Source: Rugosimonospora africana
GTDB taxonomy: Bacteria > Actinomycetota > Actinomycetes > Mycobacteriales > Micromonosporaceae
Assembly (NCBI RefSeq): GCF_016862975.1
Contig: NZ_BONZ01000081.1
Location: forward strand, 1-64,000
Reading direction: 5' to 3'
DNA: 64,000 nt
Shown here: positions 1 to 64,000 of the stretch, piece after piece
Numbering within the stretch: position 1 is the stretch's first letter
How the letters are laid out: each line of letters opens with the position of its first letter
The notes under the pieces: generated by a model
The model's database searches: none
What the model saw: the letters and a program-made list of their open reading frames with translations, nothing else
What the model was told of the DNA's origin: nothing
Translations under genes and position numbers: made by a program

Positions 1-2
1 CC

Positions 3-308
3 TCGGCCGGCACGCTGAGGAACCCGTTCAGAACCAACCGGGTTATCCACGACATTGAGCAGAACACAACGATAGACACCAACGGCGTGTCCGTGACCGA
101 CCTGGTGCTCGCCATGCGTGGCATCAAGGCCAGTTCGCTCGTCGGCCTGCGTACCCCGTCCCACCCGGACATGGTGGACGACACCTCGTACGTGATGCCC
201 GACGATGACGCGCCCGCCCTTTGGAAGGCCCTGCGCGAGGACAAGCTCCAGGGGTTCGCGGCCAACCACCCGGGACTGGTCAACCCGCTCAATCAGAGCG
301 GTTCGTAG
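3..308 (+). CDS. LCP (LytR-CpsA-Psr) family cell-wall ligase, C-terminal fragment
   Basis: The window opens inside this gene, so only the last 101 residues are visible. They resemble the C-terminal end of LytR-CpsA-Psr proteins, membrane enzymes that transfer glycopolymers from lipid carriers to peptidoglycan. The visible part has the NPF..N.VI.DI segment, a TIDTNGVSVTDLVLAMRGI helix region and the late stretch of acidic residues followed by ALREDKL. The catalytic core and membrane anchor lie outside the window. The assignment rests on overall pattern rather than an active-site motif, so a related extracellular protein cannot be excluded. Confidence 0.6.
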   Translation, partial: SAGTLRNPFRTNRVIHDIEQNTTIDTNGVSVTDLVLAMRGIKASSLVGLRTPSHPDMVDDTSYVMPDDDAPALWKALREDKLQGFAANHPGLVNPLNQSGS

Positions 309-706
309 GTTCGACGGACCGGTACGGCTACCCGGAGCGCTCAACACGGTCGAGTACGGTGCCGCAATGCTCATTGCTCGACAATTGTCAATGCCTCGCG
401 CCCATGTCGGCCGCCCCGGGCACTGCAACAATCCTGCATACGGTGATCCATTGACTTCGCTTCGTTCGGGCTGCACCGTGTTGAGGAATGCGCTTTCCCG
501 AGACGCCGAAAGAGAACGGCGGCCCGCCGGAGACGGACGCGTCTGCGTAGCTGGGCCACTGCGGAAGCGGCTGACCGGCTCATGTCGAGATGAGCGCAGG
601 CGGCTGGGGCGAACGCGACCCGTTCGGTAGAGCGGGGGCCTCGAACACCCCGCCGAGATCGCACGCAAGTACCAGCAACATTCAGCGTTCGAAGACGGAG
701 GCGAGG
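309..706. other. Intergenic region, about 400 bp, upstream of pectate lyase
   Basis: I see no convincing gene here. The antisense reading frame that covers it looks like GC-driven noise. The only structured element is the 10-bp perfect palindrome GACAATTGTC at 380-389, in a locally AT-richer patch (366-392). It could be an operator for the downstream pectate lyase, but it lies over 300 bases from that start and nothing else supports a function. Confidence 0.3.
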
Positions 707-2260
707 ATGAGACGACCAGTCGCTTGGCGACTTCTCGCGGCGGGGGCCACAACGGCCGCCACGGCCGCGATCGGTGTGGCTCTGGTGATCCCCCATGCGT
801 CGGCCGCCACCGGCGGCGTCACCGGCTACGCGACCCAGAACGGCGGGACCACCGGCGGTGCGGGCGGGCAGACGGTACACGCGACCACGGGTACCGCGAT
901 CCATGCCGCCCTGTGCGCCCGAGCCAGCAGCAGTACCCCGATCATCATCCAGGTTGAGGGCACCATCACGGTGGGGAACACCACCAAGGTGTCGGGCGAC
1001 AGTTGCAACACCGCCGACGGAGTCATCGAACTCAAGCAGATCAGCAACGTGACGATCGTCGGGGTCGGCGCCGGAGCCGTCTTCGATCAGGTAGGCATCC
1101 ACGTCCGCGAATCAAGCAACATCATCATCCAGAACGTGACCGTCCAGAACGTGAAGAAGTCGGGTTCACCCACCTCCAACGGCGGCGACGCCATCGGCAT
1201 GGAGAGCGACGTCCACAACGTCTGGGTCGACCACGACACGCTGCTGGCCTCCGGCGGCGAGGACGAGGGCTATGACTCGCTCATCGACATGAAGGCCGAC
1301 ACGAACTACGTGACCGTGTCGTACGACATCTTCCGCAACTCCGGTCGTGGTGGTCTCGTCGGTTCCAGCGACAGCGATCTGGGCAACGGCCCGGTGACCT
1401 ACCACCACAACCTGTACGAGAACATCGACTCGCGCACGCCCCTGCTGCGCGGCGGTACGGCACACATCTACAACAACTACTACGTGGGCCTCACCAAGTC
1501 CGGGATCAACCCGCGAGCCGGCGGCAAGGCCAAGGTCGAGAACAACTACTTCAAGGACTCCGCGGACGTCCTCGGCACCTTCTACACCGACCTTCTCGGC
1601 TACTGGCAGGTCAGCGGCAACATCTTCGACAACGTGACCTGGACCAGCCCGGGCACCGAGAACCACCCGGCGGGCCCCAACCCGCAGTCCAACACCACCA
1701 TCAGCATCCCGTACGCCTACACCCTCGACGGAGCCAGCTGCGTTCCCACCATCGTCAGCCAGATGGCCGGCGCCAACAAGGGCCTGCAGGTGTCGAACGG
1801 CAGTTGCTCGCCACAGACCCCGACAACCAGCCCGACGTCGAGGCCGACGACCAGCCCGACCACCAGCCCGACGACCGGGCCGACCCAGCCCAGCGGAACC
1901 AACCTCAGCATCGGGGCCGGCGCCGACGGCTCCGGGAAGGCCAGCGGGACAAGCTACGGCAACGTGGTGGACGGCAACCTGAGCACCTACTGGTCGCCGT
2001 CCGGCTCGACCGGCTACATCTCGGTCAAGTGGGGTTCCGCCACGACGGTATCCAGGATCAACATCCGGGAGGCGTCGGGCGCCACCGGCTACATCGGATC
2101 CTGGCAGGTCCTCAACGCCGACACCGGCGCCGTCCTGACCTCCGGCACCGGAGCGGGTGTCATCACGTTCCCCTCGACCTCGCTGAAGAAGATCACCTTC
2201 AAGATCAATAGCTCGACCGGCACACCGAAGGTCGCCGAGTTCGAGACGTACGCCGGATAG
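707..2260 (+). CDS. Secreted pectate lyase, PL1 family, with C-terminal accessory domain
   Basis: This 517-residue exoenzyme should cleave pectate by beta-elimination outside the cell. Residues 1 to about 33 form a signal peptide (RR-rich start, hydrophobic core, ASA end). Residues 35-365 carry the polysaccharide lyase family 1 beta-helix, with typical VWVDHDTL and SYDIFRNSGRGGLVGSSD motifs, then YHHNLYENIDSRTPLLRGG. A Thr/Pro/Ser linker (about 369-398) leads to a beta-sandwich-like domain at 399-517 that is probably carbohydrate-binding. I chose ATG 707 because GGAG/GAGG purines precede it at the right distance and the signal peptide starts there. It stands alone, followed by a strong hairpin. 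Confidence 0.9.
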   Translation: MRRPVAWRLLAAGATTAATAAIGVALVIPHASAATGGVTGYATQNGGTTGGAGGQTVHATTGTAIHAALCARASSSTPIIIQVEGTITVGNTTKVSGDSCNTADGVIELKQISNVTIVGVGAGAVFDQVGIHVRESSNIIIQNVTVQNVKKSGSPTSNGGDAIGMESDVHNVWVDHDTLLASGGEDEGYDSLIDMKADTNYVTVSYDIFRNSGRGGLVGSSDSDLGNGPVTYHHNLYENIDSRTPLLRGGTAHIYNNYYVGLTKSGINPRAGGKAKVENNYFKDSADVLGTFYTDLLGYWQVSGNIFDNVTWTSPGTENHPAGPNPQSNTTISIPYAYTLDGASCVPTIVSQMAGANKGLQVSNGSCSPQTPTTSPTSRPTTSPTTSPTTGPTQPSGTNLSIGAGADGSGKASGTSYGNVVDGNLSTYWSPSGSTGYISVKWGSATTVSRINIREASGATGYIGSWQVLNADTGAVLTSGTGAGVITFPSTSLKKITFKINSSTGTPKVAEFETYAG

Positions 2261-2291
2261 CGACACCCCTCGCCACCGCCGGCAACGACTG

Positions 2292-2319
2292 GTCTGGCTC
2301 GCCGCGCGGCGAGCCAGAC
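2292..2319. terminator. Bidirectional terminator-like hairpin
   Basis: This is a perfect 28-nt inverted repeat. The arms are GTCTGGCTCGCC (2292-2303) and GGCGAGCCAGAC (2308-2319), with a GCGC centre. A third partial copy, GAGCCAGACTGG, follows directly. It lies between the convergent pectate lyase and the 2361-2570 gene, where a shared terminator is expected. There is no U-tract, which is normal for actinomycete terminators. Confidence 0.7.
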
Positions 2320-2360
2320 GCGCCGAGCCAGACTGGTCGGACGAAACGGGGCGGTGGCCG

Positions 2361-2570
2361 TCACTTCCGACGGCCCCGCCCCTCCCGAAGCATCGTGACC
2401 GTGAAGCCAGACCCCATCAGCAGCGCGGTCACGACCACGCCGGCAGCCACCGGTGCCCCGGCGGCGAGCCACACCCATCCGATGAGCAACGCGGCGACCA
2501 CACCCACGGCGATGCGCCACTCGTCGCCGACGACGAAGTCGAACAGGAACCGGCCCAGGCCGCGAATCAT
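2361..2570 (-). CDS. Small two-helix membrane protein (hypothetical)
   Basis: This is a 69-residue protein with two predicted membrane segments (about 20-37 and 40-58) and a basic tail (REGRGRRK). ATG 2570 starts 2 bases after the stop of the larger membrane protein upstream (2573-3370), with GTGAGG just before it, so the two are probably translated from one mRNA. I do not recognise a family. It resembles the DUF2530/YrdB-type small two-helix actinobacterial membrane proteins in size and shape only. It may be a partner subunit of the upstream protein. Confidence 0.6.
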   Translation of the reverse strand: MIRGLGRFLFDFVVGDEWRIAVGVVAALLIGWVWLAAGAPVAAGVVVTALLMGSGFTVTMLREGRGRRK

Positions 2571-2572
2571 CC

Positions 2573-3370
2573 TCACGCCACACGCTCCGCCTCGTCCGTC
2601 GGCTGCCGGGACAGCGAGCCGGGCGCGCGGCGCAACGCGCCAACCAGCAGCCGGGACAGGGCCAGCCATCCGGCGAAGATGACCAGCAGGGCCCAGTCGC
2701 CACCGGGCCAGACCAAGCTGGCGCCGCCGTGCAGGGCACCCAGGCCCGTCACGGACCAGAACGTGCCATAGGTCGCCAACAACAGTCCCACCGCGTACTT
2801 CAGGGTGTTCTCCGGTACCGCGGACAGCGGCCGCGCCGCGACCGCGCCGACCGCCGCCACCACGATTCCCGCCGCCGCCGCGCTCGCCGCGGCGACCGGG
2901 ACGTTGCCGGCGTTGATGCCGAAGGTGACGACGATGAACACCACCTCGGCACCCTCCAGGAAGACGCCTTTGAACGACACGACGAACCCGAACCAGTCCA
3001 ATCCGAACCGCTGACGGACCTCCGCCTGTGCTCCGGCGGCGCGGCGCCGGGCGAACGCGAGGTCCTCGTCGTGCAGTTCCTTGCGGCCGGCGCTGCGCAG
3101 GATCGCCTTCCGCAGCCACTGCAGGCCGAAGATCAACAGCAGGGCGCCCACGACGAGTTGCAGCACCGACCGCGGCAACCAGGTGGCCAGGGCGTAGCCC
3201 AACACCGCGGTGAACCCGGCCAGCGCGAGCGCCGCGCACCCGGCCCCGGCCAGTGCGGAGCGCCATCCGCGGGTCAGCGCCATCGCCAACACGATCGTCA
3301 GCGCCTCGACGAATTCGACGAACGCGGCCACGAACGTCCCCGCCACCAGCCCACCCGTGGCATGCCCCAT
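2573..3370 (-). CDS. COG4280-like multi-pass membrane protein
   Basis: This is a 265-residue protein with about seven membrane segments. Two repeated acidic membrane motifs stand out: FVEFVEALTIVLA near residue 15 and FLEGAEVVFIVVTFG in the middle. They recall the paired glutamate motifs of FTR1-type iron permeases and GDT1-type cation exchangers, so cation transport is a fair guess but unproven. AGGAGCGG precedes ATG 3370. The gene diverges from the blaI-type repressor gene across an operator, so it is probably controlled by that repressor together with the M56/permease operon. Confidence 0.7.
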   Translation of the reverse strand: MGHATGGLVAGTFVAAFVEFVEALTIVLAMALTRGWRSALAGAGCAALALAGFTAVLGYALATWLPRSVLQLVVGALLLIFGLQWLRKAILRSAGRKELHDEDLAFARRRAAGAQAEVRQRFGLDWFGFVVSFKGVFLEGAEVVFIVVTFGINAGNVPVAAASAAAAGIVVAAVGAVAARPLSAVPENTLKYAVGLLLATYGTFWSVTGLGALHGGASLVWPGGDWALLVIFAGWLALSRLLVGALRRAPGSLSRQPTDEAERVA

Positions 3371-3412
3371 GAACCGCTCCTGCCCGTTCCCGTACCGCCG
3401 ACGGCGTCGTAT

Positions 3413-3449
3413 GACATGCTACTACGACGTTGGCATGTAGTAGATTGTC
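3413..3449. promoter_or_regulatory. BlaI/MecI-type operator palindrome
   Basis: This is a 37-bp imperfect dyad centred on 3431. The outer arms are GACA (3413-3416) and TGTC (3446-3449). The inner arms are CTACTAC (3419-3425) and GTAGTAG (3437-3443). The TACTAC/GTAGTA arms match the known style of BlaI-family operators. It fills the gap between the divergent COG4280-like gene and the BlaI-type gene. A possible -10 (TAGATT, 3441-3446) overlaps it just before GTG 3453, so the blaI message may be nearly leaderless and repressed by its own product. Confidence 0.75.
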
Positions 3450-3452
3450 AGA

Positions 3453-3860
3453 GTGATCCAGGAAGAGAGGGAGCGGCACCGCGGCTACGGCGATCTGACT
3501 CAAGCGATCATGGAGATCGTCGGCCAGGCCGACCGACCGCTGACCCCCGCCCAGGTACGCGACGCGCTGGATGGGCGGCTCGCCTACACCACGGTCATGA
3601 CCGTGCTGGCCCGGCTTCACGACCAGGGCGTGCTGGGTCGCGAGCGGGTGGGGCGCGCGTTCGCCTACACCGCCATCGGTGACCCGGCCAACGTGACGGC
3701 CCGGCGCATGCACCGACTGCTCGACATCGATCGCGACCGCGCCGGTGTGCTCGCCCACTTCGTCGGTGCGCTGACCCCGGACGACGAACGAGTCCTGCGG
3801 GATCTCCTCCAGCGGGTCGACGCGGACCACGACGGACCGTCCGCCAGGGAACGGCCGTGA
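3453..3860 (+). CDS. BlaI/MecI/CopY family transcriptional repressor
   Basis: This is a 135-residue winged-helix repressor, normal length for BlaI. The N-terminal half holds the helix-turn-helix with the family pattern TPAQVRDAL...LAYTTVMTVLARLHDQGVLGRERVGRAFAY. The C-terminal part is the dimerisation region that the partner protease normally inactivates. GTG 3453 is chosen because it directly follows the promoter-like TAGATT and begins the conserved region. The next gene overlaps its stop by 4 bases (GTGA). It should bind the 3413-3449 palindrome. Confidence 0.9.
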   Translation: MIQEERERHRGYGDLTQAIMEIVGQADRPLTPAQVRDALDGRLAYTTVMTVLARLHDQGVLGRERVGRAFAYTAIGDPANVTARRMHRLLDIDRDRAGVLAHFVGALTPDDERVLRDLLQRVDADHDGPSARERP

Positions 3861-4795
3861 ACACCGCTGTGGCCAGCTGCCTGGCGGCCTGCCTGATTTT
3901 CGCCGCGGCAGGGCCCTACCTTGCCCGTGCTCTGCCGCCTCATCTCGCCGTGCGCCTGCTGGTGCCAAGCGTCGTGCTCGCCACCGGCTGTGGGGTGTTC
4001 GTGCTCGGCGCCGTGGCCTTCACCTGGCTGGGACAGCTCGGCGACGTCGCGGAGTACGGCGCCTGGTCCCCGCACCGGCTGCACCTGCTCGACCCGGTCC
4101 CGACTCAGCTCGCGATCGCCGCCGGGGCGCTGCTGGTACTGGCGGCCGGGTGGGCGGCGGCGAGAACGGTGGGTACCGCTCGCATGTGGTACTCGATGCA
4201 CCGCGCCTGCCGCGACCTGGACGACGGCACCGACTCACCCCTGCTGGTCGTCGACAGCACCGAACCCCGAGCCTTCACGACCCCGGGCCCGTGGCGACCA
4301 CGAATCGTCGTCACCACGGGCATGCTGGCCGCTCTCGACGCACCCGCCCGGCGGATCCTGCTGGCCCACGAGCGCTCGCATTGCGCGCACCGCCACACCT
4401 GCTGGACACTCACCGCCGACCTGGCCGCCGCGGTCAACCCACTGCTGCACCCCACCGCGCGGGCGATCCGGGACGCCACCGAACGATGGGCCGACGAGGA
4501 CGCCGCCCGAGGCAATGACCGTCGCCTCGTCGCCACCACCATCGCCCACGTCGCCCTGCTGGCCACCCGCTCACCGACGCCCACCGGGACAGCCGCGGCC
4601 AGCGGAGGTCGGGTACCCGCACGGGTACGGGCGCTGCGGCGTCCCCCGCCACGCGTCCGGGCCCGCCCGCTCGCCGCCCTGATCGCCCTGACCCTGACCA
4701 TCGCGCTCGGCACGGTCGCCGTCGAACGCACCGGAGAGAGCCTGTTCGAACACGCCGAACGGTCCGCCTCCGCGACGCAAGAGCCTCGACCATGA
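3857..4795 (+). CDS. M56 (BlaR1/MecR1-type) membrane metallopeptidase
   Basis: This is a 312-residue membrane protein with about three N-terminal helices, a cytoplasmic zinc-peptidase region and one C-terminal helix (about 276-295). The zinc motif HERSH lies at 171-175, in LLAHERSHCAHRH. In this family the protease relays a signal to a BlaI partner. The extracellular beta-lactam sensor of classical BlaR1 is absent, so the inducer is unknown. Start and stop both overlap neighbours by 4 bases, placing it in a tight repressor-protease-permease operon. Confidence 0.88.
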   Translation: MNTAVASCLAACLIFAAAGPYLARALPPHLAVRLLVPSVVLATGCGVFVLGAVAFTWLGQLGDVAEYGAWSPHRLHLLDPVPTQLAIAAGALLVLAAGWAAARTVGTARMWYSMHRACRDLDDGTDSPLLVVDSTEPRAFTTPGPWRPRIVVTTGMLAALDAPARRILLAHERSHCAHRHTCWTLTADLAAAVNPLLHPTARAIRDATERWADEDAARGNDRRLVATTIAHVALLATRSPTPTGTAAASGGRVPARVRALRRPPPRVRARPLAALIALTLTIALGTVAVERTGESLFEHAERSASATQEPRP

Positions 4796-6060
4796 CCGCA
4801 TCCGCGGACGCGCCGGTCGCGCAGTTGCGGCGCCAACTCGGGGTCTTCGACGCGGTCGTGATCGGTCTGGGCTCGATGATCGGCGCGGGCATCTTCTCCG
4901 CGCTCGGGCCGGCCGCCGCGGCCGCCGGATCCGGGCTGCTGCCCGCGCTGGCGGTCGCGGCCGTCGTCGCGTACTGCAACGCCACCTCCTCCGCCCGGCT
5001 GGCCGCGCGCTACCCCGCCTCCGGCGGCACCTACGTCTACGGCCGGCAACGACTCGGCGACTTCTGGGGGTACCTCGCCGGTTGGGGCTTCGTGGTCGGC
5101 AAGACCGCCTCCTGCGCGGCCATGGCGCTGACCATCGGCGTGTACCTGTGGCCGACCCAGGCACACGGCGTCGCGGTCGCGGCCGTGGTGGCGCTGACCG
5201 CCGTGAACTACCTGGGCGTCCAGAAGGCGGCGTGGCTGACCCGGACGATCGTCGCGGTCGTCCTGGCCGTACTCGCCTTCGTCGTCACCGCCTGCCTCAC
5301 CTCGACCGGCAGCCACCTCGGCCAGGTCACCGACGGCCACCACACCACCGTCACCGACGTGCTGCAGGCCGCCGGCCTGCTGTTCTTCGCCTTCGCCGGG
5401 TACGCCCGCATCGCCACCCTCGGCGAAGAGGTCCGTGACCCCGCCCGTACCATCCCCCGCGCCATCCCCGTGGCCCTGGCGATCACCCTGGTCGTCTACA
5501 CCGCCGTCGCGGTCGCCGTCCTCGCGGTGCTCGGCGACCGCCTGGCCACCGCCACCGCCCCACTCGTCGACGCGACCCGCCTGGCCGGTCTCCCCCAGGT
5601 CGCGCCCGCGATCCGGGTCGGTGCCGCCGTCGCCGCGCTCGGTTCGCTGCTGGCACTGATCCTCGGCGTGTCCCGCACGACCCTCGCCATGGCCCGCGAC
5701 CGGCACCTCCCCCACGCCCTCGCCGCCGTGCACCCACGCTTCCACGGGCCCCACCGCGCCGAGCTGGCCATCGGTGCGATCGTCGCGATCGTCGCCGCCA
5801 CCACCGACCTGCGCGGCGCGATCGGCTTCTCCTCGTTCGGCGTACTCGCCTACTACGCCATCGCCAACGCCAGCGCCTGGACCCTCAGTCCCGCCGAGGG
5901 ACGCCCACCCCGCGTCGTGCCCGTCGTCGGTTTGGTCGGCTGCGTCGTCCTCGCCGTCGCCCTACCGCCGTCGGCAACCATCGCAGGGGCGGCCGTCCTC
6001 GCCACGGGCGCCGCGATCTACGCTCTCCGCCGCATCGGCAGACCCACCCGCGGCAGCTGA
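4792..6060 (+). CDS. APC-superfamily amino acid permease
   Basis: This is a 422-residue permease with about 12 membrane segments. The APC signature is at the N-terminus (FDAVVIGLGSMIGAGIFSALG), followed by ARYPASGGTYVYGRQRLG and the FAFAGYARIATLGEEVRDP segment typical of amino-acid/polyamine transporters. Its ATG overlaps the M56 stop (ATGA), so it is the third gene of the BlaI operon. A permease in a BlaI/M56 operon suggests the system senses an envelope or metabolite signal rather than only a beta-lactam. The substrate cannot be read from the sequence. Confidence 0.85.
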   Translation: MTASADAPVAQLRRQLGVFDAVVIGLGSMIGAGIFSALGPAAAAAGSGLLPALAVAAVVAYCNATSSARLAARYPASGGTYVYGRQRLGDFWGYLAGWGFVVGKTASCAAMALTIGVYLWPTQAHGVAVAAVVALTAVNYLGVQKAAWLTRTIVAVVLAVLAFVVTACLTSTGSHLGQVTDGHHTTVTDVLQAAGLLFFAFAGYARIATLGEEVRDPARTIPRAIPVALAITLVVYTAVAVAVLAVLGDRLATATAPLVDATRLAGLPQVAPAIRVGAAVAALGSLLALILGVSRTTLAMARDRHLPHALAAVHPRFHGPHRAELAIGAIVAIVAATTDLRGAIGFSSFGVLAYYAIANASAWTLSPAEGRPPRVVPVVGLVGCVVLAVALPPSATIAGAAVLATGAAIYALRRIGRPTRGS

Positions 6061-6158
6061 CGCAATTTCGGGCCGCCTGACCGGCGTCACAGCCCGGCCC
6101 GCGGCGCATCCGTCGGGCTGGGGCTCGGTCGCGAGGCCATGATGCGAGGATTCCTCCC

Positions 6159-7001
6159 GTGGCGATTCCCGAGCTGACAGAGTGGCGCGAACAGCTGCGC
6201 GCTCGCAAAGGCAACCGGCCCAAGGGCCCCGAGCTGCCGCTCGTGGAAGACCTCCCCGGGCCCGGCGGGCTGGCGTTGCGCCGGTACGCGCACGGCGAGC
6301 CGCGTCCGGTGCTGGTATTCGTGCACGGAGGGGCGTGGGTCATCGGCGATCTGGACACGCACGATCGCACCTGCCGGCGCCTGGCCGCCGCATGCGGAGT
6401 CGAGGTGCTCGCCGTGGACTATCGGCTCGCACCCGAGCATCCGTGCCCGACCGGCATCGATGACGTGACCGAGGTACTGCGTTGGGCTCGGCCGTGGGCG
6501 GTGGCGGGCGACAGCGCGGGCGGCTACCTCGCGACGCTGGCGTGCCTGCGGCTGCGCGACGCGGGTGCGCCGGTCCCGACTGCGCAGATACTGTTGTGCC
6601 CCAACACCGACCTGACGCTCTCACAGCCCAGTGTCGAGGAGAAGGGCACCGGCTACGGCCTCGACGCGGACTTCCTGGCCTGGGCGGTCGAGCAGTGGGC
6701 GCCCGACCATGAGCAGCGGCTGGATCCCGCGTTGAGCCCGATTCGGGTTCCCGACCTTCGAGGCATGCCGCGAACCGTGCTCGTGACCGCCGAGCACGAC
6801 GCGCTGCGGGACGAGGGCGGCGCCTACGCGGCGCGTCTGGCCGAGGCCGGGATCTCGGTGACCTATCGGTGCGAGCCGGGACTCGTCCACGGATTCATCC
6901 AGGGCATGGACCTGACATCGCCCGAGGCGGCGGCCGCCCACGAGCGGGTGTTCGCCGACATCCGCGCGCTGGTCGACGAGACCGACCGGGTGCGGCGCTG
7001 A
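6159..7001 (+). CDS. Alpha/beta hydrolase, HSL-type esterase
   Basis: This is a 280-residue cytoplasmic esterase of the hormone-sensitive-lipase branch. The oxyanion-hole motif HGGAW is at 56-60 and the nucleophile elbow GDSAGG at 117-122 (Ser119). Asp214 (in VTAEHDALRD) and His244 (in GLVHGF) complete the triad. GTG 6159 gives the usual full-length N-terminal cap. There is no signal peptide. It sits between the permease and an MFS gene with no overlap, so it is probably its own unit. The ester substrate is unknown. Confidence 0.9.
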   Translation: MAIPELTEWREQLRARKGNRPKGPELPLVEDLPGPGGLALRRYAHGEPRPVLVFVHGGAWVIGDLDTHDRTCRRLAAACGVEVLAVDYRLAPEHPCPTGIDDVTEVLRWARPWAVAGDSAGGYLATLACLRLRDAGAPVPTAQILLCPNTDLTLSQPSVEEKGTGYGLDADFLAWAVEQWAPDHEQRLDPALSPIRVPDLRGMPRTVLVTAEHDALRDEGGAYAARLAEAGISVTYRCEPGLVHGFIQGMDLTSPEAAAAHERVFADIRALVDETDRVRR

Positions 7002-7099
7002 CCGAGCCGGCCCCGGAACGGCGGCATGCCGCCACCTCCTCGCCGATGGAGTGAGCGACCGAACAACTCGGCGGCCGACACGCGATATACCGTTCTTCG

Positions 7100-8275
7100 A
7101 TGGTCTCCGGGAGCGAGGTCGGGGTCTTCGCGCGAGACCGGTCGACCATGTTGTCCTACAGCGCCCTGGGTGCCTACACGTTCTGGCTGTACGCCTTCGG
7201 ACCCGCTCTCGCCCTGATGCGCGACGAACTGCGGTTCTCGTACACGATGACCAGCACCTACTCGGCCGTGTGGGCGGTCGGATCGGTCGTCGCCGGGGCG
7301 GGCTTCGCCACGATGGCCGCCAGGGTCGGCCGGCGCTCGCTGCTGTGGTGGTCCGCTCTGACGGCGACGGGCGGCGCCGCTGTCTTCACGGTCACCCACA
7401 CCATCACCGCGACTCTGGCAGGTGCCACCGTTCTCGGGTTCGCCGGCACCACACTCCAGACCACGACCCAGTCGATACTCTCCGACCATCACGGTCCTCG
7501 ACGCGACCAGGCACTGGTGGAGGCCAACATCGGCGCCGCGGTCTGCGCCGTGGTCGCGCCACTGGCCGTGGGATTGCTGCACGCGACCCCACTCACCTGG
7601 CGGGCCGGGATGGCACTGCCGGCCCTGGCCCTGGCCGCCCTCTACCTCTTCTACCGCTACCAGCCGTTCCCGGCGCCACCGGGCCAGCCGCCGGTCGCAC
7701 GGCACGGCTACCGCCTGTCGCCGGCCTGCTGGCTGCTGTGCCTACTCGTGGCGGTCGGTATCGGCGCCGAATTCTGCGTCGTGTACTTCGGCCCCGAACT
7801 GCTCACCGCCACGACAGGATTGCGCACTCCCGCCGCGGCGACAGCTATGACCGTGTTCTACGCGGGCATCCTCGCGGGCCGGCTCGGAGGCGGGCGCCTC
7901 GCTCGTCGCCCCGGACGCACCGGCGTCCTGATGTGGGGATCGCTGGCGGTCACCCTCGCCGGGCTCCTGGCACTGTGGCTCTCCGGCGCCACCGCCGCTG
8001 CCCTGACCGGCCTGTTCACCACCGGTCTGGGTATCGCCAACCTGTTCCCGCTGTCGCTCGCCCTGGCCCTGGCCGCCGCACCGGGACACACCGACACCGC
8101 GAACGCCCGCGCCCAACTGCTCGGCGGGTCACTCGTCATCGCGGCCCCCTTCCTCCTCGGGGTTCTCGCCGACCAGGTCGGGTTGTTCGCCGCCTTCGGC
8201 GTGGTCCCCGTCCTCATCGCCCTCTCCGGCGCGCTTCTCTACGCGGGGCTGCACAGCCAGCGGACGCGTGGGTAG
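7100..8275 (+). CDS. MFS transporter
   Basis: This is a 391-residue protein with 12 predicted membrane helices and a weakly conserved cytoplasmic motif after helix 2 (MAARVGRRSLLWW). The two six-helix halves are separated by the loop around residue 195 (YQPFPAPPGQPPVARHGYR). ATG 7100 is used, but ATG 7148 is an equally good start and neither has a clear ribosome site. The upstream esterase is about 100 bases away. The substrate is not evident. An 8-bp inverted repeat at 8305-8312/8342-8349 downstream may act as a terminator. Confidence 0.8.
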   Translation: MVSGSEVGVFARDRSTMLSYSALGAYTFWLYAFGPALALMRDELRFSYTMTSTYSAVWAVGSVVAGAGFATMAARVGRRSLLWWSALTATGGAAVFTVTHTITATLAGATVLGFAGTTLQTTTQSILSDHHGPRRDQALVEANIGAAVCAVVAPLAVGLLHATPLTWRAGMALPALALAALYLFYRYQPFPAPPGQPPVARHGYRLSPACWLLCLLVAVGIGAEFCVVYFGPELLTATTGLRTPAAATAMTVFYAGILAGRLGGGRLARRPGRTGVLMWGSLAVTLAGLLALWLSGATAAALTGLFTTGLGIANLFPLSLALALAAAPGHTDTANARAQLLGGSLVIAAPFLLGVLADQVGLFAAFGVVPVLIALSGALLYAGLHSQRTRG

Positions 8276-8631
8276 ACCACGCCACCGGAAATCCGATTTG
8301 CCGACCGCTGCGCGCCCCTAGCGGCTGCACCCTTCCGGGCCCGCAGCGGCCGACCGCAGAAGGCGAGGCGAAAAGGTGAAGGCAAAAAGCAAAGGCAAGG
8401 AGATCTCACCCCTTGCCACTTCTAACATATAGCAGGCTGGGGGGCTTGCCGCAAGACCGGGGGCTTGCTGCAGAATCGTCGGCCGGACCAGGAACGGACG
8501 AAGACATGGGGGCGCGACGTGCGGGTGTTGTTGTCGACCGACGGGGGACGCGGTGGCGTCGGATCGCTGGTGGGATCGGCGGTGCGGCCGCGGGCGTGGC
8601 GGCGGAGCGCGACCGCGTCGGAGGTGTCGCG
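8276..8631. other. rph leader region (356 bp, no gene)
   Basis: This gap carries the control elements of the rifamycin phosphotransferase gene. It contains an inverted repeat CCGCTGCG/CGCAGCGG (8305-8312, 8342-8349) and a second one, GGCAAGG/CCTTGCC (8394-8400, 8411-8417). An AT-rich TAACATATAG box follows at 8423-8432, then the RAE-like repeat at 8441-8458. The region after it up to 8631 shows only the ribosome site GGAGG at 8620-8624. The reading frame is open through the leader, but coding there is unlikely given the conserved start. Confidence 0.6.
8441..8458. promoter_or_regulatory. Rifamycin-associated element (RAE)-like inverted repeat
   Basis: The sequence GGGGCTTGCCGCAAGACC is an imperfect palindrome centred on one base: GGGGCTTGC, C, GCAAGACC. 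It closely matches what I recall of the RAE, a conserved 19-bp repeat found upstream of rifamycin-inactivating genes in actinomycetes and needed for induction by rifamycins. A second partial copy with the same core (GGGGGCTTGCTGCAG) follows immediately at 8459-8473. It lies 174 bases before the rph start and just after an AT-rich promoter-like box. Confidence 0.75.
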
Positions 8632-11286
8632 ATGATCGAGCAGTACGTGTTGGGTCTTTCCGAGGTTGACGAGACACAGGTCGCGGTCGTTGGCGGCAAG
8701 GGCGCGCACCTGGGCGGGCTGTCGCGGATCGACGGCATCCGCGTGCCGGTTGGCTTTTGCGTGACGACGGACGCCTTCCGACGGATGATGGCGGAGGCAC
8801 CGTCGATCGACGGTCGGCTCGATGAGCTCTCGCGCCTGAACCCGGACGACCGGGAGGCGATCCGCACGCACAGCGCGGAGCTCCGCCGTACCCTCGAAGG
8901 GATTGCCATTCCCGGTGATGTCGTCGCGGCGGTGACCCGCGCTCTCGCCCAGCTCGGCGATCAAGCCGCCTACGCCGTCCGATCCAGCGCCACGGCGGAG
9001 GACCTGCCGACCGCCTCCTTCGCCGGCCAGCAGGACACCTACCTGAACGTCGTCGGCCCGGCCGCGATCCTCCAACACATCAGCCAGTGCTGGGCCTCGC
9101 TCTTCACCGAGCGGGCCGTGACCTACCGCCAGCGCAACGGCATCGACCACCGCACGGTCCACATGGCCGTGGTCGTGCAGCAGATGGTCTTCCCGCGGGC
9201 GGCCGGCATCCTGTTCACGGCCGACCCGGTCACGTCCAACCGGAGGATCGCTTCCGTGGAGGCCAGCTTCGGTCTCGGTGAGGCCCTGGTCTCCGGCCTG
9301 GTGAACGCGGACGTCTACAAGGTGCGTGACGGCGAGGTCGTCGCCAAGACGGTCGGTACCAAGAAGCTCGCTATCCACGCCTCGCCGGCCGGCGGTACGA
9401 GGGAACAGGCGATCGACCCGCAGCGGCAGGACCAGCCGGCGCTGACGGATGCGCAGGCGGTACGGCTCGTGCAGCTCGGCCGGCGGATCGAAGCGCACTT
9501 CGGCCGCCCCCAGGACATCGAATGGTGCCTGGTCGACGACTTCGCCGCGGACTCGACCTCCGGGCCGCCGGACGGCTCCGCGGATCGGATCCACGGCGCC
9601 TTCCACATCGTCCAGAGCCGGCCGATCACCACGCTGTTCCCCATCCCCGAGTCCGGTGACCGAGAGAATCACGTCTACGTCTCCGTCGGTCACCAGCAGA
9701 TGATGACCGACCCCATGAAGCCACTCGGGCTCGCCTTCTGGCAGCTGACGACCCCCAGGCCCATGGCCGAAGCCGGCGGCCGCCTGTTCGTCGACGTCAC
9801 CCAGCGGCTGGCCTCGCCGGCGAGCCGCGCCGACCTCCTGGAGGCTCTGGGGAAGTCCGATCCGCTGATGGGGGACGCGCTGCGGACCCTTGTCGAGCGC
9901 CACGGCTTCATCCGGCCGCTGCCGGACGAGGATCCCCCCGGGCCACTGTTCGGCGAGGCGCAACCTCCGATCGAGACCGATCCGGCCATCGTCACCGAGC
10001 TGATCGGGCACAGCGAGGCATCCGTCTCCGCCGCGGCACGCGACATCCGGACGAAGTCCGGAGAGGCGCTGCTGGACTTCATCCGGGAGGACATCCAGGA
10101 GCTGAGGCGGGTCTTGTTCGATCGGCGGGGCCATCAGGTGTTCATGTCGGCGATGGAGGCCGCGTGGTGGCTCAACGAGCGGCTGGAGGCATGGCTGGGC
10201 GAGAAGAACGCGGCGGACACCCTCACGCAGTCCGTGCCCCACAACATCACGTCGGAGATGGGGCTGGCGCTTCTAGGTGTCGCTGACGTGATCCGCCCGC
10301 ATCCGGACGTGGTGGCGTTCCTGCAGCGCGTCGAGGACGATGGTTTCCTGGACGAGTTGCCCGGGCTCGCGGGCGGGCGGGAATCGCGAGACGCCATCGA
10401 GGCGTGGCTCGACAGGTACGGCATGCGCTGCGTCGGCGAGATCGACATCACCCGGCCGCGGTGGAGTGAGCGCCCGTCCACGCTAGTACCCCTGATTCTC
10501 GGCAACGTCAAGAACTTCGAGCCAGGAGCCGGCGAGCGGCGCTTCGAGCAGGGGCGGCAGGAAGCCTGGAAGAAGGAGCAGGAACTGCTGGAGCGCTTGC
10601 GGGCCCTGCCGGACGGCGAGGACAAGGCCGAAGAGACGAAGCGGATGATCGACCGGGTCCGGACCTTCATCGGGTACCGCGAGTATCCGAAGTACGGCAT
10701 GGTAAGCCGCTACTTCGTCTACAAGCAGGCATTGCTGGAAGAAGCCGGCCGCCTCGTCCAGGCTCACGTGCTCCGCGAGAAGGAGGACATCTTCTACCTC
10801 ACGTTCCAGGAGCTTCACGACGTGGTGCGCACGAACCGCGTGGACGACGAGCTCATCGGCCAGCGCAAGGACGCGTTCCGGTCGTACGAAGCGCTGACGC
10901 CGGCCCGGGTGCTCACGTCGGATGGCGAGGTTGTCGCCGGGGCATACCGGCGCGACGACCTGCCGGCGGACGCGCTGATCGGCCTGCCGGTCTCCGCCGG
11001 GACCGTCGAAGGGCGGGCCCGCGTCATCCTGGACATGACGCAAGCCGACATCGAGCCGGGCGACATCCTCGTCACGTCCCACACGGACCCGAGCTGGACG
11101 CCCCTCTTCGTCGCCATCGCGGGACTGGTGACGGAGGTTGGCGGATTGATGACTCACGGGGCGGTCATCGCACGCGAGTACGGCCTGCCGGCCGTCGTCG
11201 GCGTGATGGAGGCCACCCGACTGATCCGCGACGGGCAGCGGATCCGCGTGCACGGAACCGACGGGTACGTCGAGATCCTGTCCTGA
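8632..11286 (+). CDS. rph: Rifamycin-inactivating phosphotransferase (RPH)
   Basis: This 884-residue enzyme transfers the beta-phosphate of ATP to rifamycins and inactivates them. Order of domains: ATP-grasp domain (about 1-330; GGKGAHLGGLSRI, VRSSATAEDLPTASFAGQQDT), rifamycin-binding domain (about 345-775), and C-terminal swivelling phosphohistidine domain. The catalytic His842 lies in THGAVIAREYG, 42 residues from the C-terminus as in the Listeria enzyme. A short insertion near 302-320 (SGPPDGSADR) is the main length difference. ATG 8632 is preceded by GGAGG at ideal distance and begins the conserved IEQYVLGL. An RAE-like repeat upstream fits rifamycin induction. Confidence 0.95.
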   Translation: MIEQYVLGLSEVDETQVAVVGGKGAHLGGLSRIDGIRVPVGFCVTTDAFRRMMAEAPSIDGRLDELSRLNPDDREAIRTHSAELRRTLEGIAIPGDVVAAVTRALAQLGDQAAYAVRSSATAEDLPTASFAGQQDTYLNVVGPAAILQHISQCWASLFTERAVTYRQRNGIDHRTVHMAVVVQQMVFPRAAGILFTADPVTSNRRIASVEASFGLGEALVSGLVNADVYKVRDGEVVAKTVGTKKLAIHASPAGGTREQAIDPQRQDQPALTDAQAVRLVQLGRRIEAHFGRPQDIEWCLVDDFAADSTSGPPDGSADRIHGAFHIVQSRPITTLFPIPESGDRENHVYVSVGHQQMMTDPMKPLGLAFWQLTTPRPMAEAGGRLFVDVTQRLASPASRADLLEALGKSDPLMGDALRTLVERHGFIRPLPDEDPPGPLFGEAQPPIETDPAIVTELIGHSEASVSAAARDIRTKSGEALLDFIREDIQELRRVLFDRRGHQVFMSAMEAAWWLNERLEAWLGEKNAADTLTQSVPHNITSEMGLALLGVADVIRPHPDVVAFLQRVEDDGFLDELPGLAGGRESRDAIEAWLDRYGMRCVGEIDITRPRWSERPSTLVPLILGNVKNFEPGAGERRFEQGRQEAWKKEQELLERLRALPDGEDKAEETKRMIDRVRTFIGYREYPKYGMVSRYFVYKQALLEEAGRLVQAHVLREKEDIFYLTFQELHDVVRTNRVDDELIGQRKDAFRSYEALTPARVLTSDGEVVAGAYRRDDLPADALIGLPVSAGTVEGRARVILDMTQADIEPGDILVTSHTDPSWTPLFVAIAGLVTEVGGLMTHGAVIAREYGLPAVVGVMEATRLIRDGQRIRVHGTDGYVEILS

Positions 11287-11309
11287 CCGAGCTACCCGCG
11301 ACTGTCCAC

Positions 11310-12500
11310 TCAGGAATAGTCCTTCAGTGTGATCGCGTCGGCCTTCTGGAACTGCTTGGCGGCGAACACCCGCATCGGCCAGCGATTCATCATGCCCATC
11401 GAGAGGTCGCGCATCCGGATCATCAGAGCGCTGTTCGGCGCGAAGCCCTTGATGCCGCCGGGTGGCAGGGTCTGGCACTGCTTCACGTAGGCGCGCATCT
11501 CGTCCTGGTACCGGGCGAACGCCGCCTCGTGGTCGTCCGGTGTCGCGGTCAGTTCACCGGCGAGCACGTAGGCGGCGACGAGCGCCATCGCGGTACCGAG
11601 CCCGGCCAGCGGCGAGCCGCAGTACCCGGCGTCGCCGAGCAACACCGTCCGCCCCCGGTACCACTGTCCCAGGTGGACCTGGCTCAACGAGTCGAAGTAG
11701 AAGTCCTCCGCGCCGGGCATGGCGGCGAGGATCCGCGGTACCAGCCAGCCCACTCCGCTGAACTTGGTGCGCAGGACTTCTTGCTGGGTAAGCACATCGC
11801 GCCGGTCGTAGTCCAGTGGTGGGGAGGTGAAGCTGAGCATCGCCTTGGCCGTGCCGCCGGTCTCCGGCCGGATCCCGGCGACCAGCCCACCCGGCGCCCC
11901 GTGCATGAGGAACCAGTGGTCCAGGTTGCCCGGGTCCGGAATCGTGAAGTAGGCCATGTACCCACCGAGGTGCCGCACGAACTCGTGCTCCGGCCCGAAG
12001 GCCAGCCGGCGCACCCCGGAGTGCAGCCCGTCCGCACCGACCACGATGTCGAACCGGCGCACGGTACCGCTGGCGAACGTCACCTTGACGCCGTCCCCGT
12101 CCTCGGTCAGCGCGGTGATCCGGTTGTCGAACAGGTATTCGGTGCCGTCGCGCGTGGCGTCGTACAGGATGCGGCTCAGGTTGCCGCGCATGATCTCGAT
12201 CTCCGCGACCATCCCCTCGCCGCCGAACAGGTCCGCCGGCATCTTCGCGGTCCACCGCCCGCGACCGTCCACATAGGCGAATCCGCGCTCGTCGACGCGT
12301 TCGGCCCGTACCGCGTCGAGAAGCCTCATCCGCTCGACCACCTCGCGCCCGGCGCCGCGCAGGTCCACGGCGTGCCCGCCGGGTCGGGGCGCGGGCGCGA
12401 CCTCCACGACCGTCGGTGCGAAGCCGTGCCGCCGCAGCCAGAACGCGAGCGCCGGCCCGCCGATGCCGGCGCCCGAGATCAGTACCGTCCGGTTGACCAT
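11310..12500 (-). CDS. FAD-dependent monooxygenase (PHBH/TetX-like)
   Basis: This is a 396-residue flavoprotein. The dinucleotide motif GAGIGGPALAFWLRRHG is at the N-terminus, the DG motif appears in VVGADGLHSGVRR, and the GD motif in VLLGDAGYCGSPLAGLG. These are the three hallmarks of class A flavin monooxygenases, which hydroxylate aromatic or antibiotic substrates using NADPH and oxygen. ATG 12500 has GAGGAGG upstream. It is divergent from a GntR-TetR regulator across an operator-rich 104-bp gap, a typical inducible resistance layout. It is shorter than known rifamycin monooxygenases, so its substrate is open. Confidence 0.85.
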   Translation of the reverse strand: MVNRTVLISGAGIGGPALAFWLRRHGFAPTVVEVAPAPRPGGHAVDLRGAGREVVERMRLLDAVRAERVDERGFAYVDGRGRWTAKMPADLFGGEGMVAEIEIMRGNLSRILYDATRDGTEYLFDNRITALTEDGDGVKVTFASGTVRRFDIVVGADGLHSGVRRLAFGPEHEFVRHLGGYMAYFTIPDPGNLDHWFLMHGAPGGLVAGIRPETGGTAKAMLSFTSPPLDYDRRDVLTQQEVLRTKFSGVGWLVPRILAAMPGAEDFYFDSLSQVHLGQWYRGRTVLLGDAGYCGSPLAGLGTAMALVAAYVLAGELTATPDDHEAAFARYQDEMRAYVKQCQTLPPGGIKGFAPNSALMIRMRDLSMGMMNRWPMRVFAAKQFQKADAITLKDYS

Positions 12501-12519
12501 TGCCGTGCCTCCTCGTCGC

Positions 12520-12585
12520 GTACGATGTACCAACCTTTGCGTACACCGTATGTGTACTAGTCAAGCCCGTTTGGTGTACTAGTAC
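12520..12585. promoter_or_regulatory. Operator cluster between FAD monooxygenase and GntR-TetR gene
   Basis: Several GTAC-centred repeats are packed here. There is a perfect inverted repeat GTACAC-N5-GTGTAC at 12541-12557. A 10-bp direct repeat GTGTACTAGT occurs at 12552-12561 and 12574-12583, 22 bp apart. The second copy extends into the palindrome GTACTAGTAC (12576-12585). A further GTACGATGTAC lies at 12520-12530. These are the expected binding sites of the regulator encoded at 12605, possibly one class for each of its two HTH domains. Confidence 0.7.
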
Positions 12586-12604
12586 GGAGAGGAAGGGGCG
12601 ATCG

Positions 12605-13537
12605 ATGGCTCAGCCGCCGTACCGACGCATCGCCGACGAGATCCGCGCCCGGATCGTCGATGGCCACCTGCGACCCGGTGAGCCGGTACCGTCGGCTCGC
12701 GGCATCACCCGCGAGTGGGGCGTGGCCCTGGCCACCGCGACGAAGGTGCTCGCGACCCTGAACGCCGAGGGGGTGACCCGGTCGCTACCGGGTCGGGGCA
12801 CGGTGGTGGTCTCCGGCCCCGCCGTACCCGCCCGCCCGGCGGACGTGGCGGCACGAGCCGCGCGCCGAAGCGAGGGCGACCCCGACCTGACCCGCGAGCG
12901 GATCGTGGCGGCAGCCGTCCGGGTCGCCGACGCCGAGGGTCTGGCGCAGTTGTCCATGCGGCGCATCGCGACCGAGCTGGGCGCGGCCCCGATGTCCCTC
13001 TACCGCCACGTCGAGGGCAAGGACGGGTTGCTGGTGTCCATGATGGACAGTGTGCTCGGCGAGGATCCCCTGCCGGCCCGGCCGCCCAAGGGCTGGCGGG
13101 CTCAGCTGGAACTGACCTCCCGCCTACAGTGGCGAGCGTTTCGCCGCCACCCGTGGCTCGCCCCGGCGCTGTCCATCACCCGCCCACAGCTGATCCCCAA
13201 CGGGATGCGACACACCGAGTGGGCGCTGCGCGTGCTGGACACGTTGGGCCTGACGATCCAGGAGTCGATGTACATCCACACGACGCTGTTCAGCCACATA
13301 CGCGGCCTGGCCCTCAATCTCGAGGCTGAGGCCCAGGCCGAACAGGACTCGGGGCTGACGAGCGACGAGTGGATGCAGACCCAGGAGCACGGCTTCCGTG
13401 TCATCGCCGACACCGGCGAATTCCCGCTGCTGAACCGGTTGGTCGACAGCGACATGGAGCTGGACCTGGACCAGTTGTTCGAGTTCGGCCTCGGCCGCCT
13501 GCTGGACGGGCTGGAGCGGCACCTGGCGGAACGATGA
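12605..13537 (+). CDS. GntR-TetR double-HTH transcriptional regulator
   Basis: This is a 310-residue regulator with two DNA-binding domains. Residues 1-75 form a GntR winged helix (RRIADEIRARIVDGHLRPGEPVPS...TATKVLATLNAEGVTRSLPGRGTVV). Residues 95-142 form a TetR helix-turn-helix (SMRRIATELGAAPMSLYRHVEGKDGLL). The rest is an all-helical TetR C-terminal ligand domain. This architecture is seen in actinobacteria in front of resistance or efflux genes. ATG 12605 follows GGAGAGGAAGGGG. It should repress itself and the divergent FAD monooxygenase until a small molecule binds. Confidence 0.9.
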   Translation: MAQPPYRRIADEIRARIVDGHLRPGEPVPSARGITREWGVALATATKVLATLNAEGVTRSLPGRGTVVVSGPAVPARPADVAARAARRSEGDPDLTRERIVAAAVRVADAEGLAQLSMRRIATELGAAPMSLYRHVEGKDGLLVSMMDSVLGEDPLPARPPKGWRAQLELTSRLQWRAFRRHPWLAPALSITRPQLIPNGMRHTEWALRVLDTLGLTIQESMYIHTTLFSHIRGLALNLEAEAQAEQDSGLTSDEWMQTQEHGFRVIADTGEFPLLNRLVDSDMELDLDQLFEFGLGRLLDGLERHLAER

Positions 13538-13552
13538 TCCCTTCAAGATCGA

Positions 13553-13604
13553 ATTAAGAAAGTGAATGCTGTGGCGTTGACGACTTAAGAAAGTCAAGGT
13601 AGAA
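13553..13604 (+). promoter_or_regulatory. Promoter with direct repeats for the DUF2089 operon
   Basis: TTGACG (13576-13581) and TAGAAA (13599-13604), 17 bases apart, make a plausible sigma-70-type promoter in an unusually AT-rich patch. The direct repeat TTAAGAAAGT occurs at 13553-13562 and 13584-13593, 31 bp apart or about three helical turns. The second copy lies between the -35 and -10. This placement suggests binding by a repressor or autoregulator, possibly the DUF2089 protein. Confidence 0.55.
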
Positions 13605-13643
13605 ATAAACGGCAAGCACGTCGCTGGGTCGAGGGGGCTGAGG

Positions 13644-14009
13644 GTGGACTGGCAGGAGCTGACGGACCTGACACACGGACAGCCGTTCGTGGTCGAGCGG
13701 GTCCGCCTGACCCGCAGCGGTGTCGCGGTCGAGGGTCAGTTCGAGCCGCCGCAGTTGGCTCAGCTGAGCGTCGATGACCAGGTGTTCGTTGCCGCGTTCG
13801 TCCGGTCGCACGGTTCGATCAAGGAGATGGAGCGGGTCTTCGGGGTCAGTTACCCGACGATCAAGTCCCGGCTCAACCGGATCGCCGAGCAGCTCGATTT
13901 CGTCGAGACCGACCCCCCGGCACCCACCAGCACCGACGTCGTTGACCGGCTGCGGCGGGGAGAGATCAATGTCCAGGAAGCGTTGGCGGAGTTGGAGAGG
14001 TCGCGATGA
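13644..14009 (+). CDS. DUF2089-family putative regulator
   Basis: This is a 121-residue DUF2089-type protein. The central part has a sigma-like helix-turn-helix (FVRSHGSIKEMERVFGVSY then TIKSRLNRIAEQL). The C-terminus carries a SHOCT-like helix (VVDRLRRGEINVQEALAELE) that echoes the N-terminus of the third gene in the operon. GTG 13644 has a G-rich leader (GAGGGGGCTGAGG). The next gene overlaps its stop by 4 bases. Homologues in Bacillus and actinobacteria sit beside envelope-stress type genes, so a DNA-binding role linked to the membrane is likely but not proven. Confidence 0.85.
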   Translation: MDWQELTDLTHGQPFVVERVRLTRSGVAVEGQFEPPQLAQLSVDDQVFVAAFVRSHGSIKEMERVFGVSYPTIKSRLNRIAEQLDFVETDPPAPTSTDVVDRLRRGEINVQEALAELERSR

Positions 14010-14266
14010 TCCCGCAACTGGTCACCTACCGGCAGCGTCGTGCCGATGGCCGTTGGCTGCGGTTGTACGTCCCGGTCCTGCCGGTCCTGCTGGTGCTCTC
14101 GCCGTTGCTGGTGTTGGCCGTGCTGGGCGGGCTGGTCGCGTGTGTCATCTTCCACATCAGCCCGGTCGGCGCGCTGCGTGGCGCCGGGCGGCTGTGGTGC
14201 GCGTTGCCCGGCGCCCGGTTCGAGATCCAGGACGCTTCGATGGCCGTGTCGGTCAGTGTCCGATGA
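14006..14266 (+). CDS. Small membrane protein of the DUF2089 operon
   Basis: This is an 86-residue protein with one long or two short hydrophobic segments (about 20-50), flanked by a basic N-terminus (TYRQRRADGRWLRL) and a short cytoplasmic tail. ATG 14006 overlaps the DUF2089 stop (ATGA). No family is recognised. Its constant position between a DUF2089 regulator and a SHOCT-like protein suggests it anchors or senses for that module. Confidence 0.7.
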   Translation: MIPQLVTYRQRRADGRWLRLYVPVLPVLLVLSPLLVLAVLGGLVACVIFHISPVGALRGAGRLWCALPGARFEIQDASMAVSVSVR

Positions 14267-14285
14267 GTCAGACGGGGGAAAACCT

Positions 14286-14711
14286 ATGAACGAGCAACGT
14301 CACCAGATCCTGCAGATGCTGGCCGAGGGGAAGATCACCGCGGATGAGGCCGAACGGCTGATCGCCGCTGTCGAACGGGAACAGCCCGAGCCTCCGGGGG
14401 CCGCGCTGCGCCCGAAGACCCGACCCAAGTACCTGCGCGTCGTGATGAACTCCGAGGACAACCCCGGCGGGGACGGGAGCCGGCTCAACATCCGGGTTCC
14501 GCTGCAGCTGCTGCGCGCCGGGGTCCGGCTGACCAGCCTGCTGCCTCCGCAGGCGCTGACCCGGATCAACGCGGAGCTGGACAAGTCCGGGGTACCGATC
14601 GATCTCGCCCAACTCAAACCGCAGCAACTCGAGGAACTCATCGACCATCTCGACGAGCTGTCCATCGACATCGACGACGCCCTGACCAAGATGCGGGTGT
14701 TCTGCGAGTAA
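14286..14711 (+). CDS. SHOCT-like (YvlB-type) domain protein
   Basis: This 141-residue soluble protein starts with a short SHOCT-like helical domain (ILQMLAEGKITADEAERLIAAVE). A conserved beta segment follows (PKYLRVVMNSED and RLNIRVPLQLLRAGVRLTSLLP), as in YvlB N-terminal domain proteins. The C-terminal helix is acidic (EELIDHLDELSIDIDDALTK). ATG 14286 follows a GGGGG tract. It is the last gene of the trio and is followed by a strong hairpin. Function is unknown; YvlB-type proteins are linked to envelope stress in Bacillus. Confidence 0.8.
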   Translation: MNEQRHQILQMLAEGKITADEAERLIAAVEREQPEPPGAALRPKTRPKYLRVVMNSEDNPGGDGSRLNIRVPLQLLRAGVRLTSLLPPQALTRINAELDKSGVPIDLAQLKPQQLEELIDHLDELSIDIDDALTKMRVFCE

Positions 14712-14729
14712 GTCTGACACCGCCACAAC

Positions 14730-14772
14730 GCCGGACGGCCGCCCGGACCACGGGGTCGAGCGGCCGTCCGGC
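14730..14772 (+). terminator. Terminator hairpin after the DUF2089 operon
   Basis: This is a perfect inverted repeat with 13-bp arms, GCCGGACGGCCGC (14730-14742) and GCGGCCGTCCGGC (14760-14772), and a 17-nt loop. It starts 18 bases after the stop codon at 14711. There is no U-tract. Confidence 0.7.
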
Positions 14773-14880
14773 CGGCTGGCGCTGCCCTCACAGCCCTGAC
14801 CACCCATCGACGGGGTTACCGAACGAGCGGCGCTGGCGATTCCCCGGCGTTCGGGCCTTCGGGTGGCAAGAGTCAACACC

Positions 14881-14930
14881 TTGCGGCACCACTAGTCAGT
14901 GCTACTATGTACCGGTAGTCAGTACCACTG
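14881..14930 (+). promoter_or_regulatory. PadR operon promoter with direct-repeat operator
   Basis: TTGCGG (14881-14886) and TACTAT (14903-14908), 16 bases apart, form a plausible promoter. The octamer TAGTCAGT occurs twice, at 14893-14900 and 14916-14923, one copy in the spacer and one at the expected start of transcription. The copies are followed by GCTACTA and ACCACTG. This is a good position for autorepression by the PadR protein encoded just downstream. Confidence 0.6.
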
Positions 14931-14951
14931 AGTAGATCCGGGAGGGTGTCC

Positions 14952-15287
14952 GTGAGCAGACAGATGACGGAGATGCTCAAGGGCACGCTGGAGGGCATCG
15001 TCCTGGCGATCCTGTCCATACGGCCCGCGCACGGCTACGAGATCACGGCGTGGCTGCGGGAGCAGGGCTTCTCCGACATCGCCGAGGGCACCGTCTACGC
15101 GCTGCTGGTCAGGCTCGAGCAGAAGAGCCTCGTCGACGTGGAGAAGGTCCCGTCCGAGAAAGGCCCGCCGCGCAAGGTCTACTCCCTCAACGCCCAGGGA
15201 CAGGAATACCTCGAAGAGTTCTGGAGGACCTGGAGCTTCCTCACGGAACGGCTCGAACAGCTCCACGGAAACCGAAGAGGCAGGTAG
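14952..15287 (+). CDS. PadR family transcriptional regulator
   Basis: This is a 111-residue winged-helix repressor. The PadR pattern is clear: GTLEGIVLAILSIRPAHGYEI, then IAEGTVYALLVRLEQKSLV, then GPPRKVYSLNAQGQEYLEEF. GTG 14952 is preferred over GTG 14946 because GGAGG (14941-14945) would be too close to the latter. It is followed within 4 bases by the DUF1048 gene, a common pairing in front of drug exporters of the ABC-2 type. Confidence 0.9.
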   Translation: MSRQMTEMLKGTLEGIVLAILSIRPAHGYEITAWLREQGFSDIAEGTVYALLVRLEQKSLVDVEKVPSEKGPPRKVYSLNAQGQEYLEEFWRTWSFLTERLEQLHGNRRGR

Positions 15288-15290
15288 ACG

Positions 15291-15671
15291 ATGTCCGATA
15301 CCGAAGGCGAGGGCTTCATCTCCAAGGTGATCGGCCCGAAACGGCGGTGGCGCGCATACAAGGCACGCGTCAAGCAGCTTCCCGAGAACTACCGCACCGC
15401 GGTCGACGCGATCGAGCGCTATCTGACGCACTTCGTGCCGATCGACAATGACAGCGCGGCGTCCGAGTTCGAGGACCTCGCGGACCTGTTCGAACAGGCC
15501 GCGGCGGACGGAACGCCGATCCGCGCGATCGTCGGCGACGACCCCGCGGAGTTCGCGGAGGCGTTTGCTCAGAACTACACGAAGGGCGGGTACGTTCCCG
15601 ATCGCGCGCGGGAACGGCTCATCAACGCCATCAAGCGCGCCGAAGGAGAAGACGGGGGGACCCGCTCATGA
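15291..15671 (+). CDS. DUF1048 family protein
   Basis: This is a 126-residue DUF1048 protein. Typical features are the basic N-terminal stretch (VIGPKRRWRAYKARVKQLPENYRTAV), the acidic helix SEFEDLADLFEQAAADG and the C-terminal helix (RARERLINAIKRAE). It sits between PadR and an ABC transporter, the usual genomic setting of DUF1048. No enzymatic residues are evident, so it may modulate PadR or the transporter. It overlaps the ATP-binding protein gene by 4 bases. Confidence 0.85.
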   Translation: MSDTEGEGFISKVIGPKRRWRAYKARVKQLPENYRTAVDAIERYLTHFVPIDNDSAASEFEDLADLFEQAAADGTPIRAIVGDDPAEFAEAFAQNYTKGGYVPDRARERLINAIKRAEGEDGGTRS

Positions 15672-16519
15672 CCACCCAGGCGGTTTCGGGGCCTGCGATC
15701 CGGGTGCAGGGTCTGGAGAAGTCGTACAAGCAGCTGCACGTGTTGCGCGGCGTGGACTTCGAGGTGACGCGGGGCAGCATCTTCGCCCTGCTCGGCTCGA
15801 ACGGGGCTGGCAAGACCACGGTCGTGAGAATCCTGTCCACGCTGCTCAAGTCCGACGCGGGGACGGCCAGTGTCCACGGGTTCGACGTGGCCACCCAGGC
15901 CCCGCAGGTGCGGCAGTCCATCAGCCTCACCGGGCAGTTCGCGGCCGTCGACGAAATCCTCACCGGGCGGGAAAACCTCGTGCTGGTCGCCCGGCTGCGG
16001 CACCTCAAGGAACCCCGCGCGATCGCCGACGACCTGCTCGACCGCTTCTCGCTGACCGACGCGGCCGCGCGGAAGGTGTCGACGTACTCGGGTGGCATGC
16101 GCCGCCGCCTCGACATCGCGATGAGCCTCATCGGGAACCCGCCGGTCATCTTCCTCGACGAGCCGACGACCGGGCTCGACCCCCAGGCCCGCGTCGAGGT
16201 GTGGCAGGCCGTCAAGAAACTCGCCGGACAGGGCACCACGGTGCTGCTCACCACGCAGTACCTGGACGAGGCCGAACAACTCGCCGATCGGATCGCGATC
16301 CTCAACGAGGGGCGGATCATCGTCAACGGCACGCTGGCCGAACTCAAGCAACTGCTTCCCCCCGCCAAGGTCGAGTACATCGAGAAGCAGCCGACCCTCG
16401 AAGACGTCTTCTTCGCCATCGTCGGCGACAACGGCAACGACGGCACCGGCAACGAGGACGCCGGCAACGACGACCCCGGCAACGACCGCAGCGTCGGCGC
16501 GACGAGTAGGGACCAGTGA
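15668..16519 (+). CDS. ABC transporter ATP-binding protein (DrrA-like exporter)
   Basis: This is a 283-residue ATPase of the DrrA/ABC-2 export type. Walker A is GSNGAGKTT (43-51), the signature is YSGGMRRRLDI (from 140), and Walker B is VIFLDEPTTGLDPQ. The C-terminus ends in a short low-complexity tail with GN repeats (NGNDGTGNEDAGNDDPGNDR) that is unusual for the family. ATG 15668 overlaps DUF1048 (ATGA). It powers the permease encoded next. Confidence 0.93.
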   Translation: MTTQAVSGPAIRVQGLEKSYKQLHVLRGVDFEVTRGSIFALLGSNGAGKTTVVRILSTLLKSDAGTASVHGFDVATQAPQVRQSISLTGQFAAVDEILTGRENLVLVARLRHLKEPRAIADDLLDRFSLTDAAARKVSTYSGGMRRRLDIAMSLIGNPPVIFLDEPTTGLDPQARVEVWQAVKKLAGQGTTVLLTTQYLDEAEQLADRIAILNEGRIIVNGTLAELKQLLPPAKVEYIEKQPTLEDVFFAIVGDNGNDGTGNEDAGNDDPGNDRSVGATSRDQ

Positions 16520-17280
16520 TGACCAAGCATTTCTTCGGCGACAGCACCGTCCTGTTGGGACGATCCCTGCGTCACATCATGCGCAGCCCGGACACCATCA
16601 TCACGACCACGATCATGCCGATCGCCTTCATGCTGCTGTTCGTCTACGTGTTCGGCGGCGCGATCCACACCGGGACGGGTTCGTACGTGAACTACCTGCT
16701 GCCCGGCATCCTGCTCATCACCATCGCCTCGGGCATCTCCTACACCGCGTTCCGGCTCTTCCTCGACATGAAGAGCGGCATCTTCGAGCGATTCCAGTCC
16801 ATGCCGATCGCCCGGTCGGCGGTACTCTGGGCACACGTGCTGACCTCGCTGGCCGCCAACCTCATCTCGCTCGTGGTCGTCGTGCTCGTCGCCCTCCTCA
16901 TGGGCTTCCGCTCCGGAGCCGGAGTACTCGCTTGGCTCGCGATCGCCGGCATCCTGATCCTGTTCACCCTGACGCTGACCTGGATCGCCGTCATCCCCGG
17001 CCTGTCCGCGAAGTCCGTGGACGGCGCGAGCGCGTTCTCCTACCCGCTCATCTTCCTGCCGTTCATCAGCTCGGCCTTCGTGCCCACGCAAACGATGCCC
17101 GGCCCGGTGCGCGCCTTCGCCGACAACCAGCCCGTGACGTCCATCGTCAACACCGTCCGCGACCTGTTCACCCAGCAGCCGGTCGGCACCGACATCTGGG
17201 TCGCCCTCGCCTGGTGCCTCGGCATCCTCATCGTCGCGTACGCCTTCGCCATGGCCGCGTACCGCCGCAAAATCGCTTAG
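16519..17280 (+). CDS. ABC-2 type transporter permease (DrrB-like)
   Basis: This is a 253-residue permease with six membrane helices. The ABC-2 core motif FERFQSMPIARSAVLWAHVL lies after helix 2, and the conserved amphipathic region near 180-215 reads PLIFLPFISSAFVPTQTMPG then VRAFADNQPVTSIVNTVRDL, as in daunorubicin-type exporters. ATG 16519 overlaps the ATPase stop by one base (TGATG). GTG 16516 is an alternative. It forms the export channel with the upstream ATPase. The substrate is unknown. Confidence 0.9.
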   Translation: MTKHFFGDSTVLLGRSLRHIMRSPDTIITTTIMPIAFMLLFVYVFGGAIHTGTGSYVNYLLPGILLITIASGISYTAFRLFLDMKSGIFERFQSMPIARSAVLWAHVLTSLAANLISLVVVVLVALLMGFRSGAGVLAWLAIAGILILFTLTLTWIAVIPGLSAKSVDGASAFSYPLIFLPFISSAFVPTQTMPGPVRAFADNQPVTSIVNTVRDLFTQQPVGTDIWVALAWCLGILIVAYAFAMAAYRRKIA

Positions 17281-17370
17281 GTGTCCCGTGCCGACCAGGC
17301 ATCCGCGGCCGTGCGAGGCAGGGCGGCGGGGCGGCGCGACGAGACGGGGCCGGGGCGGCGCGCGGCTCGG

Positions 17371-20300
17371 TCAGCCGATAGCCGAGACCGGCCGCAGCAA
17401 GTCCGCCATCCGGTCCCGGATGCGCTGGTGGCCGGTCTCCTCGGCGATCCGCAGCGCGGCGCGGCCAAACTCGGCGGCCTCGGCCGGCTCGTCCCGGTCC
17501 ATCAGGATGCCGGCGAGGCACGCCAGGGCTTCCGCCTCCGCGAGGCGGAAGCCGGTCTCCGCGGCCATCGTCCGGGCTTCCCGAGCGTGCCGGAGCGCCG
17601 CTTCGGAACGGCCGAGCCGGTCCTCGGCGGCCGCGAGACCGATCAGTGCCCGCATGATGCCGTACCGGTCTTCGGTACGGCGAGCGAGTTCGTACGCCCG
17701 GTCGTGGTGTTCGGCCGCCTCACCGTACCGGCCGAGTTCGTGCAGTACCGCACCGACCGTGCTCAGCGCCGCCACCTCGTTGTACGGATCGCCGGAGTCA
17801 ACGGCCCGCGCCGACCCCGCCCGGGCCAGGTCGAGCGCCCGCGAGAGGTCGGCCCGGTCGAGGTGGAGGCGGGCGAGCACGGTGAGTACGTTCGCCTCCT
17901 CCTTGCGGTTGCCCACCTCTCGGCACAGGGTGAGCGCCTCGTCGAGCAGGTCTATCGCCCCGTCGTGCCGGCCGAGCACGGCGTACGTCTCGCCGAGGTT
18001 GGCCAGCGCCATGGCGGTGTCGGCCGCAGAGCCGATGACCCGGAAGGCGTCGAGCGCTCGCTGGTGATACCGGGCGGCCTCGGTGAGCCGGCCCAGTCCG
18101 AAGTGGATGGTGGCGAGGTTTCCCAGGGCCGCTGCCCTGCCGACCGTCCATCCGGTCTCCTCGTCGATGGCGCTCGAACTCTGCAGCTGGTCGACGGCAT
18201 CGGTCAACCGCCCCAACTGCCAGTAGACGGCCGCGAGATTGCGGTGGATCGCGGATTCGGCGACCCGCCACCCGATCTCCTGGCTGATCGCGAGCGCTTC
18301 GGCGTACCGGTCGATCGCTGAGAGTGCCTCGCCGCTGTATGACCGCGCCTGCGCCAGGTTCACGTACGCGGCGAGCTTCGCGTAGGGCTCACCGTCTTCG
18401 ATCGCGGCGGCCAGCGTGGCCTCGGCCAGTGGTACCCAAGCCGGATCACGACGCAGCGAGAGATAGCCGCGCAGTGCGTCGGCCAGCTGGCAGGCGCTGG
18501 TCGAGGGCCGGTGCCCGATACCCCGGTGCACGGCGGCGACCAGGTTCGCGCGTTCGGTGTCCAGCCAGGCCAGGGCCTGCGCCCGATCGTCGAAGGCGGC
18601 GAGCGCCGGTGCGTCGTCGTCGGCCGGGAGCCGGAGAACCTGGGGGTACGCCAGGTCGGCCGCGGCGCTCACGTGGCGCAGGTACCAGTCGCAGAGCCGG
18701 TCCACGGCCGCCCGGCGCTGGGTCTCGGGCTCCTCTGCCGCGGCCAGTCCGGCGGCGTAGATCCGGATGAGGTCGTGCAACCGGTACCGGTCGGCCCCGG
18801 CTTGGATCAGCAGCCGCTCGTCCACGAGAAAGTCCAGCAGTTCCCGGGTCACCGCAACGGGAAGGTCGGTCAGCGCGGCGGTCGAGTCGACGCTCACATC
18901 GTCGCCCGGATGCAGCCCGACGAACCGGAACTGCCGCCGCGCGTCGTCCGGAAGCGCCTGGTACGAGAGGTCGAACACGGCCCGCACCCGGCGGGTGGCG
19001 GTGCCGATCTGGGCCAGCCGATCCCCGTCCCGTGCCAACCTGGTCGCCAGGTCGGCGAATGTCCACGCCGGCCGGGCCCGGAGACGGCGTGCGGCGAGCG
19101 CCAGCGCGAGCGGTAGCCGGCCGCACAGGTCGGCGACGGTACGGGTGGCGGCGGGATCGGCGCCGGTGCGGTCACCGCCGAGGATCTGGGTGAACAGGGC
19201 CTCGGCTTCCTTATCGCTGAACACGTCCAGCGACAGGTTGCGGGCCCCCTCCAGGGAGAGCACCCGGCGGCTGGTCACCAGGACGAGTCCGGTCGGGCTG
19301 GCCGGCAGCAGCGGGAGTACCTGGTCCTCGCTCGCGGCGTTGTCCAGCAGGACCAGGGAGTGCCTGCCGTGCAGCCGGTCGCGATACAGGGCGGCGCGGG
19401 CCGGCAGGTCGGGCGGGATCTGTCCGTCGGGTACGCCGAGGGCGCCGAGGAACGAGGCGAGCACCGTGGCCGCGTCGGCCGGCGGTTCCTCGGCGTGGCC
19501 CCGCAGATCCACGTAGAGCTGCACGTCGCCGTATCGTCCACTGTGGAGAAACTGGTGGGCCAGGTGAATGGCGACGCGAGTCTTGCCGATGCCAGCCATG
19601 CCGTCGATGGCGCAGATGACGGGCGCGGTTCCGGTGTGGCCGGACGACGGGACCGCGGCCCGCAGATCCCGCAGTTCGGTCTCGCGCCCGGTGAATTCGG
19701 CGATGTCCGGCGGAAGTTGGTGCGCCGCGCCGGTAGCCGCCGACCGGTCCGCGTCGGCGAGGGCAACCGCGTCGCCGTGCGGGGCGGAGGCGTCCGGGGC
19801 AGCGGAGTCCGGACGGGCCGTGGACGACTCAGGCGCGGCCGGCTGCGGCGGTGTGGCGCGCCGGTCGTCCCCGGCCGAGGTGGGCGGGGCACCGGGCGGC
19901 TCCGGTGGGCCCGGCGCGGTGGTCGCCAGTACCTCCTGGTGCAGCCGGCGCAACTGCGGGCCGGGCTCGATGCCCAACTCGTCGACGAGAACGCGGCGCG
20001 CCTGCCGGTAGGCTTCCAGCGCCTCTCCGGTGCTTCCCTCCCGATGCAGCGCCTGGATGAGGTGCACCCACAGGCCCTCCCGCAGCGGCGACTCGGCCGT
20101 CAGCCGGCGCAGGTCGGCCACCAGGCTCTCCTGGTCGCCGAGGCGAGACCGCACGAGCGCGTACCGCTGCGCGACGGCCAGCCGGCGCTCCCGCAGCCGG
20201 GCCACCTCCGCAACCAGTGCCGGCCCCATCGCCAGCCCTTCCAGCGGCTGTCCGCGCCAGAGCCCGACCGCCTCGCGCAGCAGGTCCCGGGCGCCGACCA

Positions 20301-20655
20301 GCTCGCCCTGCCGTTCGGCGAGGCCGGCCTGGTCGGCCAGCTGCTCGAAGCGGTACACGTCCAGCTCGTCGGGGGCGACCGCGAGCCGGTATCCGCCCGG
20401 TACGCTGGCGAGCCGGCTACCGTCGTCCCCGGCCTCGCGCAGCCGGGCGCGCAGTTCCGCGACGTGGGTGCGGACGTTCGAGGGCAGGGACGCCGGCGGC
20501 CGCTCCCAGACCGCCTCGGCCAGCCACGACAGGCTCACCGTCTGGTTGGCGCGCAGCAGCAGAGCGGCCAGCAGCGCGGGGCAGCGCTGACCGCTCAGCG
20601 CGACGGGCTCCTCCCCGCGACGCAACTCCACCGAGCCCAGCAGCCGGAACTCCAC
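17371..20655 (-). CDS. AfsR-like BTAD/NB-ARC/TPR transcriptional regulator
   Basis: This is a 1094-residue large regulator. It has an OmpR-type DNA-binding domain (about 1-92, with SNVRTHVAELRARLR and PGGYRLAV), a bacterial transcriptional activation domain (95-245), an Ala/Pro linker, an NB-ARC ATPase with P-loop GMAGIGKT, and a C-terminal TPR array from about 700 to the end. This is the AfsR layout that couples nucleotide state to antibiotic or developmental gene activation. GTG 20655 begins the conserved EFRLLGSVEL. It lies 58 bases downstream of three same-strand surface-protein genes and may be their co-transcribed activator. Confidence 0.93.
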   Translation of the reverse strand: MEFRLLGSVELRRGEEPVALSGQRCPALLAALLLRANQTVSLSWLAEAVWERPPASLPSNVRTHVAELRARLREAGDDGSRLASVPGGYRLAVAPDELDVYRFEQLADQAGLAERQGELVGARDLLREAVGLWRGQPLEGLAMGPALVAEVARLRERRLAVAQRYALVRSRLGDQESLVADLRRLTAESPLREGLWVHLIQALHREGSTGEALEAYRQARRVLVDELGIEPGPQLRRLHQEVLATTAPGPPEPPGAPPTSAGDDRRATPPQPAAPESSTARPDSAAPDASAPHGDAVALADADRSAATGAAHQLPPDIAEFTGRETELRDLRAAVPSSGHTGTAPVICAIDGMAGIGKTRVAIHLAHQFLHSGRYGDVQLYVDLRGHAEEPPADAATVLASFLGALGVPDGQIPPDLPARAALYRDRLHGRHSLVLLDNAASEDQVLPLLPASPTGLVLVTSRRVLSLEGARNLSLDVFSDKEAEALFTQILGGDRTGADPAATRTVADLCGRLPLALALAARRLRARPAWTFADLATRLARDGDRLAQIGTATRRVRAVFDLSYQALPDDARRQFRFVGLHPGDDVSVDSTAALTDLPVAVTRELLDFLVDERLLIQAGADRYRLHDLIRIYAAGLAAAEEPETQRRAAVDRLCDWYLRHVSAAADLAYPQVLRLPADDDAPALAAFDDRAQALAWLDTERANLVAAVHRGIGHRPSTSACQLADALRGYLSLRRDPAWVPLAEATLAAAIEDGEPYAKLAAYVNLAQARSYSGEALSAIDRYAEALAISQEIGWRVAESAIHRNLAAVYWQLGRLTDAVDQLQSSSAIDEETGWTVGRAAALGNLATIHFGLGRLTEAARYHQRALDAFRVIGSAADTAMALANLGETYAVLGRHDGAIDLLDEALTLCREVGNRKEEANVLTVLARLHLDRADLSRALDLARAGSARAVDSGDPYNEVAALSTVGAVLHELGRYGEAAEHHDRAYELARRTEDRYGIMRALIGLAAAEDRLGRSEAALRHAREARTMAAETGFRLAEAEALACLAGILMDRDEPAEAAEFGRAALRIAEETGHQRIRDRMADLLRPVSAIG

Positions 20656-20713
20656 CGGAGTACCGTACCGACACGGCGGATCAAGCGTGACGAGCGGGCC
20701 GGAGGCCGCCGGG

Positions 20714-21301
20714 TCACGCGTCCGGTGTGGCCTCGATGAAGTGCGGGTCGAGCATCACCGCCAGCCGCACTCCCCCGATCGTCGTGGAATTGTCGCTGTC
20801 CGCGTTCTGAGTCCCCCAGTCCTGAGCCTGCTTCTGCAGGTCGGGATGGGCGAAGCTGACGATGAGTTGAGCCAGGTTGGCGAACGTGGTCGTGCAGTAC
20901 TTGTTGCCCGGCTTGATCACCGGGGCGCAGTCCGCGTCGACCGCCCGTACGTGCGTCTCGTCGTCGTACTCGATCTCCACGCTGACCAGGTAGCTCAGGT
21001 CCCCGGGAGCGGTGCAGTCCAGTTGGTTCTTGGCTCCGCTGGCGGGACCGTGCTTGGAGTCGTCGGGCTCGCAGGTCCACTGGTTCTTCTGCTTCAGCCA
21101 CCCGTCGGAGATGGCGGAGACCTTGACGCCGGGCAGGTACCGCTGGTTGCCATTGGGCAGGCCGGTGACCGGCGGTGGCGCGCTGGGACCGTGCGGCTCG
21201 GCGCTGGCCAGGGCGGCCACCGCACCGACTCCTCCGCCGACCAGCCCCCCGGCCACCAGCGCTCCGGCGGCCACCAGGGCCGTCACCGCCTTCGACGTCA
21301 T
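20714..21301 (-). CDS. Secreted or membrane-anchored protein with cysteine-containing ectodomain (hypothetical)
   Basis: This is a 195-residue protein with one N-terminal hydrophobic segment (about 6-33) and an extracytoplasmic domain. The domain includes the WTCEPD and LDCTAPGDLSYLVSVEIEYDDETHV stretches plus two further cysteines (ADCAP, KYCTT), so two disulfides are possible. Pattern and spacing resemble the ectodomain of the gene directly upstream (21298-22149), suggesting duplication. ATG 21301 overlaps the upstream stop (ATGA). No known family is recognised. Confidence 0.75.
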   Translation of the reverse strand: MTSKAVTALVAAGALVAGGLVGGGVGAVAALASAEPHGPSAPPPVTGLPNGNQRYLPGVKVSAISDGWLKQKNQWTCEPDDSKHGPASGAKNQLDCTAPGDLSYLVSVEIEYDDETHVRAVDADCAPVIKPGNKYCTTTFANLAQLIVSFAHPDLQKQAQDWGTQNADSDNSTTIGGVRLAVMLDPHFIEATPDA

Positions 21302-22149
21302 GACCTCACCCCCCGGAAGGTGAACGTGATGGTGTGCGGGTTCGACGAGTCCAGCTCGTACTCGTACCCGCTGATCTTGGCCTTGGAGTCCTTGTTGTCC
21401 TTGGCCCGCCCGGTGACCCACGACCTGATCTCGGACATCGTCGGCTTGTCGTCGCCGAACGGCAGGCTGGCCGCCCAGACCAGATAGTTGAGGCTCTGGG
21501 CGCTCAGCTGCGCGTCCTCCGGCTTGGTCACTTCCGCCCGTACCTCATAGATCTGGTCTTCGGAGGTGATTCCGACCTCGAGCTCGTAGTGGACGTCGCC
21601 GATGTCCAGGTCGCACACCCAGCCATCGCCGTCGATCCTGCACTCATGGCCCTGGGACTTGAGCGCGGCGACCACCGGCGCGGCGCGCAGCGTGGGGATG
21701 CAGGTGTCGCCGTCGCACTCCGTCGGGCCGGGCGCGTCACGGGACGAGGTGACCAGGGCGAAGCAGCCGATGCCGGCGGCGAGCAACCCGACCAGCGCGG
21801 CCGCGAGCGCCGTGATGAGCATCCGTCTGCCGCGGCGGGTCCGGGCGGGTCCGGGCTGTGGTGCTCCGGGGTACGGGAGGCCGGAGACGACAGCTCCGGG
21901 GAACGCGGGGCCGGGGAACGCGGGGCCGGGAACCGGCGCGCCCGAGGTGGGTCCGGGACCGGCCATCGGGGGTACCGGTGCCGGCCACGGTTGACCGGCC
22001 GGCGAAGGCCCAGCCGACGAAGGCCCAGCCGGCGGATAGCCAGCCGGCGGCGGACCAGCCTGCGGATAGCCGGCCGGCGGCGGGCCGGGTGGCGGGGTGA
22101 AGGGTGGATACGGGTTCCCGGCGGGTTGGCCGGGTGGTGGCTGCGTCAT
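21298..22149 (-). CDS. Pro/Gly-rich single-pass membrane protein with ectodomain
   Basis: This is a 283-residue protein. Residues 1-100 are a Pro/Gly/Ala-rich cytoplasmic tail with PPAGYP-type repeats. A basic RTRRGRR stop precedes one membrane helix (about 109-130), then an extracytoplasmic domain with four cysteines (TECDGDTC, HECRIDGDGWVCDLDIGDVHY). The domain resembles that of the downstream protein. It begins one base downstream of the lipoprotein gene stop and overlaps the next gene by 4 bases, so the three surface genes form one operon. Function is unknown. The repeat tail is typical of actinobacterial membrane-tethered sensors. Confidence 0.78.
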   Translation of the reverse strand: MTQPPPGQPAGNPYPPFTPPPGPPPAGYPQAGPPPAGYPPAGPSSAGPSPAGQPWPAPVPPMAGPGPTSGAPVPGPAFPGPAFPGAVVSGLPYPGAPQPGPARTRRGRRMLITALAAALVGLLAAGIGCFALVTSSRDAPGPTECDGDTCIPTLRAAPVVAALKSQGHECRIDGDGWVCDLDIGDVHYELEVGITSEDQIYEVRAEVTKPEDAQLSAQSLNYLVWAASLPFGDDKPTMSEIRSWVTGRAKDNKDSKAKISGYEYELDSSNPHTITFTFRGVRS

Positions 22150-22150
22150 C

Positions 22151-23527
22151 TCAGACTCCCCGCCGGACGAAGCCGGCCCACTGCTGCAGGAACGTCGCGC
22201 TCGACACGCCCATCACGTGCTGGCAGATGTCCTGGAAGGCCGAACTCTCGGTGAAGGGAGTGCTCTCCAGGTCGTTGTGGTCCACCACCTGCGCGTAGAA
22301 CTCCACGGCGGCGTCCCGGCCCTTGGTCCGGTCGACGTACTCGAACGCCGTCGCGCCGAAGGCGTAGTTCAGCGAGGCGTCGCCCTTGAAGAACGAATCC
22401 GTCGCCGGCAGCTTCCCCTTGAACCCGCCCTTGGCCACCGCGTTGGCGACCACGGCACGGACGCTGGACTTCGAGGAGTCGAACTCCAGCGTCTCCATCC
22501 ACCGGGCGAAGCCCTCGACGGCCCACGTCGGTGCGCTCAGTACGCCGGCGAAGCCGCCCATGCTCACCGCCGTGGCCCGGGAGGTGACGGCGTGCGTGAG
22601 TTCGTGGCGCATCACCAACTCCGGAGTGTCGCCGCCGACGGTCGTGCTGGTCAGGTTCACCACGATCCGGGAGCCGGCGTACTGGTTGTCGTACAGTTGC
22701 CCGTTGGTGCGCACCCCGGTCAGCGGTAGCTGTATGCCTTCCACGTCGGTGCTGAAGTTCGTGGCCTTTCCGAACTCGTACCAGGTCGCGAAGTTGTCCT
22801 TGCTCTTGGTGAAGAACAGCACGTATCCCGGGAAGCGCAACCGCTTGCCCCACATCGCCTCGATCTTCTGCACCTGCGACTGCGCGGCGCTGGCGTAGTG
22901 ATCGAGGTCCGGAACGCTGTCGTCACCGGCCAGCCAGACGTCGCCCGCACGGATCACCTTGAGCGGTGTGGTGTTCCAGGGTGCGTTCGCCAGCGGCGTG
23001 TCCACCCCCAGATCCTCGACGTTCGCCTGGGTCACCGGGAGGATCTCGGTGACCACCAGCTTGTTGTCCTTGCTGGCGATGCGGTACCGGAACGATTCGG
23101 CCGGCGCGACACCTCCCGGCCCGGCGTCGGCGGGCAGCTGAGTCACCTGTACCACCGGGAAGACCGTGTAGGAGCCGTCGCCCTCCTGTCTCCCGAAGGC
23201 GTGCTCGGTCACGTACCGGAAGTTGCTGAAGGTGAACTGGCGCAGGTTCGCGAAGATCATCTTCTGCTGCTGGATGAGCTTGTCGTCGGCCGGGTCGAGG
23301 TCGGCCAGCCATGCCTTCTCGTCCTTGTGTTGCAAGGCCGCGCTGCGACGGTCCAGGATCGCCTGGAGCGCCTGGGTGTGTGGCTGGCCGGCGGTGTCGT
23401 CGGCCTCCCCCTGGATGGTGGGCCGGGGGTGGCTGCACCCGGCGAGTGCCAGCCCGGTCAGCAAGACCGCGCGCCTGGACCAACGGGCTCCGGTGGCCCA
23501 ACCGGCCGACGGATGGTGCTCGGCCAC
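22151..23527 (-). CDS. Lipoprotein with gluzincin metallopeptidase-like domain
   Basis: This 458-residue lipoprotein has a twin-arginine start (SRRAVLLTG) and lipobox LAGC with Cys31. The C-terminal half carries a zinc-peptidase motif HELTH (308-312) and a downstream glutamate in WAVEGFARW (Glu338), the gluzincin ligand pattern. The N-terminal half (40-200) is probably an NTF2-like or lipoprotein domain. GTG 23527 is preferred because GGGAGG lies just upstream; ATG 23557 is the alternative. It heads the operon of three surface proteins. Likely a cell-surface peptidase or sheddase, substrate unknown. Confidence 0.8.
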   Translation of the reverse strand: MAEHHPSAGWATGARWSRRAVLLTGLALAGCSHPRPTIQGEADDTAGQPHTQALQAILDRRSAALQHKDEKAWLADLDPADDKLIQQQKMIFANLRQFTFSNFRYVTEHAFGRQEGDGSYTVFPVVQVTQLPADAGPGGVAPAESFRYRIASKDNKLVVTEILPVTQANVEDLGVDTPLANAPWNTTPLKVIRAGDVWLAGDDSVPDLDHYASAAQSQVQKIEAMWGKRLRFPGYVLFFTKSKDNFATWYEFGKATNFSTDVEGIQLPLTGVRTNGQLYDNQYAGSRIVVNLTSTTVGGDTPELVMRHELTHAVTSRATAVSMGGFAGVLSAPTWAVEGFARWMETLEFDSSKSSVRAVVANAVAKGGFKGKLPATDSFFKGDASLNYAFGATAFEYVDRTKGRDAAVEFYAQVVDHNDLESTPFTESSAFQDICQHVMGVSSATFLQQWAGFVRRGV

Positions 23528-23688
23528 GTACCGTACCTCCCTGAACACGATGAACACCGCCCCGGAAGAGTTGGCGGCTCCGGGACACTTCGCGCCAGGC
23601 TACGGACGGGCCGCACAGAACCCGCAGAGAATGCGCAGACAGGCCGCACAGGACGGATCGCGGCGCGTCCACGACATCGACGTCATTG

Positions 23689-24648
23689 TCACCCTGGTCG
23701 ATGGGCCGGCTGCTGGTGAAGCGCGACGGCGACGATCACCAGCGCCACGCCGAGCAGGTCACGGACCGTCGGCAGTTGGCTGAGAACGAGCAGACCGATG
23801 ACCGTGGCGGAGGCCGGCAGCAGGCTGAGCATCAACGCGAATGTCGCCCGGCGCACGCGGGCCATCGCGAGCTGGTCCGTGACGTACGGGATGACCGACG
23901 AGCAGACGCCGACCCCGACGCCGGCCAGCAGCCAGCCGGGGTGGTGGAATGCCGGCGCGGCGTGGACGAGGCCCAGCGGCGTGGTCGCGACCGCGGCGAC
24001 CAGCATGGCGGCGCCGAGCTGGTCGACCCCGTCCCACCGGTCGGCTCCGCCCCGTCGATCGGCTCCGCCCCATCGCGCGGCATCACGCGGTCCGGTGTTG
24101 GCGATCCGGTGACCGAGCGACACGTACAGCATGAACAGCGCGCAGTTCGCGAAGGCGAACCCGAACCCGATCGGCTCGCCGGCCAGCCGGATGTCGGCAA
24201 GTGCCAACACGCCGACCACGGCGAGCCCGAGCGCGAGCGCGTTACGGAGGCTTCTCACGCCCACCGCCGCCACGATGACCACGCCGAGGAACTCGATCGA
24301 GCCGACCGTCGACAGCGGCAGGCGCGCGATCGCGAGATAGAACGCCGTGTTCATGGCGGCCAGCACGACGCCCAGGGCCAGCAGGACCCGACGTTGCGCG
24401 GCGGTCAACCGTGGCACCAGCCGCCACGGCCGGCGCCACACCGCGAACACGACGGCGGCGCTGGCGATCCGCAGCCAGGTGACCCCGAAGACGTCCAGGC
24501 GGGCGAACAGCAGTACGGCGAACGCGGGGCCAAGGTAGTGGAAGACGGAGCTGACCGTGATGAACGCGGGAGCCGCCAGCCGGGCCGGCCGGCCGGACGC
24601 CCTCGCTGACGGCGGCCGGTCGACGACCGCCTCGAACCGTTCCCTCAC
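23689..24648 (-). CDS. EamA/DMT family transporter
   Basis: This is a 319-residue protein with about ten membrane helices in two EamA repeats, as in drug/metabolite exporters of the RhaT/YdcZ type. The loop between the halves (about 185-205) has a short repeated GGADR-type insertion that comes from a 15-bp tandem repeat in the DNA near 24046-24075. GTG 24648 is used. It diverges from an Lrp-type regulator only 62 bases away. This EamA-Lrp pairing usually means amino-acid or metabolite export controlled by that regulator. Confidence 0.88.
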   Translation of the reverse strand: MRERFEAVVDRPPSARASGRPARLAAPAFITVSSVFHYLGPAFAVLLFARLDVFGVTWLRIASAAVVFAVWRRPWRLVPRLTAAQRRVLLALGVVLAAMNTAFYLAIARLPLSTVGSIEFLGVVIVAAVGVRSLRNALALGLAVVGVLALADIRLAGEPIGFGFAFANCALFMLYVSLGHRIANTGPRDAARWGGADRRGGADRWDGVDQLGAAMLVAAVATTPLGLVHAAPAFHHPGWLLAGVGVGVCSSVIPYVTDQLAMARVRRATFALMLSLLPASATVIGLLVLSQLPTVRDLLGVALVIVAVALHQQPAHRPG

Positions 24649-24710
24649 AGGAGTATCTTCCGAAGCGCGGACTCGACAGTGAAGGCCGAGCTGAAGGAAG
24701 AAGGTCCGAC

Positions 24711-25205
24711 TTGCCTACGGATTCAAGGCCACGTGGCCGTAACGCCTTCGACCGGCTGGCAAGCCCGTTGGACGCGGTCAACCTGCGCCTGCTGGCCGAA
24801 CTGCAGGGCGACCCGCGCCTGTCCATGTCGGAGCTTGCCCGCCGCGTCTCCATGTCCGCGCCGGCGGTGACCGAGCGCGTTGCGCGGCTGGAGGCCGCGG
24901 GCGTCATCGCCGGGTACCGGATGGACATCGACCCCGCCGCACTCGACATGCCGATCACCGCGCTCGTACGCATCCGGCCGGGGCCCGGCCAGCTGTCCAA
25001 GGTGGCCGAAGCCGCACAGCAGACGGCTCAGGTGGTCGAATGCCATCGCATCACCGGAGAGGACTGCTTTCTCCTCAAGGTGCACGCCCCGTCGATCGGC
25101 GAACTCGAGAGGATTCTCGACCGGTTCACGCTCTTCGGACAGACGACCACGTCCATCGTGGTATCCACGCCGGTGCCGCCTCGGCCGCTGCCGCTGCCCA
25201 GCTAG
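24711..25205 (+). CDS. Lrp/AsnC family transcriptional regulator
   Basis: This is a 164-residue regulator. The N-terminal helix-turn-helix (DAVNLRLLAELQGDPRLSMSELARRVSMSAPAVTERVARLEAAGVI) is followed by the ligand-binding RAM domain (residues 75-150). TTG 24711 is chosen because of the GGAAGAAGG ribosome site a few bases before it; it adds a short N-terminal tail. It is divergent from the EamA transporter and probably controls it in response to an amino acid. Confidence 0.88.
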   Translation: MPTDSRPRGRNAFDRLASPLDAVNLRLLAELQGDPRLSMSELARRVSMSAPAVTERVARLEAAGVIAGYRMDIDPAALDMPITALVRIRPGPGQLSKVAEAAQQTAQVVECHRITGEDCFLLKVHAPSIGELERILDRFTLFGQTTTSIVVSTPVPPRPLPLPS

Positions 25206-25212
25206 CCGGTTG

Positions 25213-25497
25213 TCAGCGGGGACCGCGCTGGGCGTTCTGCCAGACGGCCTCGAACTCGGCCGCGCTGATCTCATTCGGAGTGAACTCCTCCAGCGCCGCG
25301 ATCTCCGAGATGTCGGGGACCCGCTCGTCACTCAGCCCGGTCGACGCCGTCGAACCCTCGCTGCTGGCCCTGCCGTACCGTCCGTCGCGGTACAGCTCGA
25401 TCTTGCGGACCTCCCACCCGTCGTCCCCGACCTCGCTGTAGAGCTCGATCGGGTCCTCCGGGCAGTCGTGGTGCCAGAGAACCTTGATGTACTTCAC
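25213..25497 (-). CDS. DUF6881 family small protein
   Basis: This is a 94-residue acidic protein. The N-terminus has the conserved KYIKVLWHHDCPEDPIELYSEV, then DGWEVRKIELYRDGR and the C-terminal EFEAVW helix, matching DUF6881. GTG 25497 has GGAAGGAGG upstream. Members of this family are small cytosolic proteins without known enzymatic residues, some near toxin systems, so an immunity-like role is possible but not supported here. It is convergent with the Lrp gene (7-base gap). Confidence 0.75.
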   Translation of the reverse strand: MKYIKVLWHHDCPEDPIELYSEVGDDGWEVRKIELYRDGRYGRASSEGSTASTGLSDERVPDISEIAALEEFTPNEISAAEFEAVWQNAQRGPR

Positions 25498-25725
25498 CGA
25501 CGCCTCCTTCCCGGCTACCGCGCACCGATGCCGGGGGCATATGCGGACATTTTACCCCACCGCGGGGCTCGCCGAGCGTCGCGCCGGGGCGGGAGCTATT
25601 ACCGACCGGCGGGAGCCTACGGCCGGTGGCGTACGGCCGGCGCGGTCGCCTTCGCTTCCCGCAGTAGTTCGGATTGCGACCAGGAGTTGACGACCCGGGC
25701 CCGGCGTCTCGGGCAGGGTCTTTAG

Positions 25726-26991
25726 TCACGAGTGGCGGACCGCGCCGCGCGACCACCGAGGAGACGACTTGGCATTCTCCACCGCCTTAAGGGCGGGGAT
25801 TCCCTTGGTTGCCCTTGGGTTTTCCTGCTTCGCCGACGACTGCCCCGTGCGGGAGGACCCCCGTTGAGGTCTTACACCGTCTCCACAGGCTGTTACCGCC
25901 AGCCCGGCGGCCAAAAGGTTGCGCGCGGCGTTGAGGTCCCGGTCGTGAGTGGTGCCGCAGGGGCACGTCCAGGACCGGATGTTCAGCGGCATCTTCTCGG
26001 ACAGTCGCCCGCACGCGGAGCACAGCTTGCTGGAGGGGAACCATCGGTCCACGACGATCAAGTCCCGGCCGTACCAGTCGGCTTTGTACTCCAGCATGGT
26101 GCGGAACCCTCGCCAGGCCGCGTCGGAGATGGCGCGGGCCAGTGTGTGGTTTCTGAGCATGTTGCGCACGGTCAGGTCCTCGATCACGAGCGTTTGGTTT
26201 TCACGCACGAGTCGAGTGGTCAGCTTGTGCAGGTGGTCACGGCGCCGGTCGGTGATCCGGGCATGGACCCGGGCGACCTTCAGCCGGGCTTTGGCCCGAT
26301 TGTTGGAACCCTTCTCCTTGCGGCTGAGGTTCCGTTGAGCGCGGGCCAGCGCGACCCGGTCACGGCGCTCATGCCGCAGGTTGGTGATCTTCTCCCCTGT
26401 GGAGAGGGTCAACAGCGAATTCAGGCCCGCGTCGATACCCACCACGCCCGCCGCCGGATAGTCGGGGATCACATCGTCGCAGAGCAGCGACACGAACCAG
26501 CGCCCCGCCGAGTCCTGCGACACGGTCACGGTGGACGGCTGCGCACCCTCGGGCAGCGGACGCGACCACACGATCGCCAAAGGTTCGGTCATCTTCGCCA
26601 GTGTCAGGTGCCCGTCGCGGTAGCGGAACGCGCTGGTGGTGTACTCCGCCGACCGGCGGGACTTCTTCCGGCTTTTGAACGTGGGGTACCGGGCGCGTTT
26701 GGCGAAAAAGTTCGTGAACGCGACTTGCAGATGCCGCAGCGTCTGCTGCAGCGGCACGGAGGAGACCTCGTTGAGGTAGGCCAGGTCCTCGGTCTTCTTC
26801 CACGCGGTCAGCATCGCGCTAGTGGTGTTGTAGTTGACGCGTTCCTGGCGCAGCGTCCACGCCTCGGTGCGGGCGGCGAGGGCGAGGTTGTAGACCTTCC
26901 GGACGCACCCGAACGTCCGCGCCAGCTGCGCGGCTTGCGCGTCGGTTGGGTAGAAGCGGTATTGAAACGCCCGCTTGACCGTCCTGGCCAC
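25726..26991 (-). CDS. tnpB: TnpB RNA-guided nuclease (IS200/IS605 OrfB)
   Basis: This is a 421-residue TnpB, the RNA-guided nuclease ancestor of Cas12. The N-terminal helix-turn-helix domain is intact (FQYRFYPTDAQAAQLARTFG). The RuvC catalytic residues are all present: Asp187 in GIDAG, Glu271 in IEDL and Asp352 in HDRDLNAARN. The zinc finger is CSAC (324-327) and CPC (343-345), the short actinobacterial form. The last 15 or so codons read through the predicted right end into flanking DNA, so the native stop may have been lost or the RE lies within the gene. Near-full length and uninterrupted, so probably active. Confidence 0.92.
   Translation of the reverse strand: MARTVKRAFQYRFYPTDAQAAQLARTFGCVRKVYNLALAARTEAWTLRQERVNYNTTSAMLTAWKKTEDLAYLNEVSSVPLQQTLRHLQVAFTNFFAKRARYPTFKSRKKSRRSAEYTTSAFRYRDGHLTLAKMTEPLAIVWSRPLPEGAQPSTVTVSQDSAGRWFVSLLCDDVIPDYPAAGVVGIDAGLNSLLTLSTGEKITNLRHERRDRVALARAQRNLSRKEKGSNNRAKARLKVARVHARITDRRRDHLHKLTTRLVRENQTLVIEDLTVRNMLRNHTLARAISDAAWRGFRTMLEYKADWYGRDLIVVDRWFPSSKLCSACGRLSEKMPLNIRSWTCPCGTTHDRDLNAARNLLAAGLAVTACGDGVRPQRGSSRTGQSSAKQENPRATKGIPALKAVENAKSSPRWSRGAVRHS
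25769..25870 (-). ncRNA. Candidate omega RNA scaffold at the tnpB 3' end
   Basis: TnpB proteins use a guide RNA made from the 3' end of tnpB and the right end of the element. On the minus strand the stretch before 25769 folds into a CCGCC/GGCGG hairpin (25782-25796) and ends in GGAGAATGCCAA. Host DNA after 25769 (towards lower coordinates) would supply the guide. The extent upstream is a guess based on typical lengths; there is no direct evidence of transcription. Confidence 0.4.
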
Positions 26992-27045
26992 GGCTCACAA
27001 CCTAGCAAGCTTGTTCGTGAACCCTGCACAGGCGCGCGGGTAAAC

Positions 27046-27126
27046 GCCGATCCGCCCAAACGGCGGATCGGCTATTCCGGCCTGCTCCGCAGGAGTTCCG
27101 TTTCCTCTCCGGCCTGAAGGCCGGAG
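27046..27126. repeat. Two hairpins at the left end of the TnpB element
   Basis: The first hairpin has 11-bp arms, GCCGATCCGCC and GGCGGATCGGC, with a 5-nt loop (27046-27072). The second has 9-bp arms, CTCCGGCCT and AGGCCGGAG, with a 2-nt centre (27107-27126). Subterminal hairpins like the second are typical of IS200/IS605 ends. Confidence 0.65.
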
Positions 27127-27145
27127 TATCCACGGAAGGAAACTG

Positions 27146-27604
27146 ATGACCGCCAGCCCGCCGAGCCCCGAGGACTACTGGCAACGACGGCCCCCTGCCA
27201 GCGCCAGGGTACTGATGGCGTTCACGGCGGCAGCATTTGCCGTCGTGTCCGTCGTGCACTTCGGGGTCGACGTCCCGATCGGCTTCGCCACCATCAGCGA
27301 CTCCTTCCCCGGCGCCGCACCTCCGGAGGCCGTCATCGCGGCCGTCGTGGCGATCGGAGCGGTGGCCGCGTTCGCCGGGCGGACGAGAAGCCGCGGAATC
27401 GCGCTGGCGACGACCGCCTTCGCGCTCCTGGGCACCGCCTACGGGCTGCGCATCACGGTCAACAGCCCCCGTACCGGCGACGTGATCTACCATCTGACCG
27501 TTCTGGCCACGCTGCTGGTCACCTTCGTGCTGCTGCTCATGCCGGGCAGGTCGCGTGCCCGACCGGTGGGGGACGCCAGGAACGAGGTTCGTTCGTCGAC
27601 GTAG
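27146..27604 (+). CDS. Four-helix membrane protein (hypothetical)
   Basis: This is a 152-residue protein with four predicted membrane helices (about 20-40, 55-78, 84-103, 112-133) and a charged C-terminus. ATG 27146 follows GGAAGGAAACTG. No family is recognised; the layout resembles DUF6069-type actinobacterial membrane proteins, including the IGFATISDSFPGAAPPEAV loop between helices 1 and 2. The TnpB element ends just before its ribosome site, so its native promoter may have been displaced. Confidence 0.7.
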   Translation: MTASPPSPEDYWQRRPPASARVLMAFTAAAFAVVSVVHFGVDVPIGFATISDSFPGAAPPEAVIAAVVAIGAVAAFAGRTRSRGIALATTAFALLGTAYGLRITVNSPRTGDVIYHLTVLATLLVTFVLLLMPGRSRARPVGDARNEVRSST

Positions 27605-27658
27605 CGGTGCCGCCGGCACATGGATGTGCCGGCGACATCGACCGCGTGGCTCGGGCGC

Positions 27659-28114
27659 TCAGCTCACCGCCTGCTTCACCAGCGCGGCGATCCTCGCCTC
27701 GTCGCCGGCGGCCAGCTCGGTCAGGGCGTACGAGGTCGGCCACACGGCACCCTCATCGAGTTTCGCTTCGTCGCTGAAGCCGAGCGTCGCGTACCGCGTC
27801 TTGAACTTCGTCGCGGGCTGGAAGTGGCAGACCACCTTGCCGTCGCGGGCGTACGCGGGCATCCCGTACCACAGCTTCGGGGTGAGAACGGGCGCATTCT
27901 TCTTGATCAGGGCGTGCACCCGCTCGGCGAGTACCCGGTCGGGCTTCGCCATCTCGGCGATCTTCGCCAGTACCTCGCCCTCCGTGTCGGTCTTCGCGCC
28001 CCGCCGGGCACTCTTCAGCTCCTTGGCGCGCTCCTTCATCGCGCCGCGCTCCTCATCGGTGAAACCGTCGTGCTTCTGGCTTTTCGCGGCGGTGGTGTTC
28101 TTCGTGGTCGGCAT
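27659..28114 (-). CDS. YdhG-like DUF1801 (iron chaperone-type) protein
   Basis: This is a 151-residue cytosolic protein of the DUF1801/YdhG group. Typical features are [37 protein letters not shown] and an N-terminal basic helix ([20 protein letters not shown]). ATG 28114 has AGAGAGG upstream. It lies 68 bases after the AhpD-like gene in the same direction, so they are probably co-transcribed. Family members have been linked to frataxin-like iron delivery, but the evidence is thin. Confidence 0.85.
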
Positions 28115-28182
28115 GGCAACTACCTCTCTCTGCGTGCGGCTGTGGTCTGGTCGGTATTGATCTTCGAACGCTGTCCGGGATA

Positions 28183-28638
28183 TCACCATTTGCCCGCTTG
28201 CTGGCGCGTCGACACGTTGAGCCGGTTGAAGGCGTTGGTGATCGCGATGTTGAGCAGCAGCGCGGCCAGCTCCTTCTGGTCGAAGTGCTTGGCTGCCAGG
28301 TCCCACACCTGGTCCGGCACCGCGTCGGGCCGGTCGGCGAGCCGGGTGACCGCCTCGGTGAGGGCCAGCGCGGCGCGTTCCTCATCGCTGAACCATGGCG
28401 TCTCCCGCCACGCGGCGACGGCGTGCACCTGATCCGCGGTCGCGCCGTGCTGCTGGGCCTGGTGCACCCCTCCGGCCACACAGGGCCCGCAGCCGTTGAT
28501 CTGGCTGGTGCGCAGGTGGCTCAGCGCCAGCAGCTTCCCGTCCACTCCGGCGCCGGCGACGGCCTTGTTGAGGGCCATCAGGGCCTCCATCGCCTCGGGG
28601 ATCAGAACCGCCGGGTTCGGCATGCGCTCAGTGGACAT
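28183..28638 (-). CDS. AhpD-like carboxymuconolactone decarboxylase family protein
   Basis: This is a 151-residue CMD-family protein. The redox motif CGPC with a following His ([10 protein letters not shown], about 50-59) marks it as alkylhydroperoxidase AhpD-like rather than a decarboxylase. ATG 28638 has GGAGAAGGA upstream. It would reduce peroxides through its cysteine pair, with an unknown electron donor. It is divergent from the XRE-NB-ARC regulator and followed by the DUF1801 gene. Confidence 0.88.
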
Positions 28639-28710
28639 TCCTTCTCCTCCGTCGTCCGTGTTCCTGACAGGAGCGATCCGATCATCGGCACGCCGTCCCC
28701 CGCGCCGTCC

Positions 28711-28730
28711 GTGGGACACCGTGGGACACA
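28711..28730. repeat. Tandem 10-bp repeat in a divergent promoter
   Basis: GTGGGACAC occurs twice in direct tandem (28711-28719 and 28721-28729), with 10-bp spacing, between the AhpD-like gene and the XRE-NB-ARC gene. One helical turn of spacing on the same face suggests a regulator binding site, perhaps for the XRE protein itself. Confidence 0.45.
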
Positions 28731-28792
28731 GAGAACCCGGTCTACCAGCACAAACGTCGTACCGATCCAGTCGCGGAAAGCGGGACGGTACC

Positions 28793-31054
28793 GTGTTTCA
28801 GGTGCCCAGCCCCCAGGAGCGACTGGTGGCTCAGCTCGTCCGGATCAAGGAGCTGAGCGGGCTCAGCCTGCGCGCCCTTGCCCGCGAGGCAGGGCTGAGC
28901 AGCTCGTCGCTGTCCCGATACCTGACCGGCCGGCTCGTGCCGCCGTGGGAGGCTGTCGTGGCACTGTGCCGGGCCGTCGGCCGCGACCCCCGGCCGCTGC
29001 GGGCGGTGTGGGCCGAGGCGGACAAAGCGGGCGTCGCACCCGCCCCGCGGCGCAACGACCTGCCGGCCGACCTGTTCGACTTCACCGGTCGGGAGGCGGA
29101 GTCCGCGCTGGTCGAAGACCTGTTGAACACGGCCGGCGCGGCTGCGATCGACGGCATGGCGGGCGTGGGCAAGACCAGCCTCGCGGTGCGCGTCGCGCAC
29201 CGGCTCGCCTCGGTGTATCCGGACGGCGGGCTCTACCTCGACCTGCACGGCTTCACCCCGGGCCAGCAGCCGCTGGAGCCGCACGCGGCCCTGTTCCGGC
29301 TTCTGGGCGCGGTGGGCGTCACGCATCCCCCGGCCGACACCGCCGACCGCGCGGCGCTCTGGCGGTCGGAGCTGTCGGGGCGGCGGGCGCTCGTCGTGCT
29401 CGACAACGCAGTCGACGCGGAGCAGGTACGCCCGCTGCTGCCCGGCGCGGGGAAGTCCGCGGTCCTGATCACCAGCCGCAACCGGCTGGTCAGCCTGGAC
29501 GGGGTGCCGCCGGTGTCCCTGGAACCGCTGGCCGACGCCGACGCGGCGCACCTGTTCGGCCGGGCGGCTGGGCTGGAGTTCACCGGAGAGGAAGCGGTCG
29601 GCCAGGTGCTTCGGCAGTGCTCCGGGCTCCCGCTGGCGCTGCGCATGGCGGGCGCGCGGCTGCGTCACCGTCCAGGCTGGACGGTGGCGGTGCTGGCCGA
29701 GCGGCTGCGCGCCACTCCCGGCCGCTTCGACTCGGTGTTCGGCATGTCGCTGCAGCAGCTCGACGCGGTCCAGCGCCGCGTGTTCCGGCTGTTGGGCGTG
29801 CTGCCGGGCGCGGACTTCGACGCCGCGGCGGCGGGCGCGCTCGCTGACATGCCGCCCGACCGGGTCGGCGCGATGCTGGAGGAGCTGGTCGACGCCCACC
29901 TGGTCCAGGAGCTCTCCCCCGGACGGTACGGGATGCACGATCTGATCCGGCAGTACGCGGCGGACCTCGCGGCCGACGAGGAGCCACAGGCCGAGGCCGC
30001 CCTGCGCCGGATCCTGAAGCACTACCTCGCGCTGGCCGTCGCACAGGATCGGATACTGCCCTCGCCGCAGCGCGGAGAACCTTCGCCGGGCAACCCGGCG
30101 GAGGCCATGGCCTGGTTCGACCTCGAGTACGTCAACCTGATCGCGGTTTTCGACGCCGCCGAGCGACTCGGCCTGGACGAGGTGGTGGCCGAACTGCCGC
30201 AGGCCATGCGGGTCTGGTTCTTCCGCCACCGCGGCACCGACGACCAGGCGCGCCTGCTCGAAGCCGCCGCGGCGGCTGCCGCACGCCTCGGGCGCGACCA
30301 GCAGCGGGCCCGTCTGCTGGCGGACCTCGGCTACGCCCGCGCGGCCGCCGGACGCCTCACCGAGGCGCTCTCCGCCTACCACCTGGCCGAGCGGTCCGGC
30401 CCGGATGATGACGAGTTCGCGGCGGGTCTCGCTCTGCGCATCGGTTTCGCCCGCCGGGATCTCGGCGAGCTGGACGCCGCGCGGGCGCAGTTCCAGCGGG
30501 CACGCGAACTGTTCGAGAAGGCCGGCAACGGCGCCGGGAAATCCCAGGCGCTGGCCTTCGACGGATGGGTGACGCTACAGCTCGGGCGGCCGGACGAAGC
30601 CATCGAGCGCGCCCGGGCGTCCATCGCCCTGGCCGGCGGGCCCGCCCAGATCACCGGGCTGGTGGCCCTCGGTGTCGCGCTGGCGTCGCGCGACCCGGCG
30701 GAGTCGTTGCGGGCGCTGCGTGAGGCGTTGCGCCTGTCCGAGCAGAACAATCTGCAGCACAACCAGGCGTGGTGCCACAACTATCTCGGCGTCGCGCTGC
30801 GGATCATGGGCTCGCCCGAGGAAGCGCTCGAACACCACCGGCGCGCCTTCGAGCTGCTGGAACCGCTGGCCGAGGTGCAACTGGAGATCGACTGCCTGTA
30901 CACCTACGCGGAGACGTGCCGGGTCGCGGGCCGCTACGACGAGGCGCTGGCGCTGCTCGACCGGACCGTCGGGCTCGCGCGCAAGCTGGGCCGGCCGCAC
31001 GACGAGAAGCTCGCCCGCGCGGCACAGGAGCTGGTGCGCGCTCACGCCGGGTGA
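28793..31054 (+). CDS. XRE/NB-ARC/TPR transcriptional regulator
   Basis: This is a 753-residue STAND-type regulator. An XRE helix-turn-helix occupies 10-65 (LVRIKELSGLSLRALAREAG then SSSSLSRYLTG). The NB-ARC ATPase follows with P-loop GMAGVGKTS (121-129) and VVLDNAVDAEQVRPLLP. A TPR region runs from about 480 to the end. GTG 28793 is used because GGGACGG precedes it; GTG 28802 is an alternative. It likely controls the divergent AhpD-like gene or a distant metabolite cluster. Confidence 0.9.
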   Translation: MFQVPSPQERLVAQLVRIKELSGLSLRALAREAGLSSSSLSRYLTGRLVPPWEAVVALCRAVGRDPRPLRAVWAEADKAGVAPAPRRNDLPADLFDFTGREAESALVEDLLNTAGAAAIDGMAGVGKTSLAVRVAHRLASVYPDGGLYLDLHGFTPGQQPLEPHAALFRLLGAVGVTHPPADTADRAALWRSELSGRRALVVLDNAVDAEQVRPLLPGAGKSAVLITSRNRLVSLDGVPPVSLEPLADADAAHLFGRAAGLEFTGEEAVGQVLRQCSGLPLALRMAGARLRHRPGWTVAVLAERLRATPGRFDSVFGMSLQQLDAVQRRVFRLLGVLPGADFDAAAAGALADMPPDRVGAMLEELVDAHLVQELSPGRYGMHDLIRQYAADLAADEEPQAEAALRRILKHYLALAVAQDRILPSPQRGEPSPGNPAEAMAWFDLEYVNLIAVFDAAERLGLDEVVAELPQAMRVWFFRHRGTDDQARLLEAAAAAAARLGRDQQRARLLADLGYARAAAGRLTEALSAYHLAERSGPDDDEFAAGLALRIGFARRDLGELDAARAQFQRARELFEKAGNGAGKSQALAFDGWVTLQLGRPDEAIERARASIALAGGPAQITGLVALGVALASRDPAESLRALREALRLSEQNNLQHNQAWCHNYLGVALRIMGSPEEALEHHRRAFELLEPLAEVQLEIDCLYTYAETCRVAGRYDEALALLDRTVGLARKLGRPHDEKLARAAQELVRAHAG

Positions 31055-31089
31055 GCGGCTCGGGCGACCCTGACGGGGCGGTCAGCTGG

Positions 31090-32028
31090 TCATCGATGCC
31101 GTCGCTGCGTGACCGTCGCGAGTGACGTGGTGGCCCGGAGGGTGATCGCCTGAGCGACCAGGCCGGCGGCCGGGCTCGGCTCGTGGCGTCCACGCCGGTG
31201 AACCAGGTCGATCCGCCGAGCTCCGGCGTAGGGCGCGTCGAGTACCGCGACGGACGCCCGCTCGTGCGCCGGCAGAGCGAGGGCCGGAACCACGGCTGCG
31301 GCGAGTCCGTCGGCCACGATGGCGAGAGCCGCGGGAAACTCCAGGCATTCGTGTGCGCGGTTGAGTGTGGTGTCGTGGTGGGCGGCGATCCGGTCGAGCG
31401 CGCGGCGCACGGCGGAGCCCGGCGGCCCGTCGATCCAGGGTCGGGCCAGCAGGGCTTCGACGCGGATCACCGGAGCCCACTGCCCGGGAAAGACGATCTG
31501 GTAAGGGTCGTCGAGGAGCCGTACCGCGTGCAGGCCGGCCGGCTTCGCGGACGGATCGGCCGGGTCGGTCTCGACGATCAGCAGGTCGAGAGCGCCGGCC
31601 CGTAGCGCGGCCAGCCCCGGGCCGGGCTCGATCTGGCGGATGTGGACCTCGACGTTCGGGTCGGTCGCGGCCATCGCGGCGGCGGCAGGCGCCACCAGAT
31701 GCCGGATCGCCGTCGGGAAGGCCCCCACGCTGACCGGCCCGGTGACCTGCCCGGTCAGCGCGGCGAGTTCGTGCTCGGCGGCGGCGAGGACCTCGGCGAC
31801 GCGCCCGGCGTGCGCGGCGAGCAGCCGCCCGGCCGGGGTGAGGCCGGCCGCCCGCCGCCCGCCCAGGCGTGACCGGTCGAGCAGTACCACGCCGGTCTCG
31901 GCTTCCAGGCGCGCGATGTGCTGGGACACCGCCGACGGGGTCAGGTGGAGCACGGAGGCGGCGGCGAGGACCCCGCCCGCGTTGGCCACAGCACCGAGGA
32001 CGGCCAGTCGCCGGGGGTCGATCTGCAT
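31090..32028 (-). CDS. LysR family transcriptional regulator
   Basis: This is a 312-residue LysR regulator. The N-terminal winged helix is clear (LAVLGAVANAGGVLAAASVLHLTPSAVSQHIARLEAETG), and a periplasmic-binding-type effector domain follows from about 90. It is divergent from the cyclase-family gene 32100-33038, with a LysR-box-like dyad between them, so it probably activates that operon. The effector is unknown. Confidence 0.9.
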   Translation of the reverse strand: MQIDPRRLAVLGAVANAGGVLAAASVLHLTPSAVSQHIARLEAETGVVLLDRSRLGGRRAAGLTPAGRLLAAHAGRVAEVLAAAEHELAALTGQVTGPVSVGAFPTAIRHLVAPAAAAMAATDPNVEVHIRQIEPGPGLAALRAGALDLLIVETDPADPSAKPAGLHAVRLLDDPYQIVFPGQWAPVIRVEALLARPWIDGPPGSAVRRALDRIAAHHDTTLNRAHECLEFPAALAIVADGLAAAVVPALALPAHERASVAVLDAPYAGARRIDLVHRRGRHEPSPAAGLVAQAITLRATTSLATVTQRRHR

Positions 32029-32037
32029 TCAGAAATG

Positions 32038-32054
32038 CTACATGCGAGGTGTAG
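32038..32054. promoter_or_regulatory. LysR-type operator dyad
   Basis: CTACA-N7-TGTAG (32038-32054) is a 17-bp dyad containing the T-N11-A LysR box. It lies 10 bases upstream of the LysR start and 46 bases before the cyclase ATG, in the divergent gap. Confidence 0.65.
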
Positions 32055-32099
32055 AGGTTTCCGCTACCACTGAACGCGGAGCTGATGGAGCATGGCTGC

Positions 32100-33038
32100 A
32101 TGACGGAGTACCGCGCAGTCCTCGACGCCGAAGTGGCCTTCCTCAACGGCGGCGGCTTGCAGACCCAGGGGTTCCGGCTGGACCTGTCCGGCCCCGAAGT
32201 CACCGACGACCAACTCGCCGACCTTCTCGTCAGGCATCTCGGCCTGTTGATGGTCGACCGGGTGCGCATCGTCCGATCCGAGGTGGTGGCCGAGCCACAC
32301 AAGGGCTCGCGCGGCGGACCGGCCGGCGGCGGACCGGCCGGCGGCGGGCCGGCCAGCGGCGAGCCGGCGGCGACGACCCGCCTGGTCGAACTCAACCACG
32401 TGATCACCGCTGGCATGCCGACGTACCCCGGACTGCCCGGGCCGGAGATCACCCCGCACCTGACCCGCGAGGAATCCCGTGACCACTACGCACCGGGCGT
32501 CGAATTCGCCATCGACCGGATCAGCATGGTCGGCAACACGGGTACCTACCTCGACAGCCCCTACCACCGCTTCGCCGGCGCCGCCGACCTCGCCGCGGTG
32601 CCGCTCGATGCGGTCGCGGACCTGCCCGCGGTCGTGGTGCGCCTGACCGGCAGCGACGAGCGCGGCATCGGGCCCCGGGCCCTGGCGGCACTCGACCTGG
32701 CCGACGCGGCGGTGCTGCTGCATACCGGCTGGGACCGGCACTGGGGCACGGAGGCGTACGGACAGCCCGCCCCGTTCCTCACCGAGGCGGGCGCCAGGCT
32801 GCTCGTCGAGGCAGGCGCCCGGCTGGTCGGCATCGACAGCGTCAACATCGACGACACGGACAGCGGCGGACAGCGGCCGGCCCATTCGATCCTGCTCGAC
32901 GCCGGCATCCCGGTGCTCGAACACCTCACCGGGCTGGCCGACCTGCCCATCACCGGCGCTCGCCTCCACGCGGCACCGCCGCGGGTACGCGACTTCGGCA
33001 CGTTCCCGGTGCGGGCCTACGCCGTCGTGCCACGATGA
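32100..33038 (+). CDS. Cyclase/kynurenine formamidase-like protein with N-terminal extra domain
   Basis: This is a 312-residue protein. Residues 1-75 look like an extra small domain (RAVLDAEVAFLNGGGLQTQG then LVRHLGLLMVDRVRI, ending VAEPHKGSRGG), joined by a GGP repeat linker to a cyclase domain (about 95-312). The metal motif HxGTHxDxP is altered to NTGTYLDSPYH, so two of the histidines are replaced by Asn and Tyr while Asp and the last His remain. Activity on kynurenine-type amides is therefore uncertain. ATG 32100 is preferred over 32085. It overlaps the next gene by 4 bases. Confidence 0.82.
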   Translation: MTEYRAVLDAEVAFLNGGGLQTQGFRLDLSGPEVTDDQLADLLVRHLGLLMVDRVRIVRSEVVAEPHKGSRGGPAGGGPAGGGPASGEPAATTRLVELNHVITAGMPTYPGLPGPEITPHLTREESRDHYAPGVEFAIDRISMVGNTGTYLDSPYHRFAGAADLAAVPLDAVADLPAVVVRLTGSDERGIGPRALAALDLADAAVLLHTGWDRHWGTEAYGQPAPFLTEAGARLLVEAGARLVGIDSVNIDDTDSGGQRPAHSILLDAGIPVLEHLTGLADLPITGARLHAAPPRVRDFGTFPVRAYAVVPR

Positions 33039-33352
33039 TGCTGCTCGCCGACGCCATCGGCTGGGGCGGCGCGGCCTGCCTCCTGCTCGCCTACGCCGGA
33101 CTGTCCAGCGGACGGCTCACCGCGGGGCTGCGATATCAGGTGCTCAATCTCGCCGGTGCCGGCGGGCTCGTGGTCGACGGTGCGTTTCGGCACGCCTGGC
33201 CGTCGACCGCGCTCAATGTCGTCTGGCTGGGCATCGGCCTCGCCGCCGCACGGCGCGCGAAGCGCACCGGGGTCCAGGCCGCGTCGCGGCGCGCGAAACG
33301 CACCGGGGAGACTGCGTCGCGTCGCGCGAAGCGCGCCGGGGTCCGAGCCTGA
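33035..33352 (+). CDS. CBU_0592-like small membrane protein
   Basis: This is a 105-residue protein with three membrane helices in the first 70 residues (ADAIGWGGAACLLLAYAGLSSG, LRYQVLNLAGAGGLVVDGAF and a WPSTALNVVWLGIGLAAA helix), matching the CBU_0592-like pattern. The C-terminus has three RRAKR[TA]G repeats giving a very basic tail. ATG 33035 overlaps the cyclase stop. Its role with the cyclase is unknown. Confidence 0.75.
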   Translation: MMLLADAIGWGGAACLLLAYAGLSSGRLTAGLRYQVLNLAGAGGLVVDGAFRHAWPSTALNVVWLGIGLAAARRAKRTGVQAASRRAKRTGETASRRAKRAGVRA

Positions 33353-33373
33353 CCGGCGTGCCCGTGGCCCGGA

Positions 33374-33739
33374 TCAGTTCACGCAGAGACAGAACGGATG
33401 CCCCGCCGGGTCGAGGAAGACCCGGAAGGACGTGCCCGGCTGGTGCGCGTGCTTGGTCGCGCCGAGACCGAGCACCGCCGCCTCGGCCGCATCGAGGTCG
33501 TCGACGATCACGTCCAGGTGCATCTGCTGGGGCAGTTCCTGGGTCGGCCACACCGGCGGCGTGTATCCCTCCACCTGTTGGAAGCAGATGCACTGGCCGT
33601 ACTCCGCGCGGACCTCCGCCCAGTCGTCGGAGACGTCGACCTTCCAGTCGAACAACGCACCGTAGAACCGTGCCACCGCACCGGGATCGGAACAGTCGAT
33701 GACGATGCTGGGGAAGCGCCCGATAGCCATGCCGGCCAT
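33374..33739 (-). CDS. VOC (glyoxalase/bleomycin-resistance) family protein
   Basis: This is a 121-residue single-domain VOC protein with the paired beta-alpha-beta-beta-beta repeats: PSIVIDCSDPGAVARFYGALFDWKV, MHLDVIVDDLDAAEAAVLGLGA and the end motif FRVFLDPAGHPFCLCVN. His73 and a terminal acidic or polar site could bind metal. ATG 33739 or ATG 33730 are both possible. No operon partner. The substrate cannot be inferred. Confidence 0.88.
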   Translation of the reverse strand: MAGMAIGRFPSIVIDCSDPGAVARFYGALFDWKVDVSDDWAEVRAEYGQCICFQQVEGYTPPVWPTQELPQQMHLDVIVDDLDAAEAAVLGLGATKHAHQPGTSFRVFLDPAGHPFCLCVN

Positions 33740-33813
33740 GCTAACGGCAGTTCCGGACGATCCGCGTCCGGATTCGCGCCGGTCACGCGGGTCGACCCGA
33801 CCCGGCCGCTCCC

Positions 33814-33883
33814 CCGCCCGTCAGTCCAGCCTCGCCGGTCAACGCGGCCCGCCCGTCGGTCCAGCCCCGCCCGTCAGTCCAGC
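33814..33883. repeat. Three copies of a 17-bp direct repeat
   Basis: CCGCCCGTCAGTCCAGC occurs at 33814-33830, with one mismatch at 33849-33865, and again at 33867-33883. The last copy includes the stop codon of the 33874-34803 gene. The spacing is irregular (35 and 18 bp). Origin unclear; it could be a slipped duplication of the gene end or a terminator-related element. Confidence 0.6.
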
Positions 33884-34803
33884 GGGGCGACGCTGAACAC
33901 GTACTCCTGGCCCTGCCGGAACGGCTCGGCGAACTCGAAGTTCTCGAACGACACCCCGCCCGGGATCGGCGACGTGCTCGCCCAGTAACAGGCTCTGCCG
34001 TTGGCCAGCGCCTCGAGACCGGGCCGAGGATCGTCGCACCGCCAGCCCTGGACGGCCCGGCGCCCGGTGTATTTCCAGTGCGCGCGGGTGCCCTCCGCGT
34101 AGGTCGCGGCCTCCGGCGCGGCTTCGTCCGGCGTCGCCGTGACGACAGCGGCCCCGCCGGCCCGCGCCAGCTCCGGCAGTCCGAACCGGGCATGCGCGGT
34201 GAAGCCGTCGCCGTGGAAGCCGGGCCACAGTTCACCGGATGCCACGACCCGGTCCGCCAGGTGCAGGTGGCGCAGGCGGGCGTAGTTGCCCATGGTCGCG
34301 GTGAGGGTCAGCCGGTCCAGCGGCACCGAGGTTTCCCGGCGGAACGCGGCGAGCGCCACCTCGTACGGCCGGTCGGCCACGAACCGCGCCCGGACGTACA
34401 CGTCGGATCCGTTGGCGAAGCGTTCACATCCGATGTGGACGGTCAGCCGCTGGACACCGTCGATCTCGTCGAGTACGCCTCCGGCAGGGCTGGACGGATC
34501 GCCCGGTGCGCCCGTGGGCGGCCCGTCCAGCGACCAGAACCGCTTGCCCCGCAGGTTGTCCAGCTCGCTCCACTCCAGCTCGGACAGGCCACGCTCGGTC
34601 GCCCCGGACGGTGTCGGCTCGATCGCGACGAAGTTCACCAGCCGGTCGGAGGGGTGTCCGAGATAGGGGGCGAAGACCCTGATCAGGCCACGCGGACCGG
34701 GCAGCGGCGGCAGACCGATCTGCAGACCGCGCGCGTGGCCCCAGCGCGATTCGGCCGGTACCCGGCCTGGCGGCCGTACCCACACCACGTCGGGCGCCGT
34801 CAC
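33874..34803 (-). CDS. Unrecognised protein of the D-arabinan operon
   Basis: This is a 309-residue cytosolic protein with no signal peptide and no family I recognise. It is rich in predicted beta-strands, with conserved-looking stretches [24 protein letters not shown]-like [20 protein letters not shown] and the C-terminal [24 protein letters not shown] 34803 overlaps the isomerase stop by 4 bases (GTGA), so it is translationally coupled to GH116 and the isomerase. That position suggests a role in D-arabinan breakdown or sugar processing, perhaps an unassigned glycosidase, esterase or epimerase. No catalytic motif is identifiable. Confidence 0.7.
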
Positions 34804-36440
34804 CGCACGCTCACGTCGCCGCACAGGTGCACGGCGAGCCCGAGTTCGCGGAAGAACGCGGCCTTCGCCACGAGTGCGTTGTCCGCGCTCGGGGCGTCGG
34901 GGGCGTAGGCGACCTGGACGTGGTTGGCCTTGTGTCGCGCCATCAACTGGTCGCGCCCGACGCCGTGGAGTACCGCGTGCATGATCGGCCACTGCGGCGT
35001 CGTCGCGTCGAGTCGCCGCCGAGTCTCCTCTGGCGGCAGCGCGGCCACGTGTCCGCGGCCGAGGTCGACGTGCAGCGCACCGTCCATGATGAACACCCTC
35101 GACCAGACGATCTCGCCGGCCTTCGACACGCCGCTGAGGGTCCCGCCTCCGAGCGGGAAGTACATCGGGGGTTGCCGCATGCTCCAGCTCTTGTCGTAGC
35201 CGCCGTTGTGCGCGGCCGGTACGGCACCGGAGATCTCAAAGACCCAGACGAACTCGCCGTCGTAGTCGTCGCCCCAGCGGATGTCGTGCAGCGTGGTCTC
35301 CGGATCGAGACCCATGGCGGTCCAGATGCGGTTGGTGACCAGGGCATCGACGGCGACGCCCTCGTCCACCTCGTTGAAGTGGGGCAGCGGCCGGCCGGCG
35401 TACAGTTCCCGGCTGCCGTCACGGGTCGACACCGGCGGCCGGTCCGCGTTGTTCAGCAGGCCCTCGGCCAGGTCGCTGGCCGGAACGGTGTCCTTGAGAC
35501 CCTGCTGGTACTGGATCCCGACCGCGTCCAGGCCGAAGTCGTCGCTGATGCGCAGCGCGGCGATGTACATCTTGAACTGGCTGTGCACCTGGGCTTCGGT
35601 GAGTTCGCTGGCGTCGTCGGAGCCGAAGTGGAAGGTGAAGCCGCGGGCATCGAGCCACTCCCGCACCGCCTGTGCCTCGTCGTCGCCGACCCGGTTCATC
35701 TCGGCCACGAGCGCGCTCTGCGACAGCCGCTCCTTGAAAATGCCGAGCGGGTTGAGTAGTTCGTCGTCGACGATGGCGTTGTACATCCCCATGCAGCCCT
35801 CGTCGAAGACGCCGATGACGGCCTTGTCATCGCGCAGCTGTTGGGCCAGCGCCACGCCGAGCTCGACCTCGGGGCGGGTGGCTTCCAGGACCGGCAGGTC
35901 GCGCACGTGGGACAGGTCGTGGGTCAGCGAGCCCTCGGCGAGCCAGGTACGCAGACCCTCGCGTGCCCACGCGTCGGTGAAGTCGGCGCTCCACAGTGTG
36001 GAGTGCGCGACGCCGGCCTTGGTCAGGCTAGCGCTGAGGTTGAGCAGACCCACCAGCCCGGGGAACTCGCCGGACCAGTTGGCGACGATCAGGATCGGAC
36101 CGCGATGGGTACGCAGCCCGGCCAGGACGTGGTGGCTGTACTGCCAGACCGCGTCGACCACGATCAGCGGCGCGTCGACCGGGATCGTCTTGAAGACCTC
36201 GATGCCGTAGCGCTGGCTGTCGATGAAGCCGTGGCCCTTGACCGGATCGAAGTCGTGCGCCCGCTGCACCGAGAAGCCCAGGTCCTTCAGCGCGGCCGCG
36301 AGGTGGGTCTCCAGCTGCTGCTGCACCGGCCAGCAGGTCACGTTGGCGCTGGGCCGCAGGTCGCCGCTGGCGACGGTGTAGGCGGTCGCCTCACGCAACG
36401 CGGGTCGCCGGGTCGGGGTGGGCATGGTGTACGAGGTCAT
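34800..36440 (-). CDS. L-fucose/D-arabinose isomerase family protein
   Basis: This is a 546-residue FucI-type isomerase (COG2407). FucI enzymes convert L-fucose to L-fuculose and D-arabinose to D-ribulose using Mn2+. The metal region DEGCMGM (213-219), the [10 protein letters not shown] segment (308-317), the [16 protein letters not shown] block (356-371) and a C-terminal [11 protein letters not shown] are present. ATG 36440 overlaps the GH116 stop by 4 bases (ATGA). Next to GH116, GH172 and GH183 genes, D-arabinose is the likely substrate. No ribulokinase is seen in the window, so the next step must be encoded elsewhere. Confidence 0.82.
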
Positions 36441-38926
36441 CGATGGTCCTCCCGGAGGGGTCGACTGTTCGGTGCGAAGCGGTAGACGGTGTCGGGCAGC
36501 AGGCGAAGCGGGCCGGCGACCAGCCGGCCCCACCGCGGGTGGTGCACGCGCACCTCGCCGACGTCCAGCGCGCCGCCGAGCAACTCCAGCTCGGCGCCGG
36601 CGGGTGTCACGCGCAGCTCGCCCCACCCGGTGCCGGTGGTGAACGGCAACCTCACGTCGTCACCGCCCAGCCGTGGCCGGAACTCCAGGGTGCCGGCGGG
36701 CGCGTCGTAGTCGGCGCCGGTCAGCGCGACGACCAGCCCCCAGCTGGCCAGCGACCGCGCGTAGTGGTTGCCGCATTCGGCTTCGTTCCAGGGGTTGCGG
36801 CGGTACCCGTCGTGCCGGTCCCGGACCGCGCCGACGATCCGCAGGGCCTCGTCGACGCGGCCTTCGATGACCAGGTGCGTGGCGACCTGGTACTCGATGC
36901 CGGTCCACACCTCGTCGCAGTAGACGAACGGGATCCGCGGGCGGCCACCCCGCGGCCAGGAGCACAGCACCAGGCCGGCCTCGCCGGCCAGCGCGTAGGT
37001 GCGCTGAACGCTGTGGTGGCCGGAGAGGTCGGGCCGGAAGTTGTGCCGGTACACGGCCGTGACGGCGCTGCGCACATGCTCGGCGGGCAGCACGTACCCG
37101 ACTCCGCTCAGGTGGGCCAGTAGCTGCCCGAAGACCTGGTCGCTCAGGCAGCCGGTCCCGTACTGGTAGCGCCGCTCGTCGACGTCGTCGACGCGCTGCT
37201 CGTAGTACTCGCCGTTGAACAGCAGGGCGTCCATCCGCCGCGCGCCGCGTGCCGCGGCGTCCCGGTACCGTGTCGCGGTCTCGTCGTCGCCCAGCCGCGC
37301 CGCCATCGAGGCGGCGGCCAGCAGCGCGGCGAAGAACATCGAGTTCGCCAGCGAGTTGGGTCCGTGGAACTCGATGTCGTACGTGTTGTGCTGCTGGCTG
37401 TCCAGCACACCGTCGCCGTCGCTGTCCCAGACCGTGAAGGCGTAGTCGACGGCCCGCTTCACCCCCGGCCAGCACTCGACCAGAAGCGCGTCGTCACCGC
37501 TGAACCGCCACTCCCGGTGCAGCCGGACCACCGCGCCGAGCTGGCCGTCGACGGCCGGGTGGAAGTCCCAGGGGGCGTTGCCGAACACACTGTTGGCGCG
37601 GAAGTTCATCCGCCCGTCGGGCCGGGTCTCGTGCACGAACTCGGTGCGCCGGGCGTCGCGCTCCAGCTCCGGGAAGAGGAAGGCCGCGGCTTGCGCGTAG
37701 TTCCAGACATGCGTACACGTGCCTTCGCAGCTGCCGCTGTGGTCGAAGCTGCCCTCCCACGCGGCGAACCTGCCACCCTCCAGACGCAGGCAGGTGGTGC
37801 TGCGCAACACCACGAGGTTCGCGGTGGCCGCGTCGATGACCTGCCGCGGCAACGAACTTCCGAACAGCGCCGCGTGGAACGTCCGGGTCGACCGCTCCAG
37901 GTCGGCGAGGTTCGCGGTCAGGTGCTTCGCCACCGCCCAGGCGTCGGCGAAGCGGGTGGCGTAGTGGTTGCGCACGACCCGGTCGGCGTTGGTGTTGTCC
38001 AGGTTGATATTGCCCTGCCAGGCCCGGGGCCGGTTCGGGAAATGCCAGGTGAGGACGAATTCGAAGGCGCTGCTGCGGCCCGGTTCGAGACGGTGGACGA
38101 TGCCGAGTGAGCCGACGCGCAGCCGGGTGAACCAGTCCGGGTACGGTGGGGAGTCCAGGCTGAACTCCGTCTCCACCTCGAGCCGGCCGTCTGCCCGCAG
38201 GTCATCCCAGAAGACCTGCACCCCGTCCTGCCAGAACCCGGCCAGCCAGGTGGGTTTCGCCGTGGTCGCCGGGTCGGTCGTGGCCAGCGCGGCACTGCCG
38301 AACCGGAGGTCGTCGGGCGGCAGGTCGGTGCCGAACCCGATGCCGCGCAGGCCGGGCTCGTCGCGCCAGGCGTTGGTCGGCTGGCCGGAGTAGGTCGGGA
38401 ATCCGAAGACGTCGCGGCCGGTGATCCCGACCGGATTGGCGAGCGATCCGACGATCGTGACGTCGGTCGCCGTGGCGCCGGGGTTGGTGACCCGGTATCG
38501 CAGTACCGCACCGGGGATGCCGGAGGCGTCCGCGTCCAGGGGTACGAACGGGGTGAACGCCGTGAGACTCACCTCGACACCCAGCTGCGCGTCGTCGAAG
38601 TCGACGCACAGCAGCGGATATTCGCCCCGCATGCGGCTGCCGTCCAGCCGTGGCAGGCCGGCCAACCGTCCCGCGTCGTACCCCTGATCGCCCTCGTGCG
38701 GGCCGGGCAGCCGCGACTCCAGCACCTTCGTCACCGGCTCGGCGCCCTCGCGTGCGGTGCGGATCGCGAAGAACGTGAACGGCAGCCGCGCGCCCTTGTC
38801 CGGCCGGTTCGCCAGTTCCCAGTCACGCAGGTCGCCGCGCGCACCGACGGAGACGTTCCCGGTGCCGATGCCGCCGAGCGGGAACGCGGCCACGGTGGCG
38901 TCCGGACCGAGCAGGCGGGTGCTCAC
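36437..38926 (-). CDS. GH116 glycoside hydrolase, probable exo-beta-D-arabinofuranosidase
   Basis: This is an 829-residue GH116-type enzyme without a signal peptide. The N-terminal beta-sandwich runs to about 330 ([19 protein letters not shown] is typical). The catalytic (alpha/alpha)6 barrel contains [12 protein letters not shown] (401-412) and [13 protein letters not shown] (513-525). Asp517 is the likely acid/base, and Glu391 or Glu401 the nucleophile. GH116 includes glucosylceramidases, beta-glucosidases and the exo-beta-D-arabinofuranosidase of a Microbacterium D-arabinan system. The latter is favoured by the neighbours. GTG 38926 is used. A LacI-type operator lies 84 bases upstream. Confidence 0.85.
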
Positions 38927-39009
38927 CGCACGCCGCCCGGTGCGCCTTTGCTGAAGGTACCGATGTCGACACCGATCACGGCGTGGCTCAGCATGGCCAC
39001 ACCATTCCA

Positions 39010-39021
39010 GAAATCGATTTC
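39010..39021. promoter_or_regulatory. LacI-type operator, GH116 operon
   Basis: GAAATCGATTTC is a perfect 12-bp palindrome 84 bases upstream of the GH116 GTG. It matches the three other sites in the locus (consensus G[AT]AA[TC]CGATT[AT]C). It lies in the 212-bp gap between the lacI-type gene and GH116, so it probably overlaps or borders the GH116 promoter. Confidence 0.85.
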
Positions 39022-39138
39022 ACCGTCAACAGCCGACGACGGCGCCGGCTATCGCGGACAGCACCCCGTCAGCCGCCGACGACGGCGCCCCGTCAAGAGC
39101 CGACAACGCCGCCGACGACGCGGCCGCCACGCGCCCGG

Positions 39139-40101
39139 TCAGCTGGCGTGGTTGCGCAGCACCACCGTGCGGGGAGGCTGGTCGTCGCCGTTGATGCGGT
39201 CGAGCAGCAGCTTCGCCGCCGTGACGCCCAGATGCCGTGCGGGCAAGGGAATGACGGTGATCGCCATCGGTGCCATCACCGCGAACGGCAGGTCGCCGAA
39301 GACCGCCATGCCGACCGCGGGCGGCATGGCACCGCGCTGTGAGAGAACCTGCAGTGCGCCGACGCCCATGAGGTTGTTCGCCACGAACACCGCGTCGGGT
39401 GGCTCCGGCATGTCGAGCAACTCGCGCATGGCCTTGTGCCCGCCGTCCACCCGGAAGTCGGCGAACCTCAGGTAGCGTTCGTCGACCGCTCCGGCGGCCC
39501 GGACCGCGTCCCGCCAGCCGTCCGCGCGCTCGGTCGCCGTCTCCACGTCGCCCGGGCCGGTGACGCAGCCGATCCGGGTGAATCCCTGATCCAGCAACGC
39601 CCTGGTGGCCTCCCGTCCGCCCGCGCGGTTGTCCACCGTCACGGCGTCGATGTCGAAGCCGTGTGGGCTGCGATCCACCGCCACCACCGGCCGGTTGCGG
39701 GCGATCAGACCGCTCACGTCGCTGTTGTCCCCGGCCGCGGCCAGGATGACGCCGGCCATGTCCGCCCCGACCGCGATGTCGAGGTACCGGGCCTCCTTGC
39801 CGTGGTCCTCGTCCGAATTGCACAGCACCACCGAGTATCCGGCGGCCTGCGCGACATCCTCGACACCGCGCGCCATCGACGTGAAGAACGGATTCTCGAT
39901 GTCCGGGATGACCAGTGCGATCACCTGGGAACTGCGCATCCGCAGGGTGCGAGCCACCCGGCTGGGGGTGAACGAGAGGGCCTTGGCCGCCTTGCGGACC
40001 CGTCTGGCCTTGTCCGCGGAGACGTTCTGGCCGTTGAACACTCGCGAAACCGTGGCGGGCGAGACGCCGGCCATCGACGCGACCTCGTAGATCGTTGCCA
40101 T
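39139..40101 (-). CDS. LacI family transcriptional repressor
   Basis: This is a 320-residue LacI-type repressor. The HTH and hinge are intact (ATIYEVASMAGVSPATVSRVFNG then ALSFTPSRVARTLR), and the periplasmic-binding-like sugar domain occupies 60-320. ATG 40101 has GAGGAAG upstream. It sits at the centre of the sugar locus, divergent from GH172. Four palindromes of the form G[AT]AA[TC]CGATT[AT]C in the locus are its expected targets. The inducer is likely a D-arabinan-derived sugar. Confidence 0.93.
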   Translation of the reverse strand: MATIYEVASMAGVSPATVSRVFNGQNVSADKARRVRKAAKALSFTPSRVARTLRMRSSQVIALVIPDIENPFFTSMARGVEDVAQAAGYSVVLCNSDEDHGKEARYLDIAVGADMAGVILAAAGDNSDVSGLIARNRPVVAVDRSPHGFDIDAVTVDNRAGGREATRALLDQGFTRIGCVTGPGDVETATERADGWRDAVRAAGAVDERYLRFADFRVDGGHKAMRELLDMPEPPDAVFVANNLMGVGALQVLSQRGAMPPAVGMAVFGDLPFAVMAPMAITVIPLPARHLGVTAAKLLLDRINGDDQPPRTVVLRNHAS

Positions 40102-40171
40102 CGCTTCCTCAGGGGCTTGATTGCCGGCACCGCGGGCGATTGACACGACCGCGCAGTCACTCTACCTTAAT

Positions 40172-40183
40172 GAAATCGATTAC
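40172..40183. promoter_or_regulatory. LacI-type operator, GH172-GH183 operon and lacI
   Basis: GAAATCGATTAC lies 70 bases before the lacI-type start and 81 bases before GH172, between the divergent genes. It is within the longer TGAAATCGATTACA. The repressor probably controls both itself and the glycosidase operon here. Confidence 0.85.
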
Positions 40184-40264
40184 ACAGGATCCGGCCCCGC
40201 GGGCGCGGCTCCCGCGACCTGGAAGCTCCACGTCCGCCCCCCGACGACGCTGGTGGAGACCTCA

Positions 40265-41386
40265 ATGGTGTATCCCGAGCCCGGTTCGATCGCTCGACTG
40301 CGATCGGTGCAGACCCGGTCGATCAGCCCGGAGAACTTCGACGGATCGGCGGGCGGCGGCGGGCGTGCCACCGTGGGAACGGGCGCGGCCTGTGCCCGGG
40401 ATCTGGGGCCGGGCTGGAAGATCTCCCCGAGCGTGGACATCCCGGCCAGTGCCACCTTCGACCTGGCGACGATTTCCGGCGCGGGCCAGATCACTCATTT
40501 CTGGGTCACCACGCACAAGGACAACTGGCGCACGCTGCTGCTGCGGGCCTACTGGGACGGCGCCGAGGAACCCGCCATCGAGGTGCCCTACGGCGACTTC
40601 TTCTGCTCGGGGTGGGGCGAATTCGCACAGGTCAACTCGCAGACCATCGCGGCGAACCCGCACGGCGGGTTCAACTCCTACTGGCCGATGCCGTTCCGCG
40701 AGGGTGCCCGTCTCACGCTGGAGAATCTGTCCACTGTCGACGTTCGCGTCTACTACCAGATCACGTACGAGATCGGAGGCGACTACTCCGGCCTCGGGTA
40801 CCTGCACGCGCAGTGGCGGCGCAGCAATCCGCTGGAGTACCTGACGCCGCACACGATCGTCGAGGGGGTCGAGGGCACCGGCCAGTACGTCGGGACCTAC
40901 CTGGCCTGGGGCGTCAACAGCAGCGGCTGGTGGGGCGAGGGAGAAATCAAGTTCTACCTGGACGACGACGAGCAGTACCCGACCATCTGCGGCACCGGCA
41001 CTGAGGACTACTTCGGCGGGGCATGGAACTTCGACGTGCCCGGCCGCGGCTACACCGAGTTCTCCACGCCGTACCTCGGCATGCCGCAGGTGATCCGGCC
41101 GGACGGCCTGTACGCGAGCCAGCAGCGCTTCGGCATGTACCGCTGGCACCTGGTCGACCCGATCCACTTCGCGCAGCGGCTGCGCGTGGACATCCAGGCG
41201 CTCGGCTGGCGATCCGGCTGGCGCTACCTGCCGCTGCGCGACGACATCGCCTCCACGGCCCTGTTCTACCTCGACCGGCCCACCGCACGCCGGCCCCGGA
41301 CGCCCAGCGCGGACGACCTGGAGGTGCACCTAGGTAGCGCCCCGGTCCCCGACCTGGGAGCACAGCCACCGCGCCCGCCAGCCTGA
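40265..41386 (+). CDS. GH172 (DUF2961) exo-alpha-D-arabinofuranosidase or alpha-D-fructofuranosidase
   Basis: This is a 373-residue DUF2961 protein, now family GH172. The family acts on alpha-D-arabinofuranosides and alpha-D-fructofuranosides. Marks are GWGEFAQVNSQTI, NSYWPMPFREGARL, and the active-site region WWGEGEIKFYLDDDEQ then GTGTEDYFGGAWNF, with Glu225/227 and Glu247 as catalytic candidates. ATG 40265 has GGTGGAG upstream. No signal peptide, so it acts in the cytoplasm on imported oligosaccharides. GH183 follows 52 bases later in the same operon. Confidence 0.88.
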   Translation: MVYPEPGSIARLRSVQTRSISPENFDGSAGGGGRATVGTGAACARDLGPGWKISPSVDIPASATFDLATISGAGQITHFWVTTHKDNWRTLLLRAYWDGAEEPAIEVPYGDFFCSGWGEFAQVNSQTIAANPHGGFNSYWPMPFREGARLTLENLSTVDVRVYYQITYEIGGDYSGLGYLHAQWRRSNPLEYLTPHTIVEGVEGTGQYVGTYLAWGVNSSGWWGEGEIKFYLDDDEQYPTICGTGTEDYFGGAWNFDVPGRGYTEFSTPYLGMPQVIRPDGLYASQQRFGMYRWHLVDPIHFAQRLRVDIQALGWRSGWRYLPLRDDIASTALFYLDRPTARRPRTPSADDLEVHLGSAPVPDLGAQPPRPPA

Positions 41387-41438
41387 GACGGGCGGGCACG
41401 GCGAGAGCACAATGCCCGGTACAGGGAGGAGTAGCGCA

Positions 41439-42986
41439 GTGCAGAGACCCGTCCCCCGCGCCGCCGCCGGCGCCCTCATCGCCGCCGCCGTCATCGGTGG
41501 CACGACCCTCGTCGCCGCACAGCCGGCGGCGGCCACCAGCGCGCACACGAATGCCACGCTGATCGAGAAGCTCACCGGCCCGGACTCGCCCAACAACACC
41601 TACGGGCGGTGGAACGTCAAGGCCACCGACCTCGGCATCATGTGGGACGACAACGCCGGGCACGTGCTGACCGCGTTCGGGGACACCTTCGGCGACGCCT
41701 GGGTCGGCCCGGGCGGCGGTGTGCTGGGCTCCGGTGACGCCAACTGGCGCAGCAACGTCCTGCTGCGTTCCGCGGACACCAATCTCGCCGACGGCATGGA
41801 CTTCGCCAGCGCGGTCACCGGATCCGACGGGCGTGCCCGGGAGATCCTGCCGGGGCTGCACCAGCCCGACGGCACCGGTGAGGTGACGAAGATCCCCACT
41901 GCCGGCATCGCGGTCGGCAACCGGCAGTACGTGTCGTTCATGTCGGTGCGCCACTGGGGCGCGCCGGGTTTCTGGGACACCAACTACGCCCAGATCGCGT
42001 ACTCCGACGACGACGGCACCACGTGGTCCACGGCCGGTACCCCGGTCTGGAACAACCCCTCGCTGTCCGACCACTTCCAGCAGCAGTCGTTCGCCCGCAA
42101 CGGCGGATACGTCTACGTGTACGGCACGCCGAGCGGGCGCAACGGCAGCCTGTACGTCGCGCGGGTGCCCGAGGCGCAGCTGCTCACCCAGTCGGCGTAC
42201 CAGTACTGGAACGGCAGCACCTGGGTCACCAACAACGAGTCGGCGGCCACCGCCGTGGTCGGCGCGCCGGTCTCCGAACTCTCGGTGCGCTACGACAGTT
42301 ACAGCGGCCACTGGCTGATGATGTACCTGCAGGGCGAGGACATCATCCTGCGTACCGCCACCGGTCCGCAGGGGCCGTGGGGCGCGGCGCAGACCGTCGT
42401 CAGTTCGGCCGACTATCCGGGCCTGTACGGCGGTTTCATGCACCCCTGGAGCTCGGGCGGAACCATCTACTTCACGATGTCGCAGTGGGATCCGTACAAC
42501 GTGTACCTGATGAAGGTGCAGATCAACGCGTCCGGAACCATCGTCAACCCGAACCTCATGGGTGACCCGAGCTTCGAGCGCGGCGCGCTCAACACCTCGG
42601 GTACCGGCGGGTTCTGGGCGTGCGGGGGCAACTGCGGCATCGACGACTCCCACTGGGGTTACTCCGGTGACCGCAACGGCTTCGCCCGCTACAACCAGGG
42701 TTGGCAGGACGTCCACCAGACGGTTCCGGTCGCCGCCAACACCAGCTACCAACTGACCGGGTTCATCCGCACCTCGGCCAACAGCGACAACGGGTTCATG
42801 GGTGCGCGCACCACCGGTGGGGCCGTCATCAGCGAGGCGCACTACACGGCGATCGGCCCGTGGACCCGGGTCGTGGTGAACTTCGCCAGCGGCTCGAACA
42901 CGTCGGTGGTGGTGTACGCCGGAGTGTGGACCGACCACGGCGACATCTGGCTGCAACTGGACGACTTCTCGGTCGTCCGGACCTGA
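41439..42986 (+). CDS. GH183 (DUF4185) secreted endo-D-arabinanase
   Basis: This is a 515-residue secreted enzyme. Residues 1-33 form a signal peptide (basic start, hydrophobic core, PAAATS). The DUF4185/GH183 domain follows (about 38-370), with ATDLGIMWDD and FGDTFGDAW. Asp64 and Asp82 are the candidate catalytic pair. Family GH183 contains endo-D-arabinanases that cut mycobacterial arabinan. Residues 372-515 form a jelly-roll, probably carbohydrate-binding (NPNLMGDPSFERGAL to LQLDDFSVVR). GTG 41439 is preferred over ATG 41412 because AGGGAGGAG precedes it by 7 bases. Confidence 0.88.
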   Translation: MQRPVPRAAAGALIAAAVIGGTTLVAAQPAAATSAHTNATLIEKLTGPDSPNNTYGRWNVKATDLGIMWDDNAGHVLTAFGDTFGDAWVGPGGGVLGSGDANWRSNVLLRSADTNLADGMDFASAVTGSDGRAREILPGLHQPDGTGEVTKIPTAGIAVGNRQYVSFMSVRHWGAPGFWDTNYAQIAYSDDDGTTWSTAGTPVWNNPSLSDHFQQQSFARNGGYVYVYGTPSGRNGSLYVARVPEAQLLTQSAYQYWNGSTWVTNNESAATAVVGAPVSELSVRYDSYSGHWLMMYLQGEDIILRTATGPQGPWGAAQTVVSSADYPGLYGGFMHPWSSGGTIYFTMSQWDPYNVYLMKVQINASGTIVNPNLMGDPSFERGALNTSGTGGFWACGGNCGIDDSHWGYSGDRNGFARYNQGWQDVHQTVPVAANTSYQLTGFIRTSANSDNGFMGARTTGGAVISEAHYTAIGPWTRVVVNFASGSNTSVVVYAGVWTDHGDIWLQLDDFSVVRT

Positions 42987-43022
42987 CCGCGGCACCGCGC
43001 GACGAGCCGGACCGAACGCAGG

Positions 43023-43052
43023 GCGGCGGCACCCCAACCGGGGTTCCGCCGC
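43023..43052. terminator. Bidirectional terminator hairpin
   Basis: The arms are GCGGCGG-C-ACCCC and GGGGT-T-CCGCCGC with loop AACC (43023-43052), so 12 pairs with one mismatch. It sits between the convergent GH183 and dehydrogenase genes. Confidence 0.7.
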
Positions 43053-43068
43053 TCACGCCGTCACGTTC

Positions 43069-44511
43069 TCAGGACGCCGCCAACGCCGACAGCGTCGCCC
43101 GTGCGCCGTCCCGGATCAGCGAATCCAACGCCCACCGGTAGTCGGCCACGAACCGCTGGCTGTCGGCGAGGTCGCCGAACAGTTCGCGCTGCCGCAGGAA
43201 CGCCAGCGGAGACTCGCGTTGCCGGGCCGCGACGGCCATCACACCGTCGCGGCGCCGATCGACCACCTCGATCGGCGCGCCCCGCTCGTCCACCCCCTCG
43301 GCGTAGCGCGCCCAGCTCGCCACGATCGCGGCCGATCGCCGCACCGGCCCGCCGCGCTCCAGCTGAGCCCGGACGACCGGCAGCAGCCAGGTGGGGATGC
43401 GGTCCGACGAGTCGGCGCACAGGCGGGCGATGGTGTCCCGCACATGCGGGTTGGCGAAGCGTTCGATCAGCGTCTTCTGGTACTCGACCAGGTCGATCCC
43501 CACCACGGGCGACAGCGTCGGCATCGCTTCCTCGTGCATGTACCGCGTCAACAGGTCCACGATCAGCGGGTCCTGCGCCGCCTCGTGCGCGTACCGGTAG
43601 CCGAGCAGGTGCCCGAAGTAGCACAGGCCCTGGTGCGAGGAGTTGAGCAGCCGCAGCTTCATCAGTTCGTACGGGCGCACGTCGGCGACGAGTTGCACCC
43701 CGGCGCGCTCGTACGGCGGCCGCCCGGACGGGAACTCGTCCTCGATGACCCACTGCAGGAATGGTTCGGCCACCACCGGCCAGGCATCGGTGACCCCGAA
43801 CGTGGACTCGACGTGGGCGCGGTCCTCCGCGGTGATGGCTGGCGTGATCCGGTCCACCATCGAGTTCGGGAACGCCACCGAGGCCGCCAGCCAGGCGCCC
43901 AGCTCGGGCGACAGGCGGGCGGCGAACGCCGCCATCATCCGGCGCGCCACCTCGCCGTTGCCGGGGATGTTGTCGCAGGACATCACGGTGAACGGCGCGA
44001 TGCCGCGCTCCCGCCGTCGGACCAGTCCAGCGACGATGAGTCCGAACGCGCTGCGCGGGACCGCACCCGGTGCCAGGTCGTGCGCGACCGCCGGATCGCT
44101 GGCGTCGAACTCGCCGCTGGTCGGATTGAGGCAGTACCCGCCTTCGGTGACCGTGAGCGAAACGATGCGTACCGCCGGGTCGGCCAGTTGCTCGATCACC
44201 CCGTCCGGGTCGTCCGGCGCGTACCGGTAGTCGATGATCGAACCGATCTCGCGTGCCTCCTGCGTACCGTCCGGATGCTTGAGTACCAGCGTGTACCGGC
44301 AGTCCCGGGAGCGCAGGGCGTCGCGCATGGCCACGTCGCCGGGCAGCACGCCGACCCCGCACACCGCCCAGTCGTGAGCGAGGCCGGCGTTCATCAGGTC
44401 ATCCAGGATGGCCGCCTGGTGCGCGCGGTGGAATCCGCCGACGCCGAAGTGCACGATGCCCACCCGCAACGCGGCCCGGTCGTACCGCGGGTGCTCGACG
44501 GGGGCGGTCAC
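43069..44511 (-). CDS. Mannitol dehydrogenase family polyol dehydrogenase
   Basis: This is a 480-residue NAD(P)-dependent long-chain polyol dehydrogenase. The N-terminal motif FGVGGFHRAHQ (22-32), TVTEGGYCLNPTSGEF, FTVMSCDNIPGNG and the catalytic-region LLNSSHQGLCYFGHLLGY (Lys in ELMKLRLLN) are all family hallmarks. Members act on mannitol, D-arabinitol or fructuronate. In this locus D-arabinitol or a pentulose is plausible. GTG 44511 overlaps the permease stop (GTGA). It is the last gene of the importer operon. Confidence 0.88.
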   Translation of the reverse strand: MTAPVEHPRYDRAALRVGIVHFGVGGFHRAHQAAILDDLMNAGLAHDWAVCGVGVLPGDVAMRDALRSRDCRYTLVLKHPDGTQEAREIGSIIDYRYAPDDPDGVIEQLADPAVRIVSLTVTEGGYCLNPTSGEFDASDPAVAHDLAPGAVPRSAFGLIVAGLVRRRERGIAPFTVMSCDNIPGNGEVARRMMAAFAARLSPELGAWLAASVAFPNSMVDRITPAITAEDRAHVESTFGVTDAWPVVAEPFLQWVIEDEFPSGRPPYERAGVQLVADVRPYELMKLRLLNSSHQGLCYFGHLLGYRYAHEAAQDPLIVDLLTRYMHEEAMPTLSPVVGIDLVEYQKTLIERFANPHVRDTIARLCADSSDRIPTWLLPVVRAQLERGGPVRRSAAIVASWARYAEGVDERGAPIEVVDRRRDGVMAVAARQRESPLAFLRQRELFGDLADSQRFVADYRWALDSLIRDGARATLSALAAS

Positions 44512-45329
44512 TTGATGCCCGAGATGCGCACGCCGTTGACGATGAACCGCTGGAAGACCAGCAGTAGCACGATCGTCGGGATGGACGCCAGCGTGGAGCC
44601 GGCCATCAGCATGCCCCAGTCGTTGCCGCGATCCGATCGGAAGTTGCCGAGGAACTGCATGATCTGGGTCAGGCTCGGATCGGTGATCGTCAGGATCGGC
44701 CAGACGTAGGCGTTCCAGTACGCCAGATATGACGCGAGGCCGACCACCACGAACGGCGCCGCGGACTGCGGCAGGAACACCCGGAGGAAGATCTGCCACC
44801 GGCTGGCGCCGTCGATCAGCGCGGCCTCCTCGACCGCCACCGGATAGCCCAGATAGTACTGGCGCAGGAAGAACATCTGCGCCGCGGACGCGACCCCCGG
44901 GATGATCAGCACCGCCATGGTGTTCAGCATGCCCAGCTTGGACACCACGACGAAGGACGTCAGCAGGATGGCCATCATCGGGATGAACATCGGCATGACG
45001 CAGTAGACCCACCAGAAGCGTTTGCCGCGGAAGTCCAGGCGGGCGAACGCGTACGCGGCCATGGAATTGACCGCCAGGCTGAGCACGGTGAAGATGAGCG
45101 CGCCGATGAAGGTCACCGCCATCGCCCGCATGAACTGGTGGTCGCGCAGGATCGCCGAGTAGTTGTTCCACCGCCACATCTCCGGAAAGAACTGGAACGG
45201 AGTCCGGAGCACCTCGCTCCTGCCCTTGAACCCGGCAATCGCCATCCACGCCAGTGGGAACAGGACGCTGGCCGCGATGAGCACGACGAGCACAGCGGAT
45301 CCGGTCTTGCGAAACACGCGTACGGACAC
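44508..45329 (-). CDS. ABC sugar transporter permease (MalG/carbohydrate type)
   Basis: This is a 273-residue inner-membrane permease with six helices. The cytoplasmic EAA loop reads EEAALIDGASRWQIFLRVFLP. The long first helix and the terminal VNGVRISGIK are typical of carbohydrate permeases. It pairs with the permease encoded just upstream (45348-46322) and the binding protein. No ATPase is encoded here; such importers often share an MsiK-type ATPase encoded elsewhere. GTG/ATG 45329 is used. Confidence 0.93.
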   Translation of the reverse strand: MSVRVFRKTGSAVLVVLIAASVLFPLAWMAIAGFKGRSEVLRTPFQFFPEMWRWNNYSAILRDHQFMRAMAVTFIGALIFTVLSLAVNSMAAYAFARLDFRGKRFWWVYCVMPMFIPMMAILLTSFVVVSKLGMLNTMAVLIIPGVASAAQMFFLRQYYLGYPVAVEEAALIDGASRWQIFLRVFLPQSAAPFVVVGLASYLAYWNAYVWPILTITDPSLTQIMQFLGNFRSDRGNDWGMLMAGSTLASIPTIVLLLVFQRFIVNGVRISGIK

Positions 45330-45347
45330 GGAAGTAGCCCCTCTCGA

Positions 45348-46322
45348 TCAGCCGTCGACGGCCTTGTCGGACTTGATCAGCCGGAAGATCACGATCGAGA
45401 TCGTGCCCAGGACCGCGAACAGCAGCAGCGACGCGGTCAGCGAGTAGCTCGTCGCGTACGGCGTGAGGTCCCGGAAGCTGTTGAAGATGTAGTAGTTCGG
45501 CGTGCTGGTCGCGCCGACCGGGCCACCGTTGGTCATGATCAGTGGCAGGTCCAGCATCTGGACGGCCAGCGTGAACCCGGTGACGACCAGGTACAGCAGC
45601 ACGTTCTTCAACAGCGGGATGGTGATGTACCACAGGCGCTGGAAGAACCCGGCGCCGTCGAGCTTCGCCGACTCGTAGTAGCTTTCCGGGATGTCCAGCA
45701 GCGCGGCCAGCAGGATCAGGGTGGTGATGCCGAAGCCGAGCCAGATGCCGGGAACGGCGATCGCCGGCAGCGCCCACCGCGGACTGTTCAGCCACGCGAC
45801 AGGGGCGTGGTTGACCAGGCTGAGGAACCAGTTGACCACCCCCTCGTCCTGGTACATGAAGGTGAACAGCACCGACGCGATCACGGTGGACACGACCGCG
45901 GGCAGGTAGATGGTGACCTTCATGAACGCCGCGACGCGACCGCTGAGCGTCTTGATGAAGCTCGCCAGCAGCAGCGCGATGACGATCCCGGTCGGCACGA
46001 CCAGCAAGGCGTAGTACAGGCCGATCCAGATCGAGTGCCAGAAGTCCGAACTCTCCAGCACGTACTGGTAGAACTGCGCGCCGACGAACTGCGGCGCCTT
46101 GTAGAAGCTGATTTTGAAGGTACTCAGGTACACCGAGTAGACCAGCGGCCACATGACGAAGATGCCGAGCAGGATGACCATCGGCGCGATCATCAGGTAC
46201 GCGGTGACGTTGTCCTGCCTGCGCGGGGCGCTCGCCCGACGACCGGAGCGGGTACGCCGACCCGGCTCGGTACCCGCACCCGCCGGCGGCTGTCCTTCGT
46301 GAGCTGATTCGAGCAGAGCCAC
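45348..46322 (-). CDS. ABC sugar transporter permease (MalF/UgpA type)
   Basis: This is a 324-residue permease with a basic N-terminal tail, then six helices. The EAA loop is YYESAKLDGAGFFQRLWYITIP. GTG 46322 is preferred over TTG 46337 because GGGAGG lies at good distance upstream. It forms the heterodimeric channel with the 44508-45329 product and follows the binding-protein gene in the same operon. Confidence 0.9.
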   Translation of the reverse strand: MALLESAHEGQPPAGAGTEPGRRTRSGRRASAPRRQDNVTAYLMIAPMVILLGIFVMWPLVYSVYLSTFKISFYKAPQFVGAQFYQYVLESSDFWHSIWIGLYYALLVVPTGIVIALLLASFIKTLSGRVAAFMKVTIYLPAVVSTVIASVLFTFMYQDEGVVNWFLSLVNHAPVAWLNSPRWALPAIAVPGIWLGFGITTLILLAALLDIPESYYESAKLDGAGFFQRLWYITIPLLKNVLLYLVVTGFTLAVQMLDLPLIMTNGGPVGATSTPNYYIFNSFRDLTPYATSYSLTASLLLFAVLGTISIVIFRLIKSDKAVDG

Positions 46323-46394
46323 AGTGTCGCCTCCCAACCGGTGGCGCCCGGGAACGCGGTCACCGCATTCCCGGGCGCCGGGGCGTGTGTCGAG

Positions 46395-47732
46395 CTAGTG
46401 CGTCGGTTCGGTCCCGGCCAGGGACTGCTTCTTGATGACATCGTTGATCTGCCCGTCGGCCTTCTTCAGCGCGTCCGGGATGCTCAGGTTGCCCTTCATC
46501 GCGCCTTCGATCGCCGTACCGAAGTCCAGCGCGATGTCCCACGGGTAACTCGGCTCCTGCTTGCCGTACGGCACCACCTTGTCCGAGATGACCTTCATGA
46601 ACGGATCCGAGTTCGCGTCCGTGTTGCCGGACAGCGCCTGGTCGACCGACGTCCGCACGGTGTACTTGGAGAACCCGCTGGCCTTGAAGAAGCTGGCCAT
46701 GATGGCCGGGTCACCGGCGAGCAGCCACTGGATGAACCCCGCGGCCTGCGTCTTCGCCTTGGACTTGGCGTCCACGGTCAGCGTCCAGCCGCCCAGAGTC
46801 GCCGTGGTCTTCGTCGGGTCGCCGTCCATGGACGGGAAGGGAGCCACCGCGGTCTTCGCGACCATCGCCGGGAACGTCTCCTTGAGCTGGCCGACGGCCC
46901 ACGAGCCGTCCGCCATCATGGCCACCTGGCCCTGGCCGTACGGGCTCGCGTCGGCGTAGCCCACCTTGGGCGTCTTGGGCATCAGGCCGCCCTGGTAGAG
47001 CGTCTTGTAGAACTGCAGGAGCTTCTGGAAGCACGGGTCGGTGGCCGTCGACTTGGACCAGTCGTCGGCGACCGGCAGGTGCCCGCACGCGTTGTACTGC
47101 AAGCCCCAGCTGGCCCAGCCCAGGTCGGCCGCGACCGAGGCGATCGTCATGCCCTTGACATTGCCCTTGGTGAGCTTGGTCGCCCACTGGATCAGCTCGT
47201 CCCAGGTCTTCGGCGGACTCTTCGGGTCCAGGCCGGCCGCCGCCACCAGGTCCGTGCGGTAGTACAGCACCGTCGACGGCTCGACCAGCATCGGGTACGC
47301 GTAGTGCTTGCCGCCGATGGTGACGAAGCTCTTGACGTTGTCCTTGATGTCGGCGAAGGCGCTGGCCGGCAGCAGTCCGTCCAGCTCGGTCAGCTCACCG
47401 TTGGCCGCGGCGGCGGCGATGTTGCCGTAGTTGGTGGTCTGCACGTCGGGAGCCTTGTTGGCGGCCTGTGCCGCCTTCAACTTCTGCGCCCAGGTGTCGG
47501 ACGGCACGACCTGGTAGTCGACCTTCACCTTGCTCTGCGAGGCGTTGAAGGCGTCGACCTCCTTCTTGAACCACGCCTGCTGGTAGTCCTCGAACTTCTG
47601 CTGCCAGAAGGTGATGACCGTCTTCCCGCCCTCGGTCTTGGCACCGCCGCCGCTGCCACACCCGGAGAGTGCGAGTGAAGCCGCGACCACCGCCGACGCT
47701 ACGAGAGCCCATGTGCTACGCCTCTTGTGCAC
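46395..47732 (-). CDS. Extracellular sugar-binding lipoprotein of ABC importer
   Basis: This is a 445-residue solute-binding lipoprotein. The signal peptide ends in lipobox LSGC (Cys25), followed by a Gly-rich tether. The rest is a two-lobed carbohydrate-binding fold of the MalE/UgpB class (VITFWQQKFEDYQQAW, PDVQTTNYGNIAAAA, YAYPMLVEPSTVLYYRTDL, QVAMMADGSWAVGQL). GTG 47732 has GGAGGAG upstream. It leads the importer operon and has two LacI-type operators about 367 and 433 bases upstream. Confidence 0.93.
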   Translation of the reverse strand: MHKRRSTWALVASAVVAASLALSGCGSGGGAKTEGGKTVITFWQQKFEDYQQAWFKKEVDAFNASQSKVKVDYQVVPSDTWAQKLKAAQAANKAPDVQTTNYGNIAAAAANGELTELDGLLPASAFADIKDNVKSFVTIGGKHYAYPMLVEPSTVLYYRTDLVAAAGLDPKSPPKTWDELIQWATKLTKGNVKGMTIASVAADLGWASWGLQYNACGHLPVADDWSKSTATDPCFQKLLQFYKTLYQGGLMPKTPKVGYADASPYGQGQVAMMADGSWAVGQLKETFPAMVAKTAVAPFPSMDGDPTKTTATLGGWTLTVDAKSKAKTQAAGFIQWLLAGDPAIMASFFKASGFSKYTVRTSVDQALSGNTDANSDPFMKVISDKVVPYGKQEPSYPWDIALDFGTAIEGAMKGNLSIPDALKKADGQINDVIKKQSLAGTEPTH

Positions 47733-48098
47733 CTTCTCCTCCTTCAGCGGCTCGTCGCCGAACCGTGTCCACATCCTGCACAGGGGATTGCCAGCTGAAC
47801 GAAGCGCGGATCGCGTCGCTACCCGGGTCGCGGGCCGCAGTCGGTGGCCTGCCCCCACCCTCCGGACACCGGCGAAGCCGGCGTTGGACGAGCACCCGTC
47901 GCGGGGATCCCGGACGGTGGGCGCGGGCCGGCAGCCTCCACAGTGGAGCCCGATGCCCGCCCGGCGATCGCGTCCGCGCCCAGACCCGGTGCCAGCACCG
48001 CACTCCGCACCCGGCAGTCGCGGGGCAATGTCGTGCGGGTTTCCGGCATGTGTCCACCGCTTCCGGTCGGGAACGACTGGCTGGTAGTGAACACCGTG

Positions 48099-48110
48099 TA
48101 ATCGATTTCG
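48099..48110. promoter_or_regulatory. LacI-type operator, importer operon (proximal)
   Basis: GTAATCGATTTC matches the locus consensus. It is 367 bases upstream of the sugar-binding protein start. It is within TGTAATCGATTTCG. Confidence 0.8.
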
Positions 48111-48164
48111 TCAAGAGCCTCGTCGATGACTGCCCGGCGGTCGTGCTCTTGCTGCGAGCAGCCT

Positions 48165-48176
48165 TAGAAACCGATT
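48165..48176. promoter_or_regulatory. LacI-type operator, importer operon (distal)
   Basis: GAAACCGATTAC matches the consensus with a C at the fifth base. Its centre is 66 bp from the other site, about six helical turns, so two repressor dimers could bind on one face or loop. Confidence 0.7.
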
Positions 48177-48458
48177 ACAGCCGGGGCCTCAGCGGGCGCT
48201 CTCAACACGGGACGGTCCGGTCATGAGACGATCCATCCGCGACAGCCCGCAGTGCCGGCGGAACTCCGGCGCACCCTTGGGACTGCGGCGTGCCGGCGGG
48301 ACTGCGGCGTGGCGGCTACGCCGTCGAGGCCGAACGCATCGGGCTCGACGCGATCCCGCCGCCGCGCGAGCGCGGGAGCGCCGCGGCGTCGCGCGCACAC
48401 GGCCACGCCGTTGGAACGGGCGGGTGGTGCGGCACCCGCGGACTGTGCCGGGACCGCC

Positions 48459-50819
48459 CTACCTGTGCTCACCGGCGAGGTCGGCCGGGGGCTTGCCGTA
48501 GTCGCACACGCCGGTCGGGAAGATCTGTTCGAGTCGGGTCCGCTCCGCCGCGTCGGGGTGCCAGGAACCGTAGCTGTGCTGGGCGATCGCCTTCGCGACC
48601 GGTTCCAGCTGGCACTGGAAGCTGTCCTCGTCGAAGGGGCCGCCCGCGATGACCCGGGAGGTGGAGTGGATCGGGAACCGCTGCGTGCAGGCGCCGGCCG
48701 GCCGGTTGTCGAGGATCCCGTCCCAGACGTGCGGACCGGCGGCGATCTGCGTACCGTCGGTGGCCAGGCACCGGTCGGTCGCCAGGGCCGGCTTGTTGCC
48801 GGCCACGCCGCGGGCCGGATGCTGGCGGATGTTCGTCAGCCACTGGTCCATCACGCCGAGGGCCTGGCCGATCGCGTCGGTCTGCGGCCCGTTCGGGCGC
48901 GCGTCGGTAAACCAGATGACCTGGTTGTCGGCGTTGCCGTGGGCCTCGATGATGCGCTGCCGGCTCACGAAGGACTGCCGGCTGTTGTGCATGTTGAGGG
49001 CGTCCTCCAAGTAGTGCCGCCAGTCGATGACCGGGATGTCGATCCGGCCGCGGAACACCAACCCGTTGTCGTAGGCGGCGCGGATCGCGCCGAGGTCGCC
49101 CCCGGTCCGGGGCGCCGGGATGGCGCCGCCGTCCGGACTCAGCGTCATGTTCCGCGAACTCCACGGGTCCCAACTGCCGCCCGGAACGAAGGGCGCCCCC
49201 TCGGGCACCATGTCCTCGGAACTCTTCCAGCCGCCGACGGTCGCGTTCAGCTTGAGGAACTCGTCGGGTGAGATCTTGTGCCCGACCAGCGCCTGCAGGC
49301 CGTACTGCACGCCGACGTTGTCGAACGTGGTCCGCGCGTAGCCGTCCGGCTTGACGCCGTAGATGTTGCGCAGGTCGTCGTAGGTCGTCCACTTCACGGT
49401 GGCCATCACGCCCGCGGGCTCCATGAGGTTCTGGTTCGACCCCGCCGAACCGTACGTCGGGTCCAGCAGCAGCGGCGTGAGGCCCCGCCACCCGTTGACG
49501 CACTCGTCGGAGCCGTTCGTGCCGGTGTACGGGTTTGCCACCGTGTCGCTGGCGTTCAAGCCCTCGAGCAACGAGCGGTTGGACCAGTCCTTCCACATCG
49601 GGTTGCCGGCGTCGGTGACGTCCATGAAGTACTCGAGCAGCTCGCAGTCGCCCACGTGGATGGCCTGCGTCACCTCGTCGGGGTAGGAGTACACGGGAAT
49701 CGCGGCGTCGATCAGGCCCGGGAAGTCCTGACCGAAGACGTACTGCTCGATCCCGCCGCCGGACGCGCCGACACCCACGGTGTACAGCGGCACGCCGTGC
49801 TGCTCGATGAAGTGCTCCTTCACCATCAGCGCCGTCTCGCCGGCGAGCTGGAGGTTGTAGTGCACCCCGGTGACGTTGCCGGTCGAGTAGGCCACCGCAT
49901 AGCCGGCGGCGAGGCCCTGCGTCGCCTCGAACATGGAGTCCGGCGTGCCGCCGAGGGTGCCCTGCTGGTGCCCGATGCCCACGCCGCCGGAGCTGAAGCT
50001 GTAGAGCAGCCGGCGGTTCCAGGCCGAGTCGTCCGGGTGCGCCGGGTCGTCGCCGAGCGGCGCGAGCATGGCGATGCTGTAGATGAACCGGTTGATCGTG
50101 CCGCGTTCCCACCGGACGATGAAGTCCCGGGTGCTACCGTCCAGCGTCCTCGTGGTGGCGAGGTCGGCCGGACGGCTGCCGTCGGCCGGCAGCGGCTTCC
50201 ACTGGTTGGCCGTGCTGCGGTAGAGATAGTCGACCCGGGTGGTGGCCGCGCAGTCGCTGCTCCAACCGACGATCTGGCTGGTCTTGTTGCCGTTGTCGTC
50301 CAGCGCGAAGACCGGCAGGCCCACGTGGTCGTGGTTGTCGACCAGCGGCTGGCCCAGTCCCGACTGCTCGGTGTCGCACACGAACGGCTGCTGCTGCGGT
50401 CCGGAGAAGATCGGCCCGCTGGTCGGGAAGTCGGTCAGCGTGAGCCTCACCGACCGGCGGCCCCGGACGTGGCCTCTCGCGGTGGCGACCAGAGTGTTCG
50501 CGCCGAGCCTGAGGCCGTCGACGAGTCCGACGAACGAGCCGGCGGTGTCGGGGTGGAGGTCGGCGGTGACGTCGGAACCGTTGCGCAGCACGGTCACGTC
50601 GGAGCGCGACACGGCGCCCGGCACCGTGACCCTGATGAGCGCGTTGCCGCCGGTGACCTGGTCGGGCCGGCTGGACAGCACCCGGATGTCCACGCTCCGA
50701 CCGGTACCGGCCGCGGGGGCGGCGGCCGCCGGCGGTACCAGGCCGGCTATCACCACGACGGTGGCGGGAAGGATGACGGCCGCACGCCGGCGCGGGTGCC
50801 GGCCGATGGTGGCGAGCAT
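48459..50819 (-). CDS. Secreted DUF6351 family protein
   Basis: This is a 786-residue secreted protein. The signal peptide (about 1-35) ends in PPAAAAPAAG. An immunoglobulin-like region follows (about 40-130), then a large DUF6351 domain. GVGASGGGIEQYVFG contains a G-x-S-G-G nucleophile-like elbow, suggesting a serine hydrolase fold. ATG 50819 has GGAGGT upstream. DUF6351 occurs in other actinomycetes but has no characterised function that I recall. It is not clearly part of the LacI regulon: no operator is near its start. Confidence 0.82.
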   Translation of the reverse strand: MLATIGRHPRRRAAVILPATVVVIAGLVPPAAAAPAAGTGRSVDIRVLSSRPDQVTGGNALIRVTVPGAVSRSDVTVLRNGSDVTADLHPDTAGSFVGLVDGLRLGANTLVATARGHVRGRRSVRLTLTDFPTSGPIFSGPQQQPFVCDTEQSGLGQPLVDNHDHVGLPVFALDDNGNKTSQIVGWSSDCAATTRVDYLYRSTANQWKPLPADGSRPADLATTRTLDGSTRDFIVRWERGTINRFIYSIAMLAPLGDDPAHPDDSAWNRRLLYSFSSGGVGIGHQQGTLGGTPDSMFEATQGLAAGYAVAYSTGNVTGVHYNLQLAGETALMVKEHFIEQHGVPLYTVGVGASGGGIEQYVFGQDFPGLIDAAIPVYSYPDEVTQAIHVGDCELLEYFMDVTDAGNPMWKDWSNRSLLEGLNASDTVANPYTGTNGSDECVNGWRGLTPLLLDPTYGSAGSNQNLMEPAGVMATVKWTTYDDLRNIYGVKPDGYARTTFDNVGVQYGLQALVGHKISPDEFLKLNATVGGWKSSEDMVPEGAPFVPGGSWDPWSSRNMTLSPDGGAIPAPRTGGDLGAIRAAYDNGLVFRGRIDIPVIDWRHYLEDALNMHNSRQSFVSRQRIIEAHGNADNQVIWFTDARPNGPQTDAIGQALGVMDQWLTNIRQHPARGVAGNKPALATDRCLATDGTQIAAGPHVWDGILDNRPAGACTQRFPIHSTSRVIAGGPFDEDSFQCQLEPVAKAIAQHSYGSWHPDAAERTRLEQIFPTGVCDYGKPPADLAGEHR

Positions 50820-50901
50820 CGGGCGTGACCTCCGTGGTTCGCGGTCGGGACGAACTCTGCGAGTGAGGGCTGCGTGCCTGGAACCTGCCGGTGACGCGAC
50901 G

Positions 50902-50938
50902 ATCATACTCGGGATTCGACCTCCTCCCTAGGGAGGAG
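50902..50938. promoter_or_regulatory. Perfect 18-bp palindrome near a -10 of the DUF6351 gene
   Basis: CTCCTCCCTAGGGAGGAG (50921-50938) is a perfect palindrome. On the minus strand a good -10, TATGAT (50907-50902), lies 13 bases beyond it, so the palindrome covers the -35 region of the DUF6351 promoter. The form CTCC..CTAG..GGAG is reminiscent of MerR-type operators, but no MerR gene is near. Confidence 0.5.
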
Positions 50939-51017
50939 AAGGAGCTCCGACCACTGGCCGCAACCGGGGCTCGTGGTCGGACGCGGCCCGGCGACCCGTT
51001 CACCAGCATCTACAGGC

Positions 51018-51947
51018 ATGACTACTACGTTGCGCCGGGCGGCACACTGGCACCGCCCCCTGATGGTCCTCGTCTGCGTGATGGCGGTGTGCGGCGTCGT
51101 CTCCGCGGTCGGAATCTTCGCCGACTCGCGCGTCCTCACCGGGGTGCCGATCTGGGTCAAGCCGTTCAAGTTCTCGGTCTCCCTCGCGCTGTACGGCGCC
51201 ACCCTCGCCTGGATGCTCTCGCTGCTGCCTCGGCGCAGCCGGGTCGCGGAGTGGGCGGGCACGGTCATCGTCGCGATGGCGGCGGTGGAGATGGTGGTGA
51301 TCGTCGGGCAGGTGCTGCGCGGCACGACCAGCCACTACAACGAGACCACACCGCTGAACGCCTTGCTGTGGAAGGTGATGGGCATCGCGATTGGGATGCT
51401 GTTCATCTCGCACTTCGTCATCGGCATCGCGGTGCTGCGCCGGCCGATCGCGGATCGGGTCGCCGGGTACGCGGTCCGGCTGGGGCTCGGCCTGTCGCTG
51501 CTGGGCATGCTGGCGGCGGTACCGATGGTGCTGCCCACCCAGGAACCGGACATCGAGGGGATCGCCGGGGCGCACAGTGTGGGCGTACCGGACGGCGGAC
51601 CGGGGCTGCCGCTGGTCGGCTGGAGCACCACCGGCGGGGATCTGCGGATCGGGCACTTCGTGGGACTGCACGGGTTGCAGGCGCTTCCGATCCTGGCGAT
51701 CCTGCTGAGCCGGTTCCTCGGGACGCGGCTGGACGAGCGCAGCCAGGTGCGGCTGCTGACCGTGGCGGGCGCGGCCTACGGCGTACTGACAGTGCTGGTG
51801 ACCTGGCAGGCGCTGCGCGGACAGCCGTTGCTGCGTCCGGACGCGCTCACGCTGGCTGCCGTGGCGACCCTGGTGGTCGCGACCGCGACCGCCGCAGGCG
51901 TGATCGTGGCTCGCCGTCGCCGTCCGGAACTGGCGCTGGCCGCATGA
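51018..51947 (+). CDS. Multi-pass membrane protein (hypothetical)
   Basis: This is a 309-residue protein with about eight membrane helices. Recognisable segments are GVPIWVKPFKFSVSLALYGATLAW and FVGLHGLQALPILAILLSRF. ATG 51018 is preferred since the upstream part has no membrane signal. It overlaps the ABA4-like gene by 4 bases and so starts a four-gene operon that ends in a two-component system. The function is unknown; conserved His and Asp in helix loops (IGHFVGLHG) could bind a cofactor. Confidence 0.75.
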   Translation: MTTTLRRAAHWHRPLMVLVCVMAVCGVVSAVGIFADSRVLTGVPIWVKPFKFSVSLALYGATLAWMLSLLPRRSRVAEWAGTVIVAMAAVEMVVIVGQVLRGTTSHYNETTPLNALLWKVMGIAIGMLFISHFVIGIAVLRRPIADRVAGYAVRLGLGLSLLGMLAAVPMVLPTQEPDIEGIAGAHSVGVPDGGPGLPLVGWSTTGGDLRIGHFVGLHGLQALPILAILLSRFLGTRLDERSQVRLLTVAGAAYGVLTVLVTWQALRGQPLLRPDALTLAAVATLVVATATAAGVIVARRRRPELALAA

Positions 51948-52399
51948 CCGGCACGCTGTTCACGCTGAGCTTCGCGGTGGCCGCGCCGTTCTGGGCACTG
52001 ATGATCCTGGTGCCGCACTGGACCTGGACCGCTCGGATCATCAAGTCGCCGCTGATCGTACTGCCGGTCGTGGTGATCTACGCGGCGGTCGTGGTCCCGG
52101 CGTCGGGCGAGGTCCTGCCGGTCGTGATGTCGCCGACCCTGGGCGGCGTGCGGGACCTGCTCGGCACCGCGGACGGCGCGGCAGCGGCCTGGGCGCACAT
52201 GCTCGCGTTCGATCTGTTCGCTGGACGGTGGGCGTGGCTCGACAGCCGGGAGCGGGAGGTGCCGGCACTGGTCATGGCCGCGGTGCTGGTGCTGACCATC
52301 CTGCTCGGGCCGCTCGGCCTGGCCGCCTACCTGGCGGTCCGAACCCGGTGGGCACGGCCGGCGGCCGCTCCCCTGCCCGCCCCGCAGCGCATAGGCTGA
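51944..52399 (+). CDS. ABA4-like family membrane protein
   Basis: This is a 151-residue protein with four membrane helices. It matches the ABA4-like (DUF4281) pattern: FWALMILVPHWTWTARIIKS then VVVIYAAVVVPASG and AAWAHMLAFDLFAGRWAW. In plants ABA4 relates to neoxanthin; the bacterial role is unclear. ATG 51944 overlaps the upstream stop. The histidine kinase starts 5 bases after its stop. Confidence 0.78.
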   Translation: MTGTLFTLSFAVAAPFWALMILVPHWTWTARIIKSPLIVLPVVVIYAAVVVPASGEVLPVVMSPTLGGVRDLLGTADGAAAAWAHMLAFDLFAGRWAWLDSREREVPALVMAAVLVLTILLGPLGLAAYLAVRTRWARPAAAPLPAPQRIG

Positions 52400-52403
52400 G
52401 CTG

Positions 52404-53666
52404 ATGAGCTGGGTGGGACGGCTGTTCGATGAGCGCGACACTCTCGTGCGGATGGTCGCGCTCGATCTCAGCGGCGTCGGCTACCTGGTCCTTGGCACCC
52501 AGGCCGGGCGTCCGGCGACGGCCACGCAGTGGATCCTCGCGGCGGCCGCGTTCGCCGTCGCGCTGGTGTTCCATCGCCGGCCGCTGATCAACCTGATCGG
52601 GCAGGCTGCCCTGCTGGCGGTGGCGATCTGGGTCATCGACGACACGATGATCAATCAGGTGGGTGCCAGCTGGGGTTTGCTCGAGCTGACCATGTGGGCA
52701 CGCCGGCCGCGGACCATCTGGCTGGCCGCCGGGCTGCTGGCCGCGGTCGACCTGATCGATTCGATCGGCGACCCACTCGGACGGTTCGCCTCCGGCGTCT
52801 TCGGGCTCGGTGTGACGGTCGGCGTACCGCTGCTGCTCGGTCTGCTCATCCGGGCCACCCGCGAACTCGGCAGACAAGCCGAGGAGCGGGCGGCCGAGGA
52901 GCAACGCCGGCACGAGTCGGAAAGCCGTGCCGCACGCGCCGACGAACGCAGCGCCATCGCCCGGGAGCTGCACGACGTGGTCGCGCATCACGTGGCGTCG
53001 ATGGTACTGCGGGTCGGCGTGGCCCGGCACGTGCTCGCGGACGTGGATCCGCGGGTGGGCGAGGTGTTCGACGACGTGCACGGAACCGGGGCCGCGGCCC
53101 TGGCGGACCTGCGCCGGCTGGTCGAGGTGCTGCGCAACGCCGATGGCGTCAACGGTGACGCGGCACTGACCGCGATCGAGCCGTCGGCGCTTCCGGCGGC
53201 ACTCGGCGCGGCGGTCGATCGGGCCCGCCAGGCCGGCATCACGGTGGAGGCCGACATCGATCCGGCGGTCGGTACGCTCGACGCGGTTCGGGGCCTGGCG
53301 GTGTTGCGACTGACTCAGGAGGCGTTGACCAACGTGGCCAAGCACGCGGGCAGGTCCGCGCTGGCGCGCCTGTCGGTCTCCGTGGTCGACGGGGCCGTCC
53401 ACTGGGAGGTCTCGGACGACGGAAGCGGATCGGTACCGGCGGCGGTGCCGTCCGGTGGCGGTCATGGCATCGTCGGCATGCGCGAGCGCGTCGAAGTCCT
53501 CGGCGGCCGGCTGGAGGCGGGTCCGGCCGGCGCGGGTTGGCGCGTGGCCACCGTCCTCCCGGCCGTGGTGCCCGCGCCGTCAGCCTCTCCCGCCGCGCTC
53601 GCCGTCACCCCGGCACCCAACGGCCGAGGGACCTTGCCCGGACCGCACGCGCCGGAGCCGGCGTGA
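52404..53666 (+). CDS. NarL-type sensor histidine kinase
   Basis: This is a 420-residue kinase. Four or five membrane helices (about 12-150) are followed by a coiled linker and HisKA_3 with the phospho-acceptor His190 in ARELHDVVAHHV. The HATPase domain has LTQEALTNVAKHA and GGHGIVGMRERV. The C-terminus is an Ala/Pro-rich tail. ATG 52404. It overlaps the response-regulator gene (GTGA). The signal is unknown; the membrane neighbours may form the sensor input. Confidence 0.93.
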   Translation: MSWVGRLFDERDTLVRMVALDLSGVGYLVLGTQAGRPATATQWILAAAAFAVALVFHRRPLINLIGQAALLAVAIWVIDDTMINQVGASWGLLELTMWARRPRTIWLAAGLLAAVDLIDSIGDPLGRFASGVFGLGVTVGVPLLLGLLIRATRELGRQAEERAAEEQRRHESESRAARADERSAIARELHDVVAHHVASMVLRVGVARHVLADVDPRVGEVFDDVHGTGAAALADLRRLVEVLRNADGVNGDAALTAIEPSALPAALGAAVDRARQAGITVEADIDPAVGTLDAVRGLAVLRLTQEALTNVAKHAGRSALARLSVSVVDGAVHWEVSDDGSGSVPAAVPSGGGHGIVGMRERVEVLGGRLEAGPAGAGWRVATVLPAVVPAPSASPAALAVTPAPNGRGTLPGPHAPEPA

Positions 53667-54289
53667 TCCGTGTCCTGCTGGTCGACGACCAGCACCTCAT
53701 CCGCGCGGGCCTGCGCATGCTCTGCGACGCCCAGCCGGACATCGAGGTCGTCGGCGAGGCCGACAACGGCCGAGAAGCCATCGCTCTGGCCGCCCGGCTC
53801 AGCCCCGACCTCGTCGTCATGGACCTGCGCATGCCCGGCGTCGACGGGATCACCGCGACCAGCCGCATCCTCGCCGACCGCCCCGCCGTCCGGGTGCTCG
53901 TGCTGACGACGTTCGGCGACGACGACCACCTCTATCCGGCCCTGACCGCCGGCGCCTGCGGGTTCCTGCTCAAGGACGCACCGCCGGCCGCTCTGCTGGA
54001 CGGCATCCGCCGGGCCGCCGCGGGCGACAGCCCGTTCAGCCACGAGGTGCTGAAGCGTCTGGTCCAGCGCGCGGTGCACGCCCGCGCCGAGACGCCGCGG
54101 ATGCCCCAGGGACTGACGGCGCGTGAACAGGACGTGCTGAACCTGGTGGCCGAGGGCCTGTCCAACGCGGAGATCGCCGAGCGGCTCCACATCGGGGTCA
54201 CCACGGTCAAGACCCACATCACGAGCTTGATGACCAAGACCGACAGCCCCAACCGGGTACGCCTGGCGCTGTTCGCCCGCGGCGTCTGA
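53663..54289 (+). CDS. NarL/FixJ-type response regulator
   Basis: This is a 208-residue response regulator. The receiver has the acidic pocket (LLVDDQ), phospho-acceptor Asp54 in VVMDLRMPGVDG, and Thr/Lys signalling residues (LTTFGDDD, LLKDAP). The LuxR-type helix-turn-helix is at about 145-205 (LTAREQDVLNLVAEGLSNAEIAERLHIGVTTVKTHITSLMTK). GTG 53663 overlaps the kinase stop. It is the output of the preceding kinase. Confidence 0.95.
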   Translation: MIRVLLVDDQHLIRAGLRMLCDAQPDIEVVGEADNGREAIALAARLSPDLVVMDLRMPGVDGITATSRILADRPAVRVLVLTTFGDDDHLYPALTAGACGFLLKDAPPAALLDGIRRAAAGDSPFSHEVLKRLVQRAVHARAETPRMPQGLTAREQDVLNLVAEGLSNAEIAERLHIGVTTVKTHITSLMTKTDSPNRVRLALFARGV

Positions 54290-54347
54290 CGGGCCGACGT
54301 CACTTCGCGCCGCCGTTGAAGGCGCGAACGCGGCCGGCGGGATCGGG

Positions 54348-54740
54348 GTGCGTAGGGTGGCGGCCGTGATCGTTGTGAGGCGCGACGGCGAGGACCCGTT
54401 CGACGACCAGACGTTCGGGGATCCGGAGTTCGATCCGGCCACGTACCTCATCGCCGTACGGGAGGGCACCGGCGATTACGCCGGCCTGGTACGGGTCTGG
54501 GGCCGGCCACAGGTATCGCGACTCGGCCTGATCGGGGTGCTGCCCGCGTACCGGCGGCGCGGGCTGGCCTTCGCGTTGCTGGCCCAGGCATTCGGCGTGC
54601 TCTCGGCCCGGGGTCAGGCCGAGGTGATGTGCGAGGTCGACGAGACCAACGTCGCCTCGAACGCTCTGATGACCGGCCTGGGAGCCCGCCGGGTGGGCGG
54701 TGCCGTCGAACTGTTGAGACCCGCGATCGAGGCAGACTAG
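54348..54740 (+). CDS. GNAT family N-acetyltransferase, short
   Basis: This is a 130-residue GNAT protein. The acetyl-CoA motif is GVLPAYRRRGLAFALLAQAFG (Q/RxxGxG/A type). The N-terminal strand part is short, so it may be a compact or partly truncated form. GTG 54348 is used. Its stop overlaps that of the convergent ltrA gene by 4 bases. The substrate is unknown. Confidence 0.75.
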   Translation: MRRVAAVIVVRRDGEDPFDDQTFGDPEFDPATYLIAVREGTGDYAGLVRVWGRPQVSRLGLIGVLPAYRRRGLAFALLAQAFGVLSARGQAEVMCEVDETNVASNALMTGLGARRVGGAVELLRPAIEAD

Positions 54741-55945
54741 ACCCGGTGCCCCAGTCCCTGGTCTCCCGGCTTGATGCCGGAGTACCGGAGATCCCAGCTG
54801 ACGAGGGCGATCAACACCGCGGCGACCACACCGGTGACCGCCAGGACAGGCAGCCCGACCAGCGCCGGTCCCACGGCGATCAGCATGCCCACACCGATCA
54901 GCCTCGGTGCGGCGACTCTGGCGAACACGCGCCGGCCAAGCAGCGCGTGTCCGGCGAGGAAGAGGCCCGGACCACCGATGATCACCGCGACCCAGGACGC
55001 GGGAGCCGTTCTCGTCGGCTCTGTGATCACCATGTCGACTGATGTGGTGAGTGCGGTCAAGCCGATCACCATGAGCAGATGCGCGATACCCGCTTCCCTG
55101 TTCCGGACGCTCGGGTCGGGGGCGCCGGAGAAGACCGGGCCGAGCTTTTCCCGGACGCGGTGGAAGTAGATCCAGAACAGCAGGCCGGTGACGCCGAACG
55201 ACATGGTGAACGCGGTGCCCCGGTGCAGGCTGAAGTCGCGGTCGTGAAGGTTTGTTCCGATGGTGACCACTGTTTCGCCCAGCGCGATGATGACGAACTG
55301 CCGGTAGCGTTCGGCGAAGTGTTCGCTGGCGAGGTTCAGCAGTTTGGGTGGCGTGGGTCCGATCCCGGGCGTGGGCCAGCGCAGGAGCGCGGAGACGTAC
55401 TCGATCGCGATGGCCGCGCTCCAGAGCGCCAGGCGCGCGTTGCCCTCCACCTCCGCGCCGGCGAGCCAGGGCGCCGCCGACACGGCGAACCAGAAGGCGG
55501 CCCGCAGCGGTCGCAGGCCCAGGTCGTCGTGCCGTAGCGCGAGGGCGACCACCGAACTGCGGCCGAGGTTGATCGCCACTTACACGATCGCGAACAGCAG
55601 CCCACGCCGGGTGTATGCCTCCGGTATGGCGGCGGCCATCAGCAGGGCGCCGAACATGGATCCGATGACCAGCAACTGGAGCCGGATCGTCCGGGGTTCG
55701 AGGCTGTCGGTCAGCAGGTTGGTGTACAGCCACACCGACCAGACCGCCAACAGCAGGATCAGTACCCGGTAGACGTTGATCCAGGTGAGGCCGTTCAACA
55801 ACGACTGGGAGACCCGGAACAGCGCGAAGACGAACACCAAGTCGAAGAACAGCTCCACATAGGTGACCGGCTTCGACTCCCGCAGGTTGCGGAGAAGCCC
55901 GGACCGCCTGCTCCTCGTGTCCCTGTCCACTCTGCCGCCCCACAC
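54737..55945 (-). pseudogene. ltrA: ltrA (low temperature requirement A) gene split by an in-frame TAA
   Basis: The two halves together encode a normal-length LtrA membrane protein of about 401 residues. The N-terminal 121 codons (start 55945) read through ESKPVTYVELFFDLVFVFALF, typical for LtrA. A TAA at 55580-55582 then stops the frame, and the same frame continues after it with VAINLGRSSVVAL. The residue at that place in LtrA proteins is usually Tyr (YV.I.LGR), so TAC to TAA is the simplest event. The downstream half has GTG 55579 and could reinitiate. A sequencing error is possible. Confidence 0.8.
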
Positions 55946-56022
55946 CAGCGGGCCGCACCCGCACAGACCACGCCGGGTCAGAATACGGGCCGGTCGGCAG
56001 CCATCGACCGGGTTTCATCGTA

Positions 56023-56055
56023 AGTGCCACTCGGGTGGTACCGCATGGTGGCACT
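56023..56055. repeat. Inverted repeat upstream of ltrA
   Basis: AGTGCCAC (56023-56030) and GTGGCACT (56048-56055) form a perfect 8-bp inverted repeat with 17-bp spacing. It lies in the 139-bp gap between ltrA and the MFS gene, so it could be an operator for ltrA or a terminator of the MFS gene. Confidence 0.45.
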
Positions 56056-56084
56056 CGGCGCTTGACGCTTCGCGGTGCGACGGG

Positions 56085-57344
56085 TCAGGCGGCCGCTCGT
56101 CGTACCTGCCGGTGGACAAGCGCCATCGTCGATGACCCCGCGAGGAGGAAGAGCACACCGAGCACGGCCCATCCGGCCAGGCCATGCTCGATCGCGGTCG
56201 CGGTGACGACCAGCGGCGCGAGCATCGACCCCAGCGCCGCACCGGTTTGGCTGACGCCCTGGTACGCGCCGGCGTTGGCGGGGTCGGCGAGCTCGAAGGC
56301 GAGCGTCCAGCTGCCGGCCTCCGACAGGATCTCGGCGAAGCTGTGCGCCACGGTCGCGAGCGCCAGTACCGTCACGACGGCCGCGATCGCGCCGTGGGCC
56401 GCCGCGGCGTACAGGCCACAGGCCAGGGCGAGCAGCGCGCCGGCCCCGGCGACCGCGCACCCGGCCGAGCGGAGGTCTCTTGCCCCACGTGCCGCCCAGA
56501 TCTGCAGCAGGGACACGATGGCGGTGTTCACTGCCAGCAGCGCCGCCACGGTCACCGTCGGCGCCCTCGTCGAACCGGCAACCCACAGCGGCACACCCAC
56601 CGTGAGCAGGCTGAACTGCATGGCCATGACGGCGTAGAGGCCGGTGACCATCAGGTACGTGCGATCGAGCAGCGGTGAGCGGCGTGGTTCGGTCGTCCGC
56701 GGCCCGTCGGCCACGCCTGCCTCGGCGGTGCCTTTGACCCGCCGCAGCGGAAGCGCGGAAACCAGCAGCAGCGCTCCCGTGGCGAGCATCGCCAGCAGGT
56801 ACGCCGATTTCGTGTCGATGGCCAGAGCGATGGCCGCCAGCGCGGTTCCCACGCCGATGAAGGCGTTGGTGATCGCGCGCAGCCGGGCGCGTATCTCCAC
56901 CCGGTCCGGCCCGACGAACGATTCCGCGATCATCGTCGTCAGCGCGGTGCGTTGCATCGCTTGTTGACCCACCGCGGCGCAGGCGACGAGGACGAAGGCT
57001 GCCGGCGTGCGGACCAGGAGGTAGGCGACCAGCGCCAGGCCCTGGCCGGCGGTCGTGACGAGCAGCACCCGCCGGGCGCCGAACCGACGGGCCAGGTAGC
57101 CCGCGCCCAACGCGGCGGCGACGGCGACCGCCCCGGCGACCGTCAGCCCGAACCCGACGGTGGTCGCCGTGAACCCGGCCACCCGGGTGAAGAACAACAC
57201 GCTGACGCTGAAGAAGACTCCCCTGGACAGTGAACTGGACACGGTGGCCCAGGTCAGCGCGCGGGCGACGGGATCGTCGGGACGCAGATAACGCCGGACC
57301 CAGCCGGCCGCCCTCGACTCGGAACGGTTCGCGAGAAGCACCAT
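56085..57344 (-). CDS. MFS transporter
   Basis: This is a 419-residue protein with 12 membrane helices. Conserved motif A is visible as AGYLARRFGARRVLL after helix 2. The two halves are joined by a charged loop (about 200-218, GTAEAGVADGPRTTEPRR). ATG 57344 begins the first hydrophobic region after a basic tail. It is divergent from the DUF5937/ArsR-type regulator, 57 bases away, which probably controls it. The substrate is unknown, perhaps a toxic compound. Confidence 0.88.
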   Translation of the reverse strand: MVLLANRSESRAAGWVRRYLRPDDPVARALTWATVSSSLSRGVFFSVSVLFFTRVAGFTATTVGFGLTVAGAVAVAAALGAGYLARRFGARRVLLVTTAGQGLALVAYLLVRTPAAFVLVACAAVGQQAMQRTALTTMIAESFVGPDRVEIRARLRAITNAFIGVGTALAAIALAIDTKSAYLLAMLATGALLLVSALPLRRVKGTAEAGVADGPRTTEPRRSPLLDRTYLMVTGLYAVMAMQFSLLTVGVPLWVAGSTRAPTVTVAALLAVNTAIVSLLQIWAARGARDLRSAGCAVAGAGALLALACGLYAAAAHGAIAAVVTVLALATVAHSFAEILSEAGSWTLAFELADPANAGAYQGVSQTGAALGSMLAPLVVTATAIEHGLAGWAVLGVLFLLAGSSTMALVHRQVRRAAA

Positions 57345-57401
57345 GGCAACAGTTCTCGCAGCATGCCACCCGGCGAGGCCAACGATGTAGTATCTTGCTT
57401 C

Positions 57402-58397
57402 ATGGTTCAGTACGAGCTCCTGGGCATGGACGCTGCCGATGTCCGATTCGCGGTGTCCCCGCTCAACGAACTGGTGCTGTCGCTGCGCGCCTGGCGTGAC
57501 CCCGGGAGATTCCCGCTGCATCTGCGCTGGCTGCACACGCTCGAAGGGGCGCGCGAGGGCCTCGACGAGGCCATGCTGCTCGCGCTGACCAACACTCGCC
57601 TGTGGACGCCCGACTTCCTCAATCCGCGCCCGTACTCGCCACTGACCCGGATCACCGACGAACTGGAAAAACTGGCACACACCGACCCGGCCGTCGTCCG
57701 GCGGGACCTGCGGGCCGTGCACGGCGGGGCGCTACCCGGTCCGCTGCGCGGCTCCGCGCCACGGGTGCTCGCCCGGATCATCGACGCCCTCGGCGAGTAC
57801 TGGCGGCTGTGTTTCGAGCCGTACTGGCCACGGATGCGCGCGCTCCTGGAAGGCGACGTGACCTTCCGGGGGCGGCAGATCGCGCAGCGCGGTCTCGCGG
57901 CGATGCTCAGCGGGCTGTCGGACACGGTGCGGCTCGTCGACAACGTGGTCGAGGTCCACCTGCGCTCCAAGCTCGACTACTCGCGAGCGGCCACGGGCGG
58001 ACTGACCCTGGTGCCGTCGCTGTGGGCCCTCATCGCCTCGACGCCCATCTCGGCCGACGAACCCCCGATGATCCTCTATCCCGCGCGCGGCGTGGCGACG
58101 CTCTGGGAGCCGCAGTCCCTGCCCACGCCCGACAGCCTCGCCGGGCTGCTCGGCGCCACTCGGGCCGGCCTGCTCATCCATCTCGACACGCCCGCCTCCT
58201 CCACCGAGTTGGCCGTCCGCCTCGGCGTCACCCCGACGGCGGTCAACCAGCACCTCCGGGCGTTGCGCGCGGGCGGGGTGCTGGTCAGCACCCGGTACGG
58301 CCGGTCGGTGCTCTACCGCCGCTCCGACCTCGGCGACCTGTTGGTCGCCTCGGCCCGCCCGGAGCGATCGACGGCGGCTGTTCGCGCCGCCTCGTGA
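57402..58397 (+). CDS. DUF5937 family protein with ArsR-type HTH
   Basis: This is a 331-residue regulator. The N-terminal 240 residues are of the DUF5937 type (VQYELLGMDAADVRFAVSPLNELVLSLRAW; WRLCFEPYWPRMRALLEGDV). The C-terminus carries an ArsR-like winged helix (TELAVRLGVTPTAVNQHLRALRAGGVLVSTRYGRSVLYRRS). ATG 57402 starts at the conserved region. It is divergent from the MFS transporter, the common layout of this family next to efflux pumps. Confidence 0.9.
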   Translation: MVQYELLGMDAADVRFAVSPLNELVLSLRAWRDPGRFPLHLRWLHTLEGAREGLDEAMLLALTNTRLWTPDFLNPRPYSPLTRITDELEKLAHTDPAVVRRDLRAVHGGALPGPLRGSAPRVLARIIDALGEYWRLCFEPYWPRMRALLEGDVTFRGRQIAQRGLAAMLSGLSDTVRLVDNVVEVHLRSKLDYSRAATGGLTLVPSLWALIASTPISADEPPMILYPARGVATLWEPQSLPTPDSLAGLLGATRAGLLIHLDTPASSTELAVRLGVTPTAVNQHLRALRAGGVLVSTRYGRSVLYRRSDLGDLLVASARPERSTAAVRAAS

Positions 58398-58457
58398 TCC
58401 CGGATGGCTGATCCTCCACATAGGACAGCAGACCGCCGGTCGACGTTGCGCGAAACC

Positions 58458-59657
58458 CTAGGATTCCGCGAGCTTGCGGACGATCGCCTCCGCCAACCGG
58501 ACGCTGTCGTCCACGCTGGCCAGGTCGACGTGTTCGGCGATGTCGCTGTCCTGGTGGTAGTGCGGGATGAGCTTGTCCCGGTCGAGTGACACGATCGTGG
58601 CGACCGGAAACCCGTGCCGCCGCGGCACCTCGCTGTCGGTGCTGTTGCGCGACCGCAGGCCGCGGGTGAGCGGGATGCCGAGCTGCGCGGCGCAGCCGGC
58701 GGCGAGGTCCTTGAACCCGGCCTGGTAGTTCCGCATGATGACCGGGCCCTCACCTTCAAGGAGTGCCAGGCGGCCGGAGCCCACGCTTTCCAGGTTGATG
58801 AACCAGGCCCGCGACCCGAGATCGGGGAAGTGCCGCCTGGCGTAGCCGCGGATGCCTTCCTGGAGTGCCTCCTCGGCGCCCGCGGACAGGAAGACCAGCC
58901 GGATTCCGGGGACCGGCGCGAGATGCAGCGCCCGCGCGACGGCGAGCTGGGCCGCCACCCCGCTGAGGTTGTCGTTGGCACCGGGTACGGCCCCGCGCCG
59001 GCCGATGTCGACCATCGCCAGGAGGTTGACCAGGCAGAGCGCGGTGCCGGCCAGCCACAGCCAGCGCAACCCGGCCGCCGCGCCGATGGCGACGACGAGC
59101 GGCGCCCCGATGATCGGCCACCAGGTCGGCGGGCTCGTCTTGGTCGCCTCGATGAGCTTCGGCAGGTGGCGTGCGATCCAGCGCAGTGGCCGCTGGTCGA
59201 AGACGATGCCGCTCGGGGCGGCGTCGTGGTGGGCGAGGATCACCACGGTACGGTCGGCCTCCGGGTCGCCGTCCTCCGCGATCACGTTGTACGCCTGCCG
59301 GCGCGGGATCGCCGCCCGGCGGAACCAGCGACGACCGCCGGCCACGTCCTCGGCGATCGCGGCGGCGGCGAGTACGGCGACGACCGCCGCCGCCCACCGG
59401 CTCAGCTCGGCACACGCGCCCGCGACGGCGCCGACCGCGGTCAACACGCCGATCGGCAGTGCGTACGAGCTGGTCGCCGCGGTCGGTTCGACCCGGGCGG
59501 GTATGCCCAGCGCACGGTACCGCTCGACCAGGGACACGGCGACCGCCTCCTCGCCCGGCGAGGTGGGCAGCCGCTGGATCGCCGAGTACTCGGCGATGAC
59601 CTCGGCGAGAGCCTGCCGTTGTGGTTCACGGGTCGCTTCGGGGATCACGACACTCAC
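58458..59657 (-). CDS. Membrane-associated M28 family zinc peptidase
   Basis: This is a 399-residue peptidase of the M28 (aminopeptidase S/Y-like) family. Metal and catalytic residues are in place: AHHDAAPSG (His144 and Asp145), GANDN (Asp229), AEEA (Glu262/263) and STDSEVPRRHG. Two hydrophobic regions (about 66-103 and 183-214) interrupt the domain, so it is a membrane form. GTG 59657 overlaps the NACHT stop by 4 bases. It is probably co-translated with the NACHT protein. Confidence 0.85.
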   Translation of the reverse strand: MSVVIPEATREPQRQALAEVIAEYSAIQRLPTSPGEEAVAVSLVERYRALGIPARVEPTAATSSYALPIGVLTAVGAVAGACAELSRWAAAVVAVLAAAAIAEDVAGGRRWFRRAAIPRRQAYNVIAEDGDPEADRTVVILAHHDAAPSGIVFDQRPLRWIARHLPKLIEATKTSPPTWWPIIGAPLVVAIGAAAGLRWLWLAGTALCLVNLLAMVDIGRRGAVPGANDNLSGVAAQLAVARALHLAPVPGIRLVFLSAGAEEALQEGIRGYARRHFPDLGSRAWFINLESVGSGRLALLEGEGPVIMRNYQAGFKDLAAGCAAQLGIPLTRGLRSRNSTDSEVPRRHGFPVATIVSLDRDKLIPHYHQDSDIAEHVDLASVDDSVRLAEAIVRKLAES

Positions 59658-61957
59658 CCGCTTCCTGACTGCACGAGGTGTTGCTGTAGGCGTGCGTGCC
59701 GGAACTGGTAGACGGCACCGGCACGCCGCAGTACCCCCCGCCGGTGCGCGTCGTCGAGAAACAGCATCAGCCGGACGGGAAGGTCGCCGCTGACCGCCGC
59801 CCACGTCTTCATGATCAGATAACGGCCCCACACCGAGGTGGCCAGGCCCATCAGCCGGTCGGCGAGCCCGTAACCGATGCCGACGACCACGGCGCGACCG
59901 ATTCCGTCGCGGGGAGCCCCGGCGATCCAGTAGAGGGCAAGGGTCACGCCGGACACCGTCGAGGCGACGGTGACACTGCGCGCGATCGCGGCGAACCGCT
60001 CGTCGCGCCGGGTCGACCGCGGACTCAACGCGCGCGTGACGTCCGTCGGTACGTCCAGCCACACGTTGATGCTGTCGACCAAGCCGAAGGTGAAGAAGAC
60101 CACGGCGATGACGAGCTGCACGTACGGCGAGCGGAACAGCACCCACGCGGTGACCGAAGCGGCCGCACCCATCGCGAGGTAGATCAGGAACCGGCGCAGG
60201 AAGGCGGTGAGCCCGCGATAGGAGGCGATCCGCATCTCGGTCGGCGTGGTCCTCAGCGAGATGGTGAAGAACCCGTCAGCCAACCCGACCGCCATGCCGA
60301 CCATGACCGCGTCGGCCGCCGCGCGGTAGAGGGGACGATCCTGATAGATCGTGTAGCCGTAGCCGACACCGGCCGCCGCGGCGATCAGGCGGCCGGCCGT
60401 CAACGCGATCCAGCGCGCGGTCCGTTCGCGGCGGACCGGGTCGGAGTCGAACGCCCCGGTGCGGTCGAACCACCCGGCGAGTACGGTCTCCAGCGTCCAT
60501 GCGCGGGAGCGCCCGCTCGCGCCGACGATCAGGGCGAGCAGCGCGAACGCGAGGCCGGGCAGCGGACCGAGGAGGTAGCCGACGAGCGCCGCGGCGACGA
60601 TGGCGGGCAACGCGCCGACCACCAACGGCGCGACCGCCCGATCGAACTGCCACCAGGAGATGCTCGGGTTGGCGGGACTGCTGCCCCGGGCCGCGAGGTA
60701 TCTCAACCAGTGCTCCGGCCGCCCGTGCGACCAGTCGGCCAGGCGCTGGCGGGATTGCTGGCCGCCACGCTGGTACGTGGCCGGGATCAGCTCGCCCAGC
60801 AGGTGGCGCTCGATGGTCTCCCGCGTGTCGAACCGCTCGTCGAGCAGGTCGCGGGGATCGCGGGGGCCGTCGCAGTAGATCTCCCGGGCCATCGAGATCA
60901 TCAGCGGCGATCGGAGCGTCGCGGCGAGCGGCCCGTCCGGATCGGTGCGGACCCGAGCCGACACCTGCGCCCAGGCCGCCGAAGAGTCCCCGCCGGGCGC
61001 CGCCTCGGTCAGGTACCGCAGCGCCGTCTCGGCCCCGGTGGGCCGCAGCTCCACGGCCAACGACTCGGACACCACGTTTCCGGCGCGGACCGTGGTGCGG
61101 TAGTCATCGGTCCGGCAGGTCAGAATGAGCGGCTGCCCGGCCCGCAGCGAGCGGTTCAAGCGCTTGACGGCCGCGCTCCACAGCTCCTGCGGGACCTCGT
61201 CCAACCCGTCGAGGATGGCCAGAACCTTCCCGTTCTCCACCAACTCGCGCGCGATGTCCTGCGGGCTGCGACGCTTGCTCGAGGTCAGCAGGTAGTTTTC
61301 GGTGAGTTGCCGGATCAGCCACTCGTTCAGGTCGATCTCGGGATCCCAGGACGCCAGCTGCAGCGGAAGCGGTACGGCTTCGCCGGGCTTGCGACGCCTC
61401 AGCAGCGCCAGCGTCACCTCGATGACGAAGACGGACTTGCCGCTTCCCGGTGGGCCCAGCACCACGAGCCTGTGGCGGGGCATCGTGGTGAACAGCTCGA
61501 CCAGGTCGCCCAGTTCGCCGGCCTCCGGGCCGCGCTGTCCCGGCGGCAGGACCTCCCCGGTCGCCGGCGAACGGAACACCACCTCGGGCACGCTGCTCAG
61601 ATTGCTGTCGGCCAACTGCCAGGCCACCGGTAGCAGCCACGGGCTGTGCAGGCGACGGACCTCCTCCTCGGCCGACCACGACCGCAGCACCGCGTCGGCC
61701 AGCTGGCCGGCGTCATCCGCGGCAAGCTGGTCGCCCGGCGCCGCCCGGTCGTCGTCGCCGTCGGTGCCGCGCGGCCGGAGGTCCGAGGCCAGGGAGACGA
61801 GGGTGGCCAGCGCGGAGACGCCCGCGACGACCTTCGAGATCAGGGAACTCCCGCCGGAGTCGTCCTGCGCCCCGACGACCACCGCGAACACGATCGCGAC
61901 GATCCACAGGGCGGCAAGGATCCAGGTCCTTCGCGACTGTCGTCCGCCGGCGCCCAT
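59654..61957 (-). CDS. NACHT-domain membrane NTPase
   Basis: This is a 767-residue STAND NTPase. One N-terminal membrane helix pair (about 11-60) is followed by a NACHT domain with Walker A GPPGSGKS (168-175) and Walker B LAILDGLDE (246-254), then a CRTDDY sensor. The C-terminal third (from about 440) has six to eight membrane segments. ATG 61957 has GAGGGG upstream. It is coupled to the M28 peptidase gene by a 4-base overlap. Such proteins may act in signalling or defence; the evidence here is context only. Confidence 0.85.
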   Translation of the reverse strand: MGAGGRQSRRTWILAALWIVAIVFAVVVGAQDDSGGSSLISKVVAGVSALATLVSLASDLRPRGTDGDDDRAAPGDQLAADDAGQLADAVLRSWSAEEEVRRLHSPWLLPVAWQLADSNLSSVPEVVFRSPATGEVLPPGQRGPEAGELGDLVELFTTMPRHRLVVLGPPGSGKSVFVIEVTLALLRRRKPGEAVPLPLQLASWDPEIDLNEWLIRQLTENYLLTSSKRRSPQDIARELVENGKVLAILDGLDEVPQELWSAAVKRLNRSLRAGQPLILTCRTDDYRTTVRAGNVVSESLAVELRPTGAETALRYLTEAAPGGDSSAAWAQVSARVRTDPDGPLAATLRSPLMISMAREIYCDGPRDPRDLLDERFDTRETIERHLLGELIPATYQRGGQQSRQRLADWSHGRPEHWLRYLAARGSSPANPSISWWQFDRAVAPLVVGALPAIVAAALVGYLLGPLPGLAFALLALIVGASGRSRAWTLETVLAGWFDRTGAFDSDPVRRERTARWIALTAGRLIAAAAGVGYGYTIYQDRPLYRAAADAVMVGMAVGLADGFFTISLRTTPTEMRIASYRGLTAFLRRFLIYLAMGAAASVTAWVLFRSPYVQLVIAVVFFTFGLVDSINVWLDVPTDVTRALSPRSTRRDERFAAIARSVTVASTVSGVTLALYWIAGAPRDGIGRAVVVGIGYGLADRLMGLATSVWGRYLIMKTWAAVSGDLPVRLMLFLDDAHRRGVLRRAGAVYQFRHARLQQHLVQSGSG

Positions 61958-62182
61958 CGTTCCCCTCACCGGAGATGTCTCATCGACACGGGACAATAGA
62001 GACCATCTCACCGGCGGGTGCGCTCGAAACAGTGGCGGACGGGACACAGTGGCGGACGGAAACCCGACACTGGGCTGGGTGAGGCGGTAGCGGTCCGGGC
62101 TGTCGTTCGAGGACGCGCCAGAGCGGCCGGGTCGCGCCGCGGCCGGACGGGCTGTGCGCCGGCCGCGGCGCGGGTACGCGGA
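61958..62182. other. NACHT gene upstream region
   Basis: This is a 225-bp gap before the NACHT gene. No palindrome stronger than a few bases and no clear -10/-35 pair was seen. It should hold the promoter of the NACHT-M28 operon and the end of the upstream hydrolase transcript. Confidence 0.4.
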
Positions 62183-64000
62183 TCAGTGGTGGCCGGGAGC
62201 GCTCCGCACCCGCACGGTCGCCCGGGTCACGTACCCGGACCCGGCGCCGGTCGCGGCGAGTACCGCGACGCCGGCCGCCGTGTCCGCGGGGATCGGCGCG
62301 ACGAACCACACCGCGCCGTGCCGGTCGGCGGTGGCCCGTCCGAGGACCGTGGAGCCGAGCCGCACCTCGACACTCTCCCCCGCCCGGTAACCGCCGGCGC
62401 GCAGGGTCGCGGTCGAGCCCGCGACCACGGGACCGGCGACCTGCAGCCGGCCCGGGGTCAGCGACGCCTGGTACTCGTGGCAGACGTCGCCCTGGACGCC
62501 GACCTCCGGGGCCGGGGTGCCGCCGGTGACTCCGTCGTCCTCGCGGACGGTCAGGGTGTTGAAGCCCTTGTCCCCCATGACCGCGCCGGAGACATCGGTG
62601 ACCGAGGTCTTGAACGACGTGGAGGCGGTGGCGCTGGGCAGTGTGTCGCCGTACGTCGGCACGGTCACCGGCACGCAGACCTGGCCGGGGGCGAACGTCA
62701 CCTTCCGCGTCGCGGCGCCGGCCCCGGCCTTGGTGGAGCCGAACACGCTGACGTAGCCGGTGACCGGGTGGCCGACCGGGCGGGACAGCACGGCCGCGAT
62801 CCGGGCGGTACCCGGTCCGAAGCCCTCGTCGACGTTCGTCGCCGCCAGGTTCACGGTCGGCTGCTGTACCGGTACGGTCACCCCGACCCCGCGGTCCTCC
62901 AGTGCGAGGTCGGACAGGTAGACGCCACCGGCGGCGGTGCCGTCCGCACCGGTCGCGGCGGTGAACCGCACCTCGCGGATGTCGGTGAGGTTCAGCCCGT
63001 GCTGACCGGTCCGGCTGGGCTCGCCCGCCGTCGCGCGACGACCCGTCAGCTCCGCCGTCGGGATCGTCACCTGCTGCAGGATCACCTTGCGCAGCCAGGG
63101 TGAGGTGGTCCCCGGCATCCGGGTGACGGCCTGCGGGTTGAGCGTGGAGACCGGAGCGGACCAGGTGCGTCCGGCGCCGTCGACGACGCTGACGACCAGG
63201 TCGGTGCCGGTGGAGACGAACTCGTCGGCGGCGACCTTCACCGAGAGCTGGTCGTACCGGCGCACGTCGCGGGCCCCGGCGGGTACGGCGACCCGTACCT
63301 GACCGGTCAACGAGGTCCACGTCAGGTGGAGCATCGGGGAGGCCGGGACGTTCCAGGCCCACTGCGCCGGCGACCAGTGCGGCACGGCAGCCTCGTTGAG
63401 GGTGGTGGAGCAGTACGGCAGCGGCTGCGCCGCGGTCACTCCGCCGGTACCGCCCATGCTGGCGCACACGCTGGCGGTGGCGCCGCCGTACGCGCGCACG
63501 GCGGCGCTCGCCCGCTCGAAGGTGGCGATGTCCACCCGCGACTTCGCCGGCTGGGTCGCGCTGGATGTGACGTGGGCGAACGGCGTCGACGGGGCGATCA
63601 CCGAGGAGCCGTCGAACAGCGGCTGGAACCGCTTGTCATCGCCGAGGACGAGCCGGAAGAAGCCGGCGATGTAGGCGGTCCCGACGTCGACCTGCTGAGC
63701 CGGGGTGAGCCGGGTCGTGGTGGGAGAGGTCGGGGCGCACACCGGGTCGCCGGCGCCCGCGGCGCCCGACCAGTCGTCGGCGGTACCCGACGGCCAGCCG
63801 CCGGGGGTCCAGATGGTGTTGAAGTAGTTGTGGTTGGCGCCCATCACGAGAACAGCCGAGCGCAGCACGTTGTCGTCGAAGGCGTGCCGCGAGTCGTCGA
63901 CGATGTGCTGGCCCATCAGGTTTTCCACGTCTCCGTCGCAGTACGGCAGGACGGTCGCGGTGGCCACGTCGGGCAGGGAGATGCGGTCGTAGTCGACCGG
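62183..64000 (-). CDS. Secreted alpha/beta hydrolase, C-terminal part (truncated by window)
   Basis: The gene runs off the right edge; 605 residues are visible. The visible part starts within the catalytic domain. VLPYCDGDVENLMGQHIVDDSR carries the acid residue region and VLVMGANHNYFNTIW holds the likely catalytic His of a serine hydrolase triad. The nucleophile lies outside the window. Several beta-sandwich-like regions follow (from about residue 205), ending in a Gly/Val-rich domain (TATLRAGGYRAGESVEVRLG). Probably a large secreted lipase or esterase with accessory domains. Confidence 0.75.
   Translation of the reverse strand, partial: PVDYDRISLPDVATATVLPYCDGDVENLMGQHIVDDSRHAFDDNVLRSAVLVMGANHNYFNTIWTPGGWPSGTADDWSGAAGAGDPVCAPTSPTTTRLTPAQQVDVGTAYIAGFFRLVLGDDKRFQPLFDGSSVIAPSTPFAHVTSSATQPAKSRVDIATFERASAAVRAYGGATASVCASMGGTGGVTAAQPLPYCSTTLNEAAVPHWSPAQWAWNVPASPMLHLTWTSLTGQVRVAVPAGARDVRRYDQLSVKVAADEFVSTGTDLVVSVVDGAGRTWSAPVSTLNPQAVTRMPGTTSPWLRKVILQQVTIPTAELTGRRATAGEPSRTGQHGLNLTDIREVRFTAATGADGTAAGGVYLSDLALEDRGVGVTVPVQQPTVNLAATNVDEGFGPGTARIAAVLSRPVGHPVTGYVSVFGSTKAGAGAATRKVTFAPGQVCVPVTVPTYGDTLPSATASTSFKTSVTDVSGAVMGDKGFNTLTVREDDGVTGGTPAPEVGVQGDVCHEYQASLTPGRLQVAGPVVAGSTATLRAGGYRAGESVEVRLGSTVLGRATADRHGAVWFVAPIPADTAAGVAVLAATGAGSGYVTRATVRVRSAPGHH

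Follow-up and report, generated by a model that had tools for sequence, protein, structure and literature searches.

D-arabinan is a sugar polymer of mycobacterial cell walls. The enzyme activities of a D-arabinan locus have been established in Microbacterium arabinogalactanolyticum, the only species for which induction by, or growth on, D-arabinan or D-arabinose is known (PMC10509167). By qRT-PCR, its GH116 gene and four GH183 genes rise more than 10-fold with D-arabinose and with mycobacterial extract, the binding-protein gene is significantly induced and GH172 increases 3.5- and 6-fold (PMC10509167). The main text of that paper mentions no LacI, regulator or operator. For the LacI family, an even palindrome with a central CG is the norm (PMC4052901), and the main text of that study does not mention arabinose. 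Looping between lac operators has been measured in vivo over distances of 57.5-155.5 bp (PMC1762422). Neither the regulator nor the motif that we report here turned up in a search of the open literature.

We analysed a stretch of 64,000 nucleotides from Rugosimonospora africana (the window, meaning the whole of this stretch), in which four copies of a 12-bp motif are very probably the operators of the adjacent LacI, a repressor of D-arabinan breakdown that would be relieved by D-arabinose or a derivative of it. This lacI-family gene (39139-40101, minus strand) encodes a protein of 320 aa with Pfam LacI and Peripla_BP matches, whose orthologues are 53-86% identical; PF00356 and PF00532/PF13377 score over the cut-off, corresponding to an N-terminal HTH and a periplasmic-binding-protein-like effector domain. 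Divergently from it runs a GH172 gene (40265-41386, plus strand; start codon candidates ATG at 40265 or GTG at 40253), its product being 84% identical to the crystallised exo-alpha-D-arabinofuranosidase ExoMA1, followed by GH183 (DUF4185), a secreted endo-D-arabinanase homologue (41412-42986, plus strand). On the other side, all on the minus strand, lie a GH116 homologue of the exo-beta-D-arabinofuranosidase ExoMA2 (36437-38926; PMC10509167 for ExoMA2), an L-fucose isomerase-like sugar isomerase (34800-36440) that overlaps the GH116 stop, and a conserved gene without a family (33874-34803) whose start overlaps the isomerase stop, being the third in the GH116-isomerase operon. The isomerase, which has a weak Fucose_iso match under the cut-off, is likely a D-arabinose isomerase. 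No match was found for 33874-34803 in a Pfam search, and it possibly represents a new family of D-arabinan or D-arabinose enzymes. The importer operon, also on the minus strand, comprises a solute-binding lipoprotein (46395-47732), permease 1 (45348-46337), permease 2 (44508-45329) and, closing it, a mannitol dehydrogenase-family oxidoreductase (43069-44490). With GH172, GH183, GH116, importer and isomerase together, the window holds a D-arabinan utilisation locus. A DUF6351 tannase-like protein of obscure function (48459-50906, minus strand) adjoins the importer promoter.

An exact scan of the window with GWAAYCGATTWC returned four sites and no further one, all of them upstream of genes and none within genes, as the preliminary description had claimed; its sequences were correct and its positions 39010 and 40172 stand, the other two being shifted by one and two bases (from 48099 to 48098 and from 48165 to 48167). 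The first site, the perfect palindrome GAAATCGATTTC (39010-39021, minus strand), serves the GH116-isomerase operon. It lies in the 17-bp spacer of a putative promoter (39001-39029, minus strand) between TTGACG (39024-39029) and a weak AATGGT (39001-39006), and this geometry is kept in orthologues, for example as TTGATC-at-GAAATCGATTTC-gtc-TACAGT. The second, the imperfect palindrome GAAATCGATTAC (40172-40183, plus strand), is common to the divergent lacI and GH172-GH183 units. It follows by 3 bp the predicted GH172 promoter (40140-40168, plus strand; TTGACA at 40140-40145, 17 bp, TACCTT at 40163-40168) and would cover the likely transcription start, at about +1; the TTGACA-17-TACNNT layout is kept across orthologues. 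The main importer operator, GTAATCGATTTC or GAAATCGATTAC in the importer sense (48098-48109, minus strand), lies in the -35/-10 spacer of a third putative promoter (48086-48114, minus strand; TTGACG at 48109-48114, 17 bp, TTCACT at 48086-48091), and the TTGAC-operator-CACT layout is seen again in other genomes. An auxiliary operator, GAAACCGATTAC or GTAATCGGTTTC in the importer sense (48167-48178, minus strand), lies 69 bp upstream of the main one. The -10 boxes are too weak for a generic sigma-70 scan, which at its threshold called none of these promoters; we placed them from sequence and conservation. An Rfam search of 38500-48500 found RNA elements absent.

Under a first-order Markov model of the window, counting distinct sites, 0.004 sites are expected per 64 kb against the four observed, and 0.74 in the 11.1-Mb genome against six exact matches; a reversed control pattern had no match in the genome scan. 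The two additional sites (C46:4472 and C46:4759, on another contig) are the only ones beyond the window, and all six fall at two GH116/GH172 loci. We also examined three genomic sites with one mismatch as candidate members of the regulon and rejected them, none being at sugar genes: the first is inside a carbamoyltransferase-like gene, the other two upstream of a drug-type ABC gene and of a purQ-like gene.

The motif is conserved together with its regulator and forms an even palindrome with a central CG, as is characteristic of LacI-family operators. A protein scan with the window LacI returned 69 loci at 53-86% identity, all except one labelled actinobacterial, and in most of them a perfect GAAATCGATTTC lies 40-300 bp after lacI, preceding the next operon (kinase/GH116/isomerase or importer). 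The GH116-side operator is perfect and in the same position in 27 of the 34 GH172-type loci. The site in the divergent lacI/GH172 intergenic region, in contrast, is imperfect in every one of the 34 loci that have it, mostly as GGAATCGATTTC or GCAATCGATTTC (GTAATCGATTTC in the window, in the lacI sense). Between divergent lacI and GH116 in the sister clade, 16 of 17 regions carry a perfect palindrome (p=2e-12 for the difference, on related sequences, which overstates the number of independent events). At the lacI/GH172 sites the same position is broken by several different bases. Co-occurrence points in the same direction. Among 151 genomes of the family of the window, the perfect palindrome is present in all 14 that encode a close LacI (at least 57% identity) and in 29 of the 137 others (Fisher p=4e-9, relatedness making this value optimistic). 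In 367 Microbacterium-type genomes (the genus of G317), split by the presence of an ExoMA1-like GH172, it occurs in 70 of 71 positive and 58 of 296 negative genomes (p=3e-38, again optimistic through relatedness); at least two sites are found in 70/71 and 17/296 respectively, the positives usually having three. The sole GH172-positive genome without the palindrome is 76% complete, and the reversed control pattern had no matches in these scans. Since those 58 genomes lack GH172 and yet have one site or more, the D-arabinan system is not the only setting of the palindrome, and other LacIs may use it too. Together, the genome scan and the conservation across genomes strongly support the earlier proposal that one LacI regulon joins GH116-isomerase, lacI/GH172-GH183 and the importer.

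A link to the induced system comes from genome G554, which we take to be that of M. arabinogalactanolyticum because one of its proteins matches the ExoMA1 chain of PDB 8IC8 at 100% identity. The whole genome has four copies of GNAAYCGATTTC, clustered within 14 kb in the D-arabinan locus. One precedes kinase-GH116-isomerase, one is the imperfect site in the lacI/GH172 intergenic region, and the remaining two stand ahead of the binding-protein gene and of a GH183 gene. The homologue of 33874-34803 begins 19 bp from an operator (G554:C7:1126868). Of the strongly induced GH183 genes, two follow GH172 in the same orientation and no further operator intervenes, so operator presence or quality alone does not fully explain the strengths of induction. 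The idea that operator strength sets induction, suggested by the imperfect site of GH172 and its 3.5-6-fold response, was dropped, since this operator-less downstream pair rises more than 10-fold.

The importer is preceded by two operators, and this arrangement is seen repeatedly. In 25 of 26 TTGAC-operator promoters a second operator lies 67-70 bp upstream, at exactly 69 bp in 17 of them; further pairs were found at 69 bp in a class-A genome (L116) and at 68 bp in Micromonospora avicenniae. The DNA between the paired operators is 21-33% identical between the window and the others, which is the background level, and the operators themselves are 87-96% alike; a random stretch would yield such a site over those four positions with a probability of 0.0008. 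From these alignments the spacing looks constrained, and we read the importer sites as one conserved paired-operator element, which by hypothesis would fit cooperative binding or a short loop. The alignment of the 320-aa LacI stops at residue 309 of the 360 of E. coli LacI and a C-terminal tetramerisation tail was not found, so the lac tetramer tail seems absent from it; with the tail seemingly missing, looping is put forward as a hypothesis. More specifically, and tentatively, a tail-less, dimer-type LacI might repress the importer via a short loop between two operators whose 67-70-bp separation selection would have kept in several actinobacterial families, though the intervening DNA changed completely. 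Between this promoter and the binding-protein gene, the window carries a scar (48020-48085, minus strand) left by a lost GH183 gene, of which the 5' end persists. It shares 79-81% DNA identity with the GH183 start of L116 and with the leader of L026; GH183 is intact in relatives such as L116, and the importer leader of the window begins with its 5' end. This loss explains the importer leader of about 345 nt. A tblastn search of the leader for a GH183 protein remnant gave nothing convincing, but the DNA of the 5' end does match.

Regarding the effector, the nearest solved LacI-family sequence is a ribose operon repressor. We compared the window LacI by alignment with what we take to be the ten ribose contacts of the E. 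coli ribose-binding protein. It retains eight of the ten, as do nearly all relatives, and differs at D215, which is G in 91 of 92 relatives, and at Q235, which is changed throughout the family. These two changes suggest a pentose other than ribose, and a pentose such as D-arabinose is the obvious candidate for the effector, in line with the D-arabinose induction of M. arabinogalactanolyticum.

The two sites outside the window lie on contig C46 at 4472 and 4759, 287 bp apart, with a near-match adjoining at 4771, between divergent genes for secreted GH116-fibronectin and secreted GH172-fibronectin proteins. Tandem operators, GAAATCGATTAC-AAAATCGATTAC, are seen there at 4759-4782 (locus L007:861-8136, G000:C46). 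The GH172 promoter there is laid out as in the window, with TTGACG, 18 bp, TACGCT, 4 bp, operator. Behind GH172 follow a ribose-type ABC importer, a GH43/GH32-like protein and a second regulator, LacI2, which is 41% identical to the window LacI. The genome has only two DUF2961/GH172 genes, that of the window and that of C46, and both carry the operator. The preliminary description had spoken of a local regulon; with two more sites at a second GH116/GH172 locus the regulon is not purely local and probably not confined to the window. The same locus provides the strongest competing explanation, namely that the operators are real but shared with, or mainly bound by, LacI2, the two paralogues cross-regulating two D-arabinan loci. 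We regard it as possible though rather unlikely. C46 has the same operators and a LacI of its own, members of the wider clade that includes LacI2 adjoin the palindrome in other genomes, and related LacIs (48-52%) elsewhere also adjoin GAAATCGATTTC; however, two sites flank the gene of the window LacI, such flanking sites recur round its orthologues in dozens of loci, and no operator lies near the gene of LacI2 itself. Two tandem LacI paralogues are present in L043, L058, L062, L065-L068, L070, L071, L073-L078, L081, L083, L089 and L091, where the second paralogue precedes the isomerase and is without a nearby operator of its own.

If the adjacent LacI is indeed the regulator, when substrate is absent a dimer would occupy the GH172-GH183 promoter at about +1, and with it the upstream region of lacI, and another would lie between the -35 and -10 boxes of GH116-isomerase. 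LacI would also be bound on the importer promoter spacer and on the auxiliary operator 69 bp upstream, and RNA polymerase would be blocked at each promoter. D-arabinose or a D-arabinan-derived sugar would then enter the ribose-type pocket, LacI would release, and enzymes, importer and isomerase would be produced together. That LacI might instead activate some promoters, using the upstream importer site as an activator position, is very improbable: this site, which precedes the likely start by about 91 bp, is usable by an activator, but at each promoter an operator overlaps +1 or the stretch between the -35 and -10 boxes, positions at which a bound protein obstructs polymerase. That the motif is a palindrome arising by chance or of unrelated function, such as a restriction-type ATCGAT or the site of a global regulator, has a negligible probability, for although the ATCGAT core is palindromic on its own, the genome scan refutes the strong form of this reading, sites far exceed expectation in window and genome, and the motif is conserved and co-occurs with the system in hundreds of genomes. 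The statement that the four sites define a regulon without any experiment was nevertheless too strong, as LacI binding, repression over activation, the effector and the cooperation of the importer pair are what we infer.

The analysis names a likely regulator and operator for the enzymes breaking down arabinogalactan and lipoarabinomannan of mycobacteria. The 12-bp site, being largely tied to this system, may help to find D-arabinan-degrading genes in actinobacterial genomes, 33874-34803 being one example, and it also offers a candidate D-arabinose-responsive promoter. The locus resembles that of M. arabinogalactanolyticum in having GH172, GH183, GH116, isomerase and ABC importer with the same operator, and differs from it in having no FGGY kinase, an extra dehydrogenase and the loss of GH183 before the importer. 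In Hamadaea (L025, 4227-5768) and others an FGGY kinase lies between lacI and GH116, the counterpart region in the window being 38926-39139; no FGGY pentulokinase was found in the window locus, and the nearest kinases of the genome, 33-36% identical, are located elsewhere. As in the E. coli lac operon, a LacI-family repressor is accompanied by two operators at one promoter with a spacing within the lac looping range, but unlike E. coli LacI the window protein seems to be without the tetramer-forming tail. The regulon is new and its kind, a local LacI sugar regulon, is already known: it shares with the regulons of PMC4052901 an even palindrome with a central CG, a local catabolic regulon and a site before the regulator gene, and differs from them in the conserved 69-bp operator pair and the consistently imperfect lacI/GH172 site.
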